Shown here piece by piece: positions 1 to 64,000 of a stretch of DNA of 64,000 nt. The notes beneath the pieces were generated by a model. The model was given only the letters and a program-made list of their open reading frames with translations. It was not told where the DNA came from and made no database searches. Numbering within the stretch: position 1 is the stretch's first letter; each line of letters starts with the position of its first letter. Made by a program: the position numbers and the translations under genes. The DNA comes from Planctomycetota bacterium (GTDB lineage: Bacteria > Planctomycetota > Phycisphaerae > UBA1845 > UTPLA1). The stretch spans positions 1 to 64,000 of the forward strand of contig JAATGM010000004.1 of assembly GCA_015654675.1 (NCBI GenBank). The letters run 5' to 3'.

Positions 1-900
1 CGCGCCAATCAAGTCGCCAACATTGCCCCCGAAGTCCTCGGCGTGCTGACCACCATGAACTTCACCGACGGCCAGCGTGTCAAAAGCGGCGACACGCTCA
101 TCACCCTCGACAGCGACATCCAGACCGCCGCCGTCGCCGCCGCCGAGGCCATCTTTAACAACGCCCAACGCGAGTTCACGCGCCTGCAGCGCATTTACGG
201 CGAACAAGCCGCCAGCAAGAACGAATATCTCCAGTCCCAATACGACCGCGACAAGGCCAAGGCCGACGCCGACCAGGCGCGAGCCATCCTCGGCAAGCAC
301 ACCATCCGCGCCCCCTTCGACGGCGTCCTCACCATCCACGAACGCAACATCGGCGACCTGCTCAACCCCGGCGACTCCGTCATCACCCTCAACCAGGACG
401 ACCCGATGCTGGTCGACTTCGGCCTCCCCTCCACAAGTCTCGACCAGCTCGCCATCAATCAACTCATCACCATCGAACTCGCCGAACACCCCGGCCGATA
501 CTGGGAAGGCAAGGTCATCGCCATCTCCCCCGTCATCGATCAATCCACCCGCACCGCCCGCCTCCGCGCGCAAATCCCCAACCACGACCACCACCTCCAC
601 ACCGGCCGCTTCGCGAAAGTCGCCCAGACCATCGGCATCCACAAAGACGCCGTCCTCATCCCGCAGGACGCCGTCGTTCTGCGGAACAATGGCGCTTCGG
701 TCTTCACCGTTACCAATAACGTCGCAAAACTCCGCCCCGTGAAGCTCGGCGACTACGTCGGCTTCGATGTCATCGTCTCCGAAGGTCTCAGCCCGACCGA
801 GACGGTCGTCGTCCGCGGCTGGCACAAACTCCGCGACGGCATGCAGGTCATCACCCACCCCGCCACAACCCAAAGCACGGGCCAACAGAGTCCCCCATGA
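1..900 (+). CDS. RND efflux periplasmic adaptor (membrane-fusion protein), 5' partial
   Basis: The reading frame is open from base 1, so the N-terminus lies outside the window. The visible part starts in the biotinyl-lipoyl-like region (VLTTMNFTDGQRVKSGD), runs through an alpha-hairpin of about 60 residues, returns to the second lipoyl half (IRAPFDGVL) and continues into the beta-barrel and membrane-proximal domains. This is the HlyD/AcrA order. The family links an inner-membrane RND pump to an outer-membrane channel. The stop overlaps the start of the next gene by 4 bases (ATGA), so the two are translationally coupled. The substrate cannot be told from sequence. Confidence 0.93.
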   Translation, partial: RANQVANIAPEVLGVLTTMNFTDGQRVKSGDTLITLDSDIQTAAVAAAEAIFNNAQREFTRLQRIYGEQAASKNEYLQSQYDRDKAKADADQARAILGKHTIRAPFDGVLTIHERNIGDLLNPGDSVITLNQDDPMLVDFGLPSTSLDQLAINQLITIELAEHPGRYWEGKVIAISPVIDQSTRTARLRAQIPNHDHHLHTGRFAKVAQTIGIHKDAVLIPQDAVVLRNNGASVFTVTNNVAKLRPVKLGDYVGFDVIVSEGLSPTETVVVRGWHKLRDGMQVITHPATTQSTGQQSPP

Positions 901-3900
901 CTCTCCTCGAATCCCTCATCCGCCGCCCCGTCGTCGCCACCGCTCTCAACCTCGTCCTCATCTTTCTTGGCTGGTTCGGCTATCGCAATCTGCCCATCCG
1001 CCAATATCCCAACATCACCCAGCCCGTCGTCACCGTCACCACCGAGTACGTCGGCGCCGACCCCGAGCTCGTCGAACGCGAAATCACCGCGCCCATCGAA
1101 GATCAGCTCGCCGGCATCGAGGGCATGCGCTACTACTCATCCACCAGCGTCCTCGGCCAGTCCACCATCACCATCACCTTCAACCTAGACGCCAACCTCG
1201 AACGCGGCTTCACCGACATCACCAGTTGCGTCCAGGCCGCCAGCGTCTACTTCCCTAAAGACGCCAAGCCCGCGGTCATCCAGCGCGTCCCCGGCAGCCA
1301 GCCGATCATGTACCTCTCCATGACCAGCGACACATGGGACGTCGCGCGCATGACCGAGTACTACCAGCTCGCCCTCCGCACTCAGCTCGAGTCCATCCCC
1401 GGTGTCCAGCAGATCACCGTCTACGGCATCAAGTACGGCATGCGCCTCTGGCTCGACCCCGAAAAACTCGCCGCCCGCCAACTCACCCCGCTCGACGTCA
1501 TCAACGCCGTCAACGCCCAGAACGTCGACCTCCCCGGCGGCCAGCTTCAAAACTTCTCGCGCCAGTACAACCTCCGCTCGCAAACCCTGCTCAACACGCC
1601 CGAAGACTTCAACGAAATGATCATCGCCTACCGCAGCGGCTACCCAATCCGCCTCAAGGAGGTCGGCGAAGCCACGCTCGGCGGCGAATACGAACCACCC
1701 CAGTTCGCCTTCTGGACCAACGGCAAGCCCACTTGTGGCCTCGGCATCTCAATCTTCGACAACGCCGACGCCCTCGAAGTCTCGCGCCAAATCCGCGCCA
1801 TGCTCGCTCCACTCAAAGCCCAGCTCCCCGCCGCCCTCGACCTCTACGTCAACTACGACCGCACCCAGTTCATCGAGGATTCCATCGAAGAAGTCCTCCG
1901 CACCATCGGCGAAGCCGTCCTCCTCGTCGTCATCGTCGTCTCGCTCTTTCTCCGCTCCGCCCGCGCCACGGCCATTCCGATCATCACCATCCCGCTCTCG
2001 CTCGCCGGCGCCATCGGCTTCCTCTACATCATGCACTTCAGCATCAACCTCATGACGCTGCTCGCCATGGTCCTCGCCATCGGCCTCGTCGTAGACGATG
2101 GCATCGTCGTCCTCGAAAACACCTACCGACACATCGAGGAAGGCAAACCCCCGCTCGAATCCGCCCTCATCAGCATTCGCGAAATCGTCTTTCCCGTCAT
2201 CTCCACCACCCTCACACTCGCCATCGTCTACGTCCCCGTCGGCTTCATGGCCGGCCAGACCGGCCGCCTCTTCCGCGAGTTTGCCTTCACCCTGGCCGGC
2301 ACCGTGCTCATCTCCGGCTTCATCGCCCTCACGCTCTCCCCCATGATGTGCTCGCGCCTGCTGCGATCTCGAACGAGCGCCCCACAGCGCGAACCGCTAT
2401 TGCAGCGCGCCTACGAATCTGTCCTGCGCTTCGCCCTCGCCTATCTTCGCCCCGTCCTCGTCATGCTCGCCTTCGCCGCCGGCACCGGCGCCTATCTCAT
2501 CTACCGACAAATGCCCAGCGAGCTCATGCCGACCGAAGACCAGAGTCTCGTATGGATCTATTTCCGCGCCCCGGATGGCTCCAACTACGACTACCTTGTC
2601 CGCCACTCCGCCATCGTCCAGAAAGTCCTCGACGAACACATCCCCGAGAAGACCCTCTCACTCGTCGTCATCGGCTACCCCACCGCCAGCGAATGCATCG
2701 GCTGCGTGATCCTCCCGCCGGCCGAAAAGCGGAAACGCACGCAGCAGGAGATCGTCACGTCGTTACAGCCCTACTGCACCGCCATCCCGGGCATCAACGC
2801 GATCGCTATCAATCCGCCGCCCCCATCAATCGGCGGCACGAGCAATCAATACGTCAACTTCGTCCTCACCACCATCGGTAAATACGACCAGCTCGACCGC
2901 GCCCTCAACATGCTGCTCGATGCCCCGCAAACGCCCCGCGAAATTGCACACGAAGTCACGGACCTCAACCTCCACGTCATGAACTTCAACCTCAACATCA
3001 ACCGCGAAATCGCCTCCAGCGCCGGCGTCACCGCCAACGACATCGCCCTCAACCTCGCCGCCTCGCTCGCCCCCTTCCGAACCACCACCATCAAAAAATC
3101 CGGCAAGACCTACGACGTCTACATCCAGATGCCGCTCGACGCCCGCAAAGACCCGGCCGTCCTCCAGAAGCTATACGTCCGCAACGCGGTCGACGGCGGC
3201 ATGGTCCCCATGTCCTCGCTCGCCACGCTCCAGCCCGCCATCGGCCCCATCACCCTCGACCACTACCAGGGCCGCCGCTCCGTCACCATCAACGCCGACG
3301 TCGCCGCGAGCAGCTCGCTCGGCCAGGCCCTCAACTACCTCGACAAATTCGCCAAGCAGAAACTTCCCGGCATCATCCCCGCCTTCACTGGCTACTCCGA
3401 CACCTACCTCGACTCCGCCGGCCAGTTCCCCTTCCTCTTCGGCTCGGCCCTCATCGCCATCTATCTCGTCCTCGCCATGATGTTCAACAGCTTCATCGAC
3501 CCGCTCATTGTCCTGCTCACCGTCCCCCTCTCGATGCTCGGCGCGCTCGCCCTGCTCCACGCCGCCGGTGGCACGCTCAACATCTACTCAAACATCGGCC
3601 TCGTCACACTCGTCGGCCTGATCAGCAAACACGGCATCCTTATCGTCGACTTCGCCAACGAAAAACGCCGCGAAGGCAAACCCGTCCGCGAGGCCATCAT
3701 CGAGTCCGCGAAGCTCCGCCTCCGCCCCATCCTCATGACCACCGCCGCCATGGTCCTCGGCGCAGTCCCGCTCGCCTTCGCCAAAGGCGCCGGCTGCGAA
3801 TCCCGTCACCCCCTCGGATTCGTCATCATCGGCGGTCTAGTCTTCGGCACCATCCTTACGCTCTTCGTCATACCAACCGTCTATTCCTATCTCGCAAATC

Positions 3901-3956
3901 TAGAGCGCGTCACGACGGGACAAACCGTGCAACCCGCCGAGGGCATCGCCACATGA
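897..3956 (+). CDS. RND multidrug efflux permease (HAE1/AcrB type)
   Basis: At 1019 residues it has the normal AcrB/MexB length. An N-terminal transmembrane helix (ALNLVLIFLGWFGY) is followed by a large periplasmic porter domain and a helix block near residues 335-490. That block contains GLVVDDGIVVLEN, the helix-4 motif with the proton-relay Asp pair. A second periplasmic domain follows, then a second helix block with GLISKHGILIVDFANE. The family exports hydrophobic compounds by proton antiport. It overlaps both neighbours by 4 bases (ATGA), forming an adaptor-pump-membrane protein operon. No outer-membrane TolC-like gene is present here. Confidence 0.96.
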   Translation: MTLLESLIRRPVVATALNLVLIFLGWFGYRNLPIRQYPNITQPVVTVTTEYVGADPELVEREITAPIEDQLAGIEGMRYYSSTSVLGQSTITITFNLDANLERGFTDITSCVQAASVYFPKDAKPAVIQRVPGSQPIMYLSMTSDTWDVARMTEYYQLALRTQLESIPGVQQITVYGIKYGMRLWLDPEKLAARQLTPLDVINAVNAQNVDLPGGQLQNFSRQYNLRSQTLLNTPEDFNEMIIAYRSGYPIRLKEVGEATLGGEYEPPQFAFWTNGKPTCGLGISIFDNADALEVSRQIRAMLAPLKAQLPAALDLYVNYDRTQFIEDSIEEVLRTIGEAVLLVVIVVSLFLRSARATAIPIITIPLSLAGAIGFLYIMHFSINLMTLLAMVLAIGLVVDDGIVVLENTYRHIEEGKPPLESALISIREIVFPVISTTLTLAIVYVPVGFMAGQTGRLFREFAFTLAGTVLISGFIALTLSPMMCSRLLRSRTSAPQREPLLQRAYESVLRFALAYLRPVLVMLAFAAGTGAYLIYRQMPSELMPTEDQSLVWIYFRAPDGSNYDYLVRHSAIVQKVLDEHIPEKTLSLVVIGYPTASECIGCVILPPAEKRKRTQQEIVTSLQPYCTAIPGINAIAINPPPPSIGGTSNQYVNFVLTTIGKYDQLDRALNMLLDAPQTPREIAHEVTDLNLHVMNFNLNINREIASSAGVTANDIALNLAASLAPFRTTTIKKSGKTYDVYIQMPLDARKDPAVLQKLYVRNAVDGGMVPMSSLATLQPAIGPITLDHYQGRRSVTINADVAASSSLGQALNYLDKFAKQKLPGIIPAFTGYSDTYLDSAGQFPFLFGSALIAIYLVLAMMFNSFIDPLIVLLTVPLSMLGALALLHAAGGTLNIYSNIGLVTLVGLISKHGILIVDFANEKRREGKPVREAIIESAKLRLRPILMTTAAMVLGAVPLAFAKGAGCESRHPLGFVIIGGLVFGTILTLFVIPTVYSYLANLERVTTGQTVQPAEGIAT

Positions 3957-5407
3957 CGCTCGCCCCGACTCACCGCAAAGAAATTCCGTTCTGGATCGGA
4001 GCAGCCGTCGCCGGCCTCGTCCTCCGCCTCGCCCTCGTCCTCATCTCCCCGCGCTACGGCTACATGGGCGACCACGACGACTTCGTCCGCTGGGGCCTGC
4101 AAGCCGCCAACGAAGGCGTCACCACGCTCTACGATCACCCCCCGCCGCGCCGGCCCGTCCGCGTCTGGTCCGCATCCGCTCAGCAGTGGGTCCTGGGCGA
4201 ACGATCCATCGATCGACTCTGCAACTATCCGCCGATTTCCATTTACCTCCTCGCGATCTCCGGCCACGTCTTCAAAGCCGTCAGCCCCGATCAGGTCGTC
4301 AACACGCCCACCTCGCGCCTCGTCTTCGAAATCTGGCCCGTCGTGGCCGACTTCCTCGTCGCATGGGGCGTGGCCTCAATCGTCACACTGCTCCAACGCC
4401 GCGACCGCGCGAAATGGGCCTTCCTGCTCATCCTCCTCCTGCCACCACTCTGTTGGGACTCCGCCGTCTGGGGACAGATGGACTCCCTCTTCCTCGCCCC
4501 CGCGGTCTGGATGGTCCGAATGCTCATCGCCGGCCAGTGGGGTTGGGCCGGCATCCTGTTCGGCCTCGCCGCTGGACTGAAACCCCAGGCACTCCTCCTG
4601 ATTCCCGTCTGGGCAATGGCCGCCATTCTCACGCGCAACTTTGCCCGCACGGCCCTCGGCCTGGCCGCAGCGGCAACCACGCTCGTGCTCGCGACGCTCC
4701 CATTCCTCATCCACAACGGTCTCGCCTGGTTCCGCGCCAGCTACGCCGAAAACGTCGGCGCCTATGCCTCCCAAACCACGCTCAATGCCTTCAATATCTG
4801 GTACGCGGATGTCCTCCTCACCAGCTCCGACGATGCCATGCGCCGCTGGCTCGGCCTCACAAAACATGCCTGGGGCATGGCCTTTCTCGCAATCGGCCTA
4901 GCGTCCGCGTTCCTCTGGCTCGCGCGCCGCTGGCGAGGCCGCGCCGCAGGTCTCGTCCCCTGGACCGCCCTCTCGCTCCTCATTTGCGTGATGCTGCCAA
5001 CCCAGGTGCACGAGCGATATCTATTACTCTCCCTCCCGTTTCTGGCCGCCGCCGCATTCGCCTGGCCGCGCATCTGGCCCGGACTACTCCTGCTCACAAT
5101 CGCCTGCACCGCCCAGGTCACCTGGCCGCTATGGATCGCCGCCGAAGCCCGCGACCCTGCCGCGCTCAGCCGCGACCTCCGCAAACAATACGACGAACAA
5201 CTCGCAAGAATGCCCGCCGACGAGCGCGATCAGGCAATCCCGTTCGAAGAGATGAACACCGAGATGTTTAGGCACTATGCCGTCGACCGCGCCAAAACCG
5301 TCCCCGTCGAATGGCTTTTCGTAATCATTTCCCTAGCCGGTGCCGCCACCACCACTTACGCCATTACCACGGCGCGACCCAGCTCCCAGACAGCCACTCA
5401 GCCCTAA
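3953..5407 (+). CDS. multi-pass membrane protein, GT-C glycosyltransferase-like (GT87/mannosyltransferase type)
   Basis: The 484-residue protein is mostly hydrophobic helices. An early loop carries acidic residues (GYMGDHDDFVRWG), as in GT-C polyprenyl-phosphate-sugar transferases. It also has NYPPISIYLLAISG and VWGQMDSLFLAP, which resemble the GT87/DUF2029 mannosyltransferase group. The likely role is transfer of a lipid-linked sugar at the outer face of the cytoplasmic membrane. Its start overlaps the RND pump stop (ATGA), so it is cotranscribed with an efflux pump, for which I see no functional reason. The family call is by motif resemblance only. Confidence 0.7.
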   Translation: MTLAPTHRKEIPFWIGAAVAGLVLRLALVLISPRYGYMGDHDDFVRWGLQAANEGVTTLYDHPPPRRPVRVWSASAQQWVLGERSIDRLCNYPPISIYLLAISGHVFKAVSPDQVVNTPTSRLVFEIWPVVADFLVAWGVASIVTLLQRRDRAKWAFLLILLLPPLCWDSAVWGQMDSLFLAPAVWMVRMLIAGQWGWAGILFGLAAGLKPQALLLIPVWAMAAILTRNFARTALGLAAAATTLVLATLPFLIHNGLAWFRASYAENVGAYASQTTLNAFNIWYADVLLTSSDDAMRRWLGLTKHAWGMAFLAIGLASAFLWLARRWRGRAAGLVPWTALSLLICVMLPTQVHERYLLLSLPFLAAAAFAWPRIWPGLLLLTIACTAQVTWPLWIAAEARDPAALSRDLRKQYDEQLARMPADERDQAIPFEEMNTEMFRHYAVDRAKTVPVEWLFVIISLAGAATTTYAITTARPSSQTATQP

Positions 5408-5415
5408 CACCCGAC

Positions 5416-5444
5416 TTGACAATCAGATCTGTCGGTACCATAAT
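5416..5444 (+). promoter_or_regulatory. sigma-70-type promoter of the paaR-paaABCD operon
   Basis: TTGACA (5416-5421, perfect -35) is separated by 17 bases from CATAAT (5439-5444, five of six matches to TATAAT). It lies in the 65-base gap between the GT-C-like gene and the TetR gene. It is the best promoter match seen in the window. Confidence 0.85.
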
Positions 5445-5445
5445 A

Positions 5446-5463
5446 CTAACAAACGTTCGTTAG
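5446..5463 (+). promoter_or_regulatory. 18-bp palindromic operator, probable PaaR site
   Basis: CTAACAAACGTTCGTTAG is a palindrome with one mismatched pair (A/G at position 6 of each arm). It directly follows the -10 box and ends in the ribosome-binding GGAG, so a bound repressor would block initiation. The CNAACG..CGTTNG type of half-site is known for TetR repressors of paa genes. Autoregulation by the adjacent TetR is inferred. Confidence 0.8.
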
Positions 5464-5472
5464 GAGCACTCC

Positions 5473-6060
5473 ATGTCGACCCTAACATCCCCGAAGAAAG
5501 AGCAAATCCTCACCGCCGCCACACGCCTCTTTCACGAACGCGGCTACCACGCAACCAGTGTCCGCGACATCGCCGACGCCGTCGGAATCCAGGGCGGAAG
5601 TCTCTACGCCCACTTCGAAAGCAAGGACGACGTCCTCTGGGACATCGTCAACCTCTCAGCGGACGCATTCTTCGCCGCGCTCGACCCGGTCATCCGTTCC
5701 AACCGCGACACCAACGCCAAACTCCGCGACGCAATCATCGCCCACATCGGCGTCATCACGCGCGATCTCGACGCTGCCGCCGTCTACACCACCGAGTGGC
5801 GTCACCTCGCCACCGAGCGCCGCACCGAGTTCTCCGCCCGCCGCGACGCCTACGAGTCGCTCTTCCGCGACCTGGTCCGCGTCGGAATCCGCGAGGGCTT
5901 CCTCTCCCCAGTCGACGAGGCATACGGCACGCTCTTCATTCTCTCCGCCCTCAATTACGTCTACCTCTGGTTCCGGCCCGAAGGCCGCATGAGTTCCGAA
6001 GCCGTCGCCCGCATGATGGCCGACTTCATCTTCGACGGCCTGCGCCGCCGAACAACCTGA
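5473..6060 (+). CDS. paaR: TetR-family repressor of the phenylacetate genes
   Basis: The 195-residue protein has a typical TetR N-terminal helix-turn-helix (residues about 15-60; [20 protein letters not shown]) and a helical ligand-binding C-terminal domain. It starts at ATG with GGAG seven bases upstream. It is the first gene after a strong promoter with a palindromic operator, and paaA follows after 16 bases. PaaR-type repressors are usually released by phenylacetyl-CoA; here the ligand is inferred from the operon. The regulator gene is part of the regulated operon, so it should control its own level. Confidence 0.85.
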
Positions 6061-6076
6061 CGAGGTGCTCAGCAAT

Positions 6077-7072
6077 ATGGTCATGCTCGCAGAAAACCGA
6101 AATGACAAGCCCGGCGATCCCGGCTTTGAAGAACGTCTCGCCGCCTTCGAAGACCGCGTCGCCCGCGGCGACAAGGTCGAACCCGGCGACTGGATGCCCG
6201 CCGACTATCGCATCGAGCTGGTCCGTCTCATCCACGTCCACTCCAACAGCGAAATCTGCGGCGCGCTGCCCGAAGGCGGCTGGATTCCCCACGCTCCCAC
6301 CTTCAAGCGCAAGCTCGCCCTCTGCGCCAAGGTGCAGGACGAGGTCGGCCATGCCCAGTTGCTCTATCGCGCCGCCGAAACCCTCGGCAAGCCGCGCGAG
6401 GAAATGCTCCAGGAACTGATCGACGGCAAGGCCAAGTTCTCAAACGTCTTCCACTACCCCGCCAAAACCTGGGCCGACGTCGCCGTCATTGCATGGCTCA
6501 TTGACGCCGCCGCCATCGTCAACCAGACCATGATGTCAGAGGGCTCCTACGGCCCCTATTCCCGCGCCCTCAAACGAATCTGCTACGAGGAGGCCTTCCA
6601 CCTCACCCACGGCTACGACATGTGCATCACGCTCGCCACCGGCACGCCCGTCCAGCGCGAAATGCTGCAGGACGCCCTGAATCGCTGGTGGAAACCGATC
6701 ATGATGTTCCACGGCCCCGCCGACAAAGAATCAAAACACACCGAGAAACTCATGCGTTGGCGCATCAAGCTCAAGACCAACGATCAGCAGCGCCAGCAGT
6801 TCCTCAAGAAATACCTCCCCAAGATCTTCAATCTCAAACTGACGCTCCCCGACCCCAACCTGCGCTACGACGAAGCAGCGAAGGAGTGGCGCTACACCGA
6901 GCCCGATTGGGCCGAGTTCCTCAGCGTCGTCCGCGGCAACGGACCGATGTCCGCGGAGCGCGTCCAGTCCCGTCGCCTCGCCCACGAGCAGGGCGCCTGG
7001 GTCCGCGATGCGCTCAACGCCGCTGCAACCAATCAACCCGTGCCGATGCCGCCGGCCGTCCTCGCGAGCTAG
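6077..7072 (+). CDS. paaA: ring-1,2-phenylacetyl-CoA epoxidase, catalytic subunit
   Basis: The 331-residue ferritin-like four-helix protein matches PaaA along its length. It holds two ExxH diiron signatures: [16 protein letters not shown] near residue 90 and [12 protein letters not shown] near residue 175. PaaA epoxidises the aromatic ring of phenylacetyl-CoA using O2. The ATG at 6077 is chosen because GAGG lies 11 bases upstream; GTG at 6065 and ATG at 6083 are alternatives. paaB, paaC and paaD follow directly. Confidence 0.95.
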
Positions 7073-7075
7073 ATC

Positions 7076-7378
7076 ATGCACGACACCCAATGGCGAGTCT
7101 TTGAAGTCTTCCACCAATCGACGCGCGGCGAGCCGCACGTCCATGTCGGCTCCGTCCACGCCCCGGACGCCGAATCCGCCGTCATCCTCGCCAAAGAGCA
7201 GTTCAGCCGCCGCCAGGCCTGCGTCAACATGTGGGTCGTCCCCGCGGAAGCCATCACCGCCACGCGCTACGAAGACGCCGACATGTTCCAGCACGGTACC
7301 GACAAGAGCTATCGCGAGGCCTTCGGATACGAAACCACCAAACGCGCCCGCGCGGTGGGCGACATGCAGGAAATCTGA
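7076..7378 (+). CDS. paaB: phenylacetyl-CoA epoxidase small subunit
   Basis: At 100 residues it is the usual PaaB length and carries typical sequence (WRVFEVFHQSTRGEPHVHVG; an NMWVVPA stretch). PaaB has no active site and bridges PaaAC heterodimers in the epoxidase complex. It begins 3 bases after paaA and its stop overlaps the paaC start (TGATG), which implies coupled translation. Confidence 0.94.
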   Translation: MHDTQWRVFEVFHQSTRGEPHVHVGSVHAPDAESAVILAKEQFSRRQACVNMWVVPAEAITATRYEDADMFQHGTDKSYREAFGYETTKRARAVGDMQEI

Positions 7379-8163
7379 TGACTCTGACAGCCGAGCATTC
7401 CGCCCTCGCAACCGCCCATCGCGAAGCCCTCGCCGACCTTCTCCTCCGCATGGCCGACGATGAACTCGTCATCGGCCACCGCAACTCCGAGTGGACCGGC
7501 TTCGGCCCCATCCTCGAAGCCGACATCGCCTTCTCCTCGATGGCCCAGGACGAAATCGGCCATGCACAGGCCTACTACCGCCTCCTTCAAGACCTCGGCC
7601 ACCCCGACGCCGACACGATGGCCTTCGCCCGCCCCTCCGCAAAATTCCGTTGCTCGTCGCTCGTCTGTCTGCCGCGCGGCGACTGGGCCTTCAGCGTCGT
7701 CCGACAGTTCCTCTACGACGCCGCCGAATCCGTTCGCCTCGAAGCCCTCGCATCGAGTAGCTACGCCCCGCTGGCCACCCTCGTCCGCAAACTCCGCGGC
7801 GAAGAGAAGTATCACCTCCTCCATGGCCGAACCTGGATGATGAAGCTCGGCAGCGCCAACGACGAGAGCCACGCGCGAATGCAGAAGGCCATCGACGAGT
7901 TATTCCCCCACGCGCTCGGCCTCTTCGAGCCCACCCAGCACGAATCCGCGATCGCTTCATACGGAATCCAACCGCGCGAGTCGGTCCTTCTCGAAGAATG
8001 GCGCCGCAGCGTCGAACCCGTCATCCGCGAAGCTGGCCTCCGCGTCCCCGCGAACGCCAGTCCTGTACATGGCGGCCGGACCGGCAAACACGCGCCCGCG
8101 CTCGCGGAAATGATCGACGCCATGCAAAAGGTCTACCGCATCGACCCATCCGCAAAATGGTAA
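7378..8163 (+). CDS. paaC: phenylacetyl-CoA epoxidase structural subunit
   Basis: The 261-residue ferritin-like protein is homologous in fold to PaaA. It has MAQDEIGHAQAYYRLL and EEKYHLLHGRTW, so ExxH-type motifs remain. In characterised systems PaaC supports PaaA in a heterodimer rather than catalysing. The frame stays open upstream to 7231, but the ATG at 7378, overlapping the paaB stop, begins with family-like sequence and is the natural start. Confidence 0.94.
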   Translation: MTLTAEHSALATAHREALADLLLRMADDELVIGHRNSEWTGFGPILEADIAFSSMAQDEIGHAQAYYRLLQDLGHPDADTMAFARPSAKFRCSSLVCLPRGDWAFSVVRQFLYDAAESVRLEALASSSYAPLATLVRKLRGEEKYHLLHGRTWMMKLGSANDESHARMQKAIDELFPHALGLFEPTQHESAIASYGIQPRESVLLEEWRRSVEPVIREAGLRVPANASPVHGGRTGKHAPALAEMIDAMQKVYRIDPSAKW

Positions 8164-8168
8164 GCACG

Positions 8169-8675
8169 ATGTCAGCACCGCCAACCATCGCCGACCCAAC
8201 TACTCGCATCTGGGAAGCGCTAGCGACAGTCAACGACCCCGAAATCCCCATCCTCTCCGTCATTGACCTCGGCATCATCGATTCAGTCGACGTCGACCAG
8301 ACCCGCGCTCGAGTAAGAATGCTCCCCACCTTCGTCGGCTGCCCGGCCATCGACCTCATCCGCGAACAAATCACCGCCGCCGTACGCGAAGCCGGTTTCG
8401 ATCAGGTAGAAGTCGAGGTTTCCTTCGACCCGCCATGGACCTCCGACCGCATCACCCCCGACGGCCTCCGCAAACTCCGTGAGTTCGGCGTCGCTCCCCC
8501 CGGTCAATGCACCCACGGCCCGGCCGTCGAGTCGAATTTCCACCAGGTCCCCTGCCCGCGCTGCGGCAAACGCGACACCGCCCTCGAATCCCTCTTCGGC
8601 CCCACCCTCTGCCGCGCCATCCACTACTGCAACACCTGCCACGAATCCTTCGAACACTTCAAACCGCTCGGCTGA
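8169..8675 (+). CDS. paaD: PaaD, Fe-S maturation factor of the epoxidase
   Basis: The 168-residue protein has an N-terminal MIP18/DUF59 domain (VNDPEIPILSVIDLGII) and a C-terminal zinc-ribbon-like tail with two cysteine pairs (CPRCGKRDT and CNTCHESF). PaaD-type proteins are thought to help assemble the Fe-S centre of the reductase PaaE. An ATG at 8157, overlapping paaC, could also serve as start. paaD is the last gene of the operon; a convergent gene ends 2 bases later, and no paaE is in the window. Confidence 0.92.
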   Translation: MSAPPTIADPTTRIWEALATVNDPEIPILSVIDLGIIDSVDVDQTRARVRMLPTFVGCPAIDLIREQITAAVREAGFDQVEVEVSFDPPWTSDRITPDGLRKLREFGVAPPGQCTHGPAVESNFHQVPCPRCGKRDTALESLFGPTLCRAIHYCNTCHESFEHFKPLG

Positions 8676-8677
8676 CC

Positions 8678-10483
8678 TCACCGCCGCCCCAGCACCCGCA
8701 CCCCAAATGACCGCCCCGTAAATGTCTCGATCACCTGGTAACGCTCGCCCACCCACGCCTCGAGCGCCCCGGCATAATCCTCACCGAACGCCACTTTCCC
8801 ATACTCCGTCACGGCCCGGCTATCGAATAGAAAATATTCCGGCGACGCAGCTGACACGCGCGCAACAATCCCCGACTCGTCATATGTCCCCGAAAAGTCC
8901 GGCGGCAAATACGTATGCACCCCCATCGGATTGTCACACCCGGAGAGAAACGTCATCGCCGACCCCTCCGGCAGCACAACCACCTTCGTCCCGCGCGGCC
9001 GCGACGACAAAAAGCTCACGGCCCGATCCCCGGCCCCAAGATAATTCGCCGCGATGATCATCTCCCCGCGCGGCCCCCGAACCAACTGCTGCTCTGCCTG
9101 CGGATAGAGTATGCTCATCGCAAACGCACGCTTCCGTACATGCAGCGTTGCCAATCCAATGATCAACGCAACGCCGCAAAGCTGCGCCGTCACCGCCGGT
9201 TTTCCCGTCACGCGTCGCAGAGACGCGGGCCACACTGCGCAGGCCACGACCACCAGCGCGAGGAACCCCGGCGCCATCAGATAAAACCCATAATGCTCCG
9301 CCGAGCAATCCAGCCCCATCCGCAACATCGCAGCCATGGCAAACACTATTAGCACCGCAAACCCGTCACCCCCGTTGCTGCGCCTCCGCAAGATTGCGAT
9401 ACCCGAAGCCACCGCCGCGGCAAGCAGAATAAGCGGAGTTCCAGCAAGCACGTCCGCCGCGTCGAACATCCATACAACCACGATCGCCGCAATCCCCAAC
9501 CCAACCCCAATTGCAATGATCGATCCGCGCCCGATTACCCGTCGCTCCGCAATTGCCCCAATCGCTCCCAACCCGAGACATCCCCCAAGTCCCATCAACG
9601 ACATTGCGACGCGCCGCGCCGCAATAAAGGGCGAATCGAACCCACTGTGCTTCAGCAAAAACTGATTCGCGTTCACGTTGCCAGGAATAAACAGATTCTC
9701 ATGCCACAACCCCGGCCCGGCCACAACCCTGAATCCACCGAACACCAGCACCACAACTGTTGCCGCCCCGCCATAACCGATCGCAAACCGTCGCCAGTCT
9801 GCCTCGCCGCGCCAAATCCGGATCGCGGCAAGCGCCCCGTGCGCCGCCAGCGCCGCAAAAAGCGGTTCCAACTTGCAAAGCCCCGTGAGCCCCAGCAATC
9901 CGCAGGAGAAAAACAAATCGCGCGCCCGCGCCCTCCGCGAATATCGAATCAGAAAAAAAATGCTCCCCATCGCCAGCAACACTCCATATGCCGCCGGATA
10001 CGAATACGGCAGCACGAAATTGAAGATGTTCGGATAGCGGTAGAATCCAAACGCATGGACATACAAGACCCCCCCCGCCCCCGCCGCCGAAACCCAACGC
10101 CCGGCAAACAACCGCAAAATCCGATAACTCACCCAACCCAGCAGCGCAGCCAGCCCCAGCCCCATCGTCGTCAACACATCGATCCGAACGCCGAACATGC
10201 GGTACAACAGCGCGTGCCAGTAGGGTGCCAGCGGCCCATACCAGTACCGCACATCGCGATACAGAACCTTCCCCTCGGCCAGTTGCTTGGGCGTATCCAA
10301 CTCCCGCCCCGTATCAATGATCAAATCCCCCCACCGCTCCCAGGTCACGTGTGCGTTGTGCGAAAATGCAGCGACAAGTGCCACGCAAACCAGCAACCGC
10401 ATCGCACTTCGGCGCGAGCCACTTCCGCTCCCAGTCTCTTTGTCCTTCAGTGCCTCGTCAGGTGACTTGTTCACTCGAATCAT
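8678..10483 (-). CDS. large multi-pass membrane protein, GT-C/GT39-like
   Basis: At 601 residues, it has one N-terminal helix and then many transmembrane segments. After helix 1 comes an extracytoplasmic loop with DTGRELDTPKQLAEG and LYRDVRYWYGPLAPY. The acidic residues followed by a YxPLxP-like stretch resemble undecaprenyl-phosphate-sugar transferases of the ArnT/PMT (GT39) superfamily. The C-terminal third is predicted soluble and extracytoplasmic. It converges on paaD with a 2-base gap. The exact reaction cannot be named. Confidence 0.65.
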   Translation of the reverse strand: MIRVNKSPDEALKDKETGSGSGSRRSAMRLLVCVALVAAFSHNAHVTWERWGDLIIDTGRELDTPKQLAEGKVLYRDVRYWYGPLAPYWHALLYRMFGVRIDVLTTMGLGLAALLGWVSYRILRLFAGRWVSAAGAGGVLYVHAFGFYRYPNIFNFVLPYSYPAAYGVLLAMGSIFFLIRYSRRARARDLFFSCGLLGLTGLCKLEPLFAALAAHGALAAIRIWRGEADWRRFAIGYGGAATVVVLVFGGFRVVAGPGLWHENLFIPGNVNANQFLLKHSGFDSPFIAARRVAMSLMGLGGCLGLGAIGAIAERRVIGRGSIIAIGVGLGIAAIVVVWMFDAADVLAGTPLILLAAAVASGIAILRRRSNGGDGFAVLIVFAMAAMLRMGLDCSAEHYGFYLMAPGFLALVVVACAVWPASLRRVTGKPAVTAQLCGVALIIGLATLHVRKRAFAMSILYPQAEQQLVRGPRGEMIIAANYLGAGDRAVSFLSSRPRGTKVVVLPEGSAMTFLSGCDNPMGVHTYLPPDFSGTYDESGIVARVSAASPEYFLFDSRAVTEYGKVAFGEDYAGALEAWVGERYQVIETFTGRSFGVRVLGRR

Positions 10484-10563
10484 TGATGTTCAAAACGGTA
10501 GGCCACCCCCACCCATCCCGCAAGCCCGATCGCGCATTGCCCGCCAATCGTTATCATGCCGCC

Positions 10564-11538
10564 ATGCTAACTGACGTTTTCATTACCCGGGCTGGCCTCC
10601 ATGCCGCTGCAGACCGCCTGCGCACCGCGGGCCTCCATATTGAAATCAATTCGACGGACCGCATCCCCACCGATTCCGAGTTCCACATCGCCGCACGCGG
10701 TTGCCGCGCCCTCGTCTGCACCGTCGCCGACAAAGTCAATGATGCCCTTTTCGACGCCGCCGGACCCAACCTCCGCATCGTCGCAACTTCCGCCGCCGGC
10801 TACGAGAACTTCGACGTCGCAGCCGCCCGCCGCCGCAACATCATGCTCACCAACGCCGGCCGCGCCCTCACCGACACCGTCGCCGACCTCACCTTCGCGC
10901 TCATGCTCGCGGCCGCCCGCCGTCTCGGCGAATCCGAACGCTGCCTCCGCACCGGCAAATGGCCGGGCTGGGCCTTCGACCAGTTCCTCGGCCTCGACGT
11001 CCATGGAAAAACCCTAGGCATAGTCGGCTTCGGCCGCATCGGCCGCGCCGTCGCCCGCCGCGCCGCTGGGTTCAACATGCGCGTCCTCTACACCAACCGC
11101 TCAACCATCCCGCCGTCCGAGTCGGCTGGCGCAACACGCGCCGATCTCGATACGCTGCTAACCGAAAGTGATTTCGTCGCCCTCCTCGTCCCCAAGACGC
11201 CCGAAACCAGACATCTCATCGGCGAAGCACAACTCCACCGCATGAAGCCCACCGCCATCCTCATCAACGCCGCCCGCGGCGACGTCGTTGACGAAGCGGC
11301 ATTGGTCCGCGCTCTGCAGAAAAAACAAATCGCCGCCGCCGGACTCGACGTCTACGAACGCGAACCCATCGTCTCGCCCGGACTCCTCGAGCTCGAGAAC
11401 GTCGTGCTGCTCCCGCACATCGGCTCCGCCACTGCCGCCACCCGCGAACGCATGGCCCTCATGGCTGCCGAAAATGTCCTCGCCGTCCTCGAAAACCGCC
11501 CCCCGCTCGATCCAATCCCCGAACTCGCGACAAAATAG
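10564..11538 (+). CDS. D-isomer-specific 2-hydroxyacid dehydrogenase (glyoxylate/hydroxypyruvate reductase-like)
   Basis: The 324-residue protein shows the full two-domain family layout. A Rossmann motif GIVGFGRIGRAVARR lies near residue 155. The catalytic Arg is in INAARGDVVDEAAL, the Glu in AGLDVYEREP and the His in LPHIGSATAATRE. The NAD(P)H-linked enzyme reduces a 2-ketoacid such as glyoxylate or hydroxypyruvate. The frame is open upstream to 10351, but the ATG at 10564 starts the conserved sequence. It is divergent from the GT-C-like gene; the substrate is inferred. Confidence 0.92.
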   Translation: MLTDVFITRAGLHAAADRLRTAGLHIEINSTDRIPTDSEFHIAARGCRALVCTVADKVNDALFDAAGPNLRIVATSAAGYENFDVAAARRRNIMLTNAGRALTDTVADLTFALMLAAARRLGESERCLRTGKWPGWAFDQFLGLDVHGKTLGIVGFGRIGRAVARRAAGFNMRVLYTNRSTIPPSESAGATRADLDTLLTESDFVALLVPKTPETRHLIGEAQLHRMKPTAILINAARGDVVDEAALVRALQKKQIAAAGLDVYEREPIVSPGLLELENVVLLPHIGSATAATRERMALMAAENVLAVLENRPPLDPIPELATK

Positions 11539-11595
11539 CCCACAGCCGTCACCACCGACTACAATCCAGACAAAAAGTTCCTCAGTGATACGACG

Positions 11596-11937
11596 ATGAG
11601 CAAATCCGGAACAACCGCCGCCGATCCGGCCATCCAGCCGGCCCCAACGCAGACGACCCCGCGCCTGCTACCGCCCTATCACGTCATCCTCCTCGACGAC
11701 GACGACCACTCCTACGACTACGTCATCGAAATGCTCCGAAAACTCTTCGCCCACACCGAACAACGCGCGTTCAAATTGGCCGAAGAAGTCGATGCCACCG
11801 GCCGCGTCATCGTCGACACGACCACTATGGAACGTGCCGAGCTGAAGCGCGACCAGATCCACGGCTACGGCGCCGACCCGCGCATCTCGCGCAGCAAAGG
11901 CAGCATGTCCGCCACCATCGAACCCGCCCCCGACTAG
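11596..11937 (+). CDS. clpS: ATP-dependent Clp protease adaptor ClpS
   Basis: The 113-residue protein carries the ClpS core from residue 30: PPYHVILLDDDDHSYDYVIE, with the acidic stretch that contacts the N-degron amino group, followed by KLFAHTEQRAFKLAEEVDATG. ClpS delivers N-end-rule substrates to ClpA/ClpC. The N-terminal 28 residues are Pro/Ala/Thr-rich and likely disordered, as expected for the tail that enters the ClpA pore. No clpA/clpC gene is adjacent. The asparaginase gene converges on it 9 bases downstream. Confidence 0.9.
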   Translation: MSKSGTTAADPAIQPAPTQTTPRLLPPYHVILLDDDDHSYDYVIEMLRKLFAHTEQRAFKLAEEVDATGRVIVDTTTMERAELKRDQIHGYGADPRISRSKGSMSATIEPAPD

Positions 11938-11946
11938 AAGCCCCGC

Positions 11947-13026
11947 TCACTTACCTGAATAAAGCGGCCGCGAAGGCCTCGCTGCCGTACCCGCCCCATC
12001 CGCAACCGCGTACATCACCTGTTTCTCCCCATCCGTCATCGTCGCCGACCCATGCGCCCCGTCTTTCCGCAGCGCATAGAAGGTCAATCCAAACGTCGGC
12101 CGCCCCGCCGAATCCAGCAGTCGCCTTTCCGTATGCTTCACCACTCGGCGAAGCTGCTCCATGCACGCCTCCACCGGCGTCATCCCGCGCCCCATCATCT
12201 CAACGATCGAAAATGACGAGCAGTTCAACAGATTCGCCTCGCCGCGCCCGGTCGACCCCGCCGCCCCAATCTCATTATCCACGTACAAACCCGCCCCAAT
12301 AATCGGCGAATCCCCCACTCGCCCCGCCAGCTTGAACGACAGCCCACTAGTCGTCGTCACGCCGCTCAAATCACCGCGCTCGTTCAATGCCAGGCAATTG
12401 ATCGTCCCATACGTAAACGCAGCGCGCCAATCGAGCCGCGAATGCTGTGTCGTCGGCTGCGAAGCCGGCGGCAACCACGCATCCACCTCCGACCGTCGTT
12501 CGCGCCAGTCCAGCCAGAGCTGCCGCGACTTGTCCGTCAGCAAGTTCTCTTCCGCAAACCCATGCGCCTTGGCAAACCGCAGCGCCCCTTCGCCGACCAG
12601 CAACTCGTGATCCGTCCGCAACATCACCAGCCGCGCCACCTTCGACGGATTCCGAATCTTCTGCAGCGATGCCACCGACCCCGCCTTGTGCGTCGGCCCA
12701 TGCATCACCGACGCATCCAGCTCCACCACGCCGTCTTCGTTCGGCAGCCCGCCATACCCCACCGAATTGTCGTTCGGATCATCCTCAACAATGTTCACCC
12801 CCGCGATCGCGGCATCCAGCGGATCAACCCCCTGCCCAATCAACTCGTACGCCCGTCGAACCGCCGCCAGCCCATTCCCGCTCGCAATCACCACCGCGCT
12901 ATGCGGCGTCCGCACCGTACTCGGATCATCCGGCTCGGCCGCGATTCCCGGCCGCAACATCGCCGCCCCCGCCGCTGTCCCAATTGCCGCCGAAATAAAA
13001 TGCCGCCGCGACCAGTCCTGGCTCAT
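11947..13026 (-). CDS. Tat-exported glycosylasparaginase / isoaspartyl peptidase (Ntn hydrolase)
   Basis: The 359-residue protein begins with a twin-arginine signal (SRRHFISAAIGTAAGAAM). The Ntn-hydrolase fold follows, with VGYGGLPNEDGVVELDAS. The likely autoproteolytic nucleophile is Thr in YGTINCLALN, and the glycine-rich substrate loop is RVGDSPIIGAGLYVDN. The family cleaves the GlcNAc-Asn bond of glycoasparagine. The ATG at 13026 has GGAGGG upstream and is preferred to the in-frame start at 13044. It lies 14 bases behind a secreted glycosidase-like gene, which suggests joint degradation of glycoproteins outside the cytoplasm. Confidence 0.9.
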   Translation of the reverse strand: MSQDWSRRHFISAAIGTAAGAAMLRPGIAAEPDDPSTVRTPHSAVVIASGNGLAAVRRAYELIGQGVDPLDAAIAGVNIVEDDPNDNSVGYGGLPNEDGVVELDASVMHGPTHKAGSVASLQKIRNPSKVARLVMLRTDHELLVGEGALRFAKAHGFAEENLLTDKSRQLWLDWRERRSEVDAWLPPASQPTTQHSRLDWRAAFTYGTINCLALNERGDLSGVTTTSGLSFKLAGRVGDSPIIGAGLYVDNEIGAAGSTGRGEANLLNCSSFSIVEMMGRGMTPVEACMEQLRRVVKHTERRLLDSAGRPTFGLTFYALRKDGAHGSATMTDGEKQVMYAVADGAGTAARPSRPLYSGK

Positions 13027-13040
13027 CGCGCCCTCCCGAC

Positions 13041-15095
13041 TCACTTCTGCTCGATCAAATAAGCGTCATACAACGCAACCGGCTTTAACTCGATCGCAAT
13101 CGCGCCTTCACCGCGCCGAAACTCAGCCGCCTCATAACCACTACGGTCGATGGAATATCGCCACACGCCAGCAACGCTCCCGGCGTCCTTCACGCGAACG
13201 TGCAGCGTCTCGCCCGCCAGCGCCCCATCAGGATTAAAATTCACGACATGCAGCACCGTTCGCCGCCCGTCGTCGCTCCGCGCCAGTTCGAGCGCGCTGC
13301 CACGCTCCAACTCGCTTTCGACCGACAATCCGCGCCCCAGCCCCGCGCGAACCGCAATCGACAGATCGTCATCCCCAAGAGCCGGTGCATTCTTCGATTT
13401 GCTGGTCGACCGCCGCATGATTCGGAGGTTGAGTGGCGCACCCGGCTGGGCAATCGAAACAACCCGCCCCTGGTCAAACTTCCGCATGAGAACCCCGGGC
13501 TGTCCCTTCACCTGGCTCGCAGCCGCGGGCGAACTGGACGTTTCAGTCACGTACTGCGCCAGGTCGCGATTCACCGTCTTCCCGTCCGAATCGACGACGC
13601 TCGCTGCACCGACGACCACCACGCCGCCGCCGCGCGACACAAACCGCCGCAGGTCCGAAGCCCGGTTCTCTGGCACCGCCGGCATCCCGGCGACCAGAAT
13701 CGCCGCATCGCGATCGAGGTCGTCCGGCAACTCGCCAAACAGGAAACTAAACGGGATTCGATGCGTTACCAGCGCGCTAACGGCTCGAAGCTGTTCGACT
13801 TCGGCGGCTGTGCTGCACCACAAGCGCGCTTCGCGCGGCTGCCAGACCAGCAGGTCCGCCACGGGCCGCATATCTGCGTATAACTCCCGCCGTTCCCGGT
13901 ATTGCCGCGTCGCCTCTATGGCAAGTTTCTCGATACCGATCCGAGCCACGTCGTCGCCCGCGAAGTTACTCGCGTCGAAATGCGCCAGGATTCCGCCGCA
14001 GTCCCCGCCGAACGCCAATTGCTGAACCAGCGCAAGTTTCGAGTCGACCCGCGGAACGCACCGCGCCCCGGACGCGACCGCCATCTTGAGATCCGGGATC
14101 TGATTCCGAATCTCGCCGCGCTCAGACAATTCGGGCCGCGCCGTGCTCAACACCGCATCGATTCCGCGAAGCAACTCAGGTGGATCGACCGCCGGCCCGG
14201 CCGGAATCCCGATCTGTCGCGCCGGGTTACCGCAGTCCACCCCGACAAACATCGCCGCCCGGCCTCGCCGAACGCCCTCGACTATCTCATGCAACGCTTC
14301 ACTGAGAAGGCCGGTGCGATAGGCGACCCACGGATTCATCAGTGGCGATTCACCATCGGTCGGTATTCCGCTCTTCTCAAGTAGCCCGAGTGCCGCCCGC
14401 GCAGGCGCTGTGCCGCGCTTAAGAAACTCACCAAATCCATTCCGCGCCGCCGCTTCAAATCCCACGGGAACCCGCCAGTCCGGAACGAACACCGCGTCCA
14501 CATCCAGTTTCGATATTTCTTCCACGAGCCGTCGCGCCCGCGCGCGGACCTCGCTGGCCGCATCGCTGGTGAACGAGCGCCCCGCGATCGGCGCCGCCAG
14601 CGGAGTCCCCGATTGAGTCAAAACGAGCCAGTCCGAAACGTCCTTCCCATCCGCCTTCCATACGGCCGCGTCGATCTGTCCCACGGGAATCCAGACCCCA
14701 CATTTCAGCCCAAGGGTGTGGCAGCGCGCGATCGTTTCACGCGTGATACGCCGCTCCTCAGTCTCCGCCGAGTCGGGCGCGTACCCGCCATACGGAACCA
14801 GCACCAGATTGACCCCCAGCGCCTTGAGCCGCGTCAGAGTCTCCTCGCCTCGCTCCAATTTCTGCGCCTCGCGTTCGTTGTAGGTTGGCGTCCGCGTCCG
14901 TCCGTTCGTCGTTCGCCACGCACGATCGCTCAAACTCTCCCGGACCGACGCGATCACCAACCCCTCGCGAACCCACCATGGCCGATCCGCCGGCACGACG
15001 TATCGCGCCACCTCCGGCTGCGAAGCAGCCGGCCGGCTCTGCAAAGGAATCACACTCCCGATAACCGCAACGAAACCCCAAATTGGCGTAAGCAT
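13041..15095 (-). CDS. secreted glycoside-hydrolase-like protein of unknown specificity
   Basis: The 684-residue protein starts with a signal peptide (MLTPIWGFVAVIGSVIP). Residues about 50-400 look like a TIM barrel (ALGVNLVLVPYGGYAP; VDAVFVPDWRVPVG). A class-I glutamine-amidotransferase-like domain follows (RFVSRGGGVVVVGAASVV), then a C-terminal beta region. This arrangement resembles GH42-type beta-galactosidase relatives, but I cannot assign catalytic acids. An in-frame start at 15137 exists; 15095 is preferred because it begins the signal peptide. It is probably cotranscribed with the glycosylasparaginase. Confidence 0.6.
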   Translation of the reverse strand: MLTPIWGFVAVIGSVIPLQSRPAASQPEVARYVVPADRPWWVREGLVIASVRESLSDRAWRTTNGRTRTPTYNEREAQKLERGEETLTRLKALGVNLVLVPYGGYAPDSAETEERRITRETIARCHTLGLKCGVWIPVGQIDAAVWKADGKDVSDWLVLTQSGTPLAAPIAGRSFTSDAASEVRARARRLVEEISKLDVDAVFVPDWRVPVGFEAAARNGFGEFLKRGTAPARAALGLLEKSGIPTDGESPLMNPWVAYRTGLLSEALHEIVEGVRRGRAAMFVGVDCGNPARQIGIPAGPAVDPPELLRGIDAVLSTARPELSERGEIRNQIPDLKMAVASGARCVPRVDSKLALVQQLAFGGDCGGILAHFDASNFAGDDVARIGIEKLAIEATRQYRERRELYADMRPVADLLVWQPREARLWCSTAAEVEQLRAVSALVTHRIPFSFLFGELPDDLDRDAAILVAGMPAVPENRASDLRRFVSRGGGVVVVGAASVVDSDGKTVNRDLAQYVTETSSSPAAASQVKGQPGVLMRKFDQGRVVSIAQPGAPLNLRIMRRSTSKSKNAPALGDDDLSIAVRAGLGRGLSVESELERGSALELARSDDGRRTVLHVVNFNPDGALAGETLHVRVKDAGSVAGVWRYSIDRSGYEAAEFRRGEGAIAIELKPVALYDAYLIEQK

Positions 15096-15295
15096 GAACC
15101 CAGTCTTGCGTTGCGCTTCCTGAAATGCAAACCCCACCGCTACAACCGATAACCACCGATCCGACCGTCACTTCGGATTCGATTGCATCCGCCAAATATC
15201 GCGCGTACCCTATAAGCAGGCGTCGGACACGGGCAAATTCACGACCTCAAGGGGAATTTGAACCCAATCTCGCGCCTAACCCCCGGAATTCTCAA

Positions 15296-15925
15296 GTGTC
15301 TAACAACACAGATGATGGCCAACCAGTGACGGCCGCAACCGCCACGCTGGAAGAAACAGAAGACGCCCGCTGGGTCGCCGATACCCTGCGCGGCGATCTC
15401 AACGCCTTCGACCGGCTGATCGAGCGTTATCAGCGGCGGGCCCTTTCGGTGTCCTATCGGCTGCTCGGGAACACGGACGATGCATCAGACGCGTGTCAGG
15501 AAGCGTTCTTGCGGGCCTACCGGTCCCTCGACACCCTCGACACGCCCCAGCGCTTCGCCGCTTGGCTCATGCGAATCGTCTGCAACCTCTCGCTCAACTT
15601 CCGGCGCAGCCGCCGGAAAAATCTCACCCTCGTCACCGACGATGGTGACGGCGAGAATGGCGAGCCGGCCGGTCGACCGGTCGCGTCTGACGAACCGACA
15701 CCCAGCAGCAATGCCGTTTCCGCCGAATTGGAAGGCGATATCGGCCGAGCCATCGAGGCATTGCAGGAAAAACAGCGGCTCGCTCTCATCATGTTCGCCG
15801 TCGAGGGCATGCCGCAAAAAGAAGTAGCCGAAATTCTCGACATGAGTGTCGAAGCGGTGAAGTGGAATGTGTTTCAGGCCCGAAAAACCTTGAAGGAACG
15901 ACTCGCGGAGTACATCGCCGAATGA
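15296..15925 (+). CDS. ECF-type RNA polymerase sigma factor
   Basis: The 209-residue protein from GTG 15296 has region 2 (DLNAFDRLIERYQRRALSVS, then DDASDACQEAFLRAYRSLDT) and region 4 (EILDMSVEAVKWNVFQARKT). A Ser/Asp/Glu-rich linker sits between them. The frame is open upstream to 15125, but that part is low-complexity and overlaps the divergent promoter region. The stop overlaps the next gene's ATG (ATGA); that gene encodes a membrane protein placed like an anti-sigma factor. The target regulon is unknown. Confidence 0.92.
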   Translation: MSNNTDDGQPVTAATATLEETEDARWVADTLRGDLNAFDRLIERYQRRALSVSYRLLGNTDDASDACQEAFLRAYRSLDTLDTPQRFAAWLMRIVCNLSLNFRRSRRKNLTLVTDDGDGENGEPAGRPVASDEPTPSSNAVSAELEGDIGRAIEALQEKQRLALIMFAVEGMPQKEVAEILDMSVEAVKWNVFQARKTLKERLAEYIAE

Positions 15926-16683
15926 ACCCCCACGACGGACAGATCGAGCAGCTCATCAGCGAACTGGTTGACGGTTCGTTGCCGGCCGCCGACCGCGCCC
16001 GTCTTGAGGCCCAGATCCAGGCCGATCCCGCTCTTAACCGTTTGCTCAATAGCTATCGCAATCTCGACGCCAAACTTCGTGCCTGGCGCACGCCGCCGGC
16101 CACCATCGCCTCCGCCGATTGGCGCCGCGACACCCGCCGCCGCATCGAAGACGATCTCACCGCGACCATGTCCGCCTATGCCGATGGCGCGCTACCCGCT
16201 GAAACCGCCCGCCGCGTCGCCGAGCGCTTCGCCGCCGACGCCGCCGCCGCGCGAATTCGCGGCGAGCTCGATCGCACCGACGAACTGCTCGCCAGCTGGG
16301 CCAGGCCCATGCCCGCGGTCGACTGGAACGCCACCAAGACCCGCTTCTCCAACGCCATACGCCACGATGTCGCCCGCCAGCGCCGTCGCACGCTGACGCG
16401 CTGGGTCGGCGGAATAGCGCTGGCCGCCTCGCTCGCTCTCGCCGCGTTCCTCACGCTGCGTAGTGCGCGGCCCAACGTCGTACCCGGTAACCCTGCCGCC
16501 GACCCTGTCCAGGTCGTCATCGAAACGCCCAATCCGTCCGGCCAGGCCGTCGCCAAGTTTGACGAGCGACCGCCGCCCGGCGAGAAGGCGCTCACGCCGC
16601 CCACCAATCCATCGACAGTGACGTTTATTCCGGGTCCGCGAGCCCGCCCGCCGGTCAACGACGACGCTACCCCCAATTTCTAA
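15922..16683 (+). CDS. putative membrane anti-sigma factor
   Basis: The 253-residue protein has two related N-terminal helical segments (QLISELVDGSLPAADRARL and TMSAYADGALPAETARRV). Each resembles the anti-sigma domain start 'xLSxYxDGELxxxExxxV', so it appears to hold a tandem pair. One transmembrane helix (WVGGIALAASLALAAFLTL) lies near residues 165-185, followed by a Pro-rich periplasmic tail. I see no HxxxCxxC zinc motif. The ATGA overlap with the sigma gene supports sigma-factor sequestration at the membrane; this role is inferred from position and topology. Confidence 0.75.
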   Translation: MNPHDGQIEQLISELVDGSLPAADRARLEAQIQADPALNRLLNSYRNLDAKLRAWRTPPATIASADWRRDTRRRIEDDLTATMSAYADGALPAETARRVAERFAADAAAARIRGELDRTDELLASWARPMPAVDWNATKTRFSNAIRHDVARQRRRTLTRWVGGIALAASLALAAFLTLRSARPNVVPGNPAADPVQVVIETPNPSGQAVAKFDERPPPGEKALTPPTNPSTVTFIPGPRARPPVNDDATPNF

Positions 16684-16723
16684 TTCGCCCGCGGCGGGCT
16701 AACATTCGATCCGGAGGTTTACC

Positions 16724-17905
16724 ATGCGCTCCTCTCGCATCATCGCCATCGCATCAATCGTGTTCTTGTCACCCGCCGCACTCATGGGCCAGTCGCGCCC
16801 CGCCGCCAGTCGCCCGGCCGACACCCAGACCGCCGATCCGCGGCCCGCCGCCGAAGCCCTCGACCGCACCCTCGGCGACCTCAAGCTCGAAGCGCAAACG
16901 CTCGCAGTAGTCCTCGAAACTCTCTCGAAGAAGGCCGGCGTCCGTTTCGACGTCGATGACGACACCTACGCCACGCTGCCCTGGGGCCGCGACACCCGCC
17001 TCGCGACGCTCAAACTCTCGGGCGCATCGCTCCGCGCCGCGCTCGACGAAATCCTCAAACCCCTCGGCCTCATCTACAAAATCGGCGAGAACACCGTCAG
17101 CATCGTCCCCAGCGACCCGCTCGCCCGCATCAACCGCCGCGCCACCTGGGACGACCTGCACTATCTACAAATGCTCAACTCGACCGCCTGCACCCAGCAA
17201 AACCTCGCCAAAATCAAATTCCAATACCGCATCACCACCAAGACCAACGCCCCACAACTCCTCGGCAACCAGTTCAAGCGCGCCGGCGACGGCTCCATCG
17301 CCCAGATCCTCGAAGTCGCCACCAAGGCCCTCGGCTGGACCTGGTTCCCCGACCAGGATCATGTCGTCATCCTCTCGGCCCAGGCCCACATCGCCCACAA
17401 CCTCGCGCGAACCGTCACCGCCCGCTACAACCAGATGGGCCTCGCCCACATCCTCCTCGACCTCGCCGACAAGGCCGACGTCCCCATCTTTCTCGAGCCC
17501 GGCCTCATGCTGAAACTCCCGCCCGCCACCGCCAACAACTACACACTCCTCCTCCAGCAAACCACCGTCCGCGACGCCCTCGAACTCATCTGTGCCGAGA
17601 CCGGCCTCGCCTACCAGATTCTCCGCGACGGCATCTCCATCTCGTTGGCCCCCGACCCCAAGGGCAACGCGGCCGGCGCGCGAAACCGCGGCGACCCCTA
17701 CGTCGCCCGCATTGTCGTCCCCGCCAAGAACGGAAACTACAACTACGAATTCCTCATCCGCGAGTCCGAGCTCCCGCAGGACGTCCGCGAGTACCGCGGC
17801 CAGATGATCGACGAGATGATCGAAAAAGTCCGCCTGGACATGTCCCCCGCAGCCAACCCCGAATCCGCCCCAGCCACCCCACCCGGCGCAACGAACTCAC
17901 CGTAG
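16724..17905 (+). CDS. exported STN/secretin-N-like protein
   Basis: The 393-residue protein has a signal peptide (IIAIASIVFLSPAALMGQS). It carries repeated STN-like units: residues 50-125 with LEAQTLAVVLETLSKKAGV and LSGASLRAALDEILKPLGL, and near 265-320 TVRDALELICAETGLAYQIL. STN domains occur at the periplasmic N-termini of secretins and TonB-dependent transducers. No secretin or barrel domain follows, so this is a stand-alone STN protein. It starts 40 bases after the anti-sigma gene with GGAGG upstream. It could be a sensor for the ECF unit, but that is inference. Confidence 0.75.
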   Translation: MRSSRIIAIASIVFLSPAALMGQSRPAASRPADTQTADPRPAAEALDRTLGDLKLEAQTLAVVLETLSKKAGVRFDVDDDTYATLPWGRDTRLATLKLSGASLRAALDEILKPLGLIYKIGENTVSIVPSDPLARINRRATWDDLHYLQMLNSTACTQQNLAKIKFQYRITTKTNAPQLLGNQFKRAGDGSIAQILEVATKALGWTWFPDQDHVVILSAQAHIAHNLARTVTARYNQMGLAHILLDLADKADVPIFLEPGLMLKLPPATANNYTLLLQQTTVRDALELICAETGLAYQILRDGISISLAPDPKGNAAGARNRGDPYVARIVVPAKNGNYNYEFLIRESELPQDVREYRGQMIDEMIEKVRLDMSPAANPESAPATPPGATNSP

Positions 17906-17924
17906 TGTGCGCGTGATAGGCAAC

Positions 17925-17955
17925 GGGTGCCATGGGCAAGCGAAGCTTGCCCGTG
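17925..17955 (+). repeat. REP-like hairpin, copy 1
   Basis: GGGTGC is followed by an 11-base arm CATGGGCAAGC, loop GAA, and the returning arm GCTTGCCCGTG (one T-G wobble). It lies 20 bases after the STN gene and upstream of the RAYT transposase. Confidence 0.85.
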
Positions 17956-17977
17956 AGCCGTCGGTGCGCAACGGCCA

Positions 17978-18008
17978 GGGTGGCATGGGCAAGCAAAGCT
18001 TGCCCGTG
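17978..18008 (+). repeat. REP-like hairpin, copy 2
   Basis: GGGTGG then CATGGGCAAGC, loop AAA, GCTTGCCCGTG. It has the same orientation and stem as copy 1, 22 bases after it, and ends 31 bases before the transposase ATG. Confidence 0.85.
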
Positions 18009-18039
18009 AGCCATCCGCGTGAGACGATCCACCCCGATC

Positions 18040-18606
18040 ATGCAGATTCGCCCGGGCCCAATTCGCAAGACCCGCCGCTTCTTCAACGACCCCGGCCACG
18101 CCCACGAACTGACATTCACCTGCTATCGTCGAATGAAGCTTCTCGATCGCGATCGATCCCGCAATTGGATGGTATTCGCGCTCGAACAGGCCCGTCGCCG
18201 ATGGGAGTTCGAGTTATGGGGTTACGTGATCATGCCCGAGCACGTCCATGTGCTTCTCTTCCCCAAACAACACAATTACGACATGTCCATGATCGTCAAG
18301 AGTATCAAGCAGTCGGTCGCCCGACGCGCCGTAGGTTGGCTGCGTTTGAATGCACCGGCCTTTCTACCGCGACTGCGAGTCCGCTGGCCAAATGGACGTG
18401 AGGAGTATCGCTTCTGGCAGCAGGGCGGCGGCTACGATCGCAATCTCTTCAATGACCGTTCAGCATGGGCCAGCATCCAATACATGCACGCGAACCCCGT
18501 GCGCCGCGAGCTGGCAACGAGTGAGATACATTGGCGATGGTCCAGCGCGCGGTGGTATGCGGGACTGGACGACCTCGCGATCGCAATGGACAGCGCGCCC
18601 GGCTGA
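18040..18606 (+). CDS. REP-associated tyrosine transposase (RAYT, Y1/IS200-like)
   Basis: The 188-residue protein has the HUH motif in VIMPEHVHVLLFP near residue 65 and the probable catalytic tyrosine in YMHANPVRRELA near residue 152. It also has the RAYT signatures SIKQSVARRAV, FWQQGGGYDRNLF and WRWSSARWYAG. These single-strand nucleases cut at REP hairpins. It is intact and lies between REP-like hairpins: two upstream, two downstream. GTG at 18019 is an alternative start; the ATG at 18040 is preferred. RAYTs are usually single-copy and vertically kept, unlike IS elements. Confidence 0.92.
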   Translation: MQIRPGPIRKTRRFFNDPGHAHELTFTCYRRMKLLDRDRSRNWMVFALEQARRRWEFELWGYVIMPEHVHVLLFPKQHNYDMSMIVKSIKQSVARRAVGWLRLNAPAFLPRLRVRWPNGREEYRFWQQGGGYDRNLFNDRSAWASIQYMHANPVRRELATSEIHWRWSSARWYAGLDDLAIAMDSAPG

Positions 18607-18627
18607 GTGGCGCCATTGGCAAGCGAC

Positions 18628-18658
18628 GGGTGGCATGGGCAAGCGCAGCTTGCCCGTG
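18628..18658 (+). repeat. REP-like hairpin, copy 3
   Basis: GGGTGG, CATGGGCAAGC, loop GCA, GCTTGCCCGTG, in the same orientation as copies 1 and 2. It begins 22 bases after the RAYT stop. Confidence 0.85.
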
Positions 18659-18783
18659 ACTCTCGCTCAAGGAATGTCGGGATACGATTGAATGAATAAA
18701 AAATGCTTGCCGGCGAAACGCGATCGAACAACGTCTTCGTGGCGATCGAACGACGATGGGTTCGGATCAGCCGCCCCCCTATC

Positions 18784-18813
18784 CACGGGCAAACAAGTTT
18801 GCCCATGCCACCC
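18784..18813 (-). repeat. REP-like hairpin, copy 4, inverted
   Basis: Read on the minus strand it is GGGTGG, CATGGGCAAAC, a 2-base TT between the arms, then GTTTGCCCGTG. It is opposite in orientation to copy 3 and 126 bases from it. Compensating changes keep the stem paired (AAGC/GCTT becomes AAAC/GTTT). Confidence 0.85.
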
Positions 18814-18914
18814 AGATCGTCTTGTCTCGAGCACCCGGCGCCCCTTATGCTCTGCGCCTATTATGACAGCTGTGCGTTGGCTCATGTGAAAGTCCATGTG
18901 TTCGTCGGTGCGGC

Positions 18915-19340
18915 ATGACAAATATGGCATTGCTGGGAAAGGTATTTGGGGTTGCTATTGGCGTATTTTTCTTGCTCGACTCTATTGCACTCCCAAAGTC
19001 TTCCATGAGCCTGAAGGTCCCAGCCATCCCAAAGTATTGGTTTCAGCTAATTATGCTCGCACTAGTCGGAGCGAGTGCTTTTCGAATTGCGATGATGTTG
19101 ATGACTTCGGGCGCAGCTAACGAGTCCTCGCTTCCGTCAATTCTGCGTCGTACCTTGGGACCTAACCGCTTCACGATGGCGATCGGGTTGGTCGCGTTTG
19201 GCGCACAGATCGGTAGCATCGCAGCGCTCGTTCGCGCTAACACATTCGAGGCCGCGATGCGAAAGTCTCAGCCAATTGTTGCAGCACTCATTCTTTCTTC
19301 CGCCGCTACCGGTCTGTGTGTAGCATTCAGCGGTCGCTAA
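18915..19340 (+). CDS. small membrane protein of unknown function
   Basis: The 141-residue protein has about four hydrophobic segments (ALLGKVFGVAIGVFFLLDS; YWFQLIMLALVGASAF; MAIGLVAFGAQIGSIAALV; PIVAALILSSAATGLCVAF). I recognise no family. Codon use is much richer in A/T-ending codons than in neighbouring genes, which fits acquisition by transfer next to the RAYT/REP locus. ATG 18915 or 18924 could be the start; no strong ribosome site is seen. Confidence 0.5.
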   Translation: MTNMALLGKVFGVAIGVFFLLDSIALPKSSMSLKVPAIPKYWFQLIMLALVGASAFRIAMMLMTSGAANESSLPSILRRTLGPNRFTMAIGLVAFGAQIGSIAALVRANTFEAAMRKSQPIVAALILSSAATGLCVAFSGR

Positions 19341-19557
19341 TAATTGAATCGAGTGGAAACCCAGGACAGGCACGAACGCCATGACGCGAAGCGATCTCAT
19401 CGCTGGAACGCCTGCGGGTTTTGTCGGCAGCGAGCGCGGGCATCTGGGCGGGGCAGCGTCAGGCGTTGGTAGAGGCTCGCGGGACAGCCACCTATTAATC
19501 GCATCGCCCTCACCTTGGAGCCCTCGAGAACTACGCCAAACCCAGATTCGCCGCCAC

Positions 19558-21324
19558 CTACGCCAACAGCGTGAGCACAAGGAGTTGCGCCACGACCACC
19601 CGCAGCACCATCGCGAGCGGGTACACGGTCGCATACGCAACCGATGGCCCGTCACTGCCCACGATGGTGTTCGCAAACGCCAAAGCCGGCGGATCGGTCA
19701 TGCTGCCCGCCAACAACCCGGTGATCGAAACATAGTCGAGCTTCAGCCAGACTCGCGCCACGATTCCCATGATCAGGAGCGGCGCCACCGCGATGCACGC
19801 CGCCGCCAGCAGCCACCACGCACCGGCCGGCGAGAACACCATTTCGAAAAAGCGTGCCCCCGCCGTCAACCCGACACTGGCGAGAAACAGTGTGATCCCC
19901 AGCTCGCGAAACGCGATGTTCGCATTGGGCGGCATATGCCATACCAGCGGTCCAAGATGGCCGAATCGCCCGACCACGATCGCGACAATGAGCGGCCCGC
20001 CCGCCAATCCGAGTCGAAGCGGCATCGGCAGGCCGGGCACGGAAATCGGAACCAGCCCGGCAAGAACTCCAACGAGTATTCCGGCAAACAGCGGAATGAA
20101 GTGAGTTTCGTTCATCGCCCGCATCGAATTGCCGAGAAAGGCCGCGGCACGCTCGATGGCGTCGCTCGGCCCGATGATCAGCAGGATGTCGCCGAAGCGC
20201 AGGCGCAGGTCGGGCACCGCCGTCATCTCAAGGTCGGCCCGCGTGATGCGCGACACCATGACGCCGAACGACTTGTCCAGCTCCAGCTCGGGCACGCTCT
20301 TGCCCAGTGCCGCGCGGTTCGTCAGGAGAATGCGGCGATGGACGACGGGCCCCGGCGATTCGAGCAGGTCTTCGTCGCTCGCGTGGCCGATCAGTCGCTG
20401 GTAGCGATCGAGCGCGTCCCGCGGCCCGACCGCCAGCATCGCGTCGCCCAGGTGAAGCTGCGTCGAATCCGTCGCGACGGACACCGCCTGCGTCGCTGCG
20501 GGGCGTAATCGCGTAACCACCACGCCGAGCTCCACACGCCCCGGGATCTCGCCCAGTCGCACGCCGACCAGACCAGGGTTCGCAACCACAATCGTTCGCC
20601 GTTCGAGCGGAACCGCTACGTTGCGCCGCGCCGCCGCCGAGGCGGCCTCCTTGCGAACGTCGATCCGAAAAATCGCCTTGAGCAGCAGCATCGAGCCGAT
20701 GATCCCCACAATGCCCATCGGATACGCAACGGCGTACGCCAGTGCCGGCAAAGCAGCCCGATCGGGAGTAATCGCCGGCAGAGCGGCCAGCGCCTGCTGT
20801 CCCGCCGCCAGCGACGGCGTGTTGGTCGTGGCCCCCGAGAAAAGCCCGGGGACAACGCAGCGATCGAGGCGAAGCAGCCCGACAGCCACAACGGCCGTAA
20901 CCGCCCCGAGCGCAACGATCCCGACCGCCAGCAGGTTGAGGGTGAGTCCCTGGGCGCGCAGCGCCGAAAAAAAGCCCGGGCCGAGTTGCAGCCCGATGGT
21001 GAACACAAAGAGGACCAACCCGAATTCTTTGGTGAACTCGAGCACGCGGTGATCGACCGTCTGCCCGAAGTGCCCTACCACAATCCCCGCGAACAGCACC
21101 CCCGCAACACCGAGCCCGATGCCGCGGAATTTAAGACTGCCAAGCGTCATGCCGCTCAGGGCAACCAGCGAAATCACGGCAATCGCGTGCGCGATCGGAT
21201 TCGATTCGCTCAGATTGGAAAGCCAGACCGGCATCGCGGCCACGACTGTACAGAGCCGCGAGCGGCGCAACCATAAAAAATCGGGGAATGCTGGAACGCC
21301 AGGAAGTTGGGCCGCGTCGTTCAT
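19558..21324 (-). CDS. AspT/YidE-type putative transporter with two TrkA-C domains
   Basis: The 588-residue protein has two blocks of hydrophobic helices around a cytoplasmic region. That region holds two RCK/TrkA-C units (VRLGEIPGRVELGVVVTRL; LGKSVPELELDKSFGVMV). This is the layout of the aspartate:alanine exchanger family (YidE/YbjL duplication). The transmembrane blocks carry GLVLFVFTIGLQLGPGFF and ITLFLASVGLTAGARFF, an internal repeat. Met 31 (base 21234) is another possible start, since the first 30 residues are poorly conserved. The substrate is unknown, probably a carboxylate. Confidence 0.9.
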   Translation of the reverse strand: MNDAAQLPGVPAFPDFLWLRRSRLCTVVAAMPVWLSNLSESNPIAHAIAVISLVALSGMTLGSLKFRGIGLGVAGVLFAGIVVGHFGQTVDHRVLEFTKEFGLVLFVFTIGLQLGPGFFSALRAQGLTLNLLAVGIVALGAVTAVVAVGLLRLDRCVVPGLFSGATTNTPSLAAGQQALAALPAITPDRAALPALAYAVAYPMGIVGIIGSMLLLKAIFRIDVRKEAASAAARRNVAVPLERRTIVVANPGLVGVRLGEIPGRVELGVVVTRLRPAATQAVSVATDSTQLHLGDAMLAVGPRDALDRYQRLIGHASDEDLLESPGPVVHRRILLTNRAALGKSVPELELDKSFGVMVSRITRADLEMTAVPDLRLRFGDILLIIGPSDAIERAAAFLGNSMRAMNETHFIPLFAGILVGVLAGLVPISVPGLPMPLRLGLAGGPLIVAIVVGRFGHLGPLVWHMPPNANIAFRELGITLFLASVGLTAGARFFEMVFSPAGAWWLLAAACIAVAPLLIMGIVARVWLKLDYVSITGLLAGSMTDPPALAFANTIVGSDGPSVAYATVYPLAMVLRVVVAQLLVLTLLA

Positions 21325-21347
21325 TTTAGGCGGTGCATGTCAACGAC

Positions 21348-21378
21348 GGGTGCCATAGACAAGCGCAGCTTGCCCACT
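21348..21378 (+). repeat. REP-like hairpin, copy 5, degenerate
   Basis: GGGTGC is followed by CATAGACAAGC, loop GCA, GCTTGCCCACT. The outer stem is partly broken, so it is an eroded copy. It lies 3 kb from the RAYT, between the transporter start and the DinB gene. Confidence 0.7.
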
Positions 21379-21474
21379 CAAGGCAGCCAGCACTGTCGCC
21401 CACACGCGGCGTCTAAACCGGCGCAGCCGGGACCGATGATGATGCCGGCTCACCCGCCGCGCCCTGCCTCCCGC

Positions 21475-21963
21475 TCAGCCCCCAAACAGCGACGCCTTCT
21501 TCATCGACCGCCGGTTGAACGTCACCTGCCCGAAGTGCCAATAAGGATGCGTCGCAAGCAATCCCACCACGCCCCCGATCGTCGGCACAAACCCGCGCAG
21601 CTTCTCCGGCGACGCCTCATCGTACCGCGATTCCGGAAACGTCTTGATGAACTCCACCGTCAGCTTGCCCTGCTCGGAGAACAGCTTCCACGCCTCGGCC
21701 TTCGTCAGCCCGTCATCCGCGCGGCACACGCTCCCGCCGCTATAGTTCTTGTGCAGTTCCGGCGAGAGCCGATTCGCCTTCCCCGCGAGTTGCGCGATCA
21801 TGCTGTCTTCGCTGACGGCCAGGTGCGCCAGAATCCAGTTCACGTGGCTCGCCCCCGCAAACGGCTGATGCTGCATATCCGCTTCCGACAGGTCCTTGAC
21901 CGCGCTCTCATACAAACTGTGACACATGACCAGCTGGTTCAGCACGACTTCCTTCGGCGACAT
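21475..21963 (-). CDS. DinB-like four-helix metalloprotein
   Basis: The 162-residue protein has the DinB/YfiT fold pattern. The three presumptive metal-binding histidines are in ASHVNWILAHLAV (about residue 49) and HPYWHFGQVTFNRR (about residue 140). Family members include DNA-damage-induced proteins and thiol-dependent transferases; the reaction here is unknown. AAGGAG stands 5 bases before the ATG. The gene is monocistronic. Confidence 0.85.
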   Translation of the reverse strand: MSPKEVVLNQLVMCHSLYESAVKDLSEADMQHQPFAGASHVNWILAHLAVSEDSMIAQLAGKANRLSPELHKNYSGGSVCRADDGLTKAEAWKLFSEQGKLTVEFIKTFPESRYDEASPEKLRGFVPTIGGVVGLLATHPYWHFGQVTFNRRSMKKASLFGG

Positions 21964-22035
21964 GCCATCTCCTTTTCAATCAATCCGCTCTGCCTCGGAT
22001 TTCCAATATCCTAGCCGACCTGGCCCCGCTCGCAC

Positions 22036-22464
22036 TTAACCCGCCCCCGCCCCGCCTCCAGGTGTTGTCGGCGGCGTTCCACTCCCCGCAGACGGTGGTA
22101 CCACTTTCGGCCCATCCGCCACGGCCTTCTGCAGCTTTTCGTCGATCCGCCGCTCCGTCGCGCTCAGCTCCGCCGCGATCGCCCGCTGCCTCGCCTGCTT
22201 CTCCTCTTCCGCCTTCTCCGCCTTCACCTTTTTTACCGCCGTCAGAATCCCGCGCACCCGCGTCGCCGCCCAGAATGTCACGATCGACAAGACCGCCGTC
22301 ACCACGATCAGCCACAGCGTGTTCACCTGCTCGAACTTCACGAACAGCCACACGTCTGTCTTGTAATTGCGGTTGACGATCACCGTCACGAGGATCAGCA
22401 GCCCCAGCGCGATCACCAGCCCCAGCTTGAAATACGTCCAGAATCGCTGCAACGACTTGCTCAT
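22036..22464 (-). CDS. small two-helix membrane protein with coiled-coil tail
   Basis: The 142-residue protein has two transmembrane helices (LGLVIALGLLILVTVIV; TLWLIVVTAVLSIVTFWAA). A charged helix follows (KKVKAEKAEEEKQARQR), then a Pro/Gly-rich end. The layout resembles LapA/DUF1049 proteins, but similarity is limited. Its ATG shares one base with the stop of the prepilin peptidase gene, so it is the last gene of the aro-pilD operon. The function is unknown. Confidence 0.75.
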   Translation of the reverse strand: MSKSLQRFWTYFKLGLVIALGLLILVTVIVNRNYKTDVWLFVKFEQVNTLWLIVVTAVLSIVTFWAATRVRGILTAVKKVKAEKAEEEKQARQRAIAAELSATERRIDEKLQKAVADGPKVVPPSAGSGTPPTTPGGGAGAG

Positions 22465-23879
22465 CAGATGCCCGTCCACCCCAACATGAGCTGCACGTTC
22501 GACCAGAACCCCGCCATGTAACTCATGATGGGATCATACACCCACAACCCCGCGATCGTACCCAGCGAAAGCCACGGCCCAAACTGCAGCGTCCGGCTGC
22601 GCTTCTTCAAGCTCGTCACCACCACGCCCACCAGCGCCAACACCGCCCCCAGAAAAAACGCGATCACCGTCAGCCCCAGCCCGCCCACTGCCCCGATGGC
22701 CGCCATGATGTGAATGTCCCCCACCCCGAACGCCTCCTTGCCGAACGCCAGCGTGAAAAAGATCCGCACAAACCAGCCAAACGCCGCCGAAAACATCATC
22801 CCCGCGATCGCGCTCCCACCCGCCGCCACCACGCCCGTCCAACGCGGCCCCATCCCCGAAACCCACGTCATCCCCAGCCGGCCGTGCCAATACATCCACC
22901 CGAATACCGCCCCGCCCAGCACGATCGATGGCAGCATCGACGCCAGCTCCCCCAACACCAGCCGCCGCGCCTGCGGCCGCTCCTCGTCGATGGCCGTCTC
23001 CATCGCCATGTCCGCCGGACGCGGAACCATCGCCGCCAGCAGCATCACCACCATGAGCACAAAGAAGCCCGCCAGCGCCCGCTCGTGTGTCGCCTGAAGC
23101 GCCATCCAGACCGGCCGCCCCAAATCCGTCATCACCGCCAGCACGCACACGAGCACGAACACCAGCAACGCCACCACCGGCCACCGCGGCGGCGCAGACG
23201 CAACCACCGCGGCCGCGGTCGCCGCACCGCCGGCCTCGTCGGCCGGCAACGCATCCCCACCGGCTCCGCGCGGACTCGCCCCGCCTTCAGTCCTGAATCG
23301 ATCAAAGACAACGCTGAGCGCAAATCCCGCCAGCATCGCCGCGCCCACCAGCGTCGCCCCCGGCCCATAGCCCGCGCCCACCGCGACCGGCTCAGTCGCG
23401 CCCCAAACCGCCCGGCAAATCACGCCCACCAGCGCCACAAAGTAAGTCACCCGAACGTCGATCAGATACTCCTCGACGTCCATCACCGAACTCGCCAGCA
23501 GACCCGCCCCCAGTGTGAGAAATCCGATCGCCGCTGGCCAATCGTAAACCGGATTCCAGATCGGCCGAATCACGCGCCCCACAAACAGCGCGTCCCAGAT
23601 CATCACGAACACCAGCGCCGCAAGCAGCTCGATCACCGGATAAACAATCGAAATCGGCGCGCGGCAATTCCGACATCGCCCCCCCAGCGCCAGCCAGCTC
23701 AATACCGGGACGTTGTCCCTCGCCGAAATCGAATAACCGCAATGCGGACAAAACGACCGTCGTGGCCGCGCAACGGACAGCCCGCGCGGCAACCGGTAGA
23801 TGACAACGTTCAGAAAACTCCCGACGACCGCCCCCAGGATCGCCACGAACCCCACCAGGAATCGGCCCAGCAATTCCAT
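22464..23879 (-). CDS. prepilin peptidase (type IV leader peptidase) with a large insertion
   Basis: The 471-residue protein has the N-terminal motif GSFLNVVIYRLPRG, the zinc-binding cysteine pairs CPHC and CRNC (residues 44/47 and 69/72), and two catalytic aspartates, Asp134 (SVMDVEEYLID) and Asp388 (FGVGDIHIMAAIG). It cleaves and methylates type IV pilin or pseudopilin leaders at the inner membrane. The aspartates are about 254 residues apart, far more than in typical enzymes of about 250-290 residues. The insertion has an Ala-rich linker and extra helices. ATG 23879 is chosen because it begins the first helix and lies 2 bases after aroK. Confidence 0.93.
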   Translation of the reverse strand: MELLGRFLVGFVAILGAVVGSFLNVVIYRLPRGLSVARPRRSFCPHCGYSISARDNVPVLSWLALGGRCRNCRAPISIVYPVIELLAALVFVMIWDALFVGRVIRPIWNPVYDWPAAIGFLTLGAGLLASSVMDVEEYLIDVRVTYFVALVGVICRAVWGATEPVAVGAGYGPGATLVGAAMLAGFALSVVFDRFRTEGGASPRGAGGDALPADEAGGAATAAAVVASAPPRWPVVALLVFVLVCVLAVMTDLGRPVWMALQATHERALAGFFVLMVVMLLAAMVPRPADMAMETAIDEERPQARRLVLGELASMLPSIVLGGAVFGWMYWHGRLGMTWVSGMGPRWTGVVAAGGSAIAGMMFSAAFGWFVRIFFTLAFGKEAFGVGDIHIMAAIGAVGGLGLTVIAFFLGAVLALVGVVVTSLKKRSRTLQFGPWLSLGTIAGLWVYDPIMSYMAGFWSNVQLMLGWTGI

Positions 23880-23880
23880 G

Positions 23881-24423
23881 CTACGTCCGCGCCCGGCCGC
23901 CCCGCACCCCGCCGTTAGACCACGCCTCGATCTCCGCCGCCACCTCATCCGGCGACTTCGTATCCGTCTCTACCGCGAACTCCGCCACCATCCGAAAAAC
24001 CGGTTCTCGCAGCGAAGCCAGCCGCCGCACCTCCGGCAACCCGCCCTCCGCCGTCAGATTCGGCCGATTCGCCGCCGTCGCCGGATCGCCCTCCATCCGG
24101 TTCCAAAGCGTCTCATGCGTCCCGCGCAGCCACACCAGCCGCGATGTCGCCTGGAGAATGCGAATATTCTCTTCGTTGGTAAATACCCCGCCGCCCAGCG
24201 CAATCACGCCCCGATCGTCCGGCAGATCAACCCGGATCACCATCCGCTCGCGCCGCCGAAACCCCGCTTCCCCCTCGGCTTCGAAGATCTCCCGAATCGT
24301 CATCCCCGCCTGCGCAATGATCAACTCGTCCGTATCGATGAACGGCCGTCGCATCCGCTGCGCAAGAATCCGCCCCACCGTCGTCTTGCCGCTCGCTCGC
24401 AACCCGAGCAGGGCAATGTTCAC
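23881..24423 (-). CDS. aroK: shikimate kinase
   Basis: The 180-residue protein has Walker A GLRASGKTT, the shikimate-binding DTDEL, the GVIALGGGVF loop and lid arginine NRPNLT. It phosphorylates shikimate at the 3-OH with ATP, step five of the shikimate pathway. The ATG overlaps the phosphoesterase stop by 4 bases. Upstream on the same strand, the aroDE fusion supplies the two preceding steps, so three consecutive reactions are encoded within 3 kb. Confidence 0.95.
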   Translation of the reverse strand: MNIALLGLRASGKTTVGRILAQRMRRPFIDTDELIIAQAGMTIREIFEAEGEAGFRRRERMVIRVDLPDDRGVIALGGGVFTNEENIRILQATSRLVWLRGTHETLWNRMEGDPATAANRPNLTAEGGLPEVRRLASLREPVFRMVAEFAVETDTKSPDEVAAEIEAWSNGGVRGGRART

Positions 24424-25277
24424 TGGGGACGCCGGGCCTCTACTCGCACGATCCGCCGCCCGGCCACATCCACCTCAACCACGGCGTAACACAACCCCTC
24501 GGCGTGCTGCCCCACATTTACCGCGGTCGTATCCCCCACCATATCCTGGCATTCGCCCGTCACATCCGGCGAACCCACGACGTGCCCATGCAGCGACAAG
24601 AGCGGATGCCGCTTCTCAATCGCCGCCCGCACGGCCTTCGACCCGATGTGCTCCCTCTGAAAATTCTGATCCAGCTTCGTGTCAAACGGCGGCGCCGTCG
24701 CCACGAACACCCACGGTCCGGCCGGCGTCACCAGCTTCTCCAGCTCGTCCGCCATGCTCGGGAACTGCGTGAATTGCACCTTGGCCGGCGCGGCCAATGC
24801 CAGTCGCCGCGCCGCGTTCCAGCGCGCACCGCCCACCAGCGGCATCCGATCGCCCGGCAGGTCCAGTCGCTCAAAATCCTTCGAATAGCGCGCCGTCGGC
24901 GGCGTCCGCGAATACCCCACAAATGCCAGGCCGCCCAGCTCAAACGCCTTATCGTGCGAAAGAACCCGAAGCTTCGGAATCTGCTTCGATAGCTCCTCCA
25001 TCGCCTGCGCGCTGCTCAGCCAGTCATGATTTCCGAAAACCGCCGCCACCGAGAGCTGCGGATTCGTCTTTAGCACCGAGTTCAGCCAGTGCCGGAACAC
25101 CTCCAGCACATAAACCGGCTGCCGCCTCCCCAATTCCTCGGGCACGTTCACCGCTTCATCCAGGAACATGTTGCCCCCCAGAATCAGCAGATCGGGCCGA
25201 ACCGTCTCCACGGCCTTCGCCAGCGCAGCGAAGTGCCCGGCTTGACCATGCAGGTCGGAAGTGTGGAGCAACAACAT
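24420..25277 (-). CDS. calcineurin-like metallophosphoesterase
   Basis: The 285-residue protein has HTSDLHGQ at the N-terminus (motif I), VFGNHDWLS (motif III, with the catalytic His) and LSLHGHVVGSPDVTG (C-terminal metal-binding His). Motif II, usually GDxxD, reads LLILGGNMFLDE, so the usual bridging Asp is missing or shifted. It probably hydrolyses a phosphoester; the substrate is unknown. ATG 25277 is chosen because it directly starts the fold. It sits between aroDE and aroK in one operon. Confidence 0.85.
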   Translation of the reverse strand: MLLLHTSDLHGQAGHFAALAKAVETVRPDLLILGGNMFLDEAVNVPEELGRRQPVYVLEVFRHWLNSVLKTNPQLSVAAVFGNHDWLSSAQAMEELSKQIPKLRVLSHDKAFELGGLAFVGYSRTPPTARYSKDFERLDLPGDRMPLVGGARWNAARRLALAAPAKVQFTQFPSMADELEKLVTPAGPWVFVATAPPFDTKLDQNFQREHIGSKAVRAAIEKRHPLLSLHGHVVGSPDVTGECQDMVGDTTAVNVGQHAEGLCYAVVEVDVAGRRIVRVEARRPQ

Positions 25278-25355
25278 CAGGAAACACGCCTCATTCGAAG
25301 GGCGGCATTGTATACCGTCCTCGCCCATCTTGTCTGCAACCTCGAACCCCCCATT

Positions 25356-26930
25356 TTATCGACCCGACTCATCCTGCAAACGCCCGCGCGCCACCCGGGC
25401 GAACGTCTCCCGCGGCGCCGCGCGACCCGTCCACGTCTCAAATTGCCTCGCCGCCTGCTCGATAAACATCTCCAGTCCCCCCACCACACGGCAACCGACT
25501 CCCGCCGCCTCGCGCACCAGCCGCGTCTCCATCGGATTATAGATTGTGTCAAAAACCGCCAGCCCCGGTTCAAGCCCTTCTACCGCCAAAGGCGTCTCAT
25601 CCACCGCCGGATACATTCCCACGCTCGTAGCATTCACCAACAGCGCCGCGCCCTTAGCGGACCGTTGCTCCCAGCTTCCCCACTCGCCCCCAAACGCCTC
25701 GGCCAACCCCCGCGCCCGCTCTGCATCTCGATTGAAAATCCTCACCTGCGCCCCAGCCGCCGTCAGCCCGGCCACAATCGCCCGCGCCACCCCACCCGCC
25801 CCCAGCACCACGCATGACAAATCCGTCAACTTCCCATCGCGCCGATCGAGCAGCCCCACGATCGACTCCATCGCCGCCGCGCAATCCGTATTGCTCGCCG
25901 ACAACTTCCCGTTCGGCAAAACCGCCAGTGTATTTGCCGCCCCAATTCGCTCCGCGATCGAGTCCACCTCTCCGCCCAACTCGCGCGTCAGCCGCAGCGT
26001 ATGCTCCTTGTGCGGAATCGTCACACTCAACCCGCCCAGCCCAGACCACGGCCGCGCCAGCGCCTCCACCACAAACGCCTTCAACGACTCATACGCCGGT
26101 TCGATCGCCAGCGGCACATACACCGCATCAACCCCCGCCTCCGAGAACCCGGCATTGTGCAGGTGCGGACTCAGTGAGTGCTCCACCGGCCAACCCGCCA
26201 ACCCATAAACCCGCGTCGCCTCCCCGATCGCATCCCACCGATAAAGCCCCTTCAACTCCCCCAGCGTCAGTTGCCCGGGCGCCGCCAAGCGCTCCGCCGC
26301 AACGGCCGCATACACCGCAAACCCACCGAATTTCCGCGCCAAAACCCGTGACAGGCCGCCATTCTCCCCCATGCAAAGCGCCGTCACTGGCCGCGGCGCG
26401 GATCGCACCAATTCAATCGCCTCAAAATTATCCCGCACCGTCCGCGCCCGCCAAACCAGCTTGACGACCTCCGCGCGCTCTTCGTCCAGCATCGCCGCCA
26501 GCGTCGTCATCAGCTTCGCCGGCCGCCCGTTAAAGTCGTGCATCGAGAGAATCATCCGCCGCCCCGCGGCCTCCTCGCCCAGCGCCAGCCCAATCTTCTG
26601 CCGGATATTCGCCGACTTCTGCCACGTAGCCCACTCCACGTCGATGTAATCCGCCGACGGCGCCAGCGCAATCAACCGGCTCATCCGCTCAACTTCATCC
26701 CCATCCCACGCCCCGCCCTCCGCCGCCGACCGAATCGTCAAAATCAGCGGCATCCCGGCCGGCCGCGACTCCGCCACGCTCCGAATGATTACATCCTCGG
26801 AATCCCCCAGATGATCCACCCGCAACTCAATCGCATCGCATCCGGCCGCAACCGCCGCCGAAATATCCGCGGCCGCTTCCTGCGGGCTCGTCGCGGCAAT
26901 CGAAGCAACCAAAAGCGTCATGCCCGACAT
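25356..26930 (-). CDS. aroDE: fused 3-dehydroquinate dehydratase (type I) / shikimate dehydrogenase
   Basis: The 524-residue protein joins two enzymes. Residues 1-220 are type I AroD, with the catalytic His in ILSMHDFNGRP and the Schiff-base Lys in EVVKLVWRA. Residues 235-510 are AroE, with the shikimate-binding PVEHSLSPHLHNAGF, the catalytic Lys in SVTIPHKEHTL, the NADP motif VVLGAGGVARAI and NATSVGMYP. It converts dehydroquinate to shikimate through one polypeptide, as in the plant enzyme. ATG 26930 or 26921 fits the domain start; the 33 residues before them are unlike the family. Confidence 0.95.
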   Translation of the reverse strand: MSGMTLLVASIAATSPQEAAADISAAVAAGCDAIELRVDHLGDSEDVIIRSVAESRPAGMPLILTIRSAAEGGAWDGDEVERMSRLIALAPSADYIDVEWATWQKSANIRQKIGLALGEEAAGRRMILSMHDFNGRPAKLMTTLAAMLDEERAEVVKLVWRARTVRDNFEAIELVRSAPRPVTALCMGENGGLSRVLARKFGGFAVYAAVAAERLAAPGQLTLGELKGLYRWDAIGEATRVYGLAGWPVEHSLSPHLHNAGFSEAGVDAVYVPLAIEPAYESLKAFVVEALARPWSGLGGLSVTIPHKEHTLRLTRELGGEVDSIAERIGAANTLAVLPNGKLSASNTDCAAAMESIVGLLDRRDGKLTDLSCVVLGAGGVARAIVAGLTAAGAQVRIFNRDAERARGLAEAFGGEWGSWEQRSAKGAALLVNATSVGMYPAVDETPLAVEGLEPGLAVFDTIYNPMETRLVREAAGVGCRVVGGLEMFIEQAARQFETWTGRAAPRETFARVARGRLQDESGR

Positions 26931-26988
26931 GTTAGCGGCCAACCCGCCCGAGTGAATGCGGGTAACATCCGAAGGTCGGATCAAGCAC

Positions 26989-27681
26989 ATGCCTCGAAAG
27001 ACCCTGACGCTCCGCGAAATCATCGACACCCTCGAAGCGCACTACGGACCGCCCCCGGGCCCCGAATCAAGCGACCCCTTCGAACTCATCCTCCTCGAAA
27101 ACGTCGCCTACCTCGTCGACGACACCCGCCGCCTCGAAGTCTGGACCACCTTCAAGCGCCAATTCGGAACCAAACCGGCCAACATCCGCGAAGCCCCCAC
27201 CGGCGCCATCGCCAAGGTCATCGAACGCGGCGGAATGCAACCCGAGCGCCGCGCCGAAAAACTGAAGGACGCAGCCGAAATCGCATTCACCGAGTTCAAG
27301 GGCAATCTGCGAAGCGTCCTCGCACTACCGGAGAAGCAAGCCCGCAAAGCCCTGATGAAATTCCCCGGCATCGGCGAACCCGGCGCCGACAAACTCCTCC
27401 TCTTCACGGGCACGCTCCCCGTCCTGGCCCTCGACTCCAACGGCCTCCGCGCCCTGCTCCGCCTCGGCTTCGGCAACGAATCCCCCAACTACGCAACCAC
27501 CTACCGCTCAGTCCAGGAAGCTGTGGCGAAGCAAGTCGGCAACGATTGCGAATGGCTGATCGAAGCCCACCAACTCCTACGCCAGCACGGCCAAACCCTC
27601 TGCAAGCGATCCTCCCCCAAATGCAAGCAGTGCCCCCTCTTCACCAAATGCCCCGCCGCTCCCCAATTCGCTCGCGCGTGA
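26989..27681 (+). CDS. HhH-GPD DNA glycosylase with a [4Fe-4S] loop (Nth/MutY superfamily)
   Basis: The 230-residue protein has a helix-hairpin-helix (ALMKFPGIGEPGADKL), the catalytic Asp in VLALDSNGLRALLRLG, and a C-terminal Cys-X6-Cys-X2-Cys-X5-Cys cluster (CKRSSPKCKQCPLFTKC). It removes damaged or mismatched bases. In Nth the HhH reads GVGxKT with the lyase Lys; here that position is Pro/Gly (GIGEPG), so it may be a monofunctional glycosylase. ATG 26989 is chosen; the frame is open to 26956. It is divergent from aroDE. Confidence 0.88.
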   Translation: MPRKTLTLREIIDTLEAHYGPPPGPESSDPFELILLENVAYLVDDTRRLEVWTTFKRQFGTKPANIREAPTGAIAKVIERGGMQPERRAEKLKDAAEIAFTEFKGNLRSVLALPEKQARKALMKFPGIGEPGADKLLLFTGTLPVLALDSNGLRALLRLGFGNESPNYATTYRSVQEAVAKQVGNDCEWLIEAHQLLRQHGQTLCKRSSPKCKQCPLFTKCPAAPQFARA

Positions 27682-27738
27682 TTCCCTTCTCGCACATCGC
27701 TTCCATGCTTCTCGCGACGATCAGGCTGGTCGCACCCG

Positions 27739-27766
27739 CCGACAACCCTCTTCCGCGCGATATACT
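27739..27766 (+). promoter_or_regulatory. probable promoter of hppD
   Basis: CCGACA (27739-27744), a 16-base spacer and TATACT (27761-27766). The -10 matches five of six consensus bases and lies 31 bases before the hppD ATG. Confidence 0.55.
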
Positions 27767-27797
27767 ACGTTGTCGAACCGAAAGGCAGGCCCACGTT

Positions 27798-28943
27798 ATG
27801 ACCACCGCCACCCACCCCAATCCCCAGACAACCCCGCAACCCGCCACCGACTTCCTCCCCATCGACGCCTGGGACCACGTCGAGTTCTTTGTCGGCAACG
27901 CCCTCCAGGCCGCCCAGTACTATCGCAACCTCTTCGGCTTCGAAATCGTCGCCTACGCCGGCCTCGAAACCGGCCTCCGCGACCGCGCCAGCTACGTCCT
28001 TAAGCAGAACAACATCACTTTCGTCCTCACCACCGCCCTGCAACCCGATTCCGAAATCGCCCTCCACTGCCTCAAGCACGGCGACGGTGTTAAATCCATC
28101 GCCCTGCGCGTCAAAGATGTCGAAAAAGCAATTCGCGCCGTCAAAGACCGCCACGCCACCATCGTCCAGCAGCCCACCACGCTCAAAGACACCCACGGCG
28201 AAGTCGTCGTCGCGTCAATCAAAACCTACGGCGAAACCCTCCACACCTTCATCCAGCGCGAGGCCTACAAAGGCCCCTTCCTCCCCGGCTTCCAGAAATT
28301 CGAGATGCCGAAGGAGGCCCGCAAAGTCGAGCCCGTCGGCCTGCAGGTCATCGATCACATGGTCGGCAACGTCGAGCTCCGCGCAATGAACTTCTGGGTC
28401 GATTTCTACCGCGACGTGATGGGCTTCGAGCAGCTCGCCCACTTCGACGACAAGCAGATCAGCACCGAATACTCCGCCCTCATGTCCAAGGTCATGACCG
28501 ACGGTAAAGGCAAAGTGAAGTTCCCCATTAACGAACCCGCCGAAGGCCGGCGTAAGAGCCAGATCGAGGAATACCTCGACTATTACAAAGGCCCCGGCGT
28601 CCAGCACGCCGCCCTGCTCACCGGCGACATCTTCGAAACTGTCCGCCGCCTCCGCACCAACGGCATGCGCTTCCTCCGCGTCCCCGATACCTATTACGAA
28701 GCCCTCCCCGCCCGCGTCGGTCCCATCAAAGAAGACATCAATGTCATGAAAGAGCTCGGCATCCTCTTCGACCGCGATGAAGAGGGCTACCTCCTCCAGA
28801 TCTTCACCCAGCCCGTGCAGGACCGGCCGACGCTTTTCTACGAAGTCATCGAACGCCACGGCTCGCGCGGCTTCGGAATCGGCAACTTCAAGGCCCTCTT
28901 CGTCTCCATCGAGGAAGAACAAAAGCGCCGCGGCAACCTCTAG
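27798..28943 (+). CDS. hppD: 4-hydroxyphenylpyruvate dioxygenase
   Basis: The 381-residue two-domain vicinal-oxygen-chelate enzyme makes homogentisate from 4-hydroxyphenylpyruvate. The iron ligands are the His in VIDHMVGNVE, the His in GVQHAALLTGD and the Glu in LFYEVIERHG. The C-terminal gate helix region RGFGIGNFKALF is present. The frame is open far upstream (to 26538), but family homology begins soon after ATG 27798, which follows a promoter-like sequence. With paaABCD it indicates aromatic amino acid breakdown. No homogentisate dioxygenase is in the window. Confidence 0.95.
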   Translation: MTTATHPNPQTTPQPATDFLPIDAWDHVEFFVGNALQAAQYYRNLFGFEIVAYAGLETGLRDRASYVLKQNNITFVLTTALQPDSEIALHCLKHGDGVKSIALRVKDVEKAIRAVKDRHATIVQQPTTLKDTHGEVVVASIKTYGETLHTFIQREAYKGPFLPGFQKFEMPKEARKVEPVGLQVIDHMVGNVELRAMNFWVDFYRDVMGFEQLAHFDDKQISTEYSALMSKVMTDGKGKVKFPINEPAEGRRKSQIEEYLDYYKGPGVQHAALLTGDIFETVRRLRTNGMRFLRVPDTYYEALPARVGPIKEDINVMKELGILFDRDEEGYLLQIFTQPVQDRPTLFYEVIERHGSRGFGIGNFKALFVSIEEEQKRRGNL

Positions 28944-29024
28944 CCCCGGTCCGGCCCGCCCGTTACTATTCCCGGCGCTTCGCAAGCAGGCCTCGCAGGT
29001 CAACGACCGAAGCTGGAGCCCCCG

Positions 29025-29246
29025 ATGAAAATCCTCCGAGCCAAGAAGTGGCTGATGCTCGCCGCCCTCGTCAGCGGCACCACATTCCAACTCACCGCCT
29101 GCCGCGATCAGGCCGGCCTCTTCGGCGAACGAGTCCTCTTCTCCAGCTTCTTCCTCCCCATCAACAACCAGATCGTCCTGGCCTATCAGGTCGTCGCGTC
29201 AACGCTTCAGCAGTTCATCGCCGGCCTCTTCATCCCCACCGTCTAG
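29025..29246 (+). CDS. small putative lipoprotein
   Basis: The 73-residue protein has a positively charged start (MKILRAKKW), a hydrophobic stretch and a lipobox-like LTAC near residue 26, followed by CRDQ. The rest is hydrophobic (SSFFLPINNQIVLAYQVVAS) and ends in GLFIPTV. GGAG stands 8 bases upstream of the ATG. I do not recognise a family. Lipidation and membrane location are predicted only. Confidence 0.5.
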   Translation: MKILRAKKWLMLAALVSGTTFQLTACRDQAGLFGERVLFSSFFLPINNQIVLAYQVVASTLQQFIAGLFIPTV

Positions 29247-29257
29247 TCGCCCACCGA

Positions 29258-29986
29258 CTAGTCGTTGCGAGCGCCGCCCTTTGCCTCAATCTGCCGTCGC
29301 TCCCAGATCTCCTCGGCCTCTGGCCGCCGCACATAAAGCGGCGTGACCGCCCGCACATCCGCAAACTCCCCTGCCTCCTTCATCCGCCACCCAATTCGCA
29401 ACACCGACTCCGCCCGCGGCATCCAGACGTCCTCGTCGAGCACATCAACGCCCGCCGCATCAACCGCCGCGCGGTGATAGCCGACGCCCTCTCCCATCAC
29501 CGCCAGCGGCCGCGGCAACGACGTCAGCCAGCCCCCCGGTTCGACCAACACCGGCTCCCCACACGACTCATACCACACTCCGCGCCGCTCAAACCATCCC
29601 GCAAAAACTTGCTTCCGCTTCGCATCCAGAATCACCGCCACGCGCGTCGGAGGCCGTCCGACCAGCCGCGCGTTGTCTGCGACCACCGCCAGCGACGGCA
29701 CAGCAACAACCCGCGCCCCCAGCCCCATCGCCAGATGCCGCGCCGTCGTCACCGCCACGCGCAGCCCGGTAAAGCTCCCCGGCCCGACCGACACATGCAC
29801 CTGCCCGATGGATCGCCGCTCCCACCCCGCCTCCGCGCACAGCCGGTCGATCGCCGGCAGCAACTCAACCGCGTGCCGCGCATCCGCCGAAAAAGTCGCC
29901 ACTCCACGCAAGTCCGGTCCCTCTCCAACCGCCACGCTCCCGCGCCGGCAGGACGTCTCAATCGCAATAACCCGCTCCGATTTCAT
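29258..29986 (-). CDS. tsaB: tRNA threonylcarbamoyladenosine biosynthesis protein TsaB
   Basis: The 242-residue ASKHA-fold protein has IAIETSCRRGSVAVGEG at the start and the TsaB hallmark VSVGPGSFTGLRVAVTTA near residue 70. TsaB is the inactive partner that, with TsaD and TsaE, transfers threonylcarbamoyl to A37 of ANN-decoding tRNAs. The C-terminal VTPLYVRRPEAEE is also typical. The other tsa genes are not in the window. Confidence 0.93.
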   Translation of the reverse strand: MKSERVIAIETSCRRGSVAVGEGPDLRGVATFSADARHAVELLPAIDRLCAEAGWERRSIGQVHVSVGPGSFTGLRVAVTTARHLAMGLGARVVAVPSLAVVADNARLVGRPPTRVAVILDAKRKQVFAGWFERRGVWYESCGEPVLVEPGGWLTSLPRPLAVMGEGVGYHRAAVDAAGVDVLDEDVWMPRAESVLRIGWRMKEAGEFADVRAVTPLYVRRPEAEEIWERRQIEAKGGARND

Positions 29987-30180
29987 CGCAGCTCGCCTCG
30001 GGCCTGAACATCCGGCGGCCTTCGCATCGCCGACCCGGAAGTCGTAAGATAAGCCCTTTCGGGAAGGATACCTGTGCCAACGCCGAAAAACGGCCCTCCC
30101 GATGGTGCCATCCGAGCGCTACGCCCTCCCCGGGCGAACAAGAGAAAAGCCCGAACGGGTGGCGGGTTGAGATCGATGCA

Positions 30181-30198
30181 GTCCCGGCGCGCCGGGAC
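30181..30198 (+). promoter_or_regulatory. perfect 18-bp inverted repeat in the leader of the ACT-domain gene
   Basis: GTCCCGGCGCGCCGGGAC is a perfect palindrome ending 6 bases before the AAAGGAG ribosome site. A second hairpin (CGGGC 30131-30135 pairing with GCCCG 30149-30153) precedes it. A DNA operator or an RNA control element is possible. Confidence 0.45.
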
Positions 30199-30217
30199 TC
30201 ACTAAAGGAGTCCACCC

Positions 30218-30736
30218 ATGGGTGTTACGGTCAAGCGGGCCAATCTCTGGCGATCCGAAACGCGGAACTCACCGGGCATGCTTGCCCGCACTTTGCATCC
30301 GCTGGCCGACTCTAAACAGGACCTCCAGATCGTGATCGGCTATACCTATCCCGACCGCGAGTCGGCCGCCATCGAAGTCTTCCCCGTCGAAGGCGCCGAT
30401 GCCAAAACCGCCGCCCGCCGCGCCGGCCTCGAAAGCTGCAACTTCCCCTGCCTCGTCGTCACCGGCGACAACCGCGCCGGCCTCAGCTACCAGATCGCCC
30501 ACAGCTTGGCCGACGCAGGCGTCAACCTCAATTTCTTCATCGCCCAGAAAATCGGTAAGCAATACACCGCCCTCTTCGGATTCGAAGCCGAGTCCGAAGC
30601 CGATCTCGCCGTCAAAATCATCCGCAAAGTCGCGGCCGGCGCTTCGGCCGTTTCAATCGACAAACCGGCCGCACGCACGCCGGCTCGAAAACCGCGTCGC
30701 GCGCCGCGGCGCTCAAACCAAACCGCACGCGTCTAG
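30218..30736 (+). CDS. ACT-domain-like protein of unknown role
   Basis: The 172-residue protein appears to contain two ACT-type beta-alpha-beta-beta-alpha-beta units. The first is SETRNSPGMLARTLHPLAD, the second is VTGDNRAGLSYQIAHSLAD followed by GVNLNFFIAQKIG. A basic, Pro/Arg-rich tail ends the protein. Tandem ACT proteins bind amino acids and regulate enzymes or translation. AAAGGAG stands 7 bases before the ATG, behind a structured leader. No catalytic domain is attached, so it is probably a stand-alone regulator. Confidence 0.7.
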   Translation: MGVTVKRANLWRSETRNSPGMLARTLHPLADSKQDLQIVIGYTYPDRESAAIEVFPVEGADAKTAARRAGLESCNFPCLVVTGDNRAGLSYQIAHSLADAGVNLNFFIAQKIGKQYTALFGFEAESEADLAVKIIRKVAAGASAVSIDKPAARTPARKPRRAPRRSNQTARV

Positions 30737-30759
30737 TCGCTCAGAGGAACTTCAAAGCC

Positions 30760-31884
30760 ATGATTCGCAATTCGGTCTCCGTCCTGATTCTTGCAACGCT
30801 GGCCCTCTCATCGAACCTCAACGCCCAGGCCCCCGCCTCGGCGCCGGCGGCGCCCAAGGCCGCCGCCCACGGCCCCAAGTTCGTCTGCACGAATTCTCCT
30901 TTCAACTTCGGCGCTGTCTGGGCCGGCTCTCGCATCGACCACAAGTTCCTCGTTCGCAACGACGGCGACGCCCCGCTCCAGATCCTCCAGGCCAAGCCCG
31001 CCTGCAGTTGCACCCTCGTCGGCGACTACCCGCGCATCATTCAGCCCGGCCAGACCGCCGAATTCCCCGCTATCCTCGACACCCGCCACAAGCACGATCA
31101 GACCGACGTCGCGCTCGACATCACCACCAACGAACCGCTCCCGATGCACAAGCTCGAAATCACCGGCTTCGTGAAAAACGCCCTCAAACTCGAGCCCGTC
31201 GGCTCCAACTGGTTTTACGGTATCAAGGACGGCAACCCCGAAACCCATACCATCACCCTTAGGAATGGCACCGAGAACGCCGTCCACCTCGAGCTCATCC
31301 CCATGCCGGCTACATCCGCCTTCAATGTCCAGCTTGCCGAAACCAAGCCCGGTCAGGAGTTCACCGCTACCGTCACCGCAAAAGGCCCCTTCAAGGATGG
31401 CTCGACGCAGGAGTTCGCCCAGATCCGCACCAGTATCCAGGAAGTCCCGATCTACAAGCTCGAGCTCAACGCCTTCAAGCCCCCGCGCATCCAAGTCAGT
31501 CCGCCCTACATGGGCGTCGACGGCAACCAGCGCGAAGTCCAGAAGCGACCGCTCGTCATCATGAACAACGGCAAGACGCCGCTGAACGTCGCTGACATCA
31601 CCGTCTCCAACGGCCTGTTCAATCCGCGCCTCGTGAAGAAAGACACCAACCGCTACGAGTTCGAAATCATCATCCCCCCCTTCTACCGCCCGACCGCCGA
31701 CGGCGAGACCATCATGTTCAACACCGACGACGCCGACATGAAGCAGATCTACGTCCGCGTCGTCCCCTCCGGAAATCCGCCTCCCATCGAGCTCGTCCCG
31801 GCCCAGTTCCGCGAAAACGCGCTCGGCAAAAAACTCCCGACCGTCACCGTCAAAGCCGTCGTCACGAGCGCTCCCTCGCTGTAA
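30760..31884 (+). CDS. exported DUF1573 protein
   Basis: The 374-residue protein has a signal peptide (ILATLALSSNLNAQAP) and a DUF1573 immunoglobulin-like unit (FNFGAVWAGSRIDHKFLVRN, then the characteristic KPACSCTLVGDY). Further beta-rich segments follow, with the motif VMNNG-like IMNNGKTPLNVADI near residue 270. DUF1573 proteins are periplasmic or surface proteins of unknown function, common in Planctomycetota and Bacteroidota. It starts 23 bases after the ACT gene, and its stop lies in a hairpin that leads into anmK. Confidence 0.85.
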   Translation: MIRNSVSVLILATLALSSNLNAQAPASAPAAPKAAAHGPKFVCTNSPFNFGAVWAGSRIDHKFLVRNDGDAPLQILQAKPACSCTLVGDYPRIIQPGQTAEFPAILDTRHKHDQTDVALDITTNEPLPMHKLEITGFVKNALKLEPVGSNWFYGIKDGNPETHTITLRNGTENAVHLELIPMPATSAFNVQLAETKPGQEFTATVTAKGPFKDGSTQEFAQIRTSIQEVPIYKLELNAFKPPRIQVSPPYMGVDGNQREVQKRPLVIMNNGKTPLNVADITVSNGLFNPRLVKKDTNRYEFEIIIPPFYRPTADGETIMFNTDDADMKQIYVRVVPSGNPPPIELVPAQFRENALGKKLPTVTVKAVVTSAPSL

Positions 31885-31903
31885 CCTGCCCGCCTGGCAG
31901 GTT
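31883..31903 (+). promoter_or_regulatory. hairpin at the DUF1573/anmK junction
   Basis: AACCTGCC, 5-base loop, GGCAGGTT: perfect 8-bp arms. The left arm includes part of the upstream TAA stop, and the right arm holds the purine-rich stretch just before the anmK ATG (31907). It could couple or limit anmK translation. Confidence 0.45.
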
Positions 31904-31906
31904 GAA

Positions 31907-33049
31907 ATGAATTACCGAATCGCAATCGGCCTCATGAGCGGAACCAGCGCCGACGGAATCGACGCCGTCGCCTGCCGCGTCACCGGCCGAGGCGACTCGA
32001 TGCGCGCCACCGTTCTATCGCGCCACTTCCAACCCTATCCGCCGCGCCTAGCCCGCGAACTCCTCGCCGTCATGGCGCCCGCAGCGACCACCACGGAAGC
32101 CATCTGCCGACTCGACGTCCAGATTGGCCGCGCCTTCGCGCAAGCCGCCGCCCAACTCATGCGAAAGTCTCGCCTCTCGCCGAAACAAGTCAGCGTCATC
32201 GGCTCGCACGGCCAGACCATCTGCCACCTCCCCGCCGAAGGCGCCACGCTCCAGATCGGCCGCGCCGCCGAAATCGCCGCCCGCACCGGCGTCCCCGTCG
32301 TCAGCGACTTCCGCTCGGCCGACATGGCCGTAGGCGGCCAGGGCGCGCCGCTCGTCCCCTGGACCGATTGGCTCCTCCTCCGCGACCCGCGCCGCTCGCG
32401 CGTAGTGCAGAACATCGGCGGAATCGCCAACCTCACTTGGCTCCCCGCCGGCGGCACCAGCGACCGTGTCATCGCCTTCGACACCGGCCCCGGCAACATG
32501 ATCATCGACGAGCTGGTTCGCACGTTCTCGAAAGGCCGCGAGTCCTTCGACCGCAACGGCCGCAAGGCCGCCCAGGGCCGAGTCGACCCCGACGTTCTCA
32601 GGGAATGGTCGCGTCATCCGTTCTTGCAGGCCCGCCCACCCAAGAGTTGCGGCCGCGAACAATTCGGTCGCGATTTCGTCGCCAACTCGCTCAAGCGCCA
32701 TCGCAGCAGCAAAATCCCGCCCAACGACTGGATCGCCACCGCCACCATGTTCACCGCCACCTCCATCGCCGCCGCCTGCCGGAACTTTCTCCCGCAGCGC
32801 GCCGCAATCGACGAACTCATCCTCTGCGGCGGCGGCGCAAAAAACCCCACCCTCCGTGCCTGGCTAGCCGCCATCCTCGGCCAAACGCGCGTCCGCACCA
32901 TCGACGAGCTCGGAATCCGTGCCTCCGACAAAGAGGCCCTCAGCTTCGCCCTCCTCGCCTGCGCCCGCATCGACGCAGTCCCCGCCAATCTTCCGCGCGT
33001 CACCGGCGCCCGCCGCCGCGTTATCCTCGGACAACTCTCGCACCCATGA
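31907..33049 (+). CDS. anmK: anhydro-N-acetylmuramic acid kinase
   Basis: The 380-residue ASKHA kinase starts with GLMSGTSADGIDAV, the ATP-binding signature. It has SVIGSHGQTICHLP, VVSDFRSADMAVGGQGAPL, VQNIGGIANLTWL and FDTGPGNMIID. It cleaves and phosphorylates 1,6-anhydro-MurNAc to MurNAc-6-phosphate. murQ, the next enzyme, follows 10 bases later, so this is a peptidoglycan-recycling unit. It implies a muropeptide cycle in this lineage. Confidence 0.96.
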   Translation: MNYRIAIGLMSGTSADGIDAVACRVTGRGDSMRATVLSRHFQPYPPRLARELLAVMAPAATTTEAICRLDVQIGRAFAQAAAQLMRKSRLSPKQVSVIGSHGQTICHLPAEGATLQIGRAAEIAARTGVPVVSDFRSADMAVGGQGAPLVPWTDWLLLRDPRRSRVVQNIGGIANLTWLPAGGTSDRVIAFDTGPGNMIIDELVRTFSKGRESFDRNGRKAAQGRVDPDVLREWSRHPFLQARPPKSCGREQFGRDFVANSLKRHRSSKIPPNDWIATATMFTATSIAAACRNFLPQRAAIDELILCGGGAKNPTLRAWLAAILGQTRVRTIDELGIRASDKEALSFALLACARIDAVPANLPRVTGARRRVILGQLSHP

Positions 33050-33059
33050 AAGGCCCCGC

Positions 33060-34001
33060 GTGACCGCCCACCACCCCAAGACCCGCGGACATCTCCCCAC
33101 CGAGCAGCGCAACCCGCGCTCGACGAAAATCGATCGCCTCCCGCTCGAAGCCGCCGTCCGCCTCGTCAACGACGAAGACGCACGCATCGCCGCCGCCGTC
33201 CGTCGCGCCGCCCCCGCTATCACCCGCGCCATCAAGCTCGTCGAAAACGCCTGGTGCAGCGGCGGCTCCCTCATCTACGTCGGCGCTGGCACCAGCGGCC
33301 GCCTCGGCGTCCTCGACGCCGCCGAATGCCCGCCTACCTTTCGTAGCGACCCGCGCATGGTCCAGGGCCTCATCGCCGGCGGCCGCCGCGCCCTGCAACG
33401 CGCCGTCGAAGGCGCCGAGGATGACGAACAAGCCGCCCGCGCCGACATCCGCAAGCTCAAGATCGGCCCAAACGACGTCGTCTTCGGAATCGCCACCGGC
33501 GGCACCACGCCGTACGTCCACGCCGCCCTCGCCGAAGCCCGCCGCCGCCGCGCCAAAACCATCTTCCTCGCCTGCGTCCCGAAGCAGCACGCCCGCGCCG
33601 CCGTCGACGTCGACATCCGCGTCGTCACCGGCCCCGAAATCCTCACCGGCTCCACCCGCATGAAAGCCGGCCTCGCGACGAAAATGGTCCTCAACACCAT
33701 CTCCACCCTCGCCATGGTCCGCATCGGCAAGGTCTACGAAAACCTGATGGTCGACCTCAACGCCTATGCCTGCCGCAAACTCACCGACCGCGCCACCCGC
33801 ATGCTTGCCACCCTCACCGGCCGCTCATACGCTGAATCTCACGAATTACTGCGAGCCGCGCGCGGAAAAGTGAAGACCGGCCTCGTCATGCACCGCCGCG
33901 CCGTATCGCACGACGCCGCCGAAAAACTGCTCGACCATCATCGCGGAAACGTCCGCGAAGCCCTCGCGCCCGCGCGTCACAAAGCAGGAAAGAAGCGATG
34001 A
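33060..34001 (+). CDS. murQ: N-acetylmuramic acid 6-phosphate etherase
   Basis: The 313-residue SIS-domain protein has STKIDRLPLEAAVRLVNDED, GAGTSGRLGVLDAAECPPTF, AVEGAEDD and TGPEILTGSTRMKAGLATKM, all MurQ hallmarks. It splits the lactyl ether of MurNAc-6-P to GlcNAc-6-P and D-lactate. GTG 33060, 10 bases after anmK, is the likely start; the frame is open farther upstream inside anmK. It overlaps the thioesterase ATG by 4 bases. Confidence 0.96.
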   Translation: MTAHHPKTRGHLPTEQRNPRSTKIDRLPLEAAVRLVNDEDARIAAAVRRAAPAITRAIKLVENAWCSGGSLIYVGAGTSGRLGVLDAAECPPTFRSDPRMVQGLIAGGRRALQRAVEGAEDDEQAARADIRKLKIGPNDVVFGIATGGTTPYVHAALAEARRRRAKTIFLACVPKQHARAAVDVDIRVVTGPEILTGSTRMKAGLATKMVLNTISTLAMVRIGKVYENLMVDLNAYACRKLTDRATRMLATLTGRSYAESHELLRAARGKVKTGLVMHRRAVSHDAAEKLLDHHRGNVREALAPARHKAGKKR

Positions 34002-34438
34002 CCACGCCGCCCCGCGAAATGCAAATCGAACTCCGCGTCCGCTACCCGGAGAGCGACCCGATGGGCTACCTCCACCACGCCCGTTTCTTCGAGTATTTCG
34101 AAATGGGCCGCACCGAGCTCCTTCGCGCCGCCGGCTACCGCTACCGCGACCTCGAAGAGCGCGGCGTCTTCTTCGCCGTCGCCAAAATCGAATGCCGCTT
34201 CAAAAGCCCCGGCCGCTACGACGACGAGCTCACGCTCTATACCCGCATCGAACGCATGACCCGCGCTCGCATCGACCACTCCTACATCCTCAAACGCGGC
34301 GAAATAGTCCTGGCGGAGGCCAGCTCCACCCTCGCCTGCATCGGCCGCGACGGCCGCCCCCAGCCCATCCCCGACGAACTCTACGTAGACATCCCCGCCG
34401 ACGACCGATCCCGCCCCGGGAACCTTTCTATGCCATAA
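33998..34438 (+). CDS. hotdog-fold acyl-CoA thioesterase (YbgC/4-hydroxybenzoyl-CoA type)
   Basis: The 146-residue protein has VRYPESDPMGYLHHARFFEY, equivalent to the YbgC active-site stretch 'YxDTDxxGxVyhxxYlxyfE'. Here a Ser-Asp pair (ESDP) replaces the usual DTD, while the catalytic Asp is kept. It probably hydrolyses an acyl-CoA or acyl-ACP; the substrate is unknown. The ATGA overlap with murQ places it in the recycling operon, but no functional link is evident. Confidence 0.88.
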   Translation: MTTPPREMQIELRVRYPESDPMGYLHHARFFEYFEMGRTELLRAAGYRYRDLEERGVFFAVAKIECRFKSPGRYDDELTLYTRIERMTRARIDHSYILKRGEIVLAEASSTLACIGRDGRPQPIPDELYVDIPADDRSRPGNLSMP

Positions 34439-34485
34439 CCGTCTAACATAGGACCGCCCTCGCGGGCATGTATTGGGAGGTATCC

Positions 34486-35766
34486 ATGTCGCGCTCAAAA
34501 GCACTGATCACATTCGTTGTCGTGGCCGCATTCCTGTCCGTCTCGCTCTGGCGCGTCTCAGCGTATACTCCCGCTCCAATGCAACGATCGTCCAAGCCGC
34601 GCATCGAAAACCCGCGAATCCCCGACGACACGCTGAAATCCCTCGCCGACAGTCACCGCGCCTTCGCCCTCAAGCTCTACCACGCCCTGCCAAACCACAA
34701 AACCAACATCGTCTTCTCCCCCTACAGCATCGAAGCCGCCCTCGCCATGACCATGGCCGGCGCACGCGGCCAGACCGCGCAACAGATGGCGGCCGCGCTC
34801 GATCTCACGCTCCCGCCTCCCGACGTCGCCGCCGCCATGAACGCCCTCGACCAGCGCCTCCGCCGCGCCGTCTCGCGCAAGCAAAGCAGCGACGCCGACG
34901 CCCTCTCAATCGCCAACGCCATCTGGCTGCAAAAAGGCGAAACGCTCCTGCCCGCCTATCTCGACTGTCTCGCCGAAAACTTCGGCGCCGGCGTCGGCGA
35001 GCTCAACTTCTCCGGCTCCCCAGCCGAAGCCGCCAAAATCATCAACGATTGGGTCAGCGCCGAAACGAAAGGCAAGATCACCGACTTACTCACTGCCGAC
35101 GCCGTGCAGAGCGCCCGCCTCGTCCTCACCAACGCCATCTATTTCAAAGGCATCTGGGCCGAGCAATTCAACAAGCAGGCCACCAACCCCCAACCTTTCC
35201 ACTTCCTCGACGGCACGTCCGCCGAAGTCCCCACCATGCACAACGCCGGCCGCCTTCAATACGCCCGACAAGGCGACCTCGAAGTCGTCGAATTGCCCTA
35301 CCGCAACAGCACGCTCGCCATGCGCTTCATCGTCCCGGCCGCGGGCAAATTTGACGCTGCCGCAAAAGACCTGAACTCCGCCGCGCTCGCCGCGATATCC
35401 GACGGTCTCGCCGCCAAGCAAGTCGTGCTGTCAGTCCCAAAGTTCAAATTCACCGGCACCATGTCCCTCAACGAAATCCTCATCACTCTCGGCATGAAAG
35501 ACGCCTTCTCGGGTAGCGCCGACTTCAGCGGCATCAACGGAAAGAAAGACCTCTTCATCTCCGACGTCATCCACAAGGCCTTCATCCTTGTGGACGAAGA
35601 AGGCACCGAAGCCGCCGCCGCAACAGGCGTCGCAATGGCCCGCGCCTCGATCGTGCGCGACCAACCCATCGTCCTCACAATCGACCGCCCATTCTTCTTC
35701 CAGATCGTCGACCACGACACCGGCGAAACGCTCTTCTTCGGAAGCATCGCCGATCCGCGCAAATGA
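34486..35766 (+). CDS. serpin (family I4 serine protease inhibitor), exported or membrane-anchored
   Basis: The 426-residue protein has an N-terminal hydrophobic segment (ALITFVVVAAFLSVSLW), then a serpin fold: NIVFSPYSIEAALAMTMAGA, LVLTNAIYFKGIWAEQF, and FISDVIHKAFILVDEEGTEA. The hinge EEGTEAAAATG is of the inhibitory type (small residues at P12-P9). By spacing, P1-P1' falls near MARAS, which suggests an Ala or Arg P1. The end RPFFFQIVDHDTGETLFFG is canonical. GGGAGG lies 6 bases before the ATG. It is probably a suicide inhibitor of external proteases. Confidence 0.95.
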   Translation: MSRSKALITFVVVAAFLSVSLWRVSAYTPAPMQRSSKPRIENPRIPDDTLKSLADSHRAFALKLYHALPNHKTNIVFSPYSIEAALAMTMAGARGQTAQQMAAALDLTLPPPDVAAAMNALDQRLRRAVSRKQSSDADALSIANAIWLQKGETLLPAYLDCLAENFGAGVGELNFSGSPAEAAKIINDWVSAETKGKITDLLTADAVQSARLVLTNAIYFKGIWAEQFNKQATNPQPFHFLDGTSAEVPTMHNAGRLQYARQGDLEVVELPYRNSTLAMRFIVPAAGKFDAAAKDLNSAALAAISDGLAAKQVVLSVPKFKFTGTMSLNEILITLGMKDAFSGSADFSGINGKKDLFISDVIHKAFILVDEEGTEAAAATGVAMARASIVRDQPIVLTIDRPFFFQIVDHDTGETLFFGSIADPRK

Positions 35767-35791
35767 TCTGTGCAAGTCGTCCGCGCAATCG

Positions 35792-36640
35792 CTAAGAAAT
35801 GAACTCAATCTCCCCCGCATCCGGCATCAACCCGGCCGCATGTCCGCGCTTCAGCAGCTCGCGCACCGCCGTGCGTCCCCGATCCCCATAATCGAGTGTC
35901 CACTTGTTGACGTACATCCCGACAAACTTGTCCGTCAGCGGCTTATCTAGGTCGCGCCCAAACGCCAGCGCATAATCAATCGCCTCGCGCCGATGCTCCA
36001 GCCCATACTCCACCGACTGCTTCAGCAACCGCGTAACCTCGACCATCGCGGCGTCCCCCAGATCACGCCGAATCACATTCCCACCCAGCGGCAACGGCAA
36101 CCCCGTCTGCTCCATCCACCACACGCCCATATCCACCACCAGGTGCAGCCCCTGCTTCGCAAACGTGAGTTGCCCCTCATGAATAATCAGCCCCGCATCC
36201 ACCGCCCCCTTCGCAACGGCGTCCAAAATCGCATCAAACGGCATCACCGTATGCTTGAACGCCCCCTTCCCCAGACACAGCGACATCGCCAGAAACGCCG
36301 TCGTCCGCTCCCCCGGCACCGCAATCATCTTCCCCTTCAAATTCGCGATCTTCCACGGCTCGCGCGCCACCACCATCGGCCCATAGCCGTCACCCATGCT
36401 GCACCCGCAGTTCATCAGCGCATACCGCTCGCGAACATACGGATACGCATGCAGACTGATCGCCGACAACTCCAGCTCGCCGCGCTCCGCCCGCCGATTC
36501 AGCGTCTCAATATCCGCCATCTCGTGCACAAACCGATACGCCCCCGTATCGATCAAATCCTTCGCCAGCGCATAAAACATGAACGCATCGTCAGGGTCCG
36601 GCGAGTGCCCGCATCGAATCAATTTCTTGTCCGGCTTCAT
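35792..36640 (-). CDS. mqnD: 1,4-dihydroxy-6-naphthoate synthase (futalosine pathway)
   Basis: The 282-residue periplasmic-binding-like fold starts with CGHSPDPDDAFMFYAL, the MqnD signature. It continues with ELSAISLHAYPYV, GDGYGPMVVARE and GLIIHEGQLTFAKQGL. MqnD converts cyclic dehypoxanthine futalosine to 1,4-dihydroxy-6-naphthoate in menaquinone synthesis. The other mqn genes are not in the window. It is divergent from pyrR. Confidence 0.93.
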   Translation of the reverse strand: MKPDKKLIRCGHSPDPDDAFMFYALAKDLIDTGAYRFVHEMADIETLNRRAERGELELSAISLHAYPYVRERYALMNCGCSMGDGYGPMVVAREPWKIANLKGKMIAVPGERTTAFLAMSLCLGKGAFKHTVMPFDAILDAVAKGAVDAGLIIHEGQLTFAKQGLHLVVDMGVWWMEQTGLPLPLGGNVIRRDLGDAAMVEVTRLLKQSVEYGLEHRREAIDYALAFGRDLDKPLTDKFVGMYVNKWTLDYGDRGRTAVRELLKRGHAAGLMPDAGEIEFIS

Positions 36641-36665
36641 GAAATCTCCGTCTCCAGCGGGCCGA

Positions 36666-36671
36666 ATTATA
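36666..36671 (-). promoter_or_regulatory. probable -10 box of mqnD
   Basis: Read on the minus strand this is a perfect TATAAT, 25 bases upstream of the mqnD ATG. No good -35 is visible at 16-18 bases, so the promoter may need an activator or another sigma factor. Confidence 0.45.
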
Positions 36672-36723
36672 GCGGTTGCGACGCCGCTCGCGCCCCGCTA
36701 TCGTCGATTCAAAGGGCGATCCC

Positions 36724-37245
36724 ATGCGAATTCTCATGGACGAACGCGGCATCCGCGCAGCGCTCGACCACATCGAAAACCAGATCGCGGCCGCCGCCTC
36801 GCAGGGCGCCCAGGTCGCCCTCATCGGCATCCGCTCGCGCGGCGATGTCCTCGCGCGTCGCATCGCCGACGACCTCGCCCGCCGCGGCGAAAAACCAATC
36901 GACCTCGGCACCTTGGACATCACTCTCTACCGCGACGACCTCGCCGAAATCGGCCCCTCCGCCGTCGTCCGCACGACTGACATCCCCTTCGACGTCGAAG
37001 GCCGCCACATCTTCCTCGTAGACGACGTCATCTTCACCGGCCGCTCCATCCGCGCCGCCCTGAACGCCATCATGGACTTCGGCCGCCCGCGCGCCATCCG
37101 CCTCGTGGTCCTCGTCGATCGCGGCGGCCGCGAACTCCCCATTCAGCCCGACGTCATCGGCATCCGAACCGAACGCCCGCAGGAGGAAATACGCGTGCTC
37201 CTCAGCGAAACCGACGGCGTCGATCGCGTGGAGGTCGGCTCATGA
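36724..37245 (+). CDS. pyrR: PyrR-type uracil phosphoribosyltransferase / pyrimidine regulator
   Basis: The 173-residue type I phosphoribosyltransferase has the PRPP loop FLVDDVIFTGRSIRAAL and GIRSRGDVLARRIADDL, as in PyrR. In other bacteria PyrR binds pyr mRNA in response to UMP and also has UPRT activity. ATG 36724 is chosen; the frame is open to 36676. It overlaps pyrB by 4 bases. I see no obvious PyrR attenuator in the 83-base leader, so regulation may be translational or absent. Confidence 0.92.
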   Translation: MRILMDERGIRAALDHIENQIAAAASQGAQVALIGIRSRGDVLARRIADDLARRGEKPIDLGTLDITLYRDDLAEIGPSAVVRTTDIPFDVEGRHIFLVDDVIFTGRSIRAALNAIMDFGRPRAIRLVVLVDRGGRELPIQPDVIGIRTERPQEEIRVLLSETDGVDRVEVGS

Positions 37246-38237
37246 GCGCCGTCTTCTCCGCCGCCGACGCAACCCGCGGCACCGGCCCCGGCCTGCCCCA
37301 GCCCGCCCCCGCCATCTGGCCCTACAAGCACCTGCTCTCGCTCGAAGAGCTCACCGCCGAAGAAATCACCCACATCCTCGACACCGCCGAGGCCTTCCGC
37401 GACGTCTCCACCCGCAGCGTCAAAAAAGTCCCCGCCCTCCGCGGCCGCGTCGTCGTCAATCTCTTCTTCGAAGACTCGACGCGCACCAAAGTCAGTTTCA
37501 CTCTGGCCGCCCAGCGCCTCTCCGCCGACATCGTCGACTTCTCCGGCAAGAGTTCCTCCGTCAGCAAAGGCGAGAACCTCCGCGACACCCTCCGCAACGT
37601 CGAAGCCATGGGCGTCGACATCCTCATCATCCGCCACGAAGTCTCCGGCGCGGCCGCCCTCGCCGCCCGCTGCGTAAAGTGCTGCGTCATCAACGCCGGC
37701 GACGGCCGCCACGAACACCCCACACAAGGCCTGCTCGACATCTTCACCATCCGTCAGGCTAAAGGACGCATCGCCGGCCTCAAAGTCGCCATCGTCGGCG
37801 ACGTGGCAAATTCGCGCGTCGCCCGCTCCGACCTGCACGGCTTCAAAAAGCTCGGCGCAGAAGTCATCCTCGTCGGACCGACTACGCTAGTCCCGCGTCA
37901 CTTCGAGCAAATGGGCGCAACCATCTGCCACGACCTCGACGCCGTCATCGCCGAGTGCGACGCCATCTGCATGCTCCGCATCCAGAAAGAGCGCATCGCC
38001 TCCAACGTCTTCCCCAGTCTCCAGGAATACTCGCGCCTCTTCGGCCTCTCCGCCCAGCGCATGCGCCGCGCCAAACCCGACTGCCTCGTCCTCCACCCCG
38101 GCCCCATCAATCGCGGCGTCGAAATGCAGGCCGAAGTAGCCGACGGCCCACACAGCGCCATCCTGCAACAAGTCACCAACGGCCTCGCCACCCGAATGGC
38201 CGTCATGTTCCTCTGCAACCAGGCGGCCGCCGGATGA
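37242..38237 (+). CDS. pyrB: aspartate carbamoyltransferase catalytic subunit
   Basis: The 331-residue protein has the carbamoyl-phosphate motif FFEDSTRTKVSFTLAAQRL, GDGRHEHPTQGLLDIFT and VLHPGPINRGVEM. The 'SSVSKGENLRDT' loop is also present. It condenses carbamoyl phosphate with aspartate. The N-terminal 25 residues are an unusual Gly/Pro/Ala-rich extension. It has ATGA overlaps with both pyrR and pyrC; no regulatory pyrI is present. Confidence 0.96.
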   Translation: MSAVFSAADATRGTGPGLPQPAPAIWPYKHLLSLEELTAEEITHILDTAEAFRDVSTRSVKKVPALRGRVVVNLFFEDSTRTKVSFTLAAQRLSADIVDFSGKSSSVSKGENLRDTLRNVEAMGVDILIIRHEVSGAAALAARCVKCCVINAGDGRHEHPTQGLLDIFTIRQAKGRIAGLKVAIVGDVANSRVARSDLHGFKKLGAEVILVGPTTLVPRHFEQMGATICHDLDAVIAECDAICMLRIQKERIASNVFPSLQEYSRLFGLSAQRMRRAKPDCLVLHPGPINRGVEMQAEVADGPHSAILQQVTNGLATRMAVMFLCNQAAAG

Positions 38238-39559
38238 CAACAAACAACGACTCCATCCTGATCCGCGCCGCACGCGTCATCGACCCCGCCGCCCAGCGCG
38301 ACGAAACCGCCGACGTCCTCATCGCCGACGGCCGCATCCGCCGCGTCGGCCGCATCACCGAATCCGCCGATCAGGCAATCGACGCCGCCGGCCTCATCCT
38401 CTGTCCCGGCCTCATCGACATGCACGTCCACCTCCGCGAGCCCGGCAACGAGGACGAGGAAACCATCGCCTCCGGAACCGCCGCGGCCGTCGCCGGCGGC
38501 TTCACCACCGTCGCCTGCATGCCCAACACCAACCCGCCGCTCGATAACGAAGCCGCAATCGAGTTCATCTTCCGCCAGGCCGCCCGCTCGGCCCACTGCA
38601 ATGTGTTGCCCATCGGCGCGCTCACCAAGGGCCGCGCCGGAAAAGAGCTCGCCGAAATCGGCCAGATGGTTCGCGCCGGCGCAGTCGCCTTCAGCGACGA
38701 CGGCTGCGGCGTCGCCAACTCCGCCGTCATGCTCCGCGCCATGCAATACGTGGCGATGTTCAACAAGCCCGTCATCCAGCATTGCGAAGATGCCGACCTC
38801 GCCGCGGGCGGCTGCATGCACCAGGGCCTCACCTCCACGCGCCTCGGCCTGCCCGGCATCCCCGCCGTCGCCGAAGAAGCCATGATCCAGCGCGACCTGC
38901 TCCTCGGCTCCATTACCGGCGCGCACTATCACGTGGCCCATATCTCGACCGCCGGCGCCGTCCGCATGGTCCGCGAGGCCCGCGCCCGCTCCATCCGCGT
39001 CACAACCGAAGTAACGCCGCACCACCTCCTCCTCACCGAAGAGGGCTGCGCCGACTACGACACCCATTTCAAAGTGAACCCACCGCTCCGAACCGCAGCC
39101 GACGTGGAGGCCTGCCGACAGGGCATCGTCGACGGAACCATCGACTGCCTCATCACCGACCACGCCCCGCACGCCTCCGAAGAAAAAGAACTCGAGTTCC
39201 AGAACGCCCCGTTCGGAATGGTCGGACTCGAAACCGCCGTCCCGCTGACCATCGAAGCCCTGATCGAATCGCGCCTCATCGACTGGCCGCGCTGGGTCGC
39301 CTGCTGGACTTCAAACCCCGCCCGCATCCTCGGCATCGATCGCGGCACGCTCGCCGAAGGCGCGATCGCCGATATCACGCTCATCGATCCGAGCACATCC
39401 TGGCAAATTGACGCGGCCCAGTTCGCATCACGCAGTCGCAACACTCCCTTCGACAAGCGAACCGTCCGCGGTCGCGCCGCGCTCACCATCGCGAACGGCC
39501 TGATCCGCCACAGCACCCTCTCAGGTGTTTCCCCTACCCAGCTCGAATTGGCACGCTAA
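38234..39559 (+). CDS. pyrC: dihydroorotase (class I)
   Basis: The 441-residue amidohydrolase has the metal site GLIDMHVHLREPGNEDEE, the MPNTNPPLD substrate loop, HCED and HVAHIST histidines, and LITDHAPH with the catalytic Asp. It cyclises carbamoyl-aspartate to dihydroorotate. It completes the consecutive pyrR-pyrB-pyrC operon, all linked by ATGA overlaps. The frame is open upstream inside pyrB, but the overlap ATG starts the conserved sequence. All metal ligands appear intact, so it should be active rather than a PyrC-like scaffold. Confidence 0.96.
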   Translation: MTTNNDSILIRAARVIDPAAQRDETADVLIADGRIRRVGRITESADQAIDAAGLILCPGLIDMHVHLREPGNEDEETIASGTAAAVAGGFTTVACMPNTNPPLDNEAAIEFIFRQAARSAHCNVLPIGALTKGRAGKELAEIGQMVRAGAVAFSDDGCGVANSAVMLRAMQYVAMFNKPVIQHCEDADLAAGGCMHQGLTSTRLGLPGIPAVAEEAMIQRDLLLGSITGAHYHVAHISTAGAVRMVREARARSIRVTTEVTPHHLLLTEEGCADYDTHFKVNPPLRTAADVEACRQGIVDGTIDCLITDHAPHASEEKELEFQNAPFGMVGLETAVPLTIEALIESRLIDWPRWVACWTSNPARILGIDRGTLAEGAIADITLIDPSTSWQIDAAQFASRSRNTPFDKRTVRGRAALTIANGLIRHSTLSGVSPTQLELAR

Positions 39560-39892
39560 AACGTTTCAGCATTCCTGTTTCGCACCCCCGCATCATCCCG
39601 CCCCGCCAGCACTTTTTGCTTGACGGTGCGATAATCCAAGCTACCCTAACCTATTGGCCGCAGTGCTCCCTATCATCGTCCTTATTAGGCGGTAATAACT
39701 TGTCTATAGCGGCCCGGAAAAGCTTGCGGGGGTTTGCGGCGCTGAGATCGTCTCAGCCCGAAGCATGCACGGCGCGTGGGCAAGTGTTCGTCGCCTCCAA
39801 ATTGCGGTCCGACTGCAAAATCGCCGGAATTCCCCGGCCGCGCGGTCGCGGCTCGGCGTAATGAGTGGTCTCGGGTAACAGGAGGAACCCCA
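39560..39892 (+). other. intergenic leader of the PilZ-like gene
   Basis: This stretch of 333 bases has no convincing gene. TTGACG (39620-39625) with TACCCT (39642-39647) at a 16-base spacing could be a weak promoter, and a GATAAT lies at 39630-39635. That leaves a 5' leader of more than 200 bases before the PilZ-like ATG. I could not match it to a c-di-GMP riboswitch or another known motif. Confidence 0.4.
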
Positions 39893-40312
39893 ATGTCCTC
39901 AGTGCGAAACAACCCCTTTTCAACCGCTGAATCCCTCGCCACTCTCCCTCGCTCCGGACTCATTCTCGACGATCGCCGCGACCTCCAGCGCTGGCCCGCC
40001 CAGTGCGATGTCTGGCTGCTCGACCTCGAAGGCATGACCGTCCTCCGCTGCCAGACCGACAACGTCTCCTCCGGTGGACTTCATTGCACCGTCCCGATCG
40101 GATTTGGTCTCGCTGTCGGCCAGCGCTACGAACTGCGCATCCGCCGACCGAATGACGATCTCGCCGCCGTTCGCCCGGCCTGGGCCGGTTGCTACGGAAC
40201 CATCATCCGCACCCGGCTCATCACCGACGGTATCACCGATCGCCTGGCCGTCGCCGTGCGCTTCGACTCGGTTCAACCCTTCGAAGAGTCGACCCAAATC
40301 GGCAACGCCTGA
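39893..40312 (+). CDS. PilZ-domain-like protein
   Basis: The 139-residue protein has an RRDLQRW stretch that may serve as the RxxxR motif, followed by a beta barrel with TDNVSSGGLHC, matching the (D/N)xSxxG element that binds c-di-GMP. The rest (RYELRIRRPNDD; RLAVAVRFDSVQ) fits a PilZ barrel. AGGAGG lies 7 bases before the ATG. It is single-domain, so it likely acts on a partner. c-di-GMP binding is plausible, not shown. Confidence 0.75.
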   Translation: MSSVRNNPFSTAESLATLPRSGLILDDRRDLQRWPAQCDVWLLDLEGMTVLRCQTDNVSSGGLHCTVPIGFGLAVGQRYELRIRRPNDDLAAVRPAWAGCYGTIIRTRLITDGITDRLAVAVRFDSVQPFEESTQIGNA

Positions 40313-40333
40313 GTTCGACGCGCGTTAATCCAA

Positions 40334-41989
40334 CTAGGGCCGATGCCACTCATCGCATGCCGCGCACCGCGGCCATGCTGCACCATCTTTGAATTCACGT
40401 GACGCTTCGGCAGCGCGGTGCGCGCTCCGCAGCCGACCCATGACCCCCGCCTCCCAGATCTCCGCAAGCGATTGCGCTCCAACACGCCCAATCACCTGGC
40501 TCCCCGAAAAATCCTGATCGCACGAAGCCACGCTCCCATCCGCCAAAACCATCGTCCGCCGCGAAATCTGACGACACGCCACGCGCCCCGGCGGCGCAAC
40601 CCGCGTCACGCGCCGATCCTCCATCTGCCCTGCAAACCCGCTCGCCCCGCGAATGCTCGCCACCCCCAGCCGCCGCAACCATGCGTCGTAAAACTCCTCC
40701 ATGTCATCCACGTTGCCCGTGCTCTTGATGAACTCCGGCACAATGATCGGCCGCACCGCCCGCCGATCCACCCGCCACCGCGCCCACCGCTCCATCCGCC
40801 CGCACACGGCGTCAAACCCATCCACGCCATGCACCCGCCGATACGTCTCCGGCGTCGCCGCGTCCAGCCCGACAATCACGGCGTCTGCCGGTGCCGCAAA
40901 CAGCACCTCATCCACTCGCTCGTCACCCGCCAGCCCGGTCGTCTGCACACCGATCGCCAACGCCGATGACGCCCGCAGCATCGCGAGGATCTCGCCAAAC
41001 CGCGGATGCAAACACGGCTCTCCGAATCCCCCCAGCACAACCCGCACGTCGTCCCACCCCTCAATCCCCTCGATCACCCGTCGAACATGCTCATTCGAAA
41101 TCGGACCGCGCCGACCAACCATCCCCCCGCGTGGCCGCAAAACCGTCCGCCCAGCCAGCGGATCGTCGGTTGTCAGCTCGATCTCAATTTCTTCCGGCGC
41201 GCTAGCAACAACGCCCCCGTCATCGCGAACCATCTCCGCGGCAATCCGTTCCGCACCCCACGAATCGGCCCCAAGCTCGATCAGCCGCGCCACGCGCTCA
41301 AAGCTCCGCCGCGTATCCGCAATCAACCGCCCCCGCGCCTCGATAATCACCGACGCCGGACGATAACAAGCGCCTTTCCCCGTCAGATCCGGCTGCGGCT
41401 GATCCGGCTGATAGACAAGCAACGCACCCGCCGGCTGCAGCGCACCATCCAACTCTTCCAGAATCGATCGCGAGAAAATCGCCGGCGCCAACCCCGGCGG
41501 CGCCTGACAAAAAGTGATCCGCGCCGCCTCCGCGTTTTCCTCATGATGCGCAACCATCGCATCGACCAGCCCAACATCAATCAAAACAGCCGCCGCCGAC
41601 ACAAACACCACCGAGTCCGCCTCGGCGTGTTTCGCTGCCTCCGCGCAAGCCCCCGCGCTCATCTCCTCGTCAAACCAGCACAGCCCGCCGATCCCCCCGC
41701 GCCAGCCATCCGGCCCCCACGCCCGCCCGCTCCTCGCCAATTCACGATACGGCGCAACCAGTCTCTCGCTCACTTCGACCCGCGCCGGCGTCCCCGCCAA
41801 CAGCCCGCGCGTCGCATCGCATTCCTCAGCCGACGCCAATACCACGATCCCCGCCAACCGCTCCGCCCGCGCAAGTCGCTCAACCGTCCGCCGCAACACG
41901 GCCTGCCCGGCAATCGCATTCGCCAGCCGCGAGCGCGTCCCCAGCCCGCTAGTCCGCAAATCGACCTGCATCACCGCGATGCACTTCAT
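40334..41989 (-). CDS. SpsF-like nucleotidyltransferase fused to a cysteine-less radical-SAM-like domain and SPASM domain
   Basis: The 551-residue protein has three parts. Residues 1-230 resemble SpsF/KdsB cytidylyltransferases (IAVMQVDLRTSGLGTRSRLA). Residues 270-470 look like a radical SAM barrel (VRVVLGGFGEPCLHPRFGEI), but the expected CxxxCxxC after IELTT reads TDDPLAGRTVLRP, so the 4Fe-4S cysteines are gone. Residues 475-551 form a SPASM-like end (VACRQISRRT; SVASCDQDF; CAACDEW) with cysteines kept. This resembles what I recall as 'spiro-SPASM' proteins. It is coupled (4-base overlap) to the Maf gene; a role in surface sugar synthesis is inferred. Confidence 0.75.
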   Translation of the reverse strand: MKCIAVMQVDLRTSGLGTRSRLANAIAGQAVLRRTVERLARAERLAGIVVLASAEECDATRGLLAGTPARVEVSERLVAPYRELARSGRAWGPDGWRGGIGGLCWFDEEMSAGACAEAAKHAEADSVVFVSAAAVLIDVGLVDAMVAHHEENAEAARITFCQAPPGLAPAIFSRSILEELDGALQPAGALLVYQPDQPQPDLTGKGACYRPASVIIEARGRLIADTRRSFERVARLIELGADSWGAERIAAEMVRDDGGVVASAPEEIEIELTTDDPLAGRTVLRPRGGMVGRRGPISNEHVRRVIEGIEGWDDVRVVLGGFGEPCLHPRFGEILAMLRASSALAIGVQTTGLAGDERVDEVLFAAPADAVIVGLDAATPETYRRVHGVDGFDAVCGRMERWARWRVDRRAVRPIIVPEFIKSTGNVDDMEEFYDAWLRRLGVASIRGASGFAGQMEDRRVTRVAPPGRVACRQISRRTMVLADGSVASCDQDFSGSQVIGRVGAQSLAEIWEAGVMGRLRSAHRAAEASREFKDGAAWPRCAACDEWHRP

Positions 41990-43914
41990 GTCGTCGGCCC
42001 CGCGCCCGCCAGTTCCTCGTCAAATCGCCGCAGCGTCCGTTCAAACATTTGCTCCACCGCTCCGCAGCCCTCAATCAGTGCATCCACAAACCGCCGATCC
42101 CGCGCCAACTGCCGCACCGACTTCTCGCGTCCCTCCAGCCCCTCCGCCACAAGCCGCCGATCCGCCCAGAACTTCTGCAATTCCGCAAGCTGCGTCACCT
42201 CGCAAACCAGCGCGAACACCTCGTCATGCGAACGCACCTCGGTCCGCAACTCATCCACGCGAACGATCAACTGGTTAAACGCCGGCGCGTCACTCACCAG
42301 CCCCTCCAGCCGCTGCAGCACATCGCGCGTCTCCTCGCACAACTTCCGAAACCCACCCACCTCGTCGCGTCGCCGCGCCAGCGCCGCCCGCCCGGCCCGC
42401 ACCCGCTCCCCGTCATATCTCCATGCTGTCGTCGCTTCCGGCAATGGTCGCTCGCAATACCGCTCAATCACCTCCGCCAGCGCCATCGCCGTCGTCCCCG
42501 CCTTCCGAACTCCCCCCTCGGTGGCATCGATCACTCGCGCCCGCGACGCCGCAAAATCCCGCTCAAACTGCTCCAGATAAGTAAACATCTGCTCATCCGT
42601 ATAGATCGCACGCCCCGCAACGTCCGTCGTCCGCCGCAGGATCGGCCGATGCCGAACAATTCGCTCCCACTCCTTCTGCTCCAGCGAACAAAACCGCCCC
42701 AGCTCCGGCCGCCACGCATCGTGAATCGTCACGCCCGGCGTGTAGTAAACCGATCCGCTGAATCCCAGGTCCTGTCCGACAAACACAATCGGATCGCACC
42801 CCAAATGCTCGGCCAGATAAAACGACAGATGCGCGACCGTGCTCCCCGCCGCCAAACCGCTCCGCCCGGCCAGCTCCGCGCCAACACACCGCTGCGCAAA
42901 CTCGTTATTCAGGAAAATCACCCGCCGCGCTGCCGGCCCCGTCCCCCCGCGAAACGTATCGACCACCGCAAACGCCGCCTTCGGCTCCGCCACCATCACC
43001 GCGTCGCCGAAATCCTCAACCCCCTCGAAAAACCGCCGCGACAAATCACTGAAATCCAGCGTCGTCACAAAGTCCGGCCGAATCCCGCGCGCCAGCAGCG
43101 GCTTCAACGTCGTCTGCACCGCGATAATGACGGCCCGTCCCGCCGCGCGCTTCAAAAGGTCAATGTTCTTCGCCAAAGACGGCCCCGCCGACACCACAAT
43201 CGCCGCATGCCCCGCAAATTTCCCCTGCAACACATCCAACGTCGGCGTCGCCAGATACGCCGGCAGGTTCCCCGCAATGTTCTCGCACGTCACCCGGCTG
43301 TTCGCGATCAGCGTCACCAGTGACATCTTCGAAAACGCCGCAAAGTCGAGAATGTTCTGCCGACAAGCCGCGTGAAACGCCGCATCCACCGTCCGCCCCG
43401 CCGGCGGCACAACCAGCCGCGTCCCCAGCATCAGCAGCGCCGAGAGCGGCGTCAGCTTCTCATGAATCTCCTGCTTATCCGTCGTCGTGATGAAGATCAG
43501 CCGGCCGCCCGCGATCGCTTCCGAAAAATCCGCGTGCTCCAGCGCCGCCCGCAACGTCGCCAGGTTCGGCTCGCTGACGATCACAATCCCCGCCGACCCC
43601 ATCTCCTCCAATAGCGGCCGAACGTGATACCCCAACCCCATCCCGCACAACACCGCGCACATCGACTCGCGCTCGTCCCCCGACGCGCACAATCGCTCGG
43701 CCTCGCCCGCCGGATCATGCCGGCTATGCAGATAAAGCCGCTTCCCATCCTCCCCGATCCGGCAAGCCGTCACCGACCCGCGCGGCGTCGCCTCAACCAC
43801 CAGACTCGCATCCGCACCCAGTCTGTCAATTGCATCGGCCAGCCGCGCATCGCGCCGATACAGAGCTGCCATGTTGGAAGTGAATCGCGCGTCGATCTCC
43901 GCCGTCGCCGACAT
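41986..43914 (-). CDS. Maf/DUF115 family protein (motility-associated glycosyltransferase-like)
   Basis: The 642-residue protein has the DUF115 (6-hydroxymethylpterin pyrophosphokinase MptE-like) core: AAIVVSAGPSLAKNIDLLK, IAVQTTLKPLLARGIRPDFV and DPIVFVGQDLGFSGSVYY. An N-terminal Maf domain (CAVLCGMGLGYHVRPLLEE) precedes it and a helical C-terminus follows. Maf proteins attach nonulosonic acids to flagellins in other bacteria. ATG 43914 starts the conserved region; the frame is open to 43959. It is paired with a SpsF-like gene, consistent with sugar activation and transfer, but no flagellar gene is in view. Confidence 0.88.
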   Translation of the reverse strand: MSATAEIDARFTSNMAALYRRDARLADAIDRLGADASLVVEATPRGSVTACRIGEDGKRLYLHSRHDPAGEAERLCASGDERESMCAVLCGMGLGYHVRPLLEEMGSAGIVIVSEPNLATLRAALEHADFSEAIAGGRLIFITTTDKQEIHEKLTPLSALLMLGTRLVVPPAGRTVDAAFHAACRQNILDFAAFSKMSLVTLIANSRVTCENIAGNLPAYLATPTLDVLQGKFAGHAAIVVSAGPSLAKNIDLLKRAAGRAVIIAVQTTLKPLLARGIRPDFVTTLDFSDLSRRFFEGVEDFGDAVMVAEPKAAFAVVDTFRGGTGPAARRVIFLNNEFAQRCVGAELAGRSGLAAGSTVAHLSFYLAEHLGCDPIVFVGQDLGFSGSVYYTPGVTIHDAWRPELGRFCSLEQKEWERIVRHRPILRRTTDVAGRAIYTDEQMFTYLEQFERDFAASRARVIDATEGGVRKAGTTAMALAEVIERYCERPLPEATTAWRYDGERVRAGRAALARRRDEVGGFRKLCEETRDVLQRLEGLVSDAPAFNQLIVRVDELRTEVRSHDEVFALVCEVTQLAELQKFWADRRLVAEGLEGREKSVRQLARDRRFVDALIEGCGAVEQMFERTLRRFDEELAGAGPTT

Positions 43915-43965
43915 CGCCGCGATTCTATCCGCGTCGCACCCCGCCACCGTCCCCGACACACGCGT

Positions 43966-44010
43966 AAAAAAAGAGCAGGCCCGGCCGTGTCCTCCTACGG
44001 CCGGACCTGC
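43966..44010 (-). terminator. intrinsic terminator of the 50-residue peptide gene
   Basis: The arms GCAGG-x-CCGGCCGT (43975-43988) and ACGGCCGG-x-CCTGC (43997-44010) form a 14-position stem with one mismatch and an 8-base loop. On the minus strand it is followed by TC and seven T residues (43972-43966). It is the clearest intrinsic terminator in the window and separates the peptide gene from the Maf gene. Confidence 0.88.
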
Positions 44011-44054
44011 GCGTTTTGTGAAGCCGGTCTACCGTGACCGGCCGGATATCGTCC

Positions 44055-44207
44055 TTAGAAGGGCAGATTTCCGAGCACGCCCAGAATGGCGCTGAAGATC
44101 TGACCCATGACGTCGCTCAACGCGGTGCCGATGACAGGCAACTGCCCGACAACGCCCTGAATCGAGTCAAAGAACGACGACAGCAAACCAGCAATTCCAC
44201 CTTCCAT
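44055..44207 (-). CDS. 50-residue hydrophobic/amphipathic peptide
   Basis: ATG at 44207 is followed by 49 further codons and TAA. The peptide begins MEGGIAGLLSSFFDSIQGVV, continues GQLPVIGTALSDVMGQIF and ends SAILGVLGNLPF. It has no basic residue, is rich in Gly/Leu/Ile/Val/Ser, and could form amphipathic helices. AAGGAGAG stands close before the ATG. It has its own promoter-like region and terminator, so it is probably expressed. I recognise no family; a membrane-active, self-assembling or signalling peptide are possible. Confidence 0.65.
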   Translation of the reverse strand: MEGGIAGLLSSFFDSIQGVVGQLPVIGTALSDVMGQIFSAILGVLGNLPF

Positions 44208-44230
44208 AATTCGACTCTCCTTGGCGAGGT

Positions 44231-44236
44231 AGTATA
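44231..44236 (-). promoter_or_regulatory. -10 box (TATACT) of the 50-residue peptide gene
   Basis: Read on the minus strand it is TATACT, 23 bases before the ATG. No consensus -35 is found; an inverted repeat occupies the expected region. Confidence 0.5.
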
Positions 44237-44241
44237 CATCG

Positions 44242-44260
44242 GTGCTTGTCCCCCAAGCAC
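44242..44260 (-). promoter_or_regulatory. 19-bp inverted repeat upstream of the peptide -10 box
   Basis: GTGCTTG, 5-base loop, CAAGCAC: perfect 7-bp arms placed in the spacer/-35 region. It is a good candidate operator for a regulator of the peptide gene. Confidence 0.55.
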
Positions 44261-44480
44261 TCTTACGCCCTACGTACTAGCAAAGCCCGTGCCAAGGGCG
44301 ACCTGCGAAATGGACCAGAAAAACAGCATTTCCATTCCGGGAATGAGCATTTGAGGTGGTTCTCGATAACAACTGGGCACTTTTACTACCAATTACCCAA
44401 TATTGTCGTGAACCCAATTCTACCCACCTTACCTTATCGGGCTTAGGGGCCAACCGCCGCCCGGCCCAATACGACTGCTT

Positions 44481-44491
44481 TCGTAGTACGA
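44481..44491 (+). promoter_or_regulatory. possible BlaI operator
   Basis: TCGTAGTACGA is a perfect palindrome (5-bp arms around G), 7 bases before the blaI-like ATG. BlaI repressors bind TAC/GTA-type dyads, so autoregulation is plausible. Confidence 0.45.
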
Positions 44492-44498
44492 TTCGACC

Positions 44499-44909
44499 AT
44501 GTCTGACGCACCCCCGCTCCCCACCGATGCCGAGCTTGAGATCCTCGCCGTCCTTTGGGACGACGGTTGGTCCACCGTTCGCAACGTCTGGACCCGGCTC
44601 TCCACGCATCGCGCCATGGTTTACACCACAGTCCTCAAGTTCATGCAAATCATGCACGCTAAAGGCCTAGTTCAGCGCGACGAATCGCGCCGCACACATC
44701 TCTACAACGCCGTCGATCCCAAAGATCTCACCCAGCGAAAGCTGATCACCGATCTCGTCGCACGCGCCTTCAACAACTCCCCCATCGATCTCGTCCGTCA
44801 GACGCTCGCCATCGCCGAGCTTTCCGCCGCCGATCGCCAAACGCTCCGCGCGCTCATCGAGCAGCTAGCGAATCCGCCCCCGCCTTCCCCAGCCGCTCCG
44901 GCTCGCTGA
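44499..44909 (+). CDS. BlaI/MecI-type winged-helix repressor
   Basis: The 136-residue protein has the BlaI layout: LPTDAELEILAVLWDDGWST, the recognition region VYTTVLKFMQIMHAKGLVQRD, and a C-terminal dimerisation helix. In beta-lactam systems it is cleaved through a BlaR1 peptidase, but no blaR gene is adjacent here. Its last 56 bases overlap the 3' end of the convergent exporter gene, so the two transcripts are antisense there. It may regulate the exporter; that is inference. Confidence 0.9.
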   Translation: MSDAPPLPTDAELEILAVLWDDGWSTVRNVWTRLSTHRAMVYTTVLKFMQIMHAKGLVQRDESRRTHLYNAVDPKDLTQRKLITDLVARAFNNSPIDLVRQTLAIAELSAADRQTLRALIEQLANPPPPSPAAPAR

Positions 44910-45969
44910 GAAACCAAACATCCATCTGCAACTCCAGAGGCACGTCGTCGGCATCCTCCAACGCCACGACCACTTCCTGAATCCGCGTGTCAACTTTTTC
45001 CGTCGGCCGGGCGGTGCGAAAATTCTTTCGCCCCAGCGTCGGCTCGACATGCACCACGCGCCCGGCAAATCGACGATCTCCAAACGCCGACGCCTGGGCG
45101 AAAACCATCTGCCCCGGCCACACGCGTTCAATGTCCGTCTCATCCACATCCACCCGAACGTGCAGCACGCGCCGATCGCCCACCGAGAGAATCGGCGTCG
45201 GCGTGTCCGTGAACACCGCCTCGCCCGGCTCGCGATGCCGGTAGATCACCATCCCGTCAATCGGCGATCGAATGAACGTCTTCTCCAGCACCGCCTTGGC
45301 CGATGCCAGCTGCGCCCGCGCCTCGCTCACCGCCGCCTCCCCGCGCCGCACGTCCTCCACCCGCGCTCCCGCTCTCGCCATCTCAAGCCGCTTACGCGCC
45401 GCCTGCTCCTGCGCCAGTGCCTGGTCGCGCGACGACCGCGCCTGTGCCAGTTCTCGTTCCGATACCGCCTCCTTCTTCACCATCCGCTCCACGCGCGTCG
45501 CCTCAAACTCCGCGAACTTTCGCCGTGCCTCGGCCTCGTCCACATTCGCCTGCAAGACCGCGATATCCTCCGGCCGCTCTCCGTTCTTCACGCGCGCCAG
45601 CTCCGCTTCCGCGCGTGCCAGCGACGCCTCCGCCAGATCCGCCTGCGCCTGCTGCAGCGAATGGTCCAGCTCCGCAACCAGTTGCCCGCGCTGCACGCGC
45701 TCGCCCGCCTGCACCGAAATTGACTTCAACGTCCCCGACAGCTCGCTCACGATCTGAACCGATCGCGATCGCGGCTCCGTCACGCCCGGCGCGCTGAACA
45801 CCACGCCCTGCCCACCGGCCAGCAACGATGTCTTCATCGACGCCTGCTCCAGCGCCCCGCCGAAAGCAGCACCCGGCGGCGGCTCGGCCCGCCACACGCA
45901 AACCCCGCCGCCCGTCACAGCCGTCAGCCCCGTCACGATCCATATCCAGCGCTTCTTGATTTTCGTCAT
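44854..45969 (-). CDS. HlyD-family adaptor of an ABC exporter (DevB-like)
   Basis: The 371-residue protein has one N-terminal helix (WIWIVTGLTAVTGGGVCVW), a lipoyl half (SGTLKSISVQAGERVQRGQLV), a long coiled-coil hairpin (residues 120-235, Ala/Glu/Arg-rich) and the second half with KTFIRSPIDGMVIYRHREPGE. It would link the ABC permease to an outer-membrane channel. Its start overlaps the ATPase stop (ATGA). Its 3' end overlaps the convergent blaI-like gene by 56 bases. Confidence 0.92.
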   Translation of the reverse strand: MTKIKKRWIWIVTGLTAVTGGGVCVWRAEPPPGAAFGGALEQASMKTSLLAGGQGVVFSAPGVTEPRSRSVQIVSELSGTLKSISVQAGERVQRGQLVAELDHSLQQAQADLAEASLARAEAELARVKNGERPEDIAVLQANVDEAEARRKFAEFEATRVERMVKKEAVSERELAQARSSRDQALAQEQAARKRLEMARAGARVEDVRRGEAAVSEARAQLASAKAVLEKTFIRSPIDGMVIYRHREPGEAVFTDTPTPILSVGDRRVLHVRVDVDETDIERVWPGQMVFAQASAFGDRRFAGRVVHVEPTLGRKNFRTARPTEKVDTRIQEVVVALEDADDVPLELQMDVWFLSEPERLGKAGADSLAAR

Positions 45970-46679
45970 AGTCCACCTTCGCGCGATACGATCCGGCCGT
46001 CCTCGATTCGAACCACGTCGTCCGCCATCGGCTTCAACCGGACATCATGTGTCACCACCACCACCGCGCGACCATCCTGGTCTGCCAGCGAGCGCAGCAA
46101 TTCCATCACCGTCTTCGCACTGCGACTGTCGAGACTCGCCGTCGGCTCATCCGCCAGCACCAGCGATCCCGGCGAAGCCAGCGCCCGCGCGATCGCCACC
46201 CGCTGCTGTTGCCCGCCGCTCAACTCCGACGGCAGGTGATCCGCCCGGTCCGCCAGCCCCACCCGCTCCAGCAGCCCCATCGCCCCGCTGGCCGCCGCGT
46301 GCTGCGTTTGCCCCTGCAAATCCAGCACCACCTGAACGTTCTCTTGCGCCGTCAACGCGGTCAGCAGGTTCGAATTCTGAAAAATGAACCCCACCTCGCG
46401 CCGCCGAACCGCGGTCCAGTCCGACTCCGAGCAGTTGCTCAAGTCGCGCCCCCCAACTTCTACCCGCCCGCGCGTCGGCCGCCGCAACAGCCCAAGAATC
46501 GTCAGCAACGTCGTCTTCCCCGAACCCGATGGCCCCATCAGCAGCGTTAACTTTCCCGCCTGAATCTCAAGATCAACCTCGTCGAGCACGACCAGATTGT
46601 TCGGCGCTCGGCCATACTCATGCGAAACGCCGCAAAGCCGTGCCGCAATTCCGAGACTCGGTGTCGTGTCGATAAACAT
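45966..46679 (-). CDS. ABC transporter ATPase (DevA/LolD-like)
   Basis: The 237-residue protein has Walker A MGPSGSGKTTLL, signature LSGGQQQRVAIARAL and Walker B LVLADEPTASLDS, then the H-loop VVVVTHDVRL. It energises the adjacent FtsX-like permease. ATG 46679 is chosen because GGAGG lies 5 bases upstream; an in-frame codon at 46691 overlaps the permease. It is the middle gene of a permease-ATPase-adaptor operon. Confidence 0.95.
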   Translation of the reverse strand: MFIDTTPSLGIAARLCGVSHEYGRAPNNLVVLDEVDLEIQAGKLTLLMGPSGSGKTTLLTILGLLRRPTRGRVEVGGRDLSNCSESDWTAVRRREVGFIFQNSNLLTALTAQENVQVVLDLQGQTQHAAASGAMGLLERVGLADRADHLPSELSGGQQQRVAIARALASPGSLVLADEPTASLDSRSAKTVMELLRSLADQDGRAVVVVTHDVRLKPMADDVVRIEDGRIVSREGGL

Positions 46680-46680
46680 C

Positions 46681-47817
46681 TCAACCTCCAAACACCATCG
46701 CCGGCGAGAGCCGAAACACCTTCGCCGCGCTCGTCACGCTCGCAGCCGCGCACGTCACCAGCGTGATCACCAGCACGGCCCCGTGCAGCCACGGCTCAAA
46801 CACCACCTGCATGTTCCAATCCGGCAGCTTCTGTCCCACCGCATACGCCAGCGCCGTCCCCACCCCAAACCCGATCGACCCCACCATTAACGCCTGTCGA
46901 AGCACGATCATCGCCACCCGCGAGTTATCCATCCCTAGCGCCTTCAGCGTTCCATACTCGCGCAATCGATCCAGGGTCGACGTGTAAATCGTCTGGCACA
47001 CAATCACCGACCCCACCGCCAGCCCCAGCACGGCGGCAAACACAATCCCCATCCCCACCCCAGTTCCAAACAGCCAGTAGTCCCGGCTCTGACTCGAAAG
47101 CTGCGCCGTCGTCAGCACATCCATGTCCGGCAGCCGCGCCGCCAGCCGCCGCTGCAATTCCACCACGGGCACACCCGCCGCCGCCTTTACGACAATGAAT
47201 TTCGTCTGCTCATCCCCCACCGCCGTGCAGCGCTCCGCCTGCCGCTGCGACGTAAACACATACGGAATCGTCGTGATGCTCCCCACTCCGCGCGTGAAGC
47301 CCGCGATCCGCACCTTGCTGTTCATGATCTCGGCCTGATCCCCCACACGCAGCGGCCGCCCCGCGCTCCCGAATCTTCGCCGCTCGCGCTCGTCGATCAT
47401 CACGCCATCGCGACTCTCGAGAAATTCACGCCCGCCTTCCACCGTATCCCACGGAAGATTCAACCGGCTCTTCGGCGCGATCCCCACAATCTGCGCCACC
47501 TCTGGCCGCCCATCCGGCAATCGCCACTGCGAAAAATGAACCAGCAGCGGCTCCGCCCACGCCACTCCCGGCGTCGCCTGCGCCTGATACAACCGCCGCC
47601 GGCTGATCGGCTCCGCCAGGTCAAACGCCCGCGTCCCGCTCGCGGTGATCCAAAGATCGCCCCCCGCGTTATCAATCACGCAACTCGCGTTGCCCGCGCT
47701 CGCCAGATACAAGCCCCCGAGACTCGTGACGAGCATCACCGAGAAGGCCACGCCGACGAACGAAGTCGCCAGCCGGACCTTGTCGTGCAACAGATTTTTC
47801 GTCGCGATCGATACCAT
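46681..47817 (-). CDS. FtsX-like ABC permease (DevC-like)
   Basis: The 378-residue protein has four transmembrane helices (TSFVGVAFSVMLVTSLGGLY near 20, then three in the last 140 residues, including YTSTLDRLREYGTLKALGMD). A periplasmic domain begins with GGDLWITASGTRAFDLAEP, typical of the DevC branch of MacB-like permeases. Such tripartite systems export lipids or glycolipids, or remove compounds from the periplasm. ATG 47817 begins the first helix; the frame is open to 47904. Confidence 0.92.
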   Translation of the reverse strand: MVSIATKNLLHDKVRLATSFVGVAFSVMLVTSLGGLYLASAGNASCVIDNAGGDLWITASGTRAFDLAEPISRRRLYQAQATPGVAWAEPLLVHFSQWRLPDGRPEVAQIVGIAPKSRLNLPWDTVEGGREFLESRDGVMIDERERRRFGSAGRPLRVGDQAEIMNSKVRIAGFTRGVGSITTIPYVFTSQRQAERCTAVGDEQTKFIVVKAAAGVPVVELQRRLAARLPDMDVLTTAQLSSQSRDYWLFGTGVGMGIVFAAVLGLAVGSVIVCQTIYTSTLDRLREYGTLKALGMDNSRVAMIVLRQALMVGSIGFGVGTALAYAVGQKLPDWNMQVVFEPWLHGAVLVITLVTCAAASVTSAAKVFRLSPAMVFGG

Positions 47818-48205
47818 TTCGTTCGTCCACCACTCACAAAGCCAGACCGAGCCGCAAAACGCCGAATCCGGACGCGCCGCGCGAAGTCCGGTGTCGAGCG
47901 TCAATGCGACGCGACGCCAGTTGCAATGGGAGAGGAACGCAACTCAGTCAGGCGGCGACTTAGAGGGCAGTCCGAGTCCACCGTCCCCCAATAAGAGGCA
48001 ATTGAAGGGCCGTTACCCGAAGATTCTGGCCGATTGCTTTAACCCGTTAATTAAAGCGTGCTTATGTAATCGTCAGCAATTACCCTGGACTTGTGTTATG
48101 GGAATTCCCGGGCAATATACCCCAACCCACTCGCCTCGTCGGGCTGTTCCAAGCCCAACCAAGCCTCGCCATTGACGCACCGCCGAGATTCCCGACGATA
48201 GCGAA
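47818..48205. other. divergent promoter region between the ABC exporter and GT2 genes
   Basis: This 388-base region has no gene. It contains a lower-GC stretch at 48030-48120 with GCTTTAA/TTAAAGC arms (48036-48057) and the perfect palindrome GGGAATTCCC (48100-48109). The palindrome lies between a weak TTGTGT (48091-48096) and AATATA (48114-48119), 17 bases apart. This could be an operator-bearing promoter for the GT2 gene. Confidence 0.4.
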
Positions 48206-48910
48206 ATGAACAAGCTCCCCTGCCTCTCCATCTTCATGCCCTGTTACAACGAGGAGGCCAACGTCGAACGCGTCACCCGCGCCGCCATCGAAGCCGGATC
48301 AAAAGTCACCGACGACCTCGAAGTCATCATCGTTAACGACGGCAGCCGCGACCGCACCGGCCAAGTCGCCGATTCACTCGCCGCCGCCGACCCGCGCGTC
48401 CGCGCCGTCCACAACATCCCCAATCAGGGCTACGGCGGCGCCGTCGTCCGCGGCCTCACCGAAACCCGCAAAGACTGGATCTTCTTCACCGACGGCGACG
48501 GCCAGTTCGACATGAACGAAATCCCCAAGCTCGTCGCCCTGCTCGACCGCTGCGACTTCGCCGTCGGCTACCGCATCGACCGCGCCGACCCCATGATGCG
48601 CAAACTCAACGCCTGGGCCTGGGGCACCCTCGTCCGCTTCCTCTTCGGCCTCAAAGTCCGCGACATCGACTGCGCCTTCAAACTCCTCCCCCGCAAGCTC
48701 ATGCAGCAGATCAAGCTCGAAAGCCGCGGCGCCCTCATCAGCACCGAGCTGCTGGCCCGCGCCGCCAAAGCCGGATACCGCATCGAGGAAGTCGGTGTCC
48801 ACCACTACCCCAGAACCGCCGGCACCCAAACCGGCGCCAAGCTCGGAGTCATCCTCCGCGCCTTCAAAGAACTCTTCAAACTCTCAGGAAAAATCAAACG
48901 CGGCGAGTAA
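48206..48910 (+). CDS. GT2-family glycosyltransferase (dolichyl-phosphate-mannose-synthase-like)
   Basis: The 234-residue protein has LSIFMPCYNEEANVERV, the nucleotide-binding VIIVNDGSRDRTG and the metal-binding DGDGQFDMNEIPKLV. CAFKLLPRKL and a final basic helix are typical of polyprenyl-phosphate sugar synthases without transmembrane helices. It probably transfers a sugar to undecaprenyl phosphate, which could feed the two GT-C-like membrane proteins elsewhere in the window. Confidence 0.93.
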   Translation: MNKLPCLSIFMPCYNEEANVERVTRAAIEAGSKVTDDLEVIIVNDGSRDRTGQVADSLAAADPRVRAVHNIPNQGYGGAVVRGLTETRKDWIFFTDGDGQFDMNEIPKLVALLDRCDFAVGYRIDRADPMMRKLNAWAWGTLVRFLFGLKVRDIDCAFKLLPRKLMQQIKLESRGALISTELLARAAKAGYRIEEVGVHHYPRTAGTQTGAKLGVILRAFKELFKLSGKIKRGE

Positions 48911-48945
48911 GACGAACCCCATCTCGACGATTGGAGCATCAGGCC

Positions 48946-49242
48946 ATGCAAGCCCGCAGCAACGCACTCTCTGGCATCGCGCTATTGCTGTCGATCACGT
49001 CCCTCGGATTCTCACTTTGGTCGTCCCATCGCGTCGCGGCCGAAGTTCAGGACAAGGTCCGCGATGAATTACAGAAGAAAGAACTCGCCATCATCGAAGT
49101 CTCGCTCCCAACGATCAACCAGGCGTTGCGTGAATGTGGGCTGAAGGAAGCCCATCCGCGTTCGATCGAGGAGTTGGTTGCTGCCTTCATTAAGCCTATC
49201 AATGCGCTGTTTACTCCAAAGCCAACAACCCAACCCGGCTGA
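48946..49242 (+). CDS. small membrane-anchored protein of unknown function
   Basis: The 98-residue protein has an N-terminal transmembrane helix (ALSGIALLLSITSLGFSLW). A charged helix (VQDKVRDELQKKELAIIE) and a short C-terminal domain follow. The ATG at 48946 is preferred to a TTG at 48931. Codon use is less GC-biased than its neighbours. No family is recognised. Confidence 0.55.
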   Translation: MQARSNALSGIALLLSITSLGFSLWSSHRVAAEVQDKVRDELQKKELAIIEVSLPTINQALRECGLKEAHPRSIEELVAAFIKPINALFTPKPTTQPG

Positions 49243-49260
49243 TAGCAGCCCGAATCGAGC

Positions 49261-49581
49261 GTGAAGAAAATGCCCCAACCCCAGGCCATCAACATCATCC
49301 GCGCCGACCGAGTCGTCGAAATCACCTGGTCCACCGACCACGTCGCCCGCTACCCCATTCGAATGCTCCGCTGCGAATGCGCCTGCGCCGGCTGCGTAGA
49401 CGAGTTCACCGGCCGCCGAACCCTAGACCCGCGCACCATCCCCGAAGAAATCTCAATCACCGCCGCCGCCCCCGTAGGCAACTACGCCATCAAGTTCACT
49501 TTCACCGACAACCACGACACAGGCCTCTACACATGGGCCCGCCTATCCGAACTCTGCCCATGCGATCGATGCAAAACATGA
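49261..49581 (+). CDS. DUF971 protein
   Basis: The 106-residue protein carries the DUF971 (GBBH-like) pattern: ITWSTDHVARYPIRMLRCEC, then GNYAIKFTFTDNHDTGLYTW. It also has cysteine pairs (CACAGC; CPCDRCK), which are more cysteines than usual for the family and could bind metal. Stand-alone DUF971 proteins are near Fe-S or cofactor genes elsewhere; no such partner is here. GTG 49261 or ATG 49270 may be the start. Confidence 0.85.
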   Translation: MKKMPQPQAINIIRADRVVEITWSTDHVARYPIRMLRCECACAGCVDEFTGRRTLDPRTIPEEISITAAAPVGNYAIKFTFTDNHDTGLYTWARLSELCPCDRCKT

Positions 49582-49600
49582 TCGCGAGACGCTCCCCGCG

Positions 49601-50206
49601 CTATACCTCACGCACGAGAAGCAGTCTCATCAGCTCCGCAGGCGCGTCAGATGGCAATCGCTCGCAGGGCACCTTGTCTTGATCATCTCGCGCCGCCCGA
49701 TCCGCGCCGTGCTCGACCAATTGCGTGGCAGCGATCATGTTCGCAAACGCAGCCGCATAATGTAACGGCGTCTCCCCCATATGATCGCGGGCATGCACGT
49801 CGCAGCCCCGCGCTACCAGCAGTTCAAACATCGTCGCTTCCTGACAATGCTGTGCCGCCTGATGCAAAGCCGTCGCCTGGCTGTGCGGATGCACGTATCC
49901 CACGTCCGCCCCATGTTCGATCAGAAGCTTGCCAATTTCCGTGAATCCAAGCGAAGCAACATCCCCGAGCACAGAATTCCGGCTGCAGTCGATCGCATTC
50001 GGATCCGCCCGAGCCGCCAGCAACAGCCGGACCCCCTCCACGCTCCCCTCAACCGCCAACCGATGGAGCGGCGACTGATCCATATCGTCGCAATCGCTGA
50101 CGATGTCAGGGTGCGCGCCTAGCAAAGCAGCGGCCTCCGTGACGCTCCCCGCAATCGCCAACGAAACGAATCGCTGAGTCTCCGGCCGAAAACAATGCGT
50201 CTCCAC
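49601..50206 (-). CDS. ankyrin-repeat protein A
   Basis: The 201-residue protein has about five ankyrin repeats (DQSPLHRLAVEGSVEGVRLL; GETPLHYAAAFANMIAATQL). It starts at GTG. It lacks a signal peptide, so it is probably cytoplasmic. It is paralogous to the gene 9 bases upstream, which shares the opening FRPxxxRF and the repeat order. The binding partner is unknown. Confidence 0.8.
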   Translation of the reverse strand: METHCFRPETQRFVSLAIAGSVTEAAALLGAHPDIVSDCDDMDQSPLHRLAVEGSVEGVRLLLAARADPNAIDCSRNSVLGDVASLGFTEIGKLLIEHGADVGYVHPHSQATALHQAAQHCQEATMFELLVARGCDVHARDHMGETPLHYAAAFANMIAATQLVEHGADRAARDDQDKVPCERLPSDAPAELMRLLLVREV

Positions 50207-50215
50207 CTGAATCCC

Positions 50216-50833
50216 CTATCCGCCGGACGGACCGGTGATCGAAAGCAGCTCTCGCGCCTCCACTGGAGCATCATCGCGAAGTGCCCCGAACGGCGTCTCG
50301 CCCCAATCGTTGAGTCGCGAACGGTCCGCACCATGCGCCAGCAGTTGCCGAATTGCTTCTACGTTTCCGAACCCTGCGGCTTCGTGCAGCGGCGTGTTCC
50401 CCAAATGATCCAACGCATGCACATCGGCCCCATGAGCAATCAGCATCTCAAATATCGCCGCCTCTTTGCAAGACTGCGCCACCGCCGAAAGGATTGGCCT
50501 CCGCCATCGTGGTTCTACCCACCGCGCGTCCGCCCCATGTTTCAGAAGCACACGCGTAACTTCAACAATCCCCAGACTGGCAGCGTCCGCCAGCGCCGAA
50601 TTCGGGAAATCATCCACTGTGTGCGCCGCCGCCCCGAACGCCAACAGCAGCTCAACCCCCTTCAACTCATTCTCAATCGCCAGCCAATGCAGCGGTGTCT
50701 CCATGCCGACATTCCGATCGCGAACTATCTCTGGATGCGCACGAAGCAACGCCTCGGCCTTGCCGTACTCTTCGTGATAGACATAAACAAGAAACCGCCG
50801 CGCATGCGGCCTGAAACTGTAAGTATTCGACAC
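50216..50833 (-). CDS. ankyrin-repeat protein B
   Basis: The 205-residue protein has about five ankyrin repeats (METPLHWLAIENELKGVELL; GNTPLHEAAGFGNVEAIRQL). GTG start; the stop is 9 bases before the paralogue. The pair arose by tandem duplication and has diverged well. Composition is slightly less GC-rich than the neighbouring acc genes. Confidence 0.8.
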   Translation of the reverse strand: MSNTYSFRPHARRFLVYVYHEEYGKAEALLRAHPEIVRDRNVGMETPLHWLAIENELKGVELLLAFGAAAHTVDDFPNSALADAASLGIVEVTRVLLKHGADARWVEPRWRRPILSAVAQSCKEAAIFEMLIAHGADVHALDHLGNTPLHEAAGFGNVEAIRQLLAHGADRSRLNDWGETPFGALRDDAPVEARELLSITGPSGG

Positions 50834-50885
50834 GGTTACAGTCTAACCGCTACCCACCCCGAAAATCGGACGACTCACACCGCCC

Positions 50886-52223
50886 CTACCAGGTCCGCTC
50901 AATAAACAAAGTATCAACCTCCCCCTCAATGAAAGCATTATGCCGGAAAATCTCCCGATGCAGCGGAATCGTCGTCTTCGTCGGCGAAATCTCAAACTCA
51001 TCCAGACATCGCCGCATGCACGCGATCGCCTCCGCCCGCGTCGGCCGGTGCACGATCAGCTTCCCGATCAGTGAATCGTAATACGGCGGAATCGTGTACC
51101 CCGCGTAGCAATGCGTATCCAGCCGAACCCCCGGCCCGCCCGGCGGACGAAACTGCTCGATCTTCCCCGGACACGGCCGGAATCCCTCCCACGGGTCCTC
51201 CGCATTAATCCGCGCCTCGATCGCGCACCCATTCTGCTGTACGTCGCGCTGCTTCACTGTCAGCTTCTGCCCCGCCGCAATCCGAATCATCCACGCGATC
51301 AAATCCAGCCCCGTCACCATCTCGGTCACCGGGTGCTCCACCTGAATCCGCGTGTTCACTTCGATGAAGTAGAAGTTCTCCTTCTTGTCGAGCAGAAACT
51401 CCACAGTCCCCGCCGAGTAATACCCCGCCGCCCGTGCCAGCCGAACCGCCGCCGTGCACAGCGCCTCGCGAGTCTTCCCGCTGATGGCCGGCGATGGCGA
51501 CTCTTCGATCAATTTCTGGTGCCGCCGCTGCATCGTGCAGTCGCGCTCCCACAGGTGAATGATGTTCCCGTGCCGGTCCCCCAGCATCTGAACTTCCACG
51601 TGCCGCGGATGCTCGATCACCTTCTCAAGATATACCCGCCCATCCTTGAACGCCCCGGCCGCCTCGGCCCGCGCCGCATGCAGCGATGCCCGCAAAGACG
51701 CCTGGTTGTTCGCGATCCGCATCCCGCGCCCACCGCCGCCGGCCGTCGCCTTGATCAACACCGGATACCCGATCTCGCTCGCGATCTTCGCCGCCTCATC
51801 GTCATCCTCGACGATGTCCCCGCTCCCCGGCACGCACGGCACTTTGCACTTCCGCGCCAGCTTCTTCGCCGCCGCTTTGTCGCCCAACAGCCGGATCGAC
51901 TCCGCCGACGGCCCGATGAACTCAATCTTCGAAGCCCGGCACTGCTCGGCGAACTCCGCCCGCTCCGACAAAAACCCATACCCCGGATGGATCGCATCGA
52001 CATTGGCCACCTCGGCCGCCGCGATGATCCGGTCCGCCATCAGATAGCTCTCGCGCGGCGCCGCCTTCCCGATGCAGATCGCCTTGTCCGCCAGCTTGGC
52101 GTATCCCGCGTCCCGGTCCGCCTCCGAGACGACCACCACCGTCTCGATTCCGAGCTCTTTGCACGCGCGGATCACCCGCAACGCAATTTCGCCCCGGTTC
52201 GCTATCAAAATGCGCGAAAACAT
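50886..52223 (-). CDS. accC: acetyl-CoA carboxylase, biotin carboxylase subunit
   Basis: The 445-residue ATP-grasp enzyme has [34 protein letters not shown], the Gly-rich ATP lid [12 protein letters not shown], and [16 protein letters not shown] with the catalytic residues. It carboxylates biotin on AccB with bicarbonate and ATP, the first step of fatty acid synthesis. ATG 52223 begins the conserved sequence. It lies 43 bases after accB on the same strand. Confidence 0.96.
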
Positions 52224-52266
52224 GCACACGTCCGACGAATCGCGCCGGACCCCTTTTGCCAATGGA

Positions 52267-52707
52267 TTACTTCACAAGGAACAGGGGCTGACCGTACTCG
52301 ACTGGCTGGCCGTTGCTCACCAGCACGCGCTCGATCGTGCCGCTGACCTCGGCCTTGATCTCGTTGAAAACCTTCATCGCCTCAATGATGCAGACCACCG
52401 TATCCGGCTCCACCCGGCTCCCCGCCGTCACAAACGCCGGCGAATCCGGGCTCGGAGTCGAATAAAACGTCCCAACCATCGGCGACTTGATCGACTGCCC
52501 GGCCGGCTCCGCCGCGACCGCCGCCGGCGCCGCATGCACCGGCTGGACGGCCACCGGCATCGGCTGATGCACCGCCGTCACCACCGGGCCCGCTCCGGGC
52601 TGACTCCGACGGATCACCACCCGCGTCTCCCCGTCGCGCAGCATGATCTCCGTCAGGTCGTTGTCGACCATCAATTCCGTTAATGCCCTAATCTGATCCA
52701 AGTCCAT
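52267..52707 (-). CDS. accB: biotin carboxyl carrier protein
   Basis: The 146-residue protein has an N-terminal helix region ([20 protein letters not shown]), an Ala/Pro/Val-rich linker and a C-terminal biotinyl domain with EAMKVFNEI, where the Lys receives biotin. It carries the carboxyl group between AccC and the carboxyltransferase. ATG 52707 is the family start; the frame is open to 52746. accB-accC forms a usual two-gene operon. Confidence 0.95.
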
Positions 52708-53139
52708 GCAGAATCCCGATTTCGGCGCGACATGCGGCATCGCCAAACGACGCCAAAACCGGCCACAAAGCCGGCCGCTTCAAATCGGACTGCACCGCGC
52801 CGTGCAGGGCGAACCATGCTACCCCACCAACCGCCCGGGTCAAGCCAAGTCCCCTCTCCCTCGGAGGGAGAGGGCAAGGGTGAGGGTAAGACCAACGAAG
52901 CAGCGCAATCACACCTCTCGCCAAAATCACATCCCGACTGACGCCCAGGACGACGGTGAAAGGGTCAACCTCAGCGAAATCCAGAGCGCCCCGCGCGTCA
53001 ACAAGCAAACGAATGTATGGCATCGGCTAATAACCAGTGCATTCGCCCGAGCCCAAGTCAGCTCCACGAAATCCGCCGAACCGGGTGCGGGCCAGTTCGC
53101 TTCAAAGCATCGGTCCCCAGACTTCCTGGTTTCATTCCG
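52708..53139. other. intergenic region upstream of accB
   Basis: This region of 432 bases has no convincing gene. It includes the hairpin repeat at 52852-52886. The two flanking genes are both on the minus strand, so it should hold the accBC promoter, but I could not identify a strong one. Confidence 0.5.
52852..52886 (+). repeat. CCCTCTCCC-type hairpin repeat, copy 1
   Basis: CCCTCTCCCTC pairs with GAGGGAGAGGG and is followed by the tail CAAGGGTGAGGG. The same design recurs near 58.9 and 62.1 kb. Confidence 0.8.
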
Positions 53140-54183
53140 TCATGGGGGGTACTTCCCATCACATGCTCCACTCGCGAGCACGTGCAGCGTGCTTGATAGT
53201 CCTCGGAGTTGCCTCGAAATCTCGTCGATATCGTCCCGTTTGCGACACGCATCGAGGTCCGGTGAATCCGCGATGATTGATTCATGGAATATGAACTCGC
53301 GTGAGCCGTGCTCATCGCCTCCGACCAAGAAATACGCGCTGGCGTCCTTCACGCGAAGGTAATCCGTATCGCTGATCGCTGGCTGGACAACGCGCAACGA
53401 TTCGAACGATCTGAATAGTTTGCTGGCTCGACCGGGCTCGACTTTCGATTCGAGAAGCCTCTGTTGATCGCTGTGCGGCGAAAAGCATAAGGCAACCAAA
53501 TATGTCTCAGAGTCGCTTTGCCCAACTAGCCAGATATCTTCAAGCCATTCTCCGCTTTCCTGCATCACTTGAAGTCTGATCCAACGAACTGGCTTTTGAT
53601 CGAGGATTCGTCGTTCGCGATCATCTCGGTCCGTTTGAGAAAATGCCTGAGCGCATCTCGCGAAGAACGCCCGAGCGTCGACCGAATTAGGTAGATACGT
53701 CGTAGGCCGACTCGTTGGCTGCTGCTCGCGTCGCGGATCGGCCCCGGGCAGGATCAGCGGAAACATCCGCTCGCAATCTTTCCAGCTGACCAGTTCGCCA
53801 GCGTGCTCCTTGGGAAGAACTACCTCTGGACTAGATTTGCGATCCTTCACGTATATCGCCCCGATCAAAAGCAGTTGAGCTGGTCTCGAATCGAGAAAAT
53901 TGGATGGATTACGGAAAATCAGGTAATAGTCGCCGCCCTCTTTGGCATCGATCCGAAAATCCGGCGTGTCACCGGCCACCAGTCGATGTTCACCGAATCG
54001 GCTGCCGATGCTCACTAGTGTGCTATTCAGCTTCAATCCGGCGATATCTTCGCGCCCCGGCAGCTCCAGTTTCGCGGCTCGTGTTGGTTGCTGCGCGTGC
54101 TTGTCGTTGTCACGCCGGTCGCAACCAGCAACGGCGACCGTTGTGATGAGAACAAATGTTCGTATGAAACACCGGACAGCCAC
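53140..54183 (-). CDS. lipoprotein of unknown function
   Basis: The 347-residue protein has a signal peptide ending in a lipobox (VAVAGC), then a Lys/Gln/Thr-rich linker. The body is mixed alpha/beta with many Arg and Asp residues and no motif I know. GTG start. Codon use is clearly less GC-biased than in accBC, suggesting later acquisition. It is probably anchored in a membrane facing the periplasm. Confidence 0.65.
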   Translation of the reverse strand: MAVRCFIRTFVLITTVAVAGCDRRDNDKHAQQPTRAAKLELPGREDIAGLKLNSTLVSIGSRFGEHRLVAGDTPDFRIDAKEGGDYYLIFRNPSNFLDSRPAQLLLIGAIYVKDRKSSPEVVLPKEHAGELVSWKDCERMFPLILPGADPRREQQPTSRPTTYLPNSVDARAFFARCAQAFSQTDRDDRERRILDQKPVRWIRLQVMQESGEWLEDIWLVGQSDSETYLVALCFSPHSDQQRLLESKVEPGRASKLFRSFESLRVVQPAISDTDYLRVKDASAYFLVGGDEHGSREFIFHESIIADSPDLDACRKRDDIDEISRQLRGLSSTLHVLASGACDGKYPP

Positions 54184-54341
54184 AAATCGACTCCGCTCAT
54201 CAACTCCGTGAATCGTCGCGCCCGCCTTTCCTAATCATATCACCCACCCCATCCGCCACCGCCAATCCACTCCGCGCTGAATTTGACTGCTCAGCGACCG
54301 CCCTTGGCGAACGATAAATTTGCTCGTAATTTGAACTCCCG

Positions 54342-54812
54342 ATGGCGAATGCATGCCCCAATTGCCGCGCCGCCCTAGCCTCCAACGCGGTCCTATGCAC
54401 ATCCTGCGGCTACAACGCCAAAACCGGCGCGGTGGTCGAGTGCAGCGTCGAAGAGCCCCTCCGCGAACGCATCGCTCGCATCCTCCGGCCCGTTCGCTGG
54501 GCGGTGTCGCCCTGGTTTCAGTTCGCCCTCCCCTGCCTGCTGTTCATGCCGATGCCGTTCCTGCGAAAGCACTTGGAAAAACCCGGCCAAGAGCGACTCG
54601 GCCAGATCGAACTGTATACCGGAGTCGTTTACATCAGCGGTTTGTTCATCATCGCCGCACTCATCGCCTACCTCCGCACCAAAGACGAAGATCACTCCTT
54701 CTTTCGGGCGAAGGGATTCATCGGAGCCCTCTACTATTCACGCAGCTATTCCGTCTGGGCGGCCTTTGCCGGCCTGATCGTAACAGTGCTCATCCGAACG
54801 TATGTCCTCTGA
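54342..54812 (+). CDS. zinc-ribbon membrane protein
   Basis: The 156-residue protein starts with a zinc ribbon (CPNCRAALASNAVLCTSCGY). A linker and three transmembrane helices follow (WFQFALPCLLFMPMPFL; YTGVVYISGLFIIAALIAYL; SVWAAFAGLIVTVLI). Such N-terminal ribbons on membrane proteins are common in Planctomycetota. The function is unknown. Confidence 0.7.
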   Translation: MANACPNCRAALASNAVLCTSCGYNAKTGAVVECSVEEPLRERIARILRPVRWAVSPWFQFALPCLLFMPMPFLRKHLEKPGQERLGQIELYTGVVYISGLFIIAALIAYLRTKDEDHSFFRAKGFIGALYYSRSYSVWAAFAGLIVTVLIRTYVL

Positions 54813-54849
54813 TTGCGCAGGGGGAGTTCCAAGGCGTCGCGTCATTCCC

Positions 54850-54893
54850 GACGTTTTGGCGTTTTGACTTTTTGGCGTTTTGACGTTTTGACT
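54850..54893 (+). repeat. T-rich short tandem repeat
   Basis: A 44-base tract is built from GACGTTTTGG, CGTTTTGAC, TTTTTGG, CGTTTTGAC and GTTTTGAC. It ends directly before the ATG of the GNAT gene, which leaves that gene without a normal ribosome-binding site. Confidence 0.8.
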
Positions 54894-55577
54894 ATGCAAA
54901 TGCCACCCAACCTCCAAATCCGCCCCCTCCAACCCACCGACTACGACCCCATCATCAATATCTGCCGCACCGTCTACCCCACCGAAACCCCCTACACGCG
55001 CGAAGAACTCGAAGACCACCACCAGGTCTTCCCGCAGGGCCAGTTCGTCGCCGCCGATCCAACCAACAACGCCGTCGCCGGCGTCCACTTCACCCTCCGC
55101 CTCCGCATGCTCGACTTCTACATCGACGACGCCTGGGAAGTCCTCACCGCCGGCGGCACCTTCCTCGACCACGACCCCAACGGCCCCACCCTCTACGGCG
55201 CCGACCTCATGGTCCACCCCAACTACCAGCACCACGGCCTAGCCCGCCTCCTCACCGACAAAGCCCGCGAACTCGTCGAACAGGAAAACCTCTGGCGACT
55301 CGTCGGCGCAAGCCGCCTCCCCGGCTACGCCAAATACGCCGCAACCATGACCGCCCACCAATACGTCGAAGCGGTTCAGCAAGGCAAAATCTTCGACCCC
55401 GTCCTCACCATCCACCTCAAAGACGGCTGGAACCCCGTCCGCCCCATCCACGGCTACCTCCAACACGACAACGAAAGCGCCGGATGGGCCGAAGTCATCC
55501 AATGGCTGAATCCACGTCGGCCGCCCCCTCCGGAATTCGATCTCTCTCGACTCCGTCCCGGGCCGACAGCAACATGA
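54894..55577 (+). CDS. GNAT-family N-acetyltransferase
   Basis: The 227-residue protein has the GNAT fold: LQIRPLQPTDYDPIINICR at the start and the acetyl-CoA segment LYGADLMVHPNYQHHGLARLL, equivalent to the V-x-x-x-x-x-R/Q-x-x-G motif (here HHGLA). The substrate is unknown. The frame is open upstream to 54813 through the T-rich repeat, but the ATG at 54894 begins the fold. Confidence 0.85.
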   Translation: MQMPPNLQIRPLQPTDYDPIINICRTVYPTETPYTREELEDHHQVFPQGQFVAADPTNNAVAGVHFTLRLRMLDFYIDDAWEVLTAGGTFLDHDPNGPTLYGADLMVHPNYQHHGLARLLTDKARELVEQENLWRLVGASRLPGYAKYAATMTAHQYVEAVQQGKIFDPVLTIHLKDGWNPVRPIHGYLQHDNESAGWAEVIQWLNPRRPPPPEFDLSRLRPGPTAT

Positions 55578-55579
55578 GT

Positions 55580-55605
55580 GGCCAACCCGACCGTCCCCGG
55601 TCGGG
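55580..55605 (+). repeat. CCCGACC-type hairpin repeat, copy 1
   Basis: GGCCAA, then the stem CCCGACC, loop GTCCCC, GGTCGGG. This 26-mer is identical to the one at 58978-59003. It sits between two convergent genes and could act as a terminator hairpin. Confidence 0.85.
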
Positions 55606-55607
55606 TC

Positions 55608-55652
55608 TTCCGTAGCGTCCGACGTCTCGTCGGACGAATTCCGTAGCGTCCG
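55608..55652 (+). repeat. direct repeats TTCCGTAGCGTCCG with inverted repeat
   Basis: The 14-mer occurs at 55608-55621 and 55639-55652. Between them GTCCGACG, loop TCT, CGTCGGAC (55617-55635) forms an 8-bp hairpin. All lie in the gap between convergent genes. Confidence 0.75.
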
Positions 55653-55681
55653 CGCTCCGTCGCGAACATCGCCCCCTTACC

Positions 55682-56980
55682 TCACCGAATCCTCATCGGC
55701 TGCCCCTCACTCACCCACGCATTCATCCCGCCCCGGCTGCTCTTCGCATCCGCATACCCCAGCCCCTTGAGAATCTGGCTCGCCGCCAGCGACCGCTTCC
55801 CCACCCCGCAAATCGCCACAATCGCCGCCTTCTTGTCCGCCGGCAGCCCAGCCGTCACGCCCGCCTGAAGCGCCTGCAGCGGAACATTCACCGCCTCCGC
55901 AATATGCCCGCCCACAAACTCCTCCGGCGTCCGCACATCCAGCAACACCGCCCCACCGCGCACCCGTTTCACCGTCTCCACCGGCTCAATCACATCATCC
56001 GCCGCGGGCTGCGCCTGCGCCGCCGCACCGGCCTCCGCCGGAAACAACTCCGGCAAGTGCTTCCGAATCGAACTCGTATACTTGAATACGTTGTCAGGAA
56101 AGATGACCACGCAAACCGCCCCCGGCTCATCCGGCACCAGCTTCAACGCCCCCGCCAGCGCCATCCCCGAACTCGGCCCCGCGATAATGCTCTCCTCCTG
56201 ATTGATCCGCTTGCAGAAGCGATACGCCTCCGCGTTCCCGATCTCAACCACGCCGTCATACTCAGCCGGCAGAAAAAAGTCCGTCAGCTTCAGCGCCTTC
56301 AAACTCCGCACGCCGGGAATGTCATGCCCATCGGCCGGATGCACGCCCAGCACCTTCACGCCCTTGTTCTTCGACTTCAAAAACCGCCCCGTCCCCGTGA
56401 TCGTCCCGCACGTCCCCAGGCCGGCGACAAAGTGCGTCACCTTGCCGCCCGTCTGCCGCCACACCTCGGGCCCCGTCGTCCGAAAGTGCGCGTCCGGGTT
56501 TGCCGGATTCTTGTACTGATTGAGCTGATGCCACCCCGGCTGCTGCGAAAGGTCGTTCGCCTTCTGCATCGCCCCTTCCGGCGCACCCGGCATCGGACAC
56601 AGGTCGTCGGCCAGCTCCACCAGCTTCGCCCCAAACACGCGCAGCGCCGCCCGCTTCTCCGCCGGAATCGCCAGCGAAAGCGTCGCCGTGAAATTGAGCT
56701 TGCTGGCATTGGCGATCATTGCCAGCCCCATGCCCGTATTGCCCGACGTCGGCTCGACCAGGTTCTCCAGCTTCACCCCGCGCTCCAGCGCATCGCGAAC
56801 CAGGTTCGCCGCAATCCGATCCTTCACCGCCCCAAACGGGTTGTACCACTCCAGCTTGGCATAGACCGCAGTGTGCTTGAACGGCACCACCCGATTCAGC
56901 CGCACCATCGGCGTCGGATTCTCCTCGTTCGAAAGCATGTCCAGCACGCTATCAAACACACGCAGCGAAACATCAGTCAT
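55682..56980 (-). CDS. cysteine synthase fused to a rhodanese domain
   Basis: The 432-residue protein has an N-terminal PLP-dependent domain with the PLP Lys in YNPFGAVKDRIAANL, PTSGNTGMGLAMIAN, and the GTCGTITGTGRF phosphate loop. Residues about 330-432 form a rhodanese domain (VLLDVRTPEEFVGGHIAEA) with the active-site Cys in VAICGVGKRS. It may make cysteine from an activated serine while the rhodanese delivers sulfur. GGAGG stands 7 bases before the ATG. Confidence 0.92.
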   Translation of the reverse strand: MTDVSLRVFDSVLDMLSNEENPTPMVRLNRVVPFKHTAVYAKLEWYNPFGAVKDRIAANLVRDALERGVKLENLVEPTSGNTGMGLAMIANASKLNFTATLSLAIPAEKRAALRVFGAKLVELADDLCPMPGAPEGAMQKANDLSQQPGWHQLNQYKNPANPDAHFRTTGPEVWRQTGGKVTHFVAGLGTCGTITGTGRFLKSKNKGVKVLGVHPADGHDIPGVRSLKALKLTDFFLPAEYDGVVEIGNAEAYRFCKRINQEESIIAGPSSGMALAGALKLVPDEPGAVCVVIFPDNVFKYTSSIRKHLPELFPAEAGAAAQAQPAADDVIEPVETVKRVRGGAVLLDVRTPEEFVGGHIAEAVNVPLQALQAGVTAGLPADKKAAIVAICGVGKRSLAASQILKGLGYADAKSSRGGMNAWVSEGQPMRIR

Positions 56981-57116
56981 GGCTCAACCTCCGAGTTGCA
57001 ACGAAGGCCAAATTGTAGCGGCCAATTCAGAGCCGCGCACGTAAGTAAGCGGTCCCCCGCGTGTGCCACTGCTCTGCGAACAGTGCATCCCGAGCACAAT
57101 CGCCCCACCCCCACGT

Positions 57117-57145
57117 TTGGTGAAAATCACGCCCTTGGATATGCT
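57117..57145 (+). promoter_or_regulatory. promoter of the LamG/dockerin gene
   Basis: TTGGTG (57117-57122), a 17-base spacer and TATGCT (57140-57145) lie 64 bases before the ATG. Each box matches four of six consensus bases. Confidence 0.55.
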
Positions 57146-57208
57146 ATTAGCGCCGCCCGACAAAAAGCGGAAGGCAACCAACCGTTTCTCAAACTGGAGG
57201 GATCAACC

Positions 57209-58897
57209 ATGTTCGCAAAAACCACGCGCTCAACCCTGCTCGCCGCCTGCCTCACAGCAGCCCTGCTCGCCACCAGCGCCACCGCCGCAACCCCCGCCTT
57301 CCAGCAGGCCATCAACACCTCCGCCCCCATCCTCTACTACCAGTTAAACGAAGCCGCCGGCCCAGCCCTCAACCACGGCTCCCTCGGCGCCGCCTTCAAC
57401 GCCACCTATCTCGGCGCCATCCAGCGCAACGTCCCCACCGCCGCCGGCGACTCCGGCGCCATCTTCGACAACGTCAACGACTACCTCGAGTCCCTCGCCG
57501 CCTCGCCCGCCTCGCTCAACGGCAACCCCACCTTTTCAACCGAAACCCTCGTCGCCATCCGCTGCACCGGCACCTACTCCTTCTACCCCCCGTTCATCCA
57601 CTGGGGCGTGGGCGGCACCGGCAAAGAAGTCTACTTCAGTCTCCACAACAACGACGCCACCAGCATCTACGCCGGCTTCTTCGACGGCGGCGCTTTCACC
57701 GCTGTCGGCAGCACCCCCGTCAACCAATGGATGCACGTCGTCTGGGTTCGCCAGGGCGGCGGCAACGCCTCGACCGGCTCCACCGTCTACGTCAACGGCC
57801 AGTCCCTCGCCCTCCTGCCCGACAGCTTTCTCTGCTGCTCGACGCAGATCCCCGCCGTCACCTCCAGCCCGTTCCGCGTCAATCGCGCCAGCGACTCCAC
57901 CCGCTTCACCACCATGGAAATGGACGAGCTCGCCCTCTACGACCGCGCCCTCTCCCCCTCCGAAGTCGCCGCCCACTTCGCCGCCCTCGCCCCCGCCCCG
58001 AGCACCATCAAAGGCGATCTCAATTGCGATGGCTTCGTCAGCGGCGCAGACGTCGACGGCTTCGTCACCGCCCTGCTCAACCCGCCCGGCTACCCCGTCA
58101 AGTACCCGCTCTGCAACAGTCTCAACGGCGACTTCGACGGCAGCGCCTCGGTCAACCCCGCCGACGTCCCGCTCTTCGCCGCCCGGCTGCTCAACAACCC
58201 GACCACCCCATTCCAGCAAGCAATCCTCAACGACTCGCCCTCACTCTTCTATTCCCTCAACGAGGGCAACGGCACCGTCGCCAATCGCGGCTCGCTCGGC
58301 TCCGCCTTTGACGCCGTCCACACCGGCACCAACAACCTCGTCACCTCGCCCTCCGGCGACGGCGGACTCTACTTCGCCGGGCCCGGCAGCTCGCTCTACT
58401 CCCTCGCTCCCGCGCCCGCCGCCTTCACCGGCAACCCCACCTTCTCCGCCGAAGCCGTCGTCAAGCCCGAATGCAACGTCGTCTTCTATCCCTCTATGCT
58501 CGGCTGGGGCCTCGCCAACACCGGCCAGGAAGTCTTCTTCGGATTCCCCAACAGCCAGGCCCACGTCATCTACGCCGGCTTCTTCAGCGGCGGCATAACC
58601 ACCACCGACTCCCTGCCCGTCGCCCAATGGGTCCACGTCGTCTGGACGCGCCAGGGCGGCGGCAACGCCACCACCAACACGATCGTCTACATCAACGGCC
58701 AACCGGCCGCGCAATCGCCCGACCCCGTCCTCTGCTGCAACACGCTGACCCCCAACCTCGCATCTACCCCGTTCCGAATCAACGACACCGCCAACGCCAG
58801 TTGGTACTTCGTCGGCAGTCTCGACGAGCTGGCCCTCTACGACCACATCCTCACCCCAGCTCAGGTCCAAACGCACTTTAACGCCCTCCCGCACTGA
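57209..58897 (+). CDS. secreted protein: two LamG-like domains flanking a dockerin-like repeat
   Basis: The 562-residue protein has a signal peptide (LLAACLTAALLATSATA). Residues 30-265 form a concanavalin/LamG-like unit. Near 268 a dockerin-like pair starts with KGDLNCDGFVSGADVDGF and continues with NGDFDGSASVNPADV, with Ca-binding Asp/Asn loops. A second LamG-like unit follows from residue 334. The units begin alike (PAFQQAINTSAPILYYQLNE; TPFQQAILNDSPSLFYSLNE), so it is an internal duplication. GGAGG lies 8 bases upstream of the ATG. A surface carbohydrate-binding role is likely. Confidence 0.88.
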   Translation: MFAKTTRSTLLAACLTAALLATSATAATPAFQQAINTSAPILYYQLNEAAGPALNHGSLGAAFNATYLGAIQRNVPTAAGDSGAIFDNVNDYLESLAASPASLNGNPTFSTETLVAIRCTGTYSFYPPFIHWGVGGTGKEVYFSLHNNDATSIYAGFFDGGAFTAVGSTPVNQWMHVVWVRQGGGNASTGSTVYVNGQSLALLPDSFLCCSTQIPAVTSSPFRVNRASDSTRFTTMEMDELALYDRALSPSEVAAHFAALAPAPSTIKGDLNCDGFVSGADVDGFVTALLNPPGYPVKYPLCNSLNGDFDGSASVNPADVPLFAARLLNNPTTPFQQAILNDSPSLFYSLNEGNGTVANRGSLGSAFDAVHTGTNNLVTSPSGDGGLYFAGPGSSLYSLAPAPAAFTGNPTFSAEAVVKPECNVVFYPSMLGWGLANTGQEVFFGFPNSQAHVIYAGFFSGGITTTDSLPVAQWVHVVWTRQGGGNATTNTIVYINGQPAAQSPDPVLCCNTLTPNLASTPFRINDTANASWYFVGSLDELALYDHILTPAQVQTHFNALPH

Positions 58898-58900
58898 TTC

Positions 58901-58933
58901 CCCTCTCCCGGCGGGAGAGGGCTAGGGTGAGGG
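58901..58933 (+). repeat. CCCTCTCCC-type hairpin repeat, copy 2
   Basis: CCCTCTCCC, loop GGC, GGGAGAGGG, then CTAGGGTGAGGG. It begins 3 bases after the LamG protein stop, so it may also terminate that transcript. Confidence 0.82.
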
Positions 58934-58977
58934 CGAACCGCGCTCCCCATCGCAACCAGGTCGCGCCGGCCATCGAA

Positions 58978-59003
58978 GGCCAACCCGACCGTCCCCGGTC
59001 GGG
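58978..59003 (+). repeat. CCCGACC-type hairpin repeat, copy 2
   Basis: A 26-base sequence identical to 55580-55605, in the same orientation, lies 44 bases after the other hairpin family at 58901. Confidence 0.85.
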
Positions 59004-59165
59004 CTACCCCCAACGACCGCCAGCGACCCATTCCTCCACCCACCCCATCCATTGCCGCCCCACGCCCCACCCGCTGCGATAGTCAATTTTGGACTATCCA
59101 ACATCCACACCTAGCGTGGTCGTCGTTGCGACGATTGATGAACTCAACATTTCAAAGCGTGGCAC

Positions 59166-59429
59166 ATGCCAAAGAAAACTCCCCCGACCTGCTATCTACT
59201 CCGCCTCGAATCCTTTGAAGGCGCCGACACCCTCCTCCATTGCGGCAACGCGAAGCAGGATTTCCTCTACTGCATCGTGACGCACTCAAAGAAAGGCGAA
59301 CTCGAAATCATCGACAACGGCTACCGCACCAAAAAAGAAGCCCTCGCCGCTTGGCCGGAAATCTACAATTCGAGCACAGAATTACAGAACACTCCGAAGG
59401 AGAAACGTGTGCCACGCCACCCGCGCTAA
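59166..59429 (+). CDS. small hypothetical protein
   Basis: The 87-residue protein is mixed in character with two lysine-rich stretches (THSKKGELEIIDNGYRTKKE) and no signal peptide. I see no known domain. The ATG follows a short run of purines. It lies in the lower-GC accessory block before the HNH nuclease. Confidence 0.45.
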   Translation: MPKKTPPTCYLLRLESFEGADTLLHCGNAKQDFLYCIVTHSKKGELEIIDNGYRTKKEALAAWPEIYNSSTELQNTPKEKRVPRHPR

Positions 59430-59547
59430 CGTGGGAACACTGCTTTCTGCAGCGTTCAGCTCGCGCCATCCAGCGCCACCTGTTGTCCGTGGCCTCTACT
59501 GAATCCACAGTCGCCTATTCCGCGACTATGGGTAAACTGCGACGGCA

Positions 59548-60357
59548 ATGGCACGCTACCGCGAGATCATCTCCTATCCAGAAATGGTCCAAAGAGAGCG
59601 CATCGCGCTACAAAAGAGCATGAACTTTCGCGTTCGCGGCGGAATTGCTGGTTATTCGATCATTCTGATGAGCGTTCGAAAAGGTGCCCCGTATCAAGAT
59701 GTATGGCACGACGAATCGGCCGATGACCCTCACGCCGGGATGCTCGAATACGAAGGTCATGATGTGCCGCGCACCAAGCACTCGCGCGCCGATCCGAAAA
59801 CGATCGATCAACCCATGCAGCTTCCTAGCGGCACGCTGACCGAAAATGGCAAGTTCTTTAATGCCGCAATGGCTGCAAAGTCTGGTGCGCAGGTTCCAGA
59901 AACCGTGCAGGTCTACGAAAAGATCGCCACGGGCATTTGGTGCGATCGCGGTAGGTATTCACTCGTCGATGCTGAGCTGAAATCCGTTCCCATCCGCGCC
60001 AAGCCTGGCCGCACGCGAAACGTCTTCCGATTTTTTCTGAAGCCAACAACCACCCCCGACGTTCGTACGCAAGAGGATGAACGAGAGCTTTCGATCTCCC
60101 GTCAAATTCCGACTTCGGTAAAGGTTTCTGTTTGGAAACGCGACCAAGGCCGATGCGTTCGTTGTGGAGCCACGGATAATCTACACTTTGATCATGACGT
60201 TCCATTTAGCAAGGGCGGCTCGAGTCTAGATGCCCAAAACGTGCAACTACTCTGCGCCCGGCACAACCTGCAAAAATCCGACACGATCCTCAGTATCGGC
60301 CCGCTCATCGGCGCGGCCTTTGTGACAGCCGTCGCGTCGCTCGCCCGCGGCGCTTAG
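59548..60357 (+). CDS. HNH endonuclease with possible SRA-like N-terminal domain
   Basis: The 269-residue protein ends in an HNH nuclease (residues 195-245): GRCVRCGATDNLHFDHDVPF, then SKGG and VQLLCARHNLQKSD, with zinc cysteines and the catalytic His kept. The N-terminal 170 residues include IILMSVRKGAPYQDVWHDE and MLEYEGHDVP, which recall SRA-like modified-base readers of McrA-type enzymes. If correct it would cut modified DNA (type IV-like). A small gene follows 17 bases later. Composition is lower-GC, fitting a mobile defence gene. Confidence 0.75.
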   Translation: MARYREIISYPEMVQRERIALQKSMNFRVRGGIAGYSIILMSVRKGAPYQDVWHDESADDPHAGMLEYEGHDVPRTKHSRADPKTIDQPMQLPSGTLTENGKFFNAAMAAKSGAQVPETVQVYEKIATGIWCDRGRYSLVDAELKSVPIRAKPGRTRNVFRFFLKPTTTPDVRTQEDERELSISRQIPTSVKVSVWKRDQGRCVRCGATDNLHFDHDVPFSKGGSSLDAQNVQLLCARHNLQKSDTILSIGPLIGAAFVTAVASLARGA

Positions 60358-60374
60358 TAACCGAGGAATCGTCG

Positions 60375-60629
60375 ATGACTACCGCTAACTTGGATGCAAC
60401 GCCGCTGGTAGACGAGTATCGGGCGATAGTCGAGGAATCGACGAAGAAGGCCACCCGCGAAATAGACTGGAACGAACTTCGACGAGCACTCGTCCAGACC
60501 GCCGACTGGACAGACGACGGCGCTGCGCACTTCGCGCTCTTGGTCCGTACATATGGAGCGTTCGTACTTCGTAACGCACTAGCGCTCGCGGTCGCAGCAG
60601 AGATCGAAGATGGCGAGCTGGGTCTCTGA
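60375..60629 (+). CDS. small hypothetical protein downstream of the HNH nuclease
   Basis: The 84-residue, acidic, mainly helical protein (YRAIVEESTKKATREIDWNE; YGAFVLRNALALAVAAEIED) starts 17 bases after the nuclease stop. It may be cotranscribed. Size and position allow an accessory or antidote role, but nothing in the sequence shows it. Confidence 0.55.
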   Translation: MTTANLDATPLVDEYRAIVEESTKKATREIDWNELRRALVQTADWTDDGAAHFALLVRTYGAFVLRNALALAVAAEIEDGELGL

Positions 60630-60746
60630 CAGTTCGACCAGCTTGCAGCACAAGGTGATCAAAAAAAGGTGTCCGTGCATCCCGCCCGCAATTCGGCAAT
60701 CGCTCCGCCGCGAAGTGCCCGACTCGAATCGACTCCTGATGTAATC

Positions 60747-61226
60747 TCACCTACCGCTCCCCGCGCTCGGGCTATTGGAGACGTCATCGCTCGTTCCAAG
60801 AATTCCATCCGGCCCCACGCTTCGAAGATCGAACCGCTCCCCAGTTTCGAATATCGGCGCGGGTGAGTAAACGTACGGTCGTCCCCACGGATCGATGAGG
60901 TCGTCTTTCCAAGAGAGATACGACGCAGGCGAAGTTGAACCGGGGTCTAGAGCCGAATCCTCGACCAACTCCTCAAGTCGCCGCGGAAGCGATCCATGAT
61001 CCCACTCATACGCCAATACCGCCTTATTGAGCACGCCCCCAGAACCAACGTCAGCAGCCGCCCGAAGCATAAAGTCTGTCGGCCGTCTCTCCGCTTGTTT
61101 CCCTGACGAAATCATGACAACAAACGCGCCACACATCGCCACTGCAACGACAATCGCGCGCAGCATGTATGACTCAACGACCCCGACTAAATCGCGACGC
61201 GTATCCGTCACTTGCCGCACGCTCAT
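60747..61226 (-). CDS. pseudopilin (GspG)-like protein
   Basis: The 159-residue protein has one hydrophobic helix (AIVVAVAMCGAFVVMISSG) and a C-terminal GspG-type segment: DPWGRPYVYSPAP and FDLRSVGPDGILGTSDD, the calcium-binding pseudopilin end. No canonical prepilin cleavage site (G-F-x-x-x-E) precedes the helix, so it may not be processed. The start is uncertain: 61226 avoids most overlap with the gene before it; the frame is open to 61388. Confidence 0.6.
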   Translation of the reverse strand: MSVRQVTDTRRDLVGVVESYMLRAIVVAVAMCGAFVVMISSGKQAERRPTDFMLRAAADVGSGGVLNKAVLAYEWDHGSLPRRLEELVEDSALDPGSTSPASYLSWKDDLIDPWGRPYVYSPAPIFETGERFDLRSVGPDGILGTSDDVSNSPSAGSGR

Positions 61227-61308
61227 CTCATCTCGCAGGACGGAATTGTATAACAACCACAACAGGTCCGCCCCAACGCGTTCGGCCAGCTTGCCACTCT
61301 CCTGGCGG

Positions 61309-61803
61309 TCATCGGCGTCGCGCTTCGAGTTCCACGTTCGGCGTGGCGGGCCCGGTTGAGGGGATTTCGATGTCCGCCTGCTGAGCAACCCGCCTCGCAG
61401 TATCGGCCGCGAGACTTGCCAGCTCGCCCGGGGGAAGTTGCTGACTCACTCGAAGAAGAAGTCCGGCGTCGAAGAGCCGATGCGATTTCCCAAGCTCGTC
61501 GATAAGCCGGTATTTGAACCAATCAGAGCGATCCGCGGAGTTCAGGAGGATTTGTCCAATCCGCCGAAGGTAACTGTCGCCCGGAACAGACATGGGATCG
61601 ACCGCGGCTTCAGCAGACTCATACTCAGCACTGAGCAGACTGAACAGGTACTCACGATCTGTTCCTGGGGCCGTCTTTGGCTCCCGGAAGCCAGCGTGCG
61701 TCGGGCCAAAGTTTCGTGCGACATGGACCGCCACGTACCCGAACGCGCAGGCCATGCCGACCAACGCCGAGCCCACGATCAGTCGCTTCTGAACTTGCTT
61801 CAT
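61309..61803 (-). CDS. membrane-anchored hypothetical protein
   Basis: The 164-residue protein has an N-terminal helix (RLIVGSALVGMACAFGYVAV) and an extracytoplasmic mostly helical domain (YLFSLLSAEYESAEAAVDPM; LFDAGLLLRVSQQLPPGELA). No family is recognised. It precedes the GspG-like gene and is probably cotranscribed. The codon bias is weaker than in core genes. Confidence 0.55.
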   Translation of the reverse strand: MKQVQKRLIVGSALVGMACAFGYVAVHVARNFGPTHAGFREPKTAPGTDREYLFSLLSAEYESAEAAVDPMSVPGDSYLRRIGQILLNSADRSDWFKYRLIDELGKSHRLFDAGLLLRVSQQLPPGELASLAADTARRVAQQADIEIPSTGPATPNVELEARRR

Positions 61804-62005
61804 CGCGCGCACATGGAACCCATCGCAATCTCGCCTTCACCGAATACGGCACAAGATGCAACGATCAATTCGGGCGCCGCTACCGGATATTCATCGCCAC
61901 TGTCCGAGCAGCTCTAAGGCATATCAGTCTCATCTGAGACTTACGGCGGACAAACGCCCCGGTTGCGGCCACATGTTAAGAAAAGAAGTCGGTCGTTTTG
62001 ATTAC

Positions 62006-62037
62006 ATGGCGGAATTCGGCTATCGCGATTCCGCCAT
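62006..62037 (+). repeat. inverted repeat with 10-bp arms
   Basis: ATGGCGGAAT, 12-base loop, ATTCCGCCAT: perfect arms. No T tract follows, so it is not a normal terminator. Confidence 0.7.
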
Positions 62038-62106
62038 ACCCCCCGTCCCCGCCAGGCCGCCGCCGATTGACCACCACCCACACCGGCCACCGCATCCGAT
62101 TCATCC

Positions 62107-62142
62107 TCCCGCTCCCTGGATAGGGAGAGGGCCGGGGTGTGG
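62107..62142 (+). repeat. CCCTCTCCC-type hairpin repeat, degenerate copy 3
   Basis: CTCCCT (62112-62117) pairs with AGGGAG (62122-62127) and is followed by AGGGCCGGGGTGTGGG, matching the tail of the other copies with changes. Confidence 0.6.
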
Positions 62143-62659
62143 GTCGAATTCGCAATAAAAAGGACTTACCGACAAACCCATCGATAACGCGAAACCGCCA
62201 ATCAACAAATCAGAATCTCGCCCTTGACTTCCAAATCTCGCATACCTAAACACTATCCGAACATGCCTTCAGCAAACGAAAGCCGAAGGCCAACTGGGGT
62301 CTCCATGCGCAAACAGTCGCCGCGACGATCAGGCTGAGGGTTCGCGCATGCCAATGTTCTTTGAAAACCGAAGATCGCGCGGCGCATCTCCAGCAAAATG
62401 CCCAACTTGCATCTCGTCTCACAAATCTCACTTTCGAATCTCACCGCCGTCTCGCCGGGATCAGGAATCAACGAACCGCCCGCCCCGGCGATTTTTGAGA
62501 CGGATCTCAATTTTCGGTTGTCGGATTTCGGTTGCCCGGTTCTCTCCACCCACCCCGCCCCCGGCCCCGACAATCTCACCCGCGTCTCCCAAATCTCACG
62601 CGGCCGTCCCCCCCGGCCCCTCCCCCAATTGCCAATGACTAATTATCAATTACTAATTA

Positions 62660-63466
62660 CTAATGATGAGCGCTCCCGTCCATTGTCCCCGCTCTCCCCG
62701 CCAGCCACGGCCCAACCGTCCGTCTCACAAACGCGGGGCTCACCACGCTCACATGGTTCCCGAAATACCAATCCCGCGCAAACGCCGGCCGCCAGCGAAC
62801 ATCCTCAAACCCCGCCGCCCGCACCCGCCATCCCACCAGCCCCGCCGACGGACCCCATCGCCGATCCGACGAACCCAGCATCGAGGTCCCCAGCCCCAGG
62901 AAAAAAACATCCCCCGGCCCGCCCACCGAAGCCAGCCCGCCCCGGCATCCCGCCGCCGCCCGCGCCGCGTCATACCCCGGCGATATGGCCGGCGCGCACA
63001 AAACCGCCCGCCCGATCGCCTCGCGTTGCCCCAGCGTCTCAAGCGCCCGCACAATGATCCAGCACCCGCCCGAATGCCCGATCAACCCGACATGCGTGTC
63101 GCCATGCGTCGCGCGGTGCCCCCGAATAATCTCACACAGCCCCGCCGCCCGCTTCTCATGCAGCCCCGTGTGCATCAGGTTCGGAAACGCCCGCACCACC
63201 GGCCACCCGCGGTTCCAGCGATACACGACCACTGCCCCGCGCCACCCGCTCCGCAGAATGCCCACCGCCATGGCCCGCGCATACAGACTCGGCCCCTCGA
63301 TCCCGCCGAGGATCACAATCAGCCCGCGCCGCCGCCGTCGCGGTGTGTCCCACCCCTCGGTGGAGCCCACGCCGGTCAGCAATCCGAACCAGGTTGTCAA
63401 AAGGCAGAAAATCGGCTCGAGCAGCGCACAGGTCCCCGCCATCAGCAGCCCGAGCGCCCGATTCAC
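62660..63466 (-). CDS. alpha/beta hydrolase-like protein
   Basis: The 268-residue protein has an N-terminal hydrophobic helix (LLMAGTCALLEPIFCLLTTW). An alpha/beta core follows with VILGGIEG (oxyanion-type turn) and the nucleophile elbow VGLIGHSGGCWIIVRAL. A candidate His lies near the end (FGNHVSVVSP). It is probably a membrane-tethered esterase or lipase of unknown substrate. It ends in an AT-rich tract and lies 7 bases downstream of EF-P on the same strand. Confidence 0.75.
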   Translation of the reverse strand: MNRALGLLMAGTCALLEPIFCLLTTWFGLLTGVGSTEGWDTPRRRRRGLIVILGGIEGPSLYARAMAVGILRSGWRGAVVVYRWNRGWPVVRAFPNLMHTGLHEKRAAGLCEIIRGHRATHGDTHVGLIGHSGGCWIIVRALETLGQREAIGRAVLCAPAISPGYDAARAAAGCRGGLASVGGPGDVFFLGLGTSMLGSSDRRWGPSAGLVGWRVRAAGFEDVRWRPAFARDWYFGNHVSVVSPAFVRRTVGPWLAGRAGTMDGSAHH

Positions 63467-63473
63467 GTCGGCG

Positions 63474-64000
63474 TCACGCCCGCTCGAGGTACTCGCCCGT
63501 CCGCGTGTCGACTCGAATCACTTCGCCGTTGACGATGAACGGAGGAACCCGAACCTTGAACCCCGTTTCCAGGATGGCGTCCTTCTGCTGGTTGGTGGCC
63601 GTCGCCCCCTTCACCACCGGCGACGTATCCGTAATCTTCAGCTCGACCACGTTCGGCAGTTCGCCGCCCACCACCGCCCCGTCGATCAGCATCAGCTTGC
63701 ACTTCTCGTTGCCCTTGAGGTAGTGCTCCGCGTCCGGAAGAAGGTCGGCCGACACGTGAATCTGATCAAACGTGTTCGTATCCATGAACACATACTGATC
63801 GCCCTCTTTATAGAGATACTCGTATTCGGCACCCTCAACGCGCGGCGTCTCGATCTTGTCGTCCGTGCTGAACCGCGTGTCGATCACCGACCCGGTCTTG
63901 AAGTTCTTCAACTTGGCCGCGACATAGCTCCGCCAGTTCCCCTTGGAAACGATCTGAAACTCATGCACGGTAAAGAGCTGATTATCGTGCTCTATCACCA
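63474..64000 (-). CDS. efp: translation elongation factor P, 5' partial
   Basis: The frame is open to the right edge, so the first residues lie outside the window. The three EF-P barrels are visible: HDNQLFTVHEFQIVSKGNWR, GAEYEYLYKEGDQYVFMDTN, and the C-terminal TGFKVRVPPFIVNGEVIRVD. EF-P relieves ribosome stalling at polyproline. At the tip loop, where most EF-Ps have a modified Lys or Arg (PGKG or PGRG), this protein has KGNW: by alignment from the following KL, Asn occupies the modified position. Confidence 0.93.
   Translation of the reverse strand, partial: VIEHDNQLFTVHEFQIVSKGNWRSYVAAKLKNFKTGSVIDTRFSTDDKIETPRVEGAEYEYLYKEGDQYVFMDTNTFDQIHVSADLLPDAEHYLKGNEKCKLMLIDGAVVGGELPNVVELKITDTSPVVKGATATNQQKDAILETGFKVRVPPFIVNGEVIRVDTRTGEYLERA

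What the first reader, a model, noticed from the sequence alone, without database searches (positions are those of the whole stretch)
43966..44260. Self-contained transcription unit for a 50-residue hydrophobic peptide
Within 300 bases there is a 19-bp inverted repeat, TATACT, AAGGAGAG, a 50-codon frame without basic residues, and the best intrinsic terminator of the window. Short peptides of this kind are usually missed by annotation. Possible roles are membrane-active peptide, type I toxin, scaffold or signal.
Basis: partly seen in the sequence, partly recalled or inferred. Interest (0 to 1): 0.7.

Follow-up and report, generated by a model that had tools for sequence, protein, structure and literature searches.

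The report
Unannotated family of two-helix mini-proteins
The window holds a real but unlisted gene for a 50-residue greasy, lysine- and arginine-free peptide, one of at least six very different relatives in three related planctomycete genomes, which probably fold into a two-helix hairpin and act at membranes; what they do is not known.

Summary
On the minus strand lie a 7+5+7-base inverted repeat, TATACT, AAGGAGAG, a 50-codon frame without K, R or H, and the strongest terminator-like hairpin of the window. No comparable ORF occurs in 2.56 Mb of composition-matched random DNA. The frame is a gene. The nearest relative (MAG.52) carries a 47-aa homologue, 28% identical, at the same place before the same maf-like gene, with ribosome-binding site and terminator. 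A profile of these two found a tandem cluster of three more in the window's own genome, closed by its own terminator. A sixth, probable member is in another genus. All lack K and R, share [IL]-P-h-h-G, and two were modelled as helix-turn-helix. Two positions, 11 before and 14 after the proline, carry the same residue in each peptide: Cys/Cys four times, Phe/Phe here, Leu/Leu once. This suggests cross-helix contact, sometimes a disulfide. No Pfam, NCBIfam, PHROGs or PADLOC family matches. Best guess (0.4): leaderless membrane-active hairpin peptides, organised like staphylococcal beta-type modulins but not shown to be related. A type I toxin and a maf attenuator are poorly supported. Role and expression are untested.

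The parts
44242..44260 (-). inverted repeat GTGCTTG-GGGGA-CAAGCAC; possible operator or 5' hairpin
   Evidence: unique in the genome; not conserved in the relative, so weak
44231..44236 (-). TATACT, -10-like hexamer
   Evidence: no acceptable -35
44215..44222 (-). Shine-Dalgarno AAGGAGAG, 7 bases before ATG
   Evidence: relative has AAAAGGAGAAGTCGA-ATG at the same place
44055..44207 (-). ORF of 50 aa, MEGGIAGLLSSFFDSIQGVVGQLPVIGTALSDVMGQIFSAILGVLGNLPF
   Evidence: two predicted helices 4-20 and 24-47
44023..44042 (-). small hairpin GCCGGTC-ACGGTA-GACCGGC between stop codon and terminator
   Evidence: not seen in the relative
43966..44010 (-). intrinsic terminator: 14-pair stem, then TCTTTTTTT
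   Evidence: counterpart in the relative
43922..43927 (-). TAGAAT, probable -10 of the downstream maf-like gene (TACAAT in the relative)
   Evidence: read by eye
41986..43914 (-). neighbouring maf/MptE-like gene downstream of the terminator
   Evidence: Pfam MptE-like 8e-37, Maf_flag10_N 5e-6; found in 60 of the 61 genomes searched, the window's own included

Best explanation
The unit is a real, independently transcribed and terminated gene for a short leaderless peptide, one member of a fast-diverging family. Each peptide is two hydrophobic helices joined at an [IL]-P-h-h-G turn and most likely folds as an antiparallel hairpin held by one cross-helix contact: Cys-Cys, perhaps a disulfide, in four members, Phe-Phe here, Leu-Leu in one. 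With no basic residues, no signal peptide and no toxin or enzyme domain, the peptides most likely act at membranes or other interfaces, inserting or assembling there alone or as mixtures, as small membrane-active (bacteriocin- or modulin-like) peptides would. Shown: the gene, its relatives, the motif and the paired positions. Predicted: the two helices. Inferred: hairpin packing, disulfide, membrane action, release.
For: Syntenic homologue with ribosome-binding site and terminator. A two-sequence profile found two further ORFs of the same kind within 450 bp of each other in 4.9 Mb; the region holds three tandem K/R-free ORFs with ribosome-binding sites and a closing terminator. Sixth member in G008 with ribosome-binding site and promoter-like site. 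Chance ORFs of this kind: 0 in 2.56 Mb. The Cys/Cys, Phe/Phe, Leu/Leu pair is the only such column pair; 0 of 2000 within-helix shuffles give one. Predicted helices 4-20/24-47 and 2-18/24-44, pLDDT 73 and 82. GRAVY 1.0-1.3, net charge 0 to -3.
Against: No functional data. Helical moments are modest (about 0.25), and most known membrane-active peptides are cationic whereas these are neutral or acidic. No exporter or immunity gene is shared by the loci: the MacAB-type genes beside this copy are absent beside the relative's. The pair test has only six sequences; given the Cys conservation, a permutation gives 24/720 = 0.033. The G008 member scored only E = 0.42 before it was added to the profile.
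Confidence: 0.4

Rival explanations
1. A membrane-embedded regulatory microprotein: the hairpin stays in the cell's own membrane and tunes a membrane protein or envelope process.
For: Leaderless, hydrophobic, small; no exporter linked. A second, unrelated K-poor peptide pair is conserved in 14 of 17 family genomes, often before accD, so such microproteins are normal in this lineage.
Against: Very fast divergence, no common partner gene, and a three-paralogue operon are unusual for a subunit bound to one partner.
Confidence: 0.27
2. A self-assembling structural or surface peptide (coat, fibre, biofilm or compartment material).
For: Very hydrophobic, strong ribosome-binding sites, several paralogues, Cys pair.
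Against: No assembly evidence; patchy distribution.
Confidence: 0.13
3. A type I toxin whose translation is held down by an antisense RNA.
For: Size, hydrophobicity, strong terminator, paralogues. Review PMC8309996 gives under 60 aa, hydrophobic, one helical transmembrane domain as typical.
Against: No promoter-like site found on either strand of 43000-45200 (this scan also misses the peptide's own promoter, so it is weak evidence); no Rfam match; no basic residues, which most but not all known type I toxins have at the C-terminus; the inferred leader is only about 16 bases; three tandem frames in one apparent unit leave little room for separate antitoxins.
Confidence: 0.1
4. A leader peptide and attenuator controlling the maf-like gene.
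For: A short frame and a terminator lie directly before maf in two species.
Against: Four of six members are not before maf; the C4 cluster ends at a convergent gene. Maf has its own -10 after the terminator in both species. The residues and predicted fold of the peptide are conserved rather than a run of regulatory codons.
Confidence: 0.05
5. A chance open frame.
For: Low identity between homologues; no expression data.
Against: Synteny, paralogues, motif, terminators, and a zero background rate.
Confidence: 0.03

Closest known systems
Staphylococcal beta-type phenol-soluble modulins / SLUSH peptides (Pfam Staph_haemo)
   Same: Several short, leaderless helical peptide genes side by side; PMC10650139 describes three linked slush genes. 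Similar length (own knowledge).
   Different: No Pfam match at E up to 10; here no basic residues, a central [IL]PhhG turn and a Cys pair; Planctomycetota. Not shown to be homologous.
Leaderless multi-peptide bacteriocins (own knowledge: aureocin A70, enterocin L50/7 type)
   Same: Operon of several leaderless helical peptides of 30-55 aa.
   Different: Those are strongly cationic and sit with transporter or immunity genes; these are neutral to acidic and have no such genes in common.
Membrane-associated type I toxins (Hok, Ldr/Fst, TisB, ZorO)
   Same: Small hydrophobic helical peptides, sometimes duplicated (PMC8309996, PMC3919570).
   Different: Two predicted helices rather than one transmembrane helix; no basic residues; no antisense RNA detected.

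Membership tests
Staphylococcal modulins (Staph_haemo) | matches the family profile in Pfam | tested here: not met
   no match at the E-value limits used, up to 10 (HMMER filters drop most weak matches)
Staphylococcal modulins (Staph_haemo) | several linked leaderless helical peptide genes | tested here: met
   C4 cluster; helices predicted for two members
Type I toxin-antitoxin | antisense or divergent small RNA antitoxin | tested here: inconclusive
   no promoter-like site on either strand, no Rfam match; needs small-RNA data
Type I toxin-antitoxin | under 60 aa, hydrophobic, helical | tested here: met
   one of the six members has 61 aa
Type I toxin-antitoxin | toxic to the producer when over-expressed | not testable with these tools
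   needs a growth assay
Leaderless bacteriocins | cationic peptide | tested here: not met
   net charge 0 to -3 in all six members
Leaderless bacteriocins | dedicated transporter or immunity gene in the cluster | tested here: not met
   neighbours differ at every locus
Leader peptide/attenuator | terminator controls the next gene in the same direction | tested here: not met
   C4 cluster ends at a convergent gene; maf has its own -10 in both species (by eye)

The most novel reading that the evidence does not exclude
A new class of exported, lysine- and arginine-free helical-hairpin peptides, often disulfide-closed, made in sets of diversified paralogues and working as mixtures on membranes or as a surface material in Phycisphaerae, unlike the cationic peptides known for such roles.
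Probability: 0.25. Interest if true: 0.65.

Novelty: new variant of a known kind. Interest (0 to 1): 0.5.

Why it matters
Short genes diverging to 20-30% identity between neighbouring genera are nearly invisible to annotation and single-sequence searches: single-protein scans of 84,980 species genomes and of viral contigs found nothing. Finding them through synteny and a two-sequence profile shows that a lineage known almost only from metagenomes makes at least two separate families of small acidic membrane-type peptides. If they act on other cells, this would be an unusual, non-cationic kind of peptide; if they act in the cell, they are candidates for envelope regulators in a phylum with an unusual envelope.

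Tried and rejected
Single-sequence searches of genome contigs and viral contigs found nothing. Phage records gave only tape-measure fragments at E 0.8 and plasmids nothing. PDB by sequence gave designed armadillo repeats at E 7e-4 to 5, which I take as a helix-composition match and reject. Foldseek: no match below E 7. Rfam: none. A DNA pattern for ribosome-binding site plus ATG plus [IL]PhhG in 17 genomes gave no clear new members at about control-level counts. Profile searches of order, class and phylum samples (114, 397, 392 genomes) gave only weak hits beyond the six members, mostly in long, broken or K/R-bearing frames. A BlaI operator idea was looked at: TAGTACG occurs twice in 64 kb, before blaI and before the peptide, but 21 of 100 shuffles do as well and blaI is not next to the homologue, so it was left as a remark.

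Full report
WHAT IS THERE. The terminator is the strongest terminator-like site listed for the whole 64 kb and folds far better than shuffles. The promoter side is the weak part: no -35 fits TATACT, and short inverted repeats are common.

IS IT MORE THAN CHANCE. Short frames (40-65 aa) with a ribosome-binding site and no K or R occur once in the window (this one), never in 2.56 Mb of random DNA with the window's dinucleotide make-up, and never in 173 kb of related natural DNA.

RELATIVES. The window belongs to a 4.9 Mb genome. Its closest relatives by the neighbouring maf-like protein are Phycisphaerae (Planctomycetota) metagenome genomes. The nearest, G011 (contig of 149,416 bases, matching MAG.52, JAKLKO010000009.1), has the maf-like gene at 67-68% identity. 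At about the same distance before it (312 against 293 bases) is a 47-aa frame, MISSIVSEVCSQLTSLFGQLPFVGEGLVSLISQVCEAIISALQGAGL, with AAAAGGAGAAGTCGA before the ATG and a 12-pair terminator with T-tract. The peptides are 28% identical; BLASTP alone sees nothing, so synteny and layout carry the homology here. The gene on the far side differs: blaI in the window, an mgtC-like gene in G011 (by eye).

PARALOGUES. A profile of just these two, run on 101 genomes, gave its best remaining hits in the window's own genome, two places on contig C4 whose starts lie 432 bases apart (E 0.010 and 0.016). The region holds three tandem frames of 48, 52 (GTG start) and 61 codons, each with a ribosome-binding site, none with K or R, closed by a strong terminator. 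The unit lies between a divergent galE-like gene and a convergent thioredoxin/NHL-like gene (names by eye). A five-sequence profile pointed to a sixth member in G008 (44 aa; E 0.42 before inclusion), between a convergent sugar-epimerase gene and a pyrG-like gene (names by eye), with a ribosome-binding site and a promoter-like site. Larger samples added nothing convincing. The family is therefore known here from three of 17 genomes of one taxonomic family.

SHAPE. All six share [IL]-P-h-h-G between two hydrophobic stretches. In the alignment one pair of columns, 11 before (10 in one member) and 14 after the proline, has the same residue within every peptide: Phe/Phe here, Cys/Cys in four, Leu/Leu in G008. 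No other non-invariant column pair does, and none of 2000 within-helix shuffles produced one; a stricter permutation that keeps the Cys conservation gives 24/720. I read this as a cross-helix contact in an antiparallel hairpin, with a possible disulfide in the Cys members. With six sequences it is a lead, not proof.

FUNCTION. The peptides are hydrophobic (GRAVY 1.0-1.3) with net charge 0 to -3 and modest amphipathicity. No library knows them. No gene is shared by all loci. Own transcription unit, strong ribosome-binding sites, a three-paralogue operon and fast divergence fit leaderless membrane-active peptides best, with membrane microproteins next. The type I toxin reading lacks an antitoxin and the basic residues most such toxins have. 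The attenuator reading fails because the C4 cluster has no co-directional gene behind it and maf has its own -10 in both species (TAGAAT and TACAAT just before the ATG, by eye).

NOVELTY. The parts are ordinary, but the family is not in the libraries searched, and the combination of no basic residues, central turn and swapped contact pair is unusual. Expression, location and activity are all untested; the mechanism is inference.

Noticed in passing
L194-L203, e.g. L199:5015-5336, L198:4934-5251: A second, unrelated small acidic hydrophobic peptide family: mostly tandem pairs of 36-39 aa (TWDFVISALIGIIDLNPLLDLIFTPLAWALTFW type) in 14 of 17 family genomes, with many synonymous differences between near-identical copies (selection on the protein), often just before an accD-like gene. 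Absent from exactly G000 (the window), its nearest relative G011, and G003; G008 has both families.
   Followed up: partly
44273-44286 (-) and 44477-44490 (+): A 14-base near-repeat GCTTTssTAGTACG lies before the peptide and before blaI, the latter inside a perfect dyad TCGTA-G-TACGA; possibly BlaI operators, but not significant by count.
   Followed up: partly
L003:1492-1650 (-): Another K/R-free 53-aa frame in G012, MTPMENEIQLAVIEIVFQFVGIFLNVGLTVFQTLLTDVFGHIFSAIFGAIPSA, of a third type; not pursued.
   Followed up: no
44857-47904 (-): HlyD-type membrane-fusion protein, ABC ATPase and FtsX-like permease (by eye; MacAB-type exporter genes) upstream of the peptide and on the same strand; not beside the homologue in G011.
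   Followed up: partly
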